The position numbers were made by a program, and so were the translations under genes. Below, in pieces: positions 1-8,156 of a DNA stretch of 8,156 bases. Below the pieces are notes generated by a model that ran no database searches, had not been told where the DNA came from, and worked only from the letters and a program-made list of their open reading frames with translations. The stretch lies in contig CAJVYT010000184.1 of NCBI GenBank assembly GCA_913009765.1, positions 1 to 8,156 of the forward strand, read 5' to 3'. Each line of letters begins with the position of its first letter. The first letter of the stretch is position 1. The DNA comes from an uncultured candidate division Zixibacteria bacterium (lineage in GTDB: Bacteria; Zixibacteria; MSB-5A5; GN15; FEB-12).

Positions 1-86
1 TTATACTGAAGTAGTACATGACTACTTATGTGATTTTTAATATTTTCTTTTTTTAATATTTTATTTATTTTATTTTTTTTTTTTTT
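1..86. other. Sequencing artefact: poly-T read-through, not genomic
   Basis: This is a T-rich low-complexity tract directly outside the end of the sequencing adapter at 87-152. Read on the minus strand it is an A-run that decays into mixed bases, which is what Illumina machines report after running off the end of a short library molecule. It should be trimmed and not interpreted as a terminator or promoter. The inference rests on its position next to the adapter; the tract on its own would be ambiguous. Confidence 0.9.
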
Positions 87-152
87 CAAGCAGAAGACGG
101 CATACGAGATATATCAGTGTGACTGGAGTTCAGACGTGTGCTCTTCCGATCT
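87..152. other. Illumina TruSeq-type indexed P7 adapter left in the assembly
   Basis: Positions 87-110 are the 24-nt P7 flow-cell sequence (begins CAAGCAGAAGACGG, ends ACGAGAT). Positions 111-118 are an index; read in the i7 direction they give ACTGAT followed by AT, which I recall as TruSeq index 25. Positions 119-152 are the 34-nt read-2 primer site (begins GTGACTGGAG, ends CTTCCGATCT). The match is continuous and full length, so this is library DNA assembled into a contig end. It makes a false junction at 152/153, and the stop codon at 152-154 is half adapter and half genome. Confidence 0.99.
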
Positions 153-154
153 AA

Positions 155-994
155 GATACTGCAATCAAAGAAGATATGTCTGTTGGTCGTTCTGCCGAAC
201 AAAAAGAGGAGCCGATAGTTAGTTCTGATGAAATTAAAAAAGATGCCAAACAAGAAGTCTCATTAGCAACTAAACAGATAGCTAAAAATTTATCAACCAA
301 ACCGCAAACAGCTCCCAAACCTCAACATATAAAGAAATCAGATAAAGTTTTACTTGAAAAAAATGAAATAAAAATCAAAAAAACATTTTCAACCAACGAA
401 CAACCGTCTTCTAACAAAGAAAATATAAGTAAAACAGCAGAAATGTCTCCTGATAAAGAACCTCAGCCTAAATATGGTGCCGATATAGGGAAAGTAATTA
501 TAAAGAGGAGGACAGCATCTAAAGAAGGTTTGGAAAAATCAAAAACTAAAGATAAATTAAAAACATCTTCAAGTTTATCAGTATTGACACAAGAATCTCA
601 AAAAGGAATTTCTCGAAATTTAATAATACTTGAAAATACAGATAAAACTGAAATAAATTATTGGCGAAGAAAAGTGTCTACATGTACTGCTCAGCTACAA
701 AATCAGCAGAAGAAAAAAGTTCAGTATATGAAAAAAAGTGATAAATCAGAAAAGTCTTTTTCCGGAATTTCTTTAATAGATAAAGAGTTTATTTATCGTC
801 AACTGTTTGAAGCATACTATAAAATAGCGGTAATGACTGCTGATACAACCGAAGAAAAACAGGCTGTACAATTTTTGAAAGAAAACGCGGATTCTCTGCA
901 TAACAGTAAGTCAGCACAAGCCCTGCATTTTTTAGAACAGTACAAAATTGAAAAAAACAGACAGAAATCGTCAAAACATAAAACAGAAGAATAA
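155..994 (+). CDS. Lys/Ser-rich hypothetical protein, 5' end missing
   Basis: The frame stays open from the adapter junction (first full codon 155) to the TAA at 992-994, giving 279 visible residues. The ATG at 176 has no SD, and the seven codons before it (D-T-A-I-K-E-D) are open, so the true start was probably lost with the contig end. Numbered from the ATG at 176, residues about 8-145 are a low-complexity, probably disordered stretch rich in Lys, Ser, Thr, Glu, Gln and Pro. Residues about 150-260 look ordered and helical, with a WRRK motif near 163 and an amphipathic helix pair around 203-255 that could be TPR-like. I see no signal peptide or membrane segment in the visible part. I do not recognise the family. 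Lysine richness suggests nucleic-acid or ribosome contact, but that is a guess. Confidence 0.7.
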   Translation, partial: DTAIKEDMSVGRSAEQKEEPIVSSDEIKKDAKQEVSLATKQIAKNLSTKPQTAPKPQHIKKSDKVLLEKNEIKIKKTFSTNEQPSSNKENISKTAEMSPDKEPQPKYGADIGKVIIKRRTASKEGLEKSKTKDKLKTSSSLSVLTQESQKGISRNLIILENTDKTEINYWRRKVSTCTAQLQNQQKKKVQYMKKSDKSEKSFSGISLIDKEFIYRQLFEAYYKIAVMTADTTEEKQAVQFLKENADSLHNSKSAQALHFLEQYKIEKNRQKSSKHKTEE

Positions 995-1020
995 TAAAAC
1001 CTTTTTGAAAATCTATCGTA

Positions 1021-1026
1021 TATAAT
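1021..1026 (+). promoter_or_regulatory. Candidate -10 box for the PspC/LiaF-like operon
   Basis: A perfect TATAAT lies 35 bases before the PspC start in the short gap after the previous stop. No convincing -35 box sits 16-18 bases upstream; TTGAAA at 1005-1010 is too close, with only a 10-base spacer. In such AT-rich DNA a chance match is possible. The operon's SD (AAAGGAG, 1047-1053, 7-base spacing) is clear. Confidence 0.35.
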
Positions 1027-1060
1027 TTTAAGGATAGAAGACTCTGAAAGGAGATAATAA

Positions 1061-1549
1061 ATGGAAAAGAAACTAAAAAAGTCTCGTACAAATAAAGTTA
1101 TTGGTGGTGTCTGCGGCGGTATAGGTGAATATTTTGAGATAGATCCGGTATTTGTCCGAATTATAGTAGTTCTGCTGGCATTTGGAACTCATGGGGTTGG
1201 GTTTGTGGCATATATTATTGCTATGATTATTATGCCAAAAGATGAAATCAAATTTCGTGTGAATGAACAGGGTGAAACTGTGCAGGTTGAAGATGCTCCA
1301 ACAGAATATTCTTCATGGAATAGGTACCTTCCCGGAATGATTCTAATTTTTGTTGGAATAATATGGTTTGTTAGTGAAAACTTCTACTGGTTTCGTTTAA
1401 ATGAATTCTGGCCGCTTGTGCTTATTATTGTTGGGTTGTTCATAATCTTTCGCAAGAAAAATAAAACAGACCAAGATGATATTATTGAACCAACGGTAGA
1501 AGTTCACGATACTGAATCAAAAAATGACAATGGAGGTCCTACTATATGA
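1061..1549 (+). CDS. PspC-domain membrane protein with LiaF-type transmembrane hairpin
   Basis: This 162-residue protein opens with a PspC domain (residues about 3-60). The hallmarks are a basic N-terminus, GGVCGGIGEYF at 15-25, the DPVFVRI segment at 28-34, then a long hydrophobic span ending in MP (58-59). After a polar linker come two more membrane segments (about 90-106 and 116-131) resembling DUF5668, the LiaF N-terminal membrane region, and a charged cytoplasmic-looking tail. PspC proteins sense or relay envelope stress in the phage-shock response; the LiaF-like part links it to the cell-envelope stress module. It has a strong SD and overlaps the next gene by four bases (ATGA), so the two are translationally coupled and probably form a complex. 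No pspA is in view. The exact signal and partner are unknown. Confidence 0.9.
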   Translation: MEKKLKKSRTNKVIGGVCGGIGEYFEIDPVFVRIIVVLLAFGTHGVGFVAYIIAMIIMPKDEIKFRVNEQGETVQVEDAPTEYSSWNRYLPGMILIFVGIIWFVSENFYWFRLNEFWPLVLIIVGLFIIFRKKNKTDQDDIIEPTVEVHDTESKNDNGGPTI

Positions 1550-2448
1550 CACCTTCACGATTTAGATGGGGCATGTTACTGATTCAAATTGGTATTCTTA
1601 TTATTTTGAGAAATAATGATATTATTGGTGATGATGCGTGGGAAGGATTGATGGTATTTTTTCCGATTGTCTTAATTGCTGTAGGTATTGAAAAAATATT
1701 TACAAAAAGTAAACTGCAGTTTATCTCTTATTTAACTACTCTTGGGCTGTTTTTTGGCGGATTTGCAATCGCAGCGACTACAAGCGGGATTGGATTTAAC
1801 GGAGATAATTTCTTTTCTGACTCTACATACATAAAAGATGCTGACCCTGATGTTCAATTGGTGCGGGCTTCTCTGCATTTAGAACAGAATGATTTAACTA
1901 TTCGAGATGCCGGCTCTGATCTTATCTTAGCAGAGTTTAACGAATTCTCTCGAAAACCGGAAATAAAATTCTCTATTGAGAATAATGTGGCTCAAATTAA
2001 TTTCAAAGCACGTGATAATTCTTTTTTTGGTGGAGCAGTTAAAATTAATAATGATAACTCACAAGATTGGAATATACAGTTTTCAGAAGATGTGCCTCTT
2101 GAGTTGGAGTGCTATGGATACGATAATGATTTGCATTTAAATTTTCTTACCTCACGATTACAAAAAATAAAATTGGATACAGATAACTCAAGTATATATT
2201 TAAAGATAGGTGACTTCGAGCCGTATGTTGAAATACAAATTGTAGGGAATGATTCCAAACTTCGTTTGAGAGTTCCTGAAGAAAGCGGTATAAAAATAAT
2301 CGGCACTGACTCATCATTTTTTAACCAAATTGGTTTTGAGGAAACCGCCAATGGAGTTTTTGTCAATGATAATTATAGTACCGCCGATATAAAAATTGAC
2401 CTTGAACTTGATGACAGACTGGTCTCATTTTCATTAGATTACTTTTAA
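1546..2448 (+). CDS. LiaF-like membrane protein with toast-rack-type C-terminal domain
   Basis: This 300-residue protein has three predicted membrane segments (about 7-22, 33-48 and 58-77). The first two form a DUF5668/LiaF-type hairpin similar to that in the preceding gene. Residues about 95-300 are soluble and rich in short alternating beta strands with many Asp/Asn/Ser turns, as in the toast-rack or adhesin-like beta-helix domains often found with PspC. SD GGAGG (1532-1536) lies 9 bases before the ATG, inside the upstream gene. Pairing with a PspC protein suggests a role in sensing or damping envelope damage, with the beta domain most likely outside the inner membrane; topology is inferred. 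The fold assignment is by pattern only. A terminator follows within 30 bases, so this is the last gene of the operon. Confidence 0.8.
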   Translation: MTPSRFRWGMLLIQIGILIILRNNDIIGDDAWEGLMVFFPIVLIAVGIEKIFTKSKLQFISYLTTLGLFFGGFAIAATTSGIGFNGDNFFSDSTYIKDADPDVQLVRASLHLEQNDLTIRDAGSDLILAEFNEFSRKPEIKFSIENNVAQINFKARDNSFFGGAVKINNDNSQDWNIQFSEDVPLELECYGYDNDLHLNFLTSRLQKIKLDTDNSSIYLKIGDFEPYVEIQIVGNDSKLRLRVPEESGIKIIGTDSSFFNQIGFEETANGVFVNDNYSTADIKIDLELDDRLVSFSLDYF

Positions 2449-2475
2449 TCTACAAATATGAGTAATTGCATATTT

Positions 2476-2502
2476 AAAGCGGTTGAATAAACCGCTTTTT
2501 TT
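2476..2502 (+). terminator. Rho-independent terminator after the LiaF-like gene
   Basis: A perfect 9-bp stem, AAAGCGGTT (2476-2484) with AACCGCTTT (2490-2498), encloses a 5-base loop and runs into a T tract (2496-2502). It begins 27 bases after the stop codon and separates the PspC operon from the solute-binding protein gene. Confidence 0.9.
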
Positions 2503-2503
2503 A

Positions 2504-2532
2504 TTGTCTCATCCTTTTCTTTGTAGTATGTT
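2504..2532 (+). promoter_or_regulatory. Candidate promoter for the solute-binding protein gene
   Basis: TTGTCT (2504-2509) and TATGTT (2527-2532) are spaced by 17 bases, each matching the sigma-70 consensus at four of six positions. The element starts right after the terminator and lies 29 bases ahead of the ATG. A gene that follows a terminator needs its own promoter here, which raises the odds, but the boxes alone are weak in AT-rich DNA. Confidence 0.4.
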
Positions 2533-2561
2533 TTTGAGATAATGTAAACAAATGAGGACTT

Positions 2562-3353
2562 ATGAAAATTTTCTTATATATCGGTATAGCATTTTTGCTT
2601 GTAATTTCCTGCACGCAAAAAGAAAATATCCAGAATGAAAAACGTACTGTACTGCGTATTGGTACCGATGCTACTTATCCGCCTTTTGAAACGGTGAATA
2701 CCAAAACCGGTAAGCCCGAAGGGTTTGATATTGACCTGATTGCTGAAATCTGCAAGATTAATGGTTGGAAACCGGAATTCATAGTGACACCGTTTGGAGG
2801 AATTATTCCGGGGCTTCAGAACAAAAAATATGATATAGTTCTTTCGTCAATGACAATAACACCGCAGCGGGCAGTAGTTATAGATTTTTCTGATCCATAT
2901 TATTTGGCAGGGCAGATTATTGCTGTTCCGCTTGAGGACAGTACTATTTTATCTGTAAAAGATTTAAAGGGTAAAGAAATAGGTGTTCAATTAGGAACAA
3001 CCGGTGAATTAATGGCAAAAAAAATGGATGGACTGCAAGTATTCTCTTTTGATAATATAGGTTCAGCATTTATTGACATGAGCAATGGGAATCTTGATGC
3101 TGTTTTAAATGATTATCCTACTACAAAAGCATATATTAAAAAACATCATACCGCGAAAACTGTCGGTGAAATACTTTCATCTGAATATTATGGTATGGCT
3201 GTGTGTAAAGGGGATACCGCACTTTTAATTGCTGTTAACTCTGCTTTAGCAGAGATAAAAAAAGATGGACGATATACACAACTTCATCTCAAATGGTTTG
3301 ATACATTGCCGCTTGACCAATTCAATTCTAAAGAAACTGTTGAGAATAAATAA
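2562..3353 (+). CDS. Amino-acid-type ABC solute-binding lipoprotein (SBP family 3)
   Basis: This 263-residue protein has a short lipoprotein signal peptide with a lipobox (V-I-S-C, Cys17), so the mature protein is predicted to be lipid-anchored in the periplasm. After it comes the family-3 binding fold. The signature GFDIDL at 54-59 fits the family pattern, the acidic/aromatic ligand pocket start is at DATYPPFE (36-43), Arg103 in the TITPQR segment should hold the ligand carboxylate, GTTGE is at 145-149, and Asp184 in NDYP should hold the amino group. This suggests binding of a polar amino acid or close relative; the exact ligand cannot be read. SD GAGG (2554-2557) is close to the ATG (4 bases). 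No permease or ATPase gene adjoins it, so it must use a transporter encoded elsewhere or serve in sensing. Full length for the family. Confidence 0.93.
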   Translation: MKIFLYIGIAFLLVISCTQKENIQNEKRTVLRIGTDATYPPFETVNTKTGKPEGFDIDLIAEICKINGWKPEFIVTPFGGIIPGLQNKKYDIVLSSMTITPQRAVVIDFSDPYYLAGQIIAVPLEDSTILSVKDLKGKEIGVQLGTTGELMAKKMDGLQVFSFDNIGSAFIDMSNGNLDAVLNDYPTTKAYIKKHHTAKTVGEILSSEYYGMAVCKGDTALLIAVNSALAEIKKDGRYTQLHLKWFDTLPLDQFNSKETVENK

Positions 3354-3404
3354 TTTAAAATAAAGCAGTTGCCTTTTTGGAGATTTTACTGTTAATTTTT
3401 ATTT

Positions 3405-4106
3405 ATGGAAAATAAACCACTTAATTTATCATCTTTGAAAGGCAAGATTGTCGCAATCGACGGTCCCGCCGGTTCTGGAAAGTCGACAACCTCTAAATTA
3501 ATTGCTGCCCGTCTTGGATATATGTATTTAGATACCGGGGCGATGTACCGATCTCTTACATATTATGCCATAAAAAATAATATCGCATTTTCTGATGAGG
3601 AAACACTTGCCAAACTTGCTCACATTTTACCAATAAAGTTTAAAACTTCAGCAGATGTAAACAGAGTTTTTTTGAATGGAAAAGATGTTACTGACGAAAT
3701 CAGACTTCCCGAAGTGACTAAAAATGCATCGGAAGTTGCTGCTCATAAATCTGTCAGAGAAGCAATGGTAAAAAAACAGCAGGAGTATGGAAAAGAAGGT
3801 TCTATTGTTGCCGAAGGTCGCGATACAACAACAGTTGTTTTTCCAAATGCTGATGTTAAAATTTACTTAAATGCTTCGGTTGAACAACGGGCTCAGCGGA
3901 GACTTTTGGATTTAATGAAAGTAGGCGTTAATACCACCCTGCAGGAATTGCAAGAAGAAATAAAAAACAGAGACCATAAAGATTCAAGTCGGGAGCATTC
4001 TCCATTGATGAAATCTAAAGATGCTATTTTGGTTGACACAACCAATATGACTCTTGAAGGTCAAGTCGATTATATAGTGAATCTTATTCGGTCAATTCTC
4101 AAATAA
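3405..4106 (+). CDS. cmk: Cytidylate kinase
   Basis: Cytidylate kinase transfers phosphate from ATP to CMP or dCMP to give the diphosphate, in pyrimidine salvage and DNA/RNA precursor supply, in the cytosol. The 233-residue protein shows the P-loop GPAGSGKS (20-27), the CMP-binding DTGAMYR (43-49), the conserved EVT(K)NASEVA region (103-112), GRD followed by VVFP (138-147) and the lid NRD...DSSREHSPL (188-201). Length matches the bacterial family apart from about 12 extra N-terminal residues. At the position where many family members have GRD-x-G-T, this one has GRD-T-T-T. The ATG at 3405 is the only good start: a stop lies in frame at 3393 and no other ATG precedes the P-loop. No SD is visible. 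It leads the cmk-plsC-rpsA cluster. Confidence 0.97.
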   Translation: MENKPLNLSSLKGKIVAIDGPAGSGKSTTSKLIAARLGYMYLDTGAMYRSLTYYAIKNNIAFSDEETLAKLAHILPIKFKTSADVNRVFLNGKDVTDEIRLPEVTKNASEVAAHKSVREAMVKKQQEYGKEGSIVAEGRDTTTVVFPNADVKIYLNASVEQRAQRRLLDLMKVGVNTTLQELQEEIKNRDHKDSSREHSPLMKSKDAILVDTTNMTLEGQVDYIVNLIRSILK

Positions 4107-4108
4107 TA

Positions 4109-4726
4109 ATGAAATTAGTTTATTACACCGGCTGGACATTTTTTAGAGCAATTACCAAAATACTCTTTCGTATAAAGATATCCGGTAAAGAAAATTTTCC
4201 TAAAAACGGCGGCTTTATTTTAGCCTCAAACCATCAATCATATTTAGACCCTCCGGTGGTCGGCTCTTGGGCTCCCCGAGTTGTCTATTTTATGACCAAA
4301 GCAGAACTATTTGAAAATAAACTGCTCGGTTGGTATCTTATAAATACAAATGCACGTCCGGTAAAAAGGGGAGTGATGGATAGACAGTCTATTAAGGCTA
4401 CTCTTGATATTATAGCTGATGGTCAGGGTATGACAATTTTCCCCGAGGGTACACGCTCTACTACCGGTGAATTATTAGAACCTAAAGCAGGTATTGGGAT
4501 GATAGCAGCAAAAGCACATTGTCCTATAATTCCAACCTATGTGAACGGATTTAATCGGTTAAAAGATTGTTTTTTGGGTAAAGCAAAGCTTACCATTACC
4601 TATGGAGAAATGATTCCGGCTGATTGGGTCATGGCACAATCAAAGGGGAAAGAAGGCTATAACGAAATCGCACAACGGGTTATGGCAGAAATTCAAAAAA
4701 TCAAAGAGAGACAGTCAATTTCTTAA
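4109..4726 (+). CDS. plsC: 1-acylglycerol-3-phosphate acyltransferase (PlsC family)
   Basis: Enzymes of this family acylate lysophosphatidic acid to phosphatidic acid at the inner face of the cytoplasmic membrane, the second acylation of phospholipid synthesis. The 205-residue protein has the four family blocks: catalytic NHQSYLD (41-47, the HX4D motif), the ARPVKRG block (82-88), the glycerol-phosphate-binding FPEGTRS (111-117) and the PIIPTYVNG block (139-147). The N-terminus is amphipathic to hydrophobic, fitting membrane association. The start lies two bases after the cmk stop and no SD is visible, so translation probably depends on re-initiation after cmk. A plsC between cmk and rpsA is a known arrangement in several phyla. 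The substrate could be another lysophospholipid. Confidence 0.94.
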   Translation: MKLVYYTGWTFFRAITKILFRIKISGKENFPKNGGFILASNHQSYLDPPVVGSWAPRVVYFMTKAELFENKLLGWYLINTNARPVKRGVMDRQSIKATLDIIADGQGMTIFPEGTRSTTGELLEPKAGIGMIAAKAHCPIIPTYVNGFNRLKDCFLGKAKLTITYGEMIPADWVMAQSKGKEGYNEIAQRVMAEIQKIKERQSIS

Positions 4727-4778
4727 GTAATTTTTTGATTAATCCGATGATTTAATCGAACTTTATATAAAATAATTC

Positions 4779-4808
4779 TTGGAATTTTTTAGAATTATAT
4801 TATATAAG
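4779..4808 (+). promoter_or_regulatory. Candidate rpsA-proximal promoter
   Basis: TTGGAA (4779-4784) and TATAAG (4803-4808) are 18 bases apart, about 50-80 bases after the plsC stop. Transcription from here would start near 4815, at the head of the structured leader. It would give S1 its own supply in addition to read-through from cmk-plsC, as no terminator separates plsC from rpsA. AT-rich context makes this tentative. Confidence 0.3.
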
Positions 4809-4810
4809 GT

Positions 4811-4888
4811 GACTGTTTGTAAGCAGTTGCTCGCAATGCGGGCGGATTTGTCGGTCTCCTTGAAAAAGGAAATCCAAACTGACAAGTC
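4811..4888 (+). promoter_or_regulatory. Structured rpsA leader RNA, three-way junction
   Basis: On paper the transcript folds as follows. A bulged closing stem has GAC 4811-4813 with 4886-4888, TTGT 4817-4820 with 4882-4885, and CAGTT 4824-4828 with 4877-4881. At the junction, hairpin A pairs 4829-4834 with 4838-4843 (three-base loop). Hairpin B pairs GGATTT 4844-4849 with 4870-4875 and is topped by CCTT 4858-4861 with AAGG 4866-4869 around a GAAA tetraloop. Only one base (4876) is unpaired at the junction. The stretch is richer in G+C than the DNA on either side. It ends seven bases before the rpsA SD. An S1 autoregulatory role is inferred from position; I do not recognise it as a named RNA family. 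Confidence 0.6.
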
Positions 4889-4895
4889 TCAGATT

Positions 4896-4916
4896 AAGGA
4901 GGTTCTTTTTAGAACT
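4896..4916 (+). promoter_or_regulatory. rpsA ribosome binding site with hairpin spacer
   Basis: AAGGAGGT (4896-4903) is the strongest SD in the window and fixes the rpsA start at 4917. The spacer to the ATG is unusually long (14 bases after GGAGG), but GTTCT (4902-4906) and AGAAC (4911-4915) can form a small hairpin there. The SD core AAGGAG is also complementary to CTCCTT at 4856-4861 in the leader, giving a possible off state. Confidence 0.75.
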
Positions 4917-7034
4917 ATGGCAGAAGCCAAAAAAACTACTACTACCGTCGCTGCAAAAACCTCAAAGAGAAAAGCATTGATCGGTAAAAAATCTCAAAAA
5001 ACTAAAGTCAAACTCACAAAAACTGATTCAGTTGTTGAAGTTAAAACAGCTGTTGAAAACGAAGTTAAAGAACTCGTCACTACTTCGCGTCATAAACGTA
5101 TGGCGGAAAAAGCCAAAGAAAGAGCAGCACTGCCTAAAGTGTTGGCTCCTGAAGTTGGTAAAGTTCGTATAACTGATGTCTCGGGCGTTGTCTACGACGA
5201 AGACGAATATAATGCTATGGTCGAGATGTATGATGCCACTATCAGAGATATTCGTGAAGGTGAGATTGTCAGCGGTACTATCCTTGGCGTTACAAGGGAT
5301 GATGTTATTGTCGACGTAGGATTTAAGTCAGAGGGTATTATTCCTATTCAGGAATTTACCGGTACTGATGAAATCAAAGTCGGCGACCCTATTGAAGTCT
5401 TCTTAGAACAGATTGAAGATTCTCATGGACAACTGATTCTTTCCAAACAAAAAGCAGACTTCATGCGTGTTTGGGATCATATTCGTGAATTCCATGATTC
5501 TGGTGAAAAAGTTGAAGGTAATGTTGTGCGTCGTATCAAAGGCGGTCTTGTCGTTGATGTGATGGGTGTTGATGCGTTCCTTCCGGGTTCTCAAGTAGCA
5601 CTGCGTCAGGTCCCTGATTTTGATGCTCTTATTAACCAAACGATGGAACTTAAAATTATCAAAATTAATAAAGCCCGTCGAAACATTGTTGTTTCAAGAC
5701 GTATGGTTTTAGAAGCTGAACGCGAATCTATGCGTGATGAATTGCTGGCTGATATTGCAGTTGATCAAGTACGTAAAGGTATCGTGAAAAATATTACTGA
5801 TTTTGGTGTCTTCATTGATTTAGGCGGTGTTGATGGTCTCTTGCATATTACTGATATGTCATGGGGTCGGATTCGTCACCCATCCGAAATGGTAACTCTT
5901 GGTGAAGAAATAGATATTAAGATTTTAGATATTGATGAAAAAACATCCCGTATTTCCTTAGGTCTCAAACAGATGACTCCGTATCCATGGGAAAATATTG
6001 AAGCTAAATATCCTATTGGTGATAAAATTGTCGGTCGGGTTGTTTCGATTACCGATTACGGTGCATTTATTGAACTGGAAAAAGGTATTGAAGGGTTGAT
6101 TCATATCTCTGAAATGTCTTGGACACAACATATTAAACATCCGTCCAAAATCATGTCTGTGAATGACAATGTTGAAGCTGTTGTTTTGTCTGTTGATAAA
6201 GAAAATGAGAAAATTTCTCTCGGTATTAAACAGATGGAACCGGATCCATGGCAGACTATTGATGCCAAATACCCAATTGACAAAATTATCTCAGGTAAAG
6301 TAAGAAACCTTACTGCCTTTGGTGCTTTTGTTGAACTTGAAGAAGGTATCGACGGCTTGGTACATATTTCTGATATGTCCTGGACAAAACGGATTCAGCA
6401 CCCGTCTGAAGTTATGAAGAAAAACGATACAGTCGAAGTCAAAGTTATCAAAGTTGACCACGATAATCGTAGAATTTCTTTAGGACTCAAACAGTTGACT
6501 GAAGACCCGTGGGCAGAAATTGCTGAAAAATACGCAACCGGCACTGAATGCCTTGGTACTATTACAAAAGTAATGGACCGTGGTGTGGTTGTTGATTTAG
6601 ATGGTACCGTAGAAGGTTTTGTTCCGACTCCTCAACTGGGGAAGAAAGATTTAACCGATGCTGCCACAGTATTTACAGCAGGCGAACAAATTCCGTTACA
6701 AGTAATAGAATTTGACCGCAAACAGCATAAAGTCGTTCTTTCTGTTGAAGCGTATTATAAAACTCGCGAACAGAGTGAACTTGATGAATTCCTTGCTAAA
6801 CATGAAGGCAGTGAATCATCAAATGCGATGGCTGATGCTATGCCGGACACATTAAAAGAAGCTGCTGCGACAGTAGATGAAACTCCAACTCAGGAAATTC
6901 CTGTTGTTGAAGAGACTCCATCAGAAGAAGCCGCTCCTGTTGATGAAGCTCCGGAAGCTGACAAAGCGGATGATGATGTACCTACTGAGGATGCAAAAAC
7001 TGACGATACAGATGATACAGAAAAATCTGAATAA
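4917..7034 (+). CDS. rpsA: 30S ribosomal protein S1, six S1 domains
   Basis: S1 binds the 30S subunit and unfolds mRNA leaders for initiation. From the ATG at 4917 the protein has 705 residues, against about 557 in E. coli. Residues 1-100 are a Lys/Thr/Ala-rich extension. Six OB-fold S1 domains follow at about 115-178, 196-262, 282-351, 367-439, 454-526 and 540-611. Domains 3-5 carry the classic FG.F..L...DGL.HIS/T.MSW core, with SLG[LI]KQ at their ends; 1, 2 and 6 are divergent, as expected for ribosome-binding and terminal domains. Residues about 619-705 form an acidic Asp/Glu/Pro/Thr-rich tail. A longer reading from TTG 4779 adds 46 residues but has no SD and translates the structured leader, so I reject it. 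A terminator follows. An extended S1 rules out the short Gram-positive YpfD-type form. Confidence 0.97.
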   Translation: MAEAKKTTTTVAAKTSKRKALIGKKSQKTKVKLTKTDSVVEVKTAVENEVKELVTTSRHKRMAEKAKERAALPKVLAPEVGKVRITDVSGVVYDEDEYNAMVEMYDATIRDIREGEIVSGTILGVTRDDVIVDVGFKSEGIIPIQEFTGTDEIKVGDPIEVFLEQIEDSHGQLILSKQKADFMRVWDHIREFHDSGEKVEGNVVRRIKGGLVVDVMGVDAFLPGSQVALRQVPDFDALINQTMELKIIKINKARRNIVVSRRMVLEAERESMRDELLADIAVDQVRKGIVKNITDFGVFIDLGGVDGLLHITDMSWGRIRHPSEMVTLGEEIDIKILDIDEKTSRISLGLKQMTPYPWENIEAKYPIGDKIVGRVVSITDYGAFIELEKGIEGLIHISEMSWTQHIKHPSKIMSVNDNVEAVVLSVDKENEKISLGIKQMEPDPWQTIDAKYPIDKIISGKVRNLTAFGAFVELEEGIDGLVHISDMSWTKRIQHPSEVMKKNDTVEVKVIKVDHDNRRISLGLKQLTEDPWAEIAEKYATGTECLGTITKVMDRGVVVDLDGTVEGFVPTPQLGKKDLTDAATVFTAGEQIPLQVIEFDRKQHKVVLSVEAYYKTREQSELDEFLAKHEGSESSNAMADAMPDTLKEAAATVDETPTQEIPVVEETPSEEAAPVDEAPEADKADDDVPTEDAKTDDTDDTEKSE

Positions 7035-7058
7035 TATTTGTAGGTCGTAACCCCTGTG

Positions 7059-7146
7059 GTTCTGACATTTTTGGATTTTATATATATGAAGGCGGAACCA
7101 AATCGGTTTCGCCTTTTTTTGTTGCAGTGAATAGGAATGTCAGAAC
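7059..7146. repeat. 11-bp inverted repeat enclosing the rpsA terminator
   Basis: GTTCTGACATT (7059-7069) and its exact reverse complement AATGTCAGAAC (7136-7146) flank the terminator. The core TGACATT recurs a third time at 7182-7188, overlapping the -35 box of the crcB promoter. It could be a long RNA stem around the terminator, or sites for a DNA-binding protein. Confidence 0.6.
7089..7120 (+). terminator. Rho-independent terminator after rpsA
   Basis: An 11-bp stem AAGGCGGAACC (7089-7099) with GGTTTCGCCTT (7105-7115), containing one G-U pair, closes a 5-base loop and runs into seven T residues (7114-7120). It starts 55 bases after the rpsA stop and insulates the ribosomal cluster from crcB. 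Confidence 0.93.
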
Positions 7147-7180
7147 TTCATATTATATCAAGATGTGATACAGTCACTTA

Positions 7181-7209
7181 TTGACATTTCTCTTCGTATG
7201 TTGTATTTT
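7181..7209 (+). promoter_or_regulatory. Sigma-70 promoter for crcB-DUF190
   Basis: A consensus -35 TTGACA (7181-7186), a 17-base spacer and a -10 TATTTT (7204-7209) lie about 55 bases before the crcB ATG, downstream of the rpsA terminator. This is the best promoter match in the window. The predicted transcript would have a leader of about 45-50 bases, in which I see no fluoride riboswitch. Confidence 0.65.
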
Positions 7210-7262
7210 TTCAAAACAGCAGCAGTTAATAATTACTGATTAAAGATTATCAAGGTGTGAAA

Positions 7263-7643
7263 ATGTATATAATATTACTTGTTGGCATTGGAGGGTTTCT
7301 GGGAGCCGTTTTTAGATATTTAATTAGCGGCTGGATTCAAGATGGGTTAGTCACATTTCCTCTTGGAACATTAGGAGTAAATTTTCTTGGGACTTTTTTA
7401 TTAAGTTTGATAATGTATCTTTCAGAATATAAAGGTTTATTTACCGAAGAGACAAGAATCTTTCTCACAATCGGTTTATTGGGGGCATTTACAACAATGT
7501 CGACTTTCAGCTATGAATCATTCAAACTGCTTGAACAAAAAGAAACTTTTTTATTAAGTCTTAACGTTATTGGAACAATAATACTGACATTTTTTGCGGT
7601 ATATTTAGGTAAAATTATTGCTGTGAATTTATGGAGGACATGA
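7263..7643 (+). CDS. crcB: Fluoride-specific ion channel (Fluc/CrcB)
   Basis: Fluc proteins are small dual-topology dimers that let fluoride leave the cytoplasm. From ATG 7263 the protein has 126 residues and four membrane segments. It shows the family blocks GGFLGAVFRY (10-19), FPLGTLGVNFLG (32-43, with pore Asn40) and GLLGAFTTMSTFSYE (71-85). In the last block the usual TTFSTF reads TTMSTF, so the first of the two pore phenylalanines is Met79 while Phe82 is kept. SD AAGG (7252-7255) is 7 bases from this ATG but overlaps a GTG at 7257 only one base on, so the ATG is chosen over the GTG. The DUF190 gene follows after one base. Length is normal for the family. Confidence 0.95.
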   Translation: MYIILLVGIGGFLGAVFRYLISGWIQDGLVTFPLGTLGVNFLGTFLLSLIMYLSEYKGLFTEETRIFLTIGLLGAFTTMSTFSYESFKLLEQKETFLLSLNVIGTIILTFFAVYLGKIIAVNLWRT

Positions 7644-7644
7644 T

Positions 7645-7998
7645 ATGAAAAAAGAATCAGAAGCTATTCTCTTGAGAATCTTTATTGGTGAATCAGATGA
7701 ATACGACGGAAAAAAACTCTATACTTACATAACTGAGATGTTGAAAAATGAGGGTGTTGCGGGGGCAACTGTTCTGAGGGGAATTACCGGATTTGGTAAA
7801 ACAAGCCATATTCATACAACATCTATTTTGAGATTATCAACAGATTTGCCGATTGTTATTGAAGTAACCGATACAAAAGAGAATATCGAAAGAATAAAAC
7901 CAAAACTGGATGAAGTAATCACAGAGGGACTTATCACCGAGGAAAAAGTTAGGATAATTTTTTATGATGGCAATGAGAAATCGTCTGATGAGCAGTAA
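7645..7998 (+). CDS. DUF190 (PII-like) protein, partner of CrcB
   Basis: This 117-residue cytosolic protein has the DUF190 pattern: an N-terminal LLRIFIGESD strand (9-18), a Tyr/Lys-rich helix, the GVAGATVLRGITGFGK segment (37-52) with its conserved glycines, an SHIHT motif (54-58) and a terminal beta-alpha-beta unit ending in RIIFY. The family has a ferredoxin-like fold related to the PII signal proteins and is very often encoded beside crcB, where a regulatory or auxiliary role is suspected but not, to my knowledge, proven. SD GGAGG (7633-7637), 7 bases from the ATG, lies inside the crcB end, and the one-base gap means co-translation with crcB. No terminator with a T tract is seen after it. 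Confidence 0.9.
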   Translation: MKKESEAILLRIFIGESDEYDGKKLYTYITEMLKNEGVAGATVLRGITGFGKTSHIHTTSILRLSTDLPIVIEVTDTKENIERIKPKLDEVITEGLITEEKVRIIFYDGNEKSSDEQ

Positions 7999-8063
7999 CT
8001 AAAACAACTTTTCCGCTGTAATGAGTACTGTAGTTACTATGTTATAAAAGTTCTAAAAAGAAA

Positions 8064-8152
8064 GAGGTTATCTCATTATATTAAAATAAAAACCTTTAAA
8101 CCCGTGTTCCACCGCTTTTGCGGAAGACACAATTTTAACAGGAGATAACCTC
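8064..8152 (+). promoter_or_regulatory. Nested-helix leader that buries the SD of the next gene
   Basis: GAGGTTATCTC (8064-8074) is the exact reverse complement of GAGATAACCTC (8142-8152), which contains most of the SD (GGAG, 8141-8144) and ends one base before the ATG. Inside it lie TTAAAAT 8081-8087 with 8132-8138, GTGTT 8104-8108 with GACAC 8126-8130, and CCGC 8112-8115 with GCGG 8120-8123 around a TTTT loop. All four helices nest. AACCT (8091-8095) can instead pair with AGGTT (8065-8069), which would open the outer helix. A translational switch or thermometer is inferred. The outer repeat could alternatively be a protein operator (GAG-N5-CTC twice). I recognise no known riboswitch class. 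Confidence 0.55.
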
Positions 8153-8156
8153 ATGA
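8153..8156 (+). CDS. Start of a further gene, cut by the window end
   Basis: An ATG at 8153-8155 follows the SD AGGAGA (8140-8145) with about 8 bases spacing from GGAG. Only the start codon and one further base are visible, so nothing can be said of the product. It matters because the structured element just upstream must act on it. Confidence 0.6.

Follow-up and report, generated by a model that had tools for sequence, protein, structure and literature searches.

The window, as we call the whole stretch of 8,156 nucleotides analyzed here, is a contig from Zixibacteria, as indicated by its ribosomal protein S1, which shares 91–95% identity over the matched parts with three Candidatus Zixiibacteriota genomes. 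Its genes encode, in order, a protein without a Pfam match, PspC, a LiaF-like protein, a solute-binding protein, cytidylate kinase, an acyltransferase, S1, CrcB (of the fluoride channel family) and DUF190. The crcB-DUF190 pair is followed by the left end of an insertion sequence and a structured leader (Table 1). Neither the pair nor the leader is present after rpsA in the three relatives compared: in L001 and L002 a lipoprotein gene and then ychF lie downstream, and in L073 one extra gene precedes the lipoprotein gene and ychF. The pair and the leader are therefore not common to these relatives at that site. DUF190 occurs in 5 of 54 family genomes, and no downstream gene is common to the loci examined. 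A search for a fluoride riboswitch gave no Rfam match at the gathering score anywhere in the window. At the other end of the contig, a remnant of an Illumina adapter is found at positions 87–152 behind a poly-T stretch; positions 87–110 we take to be the P7 end and 119–152 the read-2 adapter. Some or all of the sequence up to position 152 is thus an artefact of assembly.

Table 1. Features of the window around the insertion sequence end and its leader.
Feature	Position	Strand	Remarks and basis
crcB + DUF190 gene pair	7257–7998		directly before the IS110-type element
Left end of IS110-family insertion sequence	8032–8156	+	cut by contig end; boundary 8032 (8030 if GT is included)
TATGTT, candidate −10 of junction promoter	8038–8043	+	17-nt spacer from right-end TTGAC(A/T); placed through relatives' right ends
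Outer helix	8064–8074 with 8142–8152	+	11 pairs; predicted fold, covariation
Outer helix, 5′ arm	8064–8074	+	fold and covariation
Outer helix, 3′ arm	8142–8152	+	directly abuts the start codon; fold and covariation
Second helix	8094–8100 with 8134–8138 and 8140–8141	+	7 pairs; predicted fold
Inner hairpin (third helix)	8104–8108 with 8126–8130	+	5 pairs; conserved; predicted fold
Inner hairpin, 5′ strand	8104–8108	+	GTGTT here, GTGGT in most relatives
Inner hairpin, 3′ strand	8126–8130	+	GACAC here, GCCAC in most relatives
Innermost helix	8112–8115 with 8120–8123	+	4 pairs; predicted fold
Shine-Dalgarno AGGAG	8140–8144	+	8 nt upstream of ATG; sequence
Start codon and first base of gene, putative IS110 transposase	8153–8156	+	frames after related leaders

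The four helices with 27 nested pairs that the initial annotation of this DNA had proposed are borne out at 8064–8152. The RNA of 8050–8156 folds with −27.9 kcal/mol, which none of 200 dinucleotide shuffles equals (z = −5.08), and two small side hairpins are predicted beyond the nested pairs. An outer helix of 11 bp does lie next to the ATG, but without the single-base gap described earlier, as it ends at 8152 and the ATG occupies 8153–8155. Likewise, its cover of the Shine-Dalgarno (SD) sequence is partial: only the GAG at 8142–8144 belongs to it, while 8140–8141 pair with 8094–8095 instead. The predicted pairing of the SD averages 0.79 at 37 °C. A loop of 16 bases had been placed at 8088–8103; the unpaired stretch on the 5′ side is instead 8075–8093, with a small side hairpin inside, and it differs in length and letters among relatives. 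When 8041–8152 was shuffled 20,000 times with dinucleotides preserved, 10 shuffles gave a perfect stem of at least 11 bp ending no more than 4 nt from the start. Among 298 control genes, 19 have a near-flush stem of at least 11 pairs when one mismatch is permitted, and 11% have an SD accessibility as low as that of the window (0.21) or lower. The fold by itself is uncommon but not unique, and covariation carries the case.

A stable fold over a ribosome binding site (RBS) would also suit an RNA switch that refolds in response to a small molecule or to temperature, a reading that appears extremely unlikely here. The letters of the competing pairing suggested for such a switch exist (AGGTT at 8065–8069 and AACCT at 8091–8095), but forcing it costs 9.3 kcal/mol, its predicted probability is close to zero, and it is not conserved: in only one of the 22 other aligned rows can any 5 nt of the arm pair within the loop, and the 5 nt concerned are not the same. 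In the prediction, the outer helix stays at or above 0.987 as far as 60 °C, which argues against an RNA thermometer, and the absence of any Rfam family at the gathering score, together with the unconserved loop, argues against a riboswitch. On the other strand, a sub-threshold Rfam match to rli30 (30.6 bits against a gathering score of 41) was absent from stretches of the same short length in two relatives. Of the riboswitch, thermometer or autoregulatory leader initially envisaged, a conserved leader that buries the RBS stands, and regulation through it is presumed.

At the DNA level, the leader matched at most 27 bases in 54 genomes, and a covariance model built from one sequence gave a single weak match (E 0.75). 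Matches of 26 bases in phages (150 records) and one partial plasmid match of 40 bases were taken as chance. Viral contigs yielded no relative, and neither did 16 other genomes at E 1e-60, a cut-off at which absence carries no information. In 132 genomes of the phylum, a DNA search with positions 7990–8156 returned 15 rows at a threshold of E 0.01. Nine of the rows span about 8030–8052, and the best one covers 46 bases at 87% in G001. The end pattern AGTTACTATGTTATAAAAGT, with up to two mismatches, occurs at 16 places in 10 of the 132 genomes (13 with at most one mismatch), compared with 8 for a backward control. The whole leader is present at only five of these places, with the arm GAGGCTACC, a GTGGTC..GCCAC-type hairpin and a GAGG..CCT(C/A) arm before the start; elsewhere it is cut, altered or missing, or the sequence ends first. 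A covariance model, R2, found 33 rows in 17 of the 132 genomes at E 0.1. Those with E below 1e-9 number 22, from 10 genomes; nine of them had gone into the building of R2 and 13 had not, some of the latter being copies of one another; the remaining 11 rows, at E 5.8e-5 or weaker, were excluded as members. A further model, R3, contains no row from the window, but its alignment was made with R2, which contained one. R3 scores the window at 45.2 bits (E 7e-12 with the window alone searched), and on 42 loci chosen from more than 250 (800,014 bases) the window has E 6.9e-10, with runners-up at 19.3 and 18.7 bits. One more leader, that of L193, was obtained outside the phylum: among 395 genomes of a different one, nine have a transposase match.

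The helices of these leaders covary, as the check on homologous leaders called for by the initial annotation revealed. In a set of 11 leaders (10 distinct rows, arms and hairpin only), 89.3% of cells are paired compared with 85.3% after shuffling (0 of 500 shuffles as high), the covariation score is likewise reached by none of 500, and both sides have changed in 6 of 15 pairs (1 of 500). Further pair types are no more frequent than in shuffles (356 of 500), pair 5–29 is broken in 4 of 10 rows and pair 7–27 in 3 of 10. A model-made alignment of 23 rows, 19 of them distinct, gives 93.3% paired cells against 88.2% shuffled (0 of 500), 6 of 15 pairs changed on both sides (0 of 500), a score of 0.173 against 0.078 (0 of 500) and 13 further pair types against 9.7 (5 of 500). 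This alignment was fitted to the structure and is biased towards it, and its related rows are not independent; slid by −3, 65.8% of its cells still pair, with a score of 0.134. It also retains the weak row L196:635-702 and a row, L202, that is out of register in the hairpin. Matched changes in the outer arms can be seen by comparing GAGGTTATC/GATAACCTC in the window with GAGGCTACC/GGTAGCCTC in L172 and GAGGCTGCC/GGCAGCCTC in L170. The data support a leader that is conserved, covaries and buries the RBS of the following gene.

Relatives of this stretch share a single location: the left end of an IS110-family element, immediately upstream of the transposase gene. The conserved start of the element, AGTTACTATG, is found at 8032 in the window. 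L197 and L213 are identical from the equivalent base, the first of the element, until their contigs stop 140 nt later, and they differ before it; the listed ends in general have differing flanks. The suspicion that a mobile element was involved was therefore right as to location, but the two 11-mers are not its terminal repeats, since the element end starts 32 nt before the first arm. The copies L214, L220, L221, L222 and L224 stop 119–127 nt in, the window stops at 125, and other copies end elsewhere, at 76 to 244 nt. We infer that the contig ends there through a repeat longer than the assembler's word.

The window covers 4 nt of the gene after the leader, and the nature of this gene is judged from relatives. 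Among the frames after the 23 aligned leaders, the window and six others have at most 14 nt beyond the start. Of the 16 leaders with enough sequence, 12 read into the N terminus of a transposase (one with AGG for a start), while L199, L203, L215 (decayed-looking) and the weak row do not. In L157, for instance, the frame MRKMQ..GLEDSKRTWKLCVR starts at the start codon of the leader. A 123-residue fragment matched the NCBIfam IS110 model weakly (26.5 bits against a cut-off of 140) and no Pfam family, and a search with a related fragment yielded more copies. The complete relative in L170, of 353 residues, reaches 182.1 bits with NF033542, the NCBIfam IS110 model (cut-off 140), and exceeds the cut-offs of PF02371 and PF01548, placing a DEDD transposase behind the leader. 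In a database search, 2,419 relatives were found among 7,999 candidates scored. Since relatives are located at the IS110 left end, a model free of the window matches it and the helices covary, the gene at the end of the window is very probably an IS110 transposase and, very probably, not a host gene. An identity with IS200/IS605, which encode a Y1 transposase, was rejected: the best two Y1 loci (L123 and L124) have no such leader, and an IS110 frame was found. Y1-transposase matches occur in 47 of 54 genomes of the family of G003; most are weak and span 150–250 residues, presumably the size of REP-associated transposases.

In L113 (G001), positions 1501–1546 carry about the first 40 bases of the element between two convergent genes, without leader or transposase; this is a remnant or solo end of the element. 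Four copies in G008 (L221, L222, L223 and L224) follow the same flank, CTGAGCGCAGTCGA, near a CCTGAGCGGAGTCGAAGG repeat that L002 and L113 also contain. Repeated palindromes may thus be the target of this element, as they are for other IS110/IS1111 elements.

Burial of the RBS appears to extend beyond the window. The median SD accessibility is 0.19 in the leaders of 11 subfamily members, compared with 0.42 in the 298 controls (p = 4e-4). L177 is a clear exception, its SD being accessible in the model (0.59), and L172 is middling (0.40). A family-wide test was given 31 loci, of which 20 gave a frame and 19 a value; with L191, a non-IS110 frame, retained among the 19, it gave p = 3e-4 for accessibility and 3e-3 for stem length. 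With the ten non-plasmid loci, a subset chosen afterwards, the values were 4e-4 and 0.014 against 298 controls. In these tests starts were chosen partly for the presence of an SD, and base composition was unmatched to the controls, so that the suggestion that some more distant IS110 leaders also bury their RBS is suggestive only. In the distant IS110-type genes of L174, L175, L186, L190 and L234, upstream stems of unrelated letters bury the RBS near the start codon.

The leader is most likely the tnp 5′ UTR of an IS110-family element, which would mask the RBS and keep transposase levels low. The element would have inserted about 33 nt after the crcB-DUF190 stop in a Zixibacteria genome. On joining of the ends, TTGAC(A/T) from the right would come to stand 17 nt ahead of TATGTT from the left, giving a promoter from which transcription would start near 8050. 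The messenger from this junction promoter would contain the whole fold, as would read-through transcripts from outside, and because the outer helix reaches right up to the start codon and encloses the RBS, synthesis of the presumed transposase would be low. The fold and the covariation of its helices are observed, as is, in relatives, a position upstream of IS110 transposase genes; the identity of the window's own gene, the lowered translation and the promoter are deduced. Joining of the ends and formation of a promoter are reported for the IS110 family (PMC11208160, PMC11187229). In all 12 right-end rows examined, from 11 distinct places, TTGAC(A/T) lies 11 nt before the terminal AG/GG, the search pattern having allowed 11 to 21 nt; adding AGTTAC of the left end gives the spacer of 17 nt. 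A scan of the window by itself gave one promoter-like site, at 7931–7958, against 0.7 expected.

Alternatively, the helices could function at the DNA level, perhaps as a signal for recombination where the element ends, their overlap with the RBS being incidental. The stretch does lie at the end of a mobile element, and the letters of the inner hairpin are conserved, not just its pairing. However, the ends share their first dozen bases without helices near them, in the aligned rows the outer arm includes the SD and reaches to the side of the start codon, and distant IS110 elements with other letters again have stems that bury the RBS. A role as DNA is accordingly very unlikely.

The non-coding ends of IS110 elements offer another candidate function, as the leader itself could be the bridge (seek) RNA that guides the transposase, like the left-end RNA of IS621. 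Guide RNAs of the IS110 group lie mostly in the left end (PMC11208160), and seekRNAs measure 70–100 nt (PMC11187229); the leader is about as long and folds well. In the complete copy of G132, however, 113 nt on the left compare with 250 nt on the right (1,425 bp in total), the IS1111-type layout with a long non-coding region after tnp and a short one before it, seen here in a single complete element. In three elements that are more distant, the right end measures 193–250 nt. As to subterminal inverted repeats, which are usually 11–13 bp in the IS1111 type, only a short CTATG/CATAG pair was noted, by eye. The sequence CCACGAATAGCAG, with up to two mismatches, follows the gene at thirteen IS110-type places, further matches being scattered as by chance. 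A conserved, donor-like motif of the GAATAGCAG type in the right end agrees with the right terminus of the element, and the two change together: AATAGGAG/CATAGGAG in L192 and GATAGTAG/CATAGTAG in L194. This parallel change points to a donor guide and makes the right end the most likely source of the guide RNA, and the leader is therefore probably not a guide RNA. Its loop is variable as well, and no stretch that follows the flank was noticed in an unsystematic look. Overall, a leader serving as bridge RNA seems quite unlikely. Pairing between right-end RNA and leader was equally good in 104, 102, 18, 0 and 0 of 200 single-base shuffles for five elements; this outcome is mixed, and the right end of G433 was wrong (broken frame), so the test was left out of the argument.

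The closest counterpart of a tnp 5′ UTR that masks its RBS is ISPpu9 of Pseudomonas putida KT2440, which likewise encodes an IS110-group DEDD transposase and in which translation of tnp is reduced by a 5′ UTR fold that covers the RBS (PMC8450116). There the fold was shown by experiment to hold translation down, and a weakened fold raised reporter expression 26-fold (PMC8450116). A conserved 5′ UTR fold that includes the RBS, as in ISPpu9, is found here through fold and covariation. In contrast, the 5′ UTR of ISPpu9 is far longer, with its start codon at +245, and is opened by the antisense RNA Asr9 (PMC8450116), whereas the leader described here has about 100 nt, covaries within a lineage of its own and is not known to have an antisense RNA. 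ISPpu9 is the sole direct precedent that we recognized in the open-licence literature on translation control in IS110/IS1111 elements. What is new here is the matched base changes that support an RBS-masking leader in another lineage, the principle being already known from ISPpu9.

Transposase leaders of IS10, IS50 and IS200 also sequester the RBS, and in IS10 and IS50 the masking arm is present only in transcripts from outside. As in those systems, the RBS would be hidden here in transcripts that enter the element; unlike in IS10 and IS50, the predicted transcript of the element's own promoter also carries the masking arm, and the transposases are unrelated. Control by sRNA or Hfq is mentioned for the IS10, IS50 and IS200 transposases (PMC8450116). 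The IS621 bridge RNA and ISEc11 seekRNA systems share the transposase family and structured non-coding ends (PMC11208160, PMC11187229), but the likely guide RNA here would be in the right end, as in the IS1111 type, and not in the leader.

Recombinases of the IS110 family are guided by RNA, and there is interest in them as tools for work on genomes. A covarying leader in another lineage, together with stems in distant members, suggests that the device may be common in the family, which can be tested. As an unlikely extension, the transposase might bind its own messenger through an inner hairpin that mimics a GUGG..CCAC stem of the guide RNA, clamping the fold and shutting off its own synthesis once protein is sufficient. 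Among the 11 right ends listed for 12 loci, 9 have such a GTGG..CCAC stem just before the GAATAG motif, compared with 331 of 20,000 random 90-mers, and the exact stem occurs in 6 of 11 leaders. However, L174 and L186 have the hairpin in the right end and lack it in the leader, the stem of the window is GTGT/ACAC, and stems of 4 bp can coincide. In L193, right end and leader both carry GTGGT/ACCAC.
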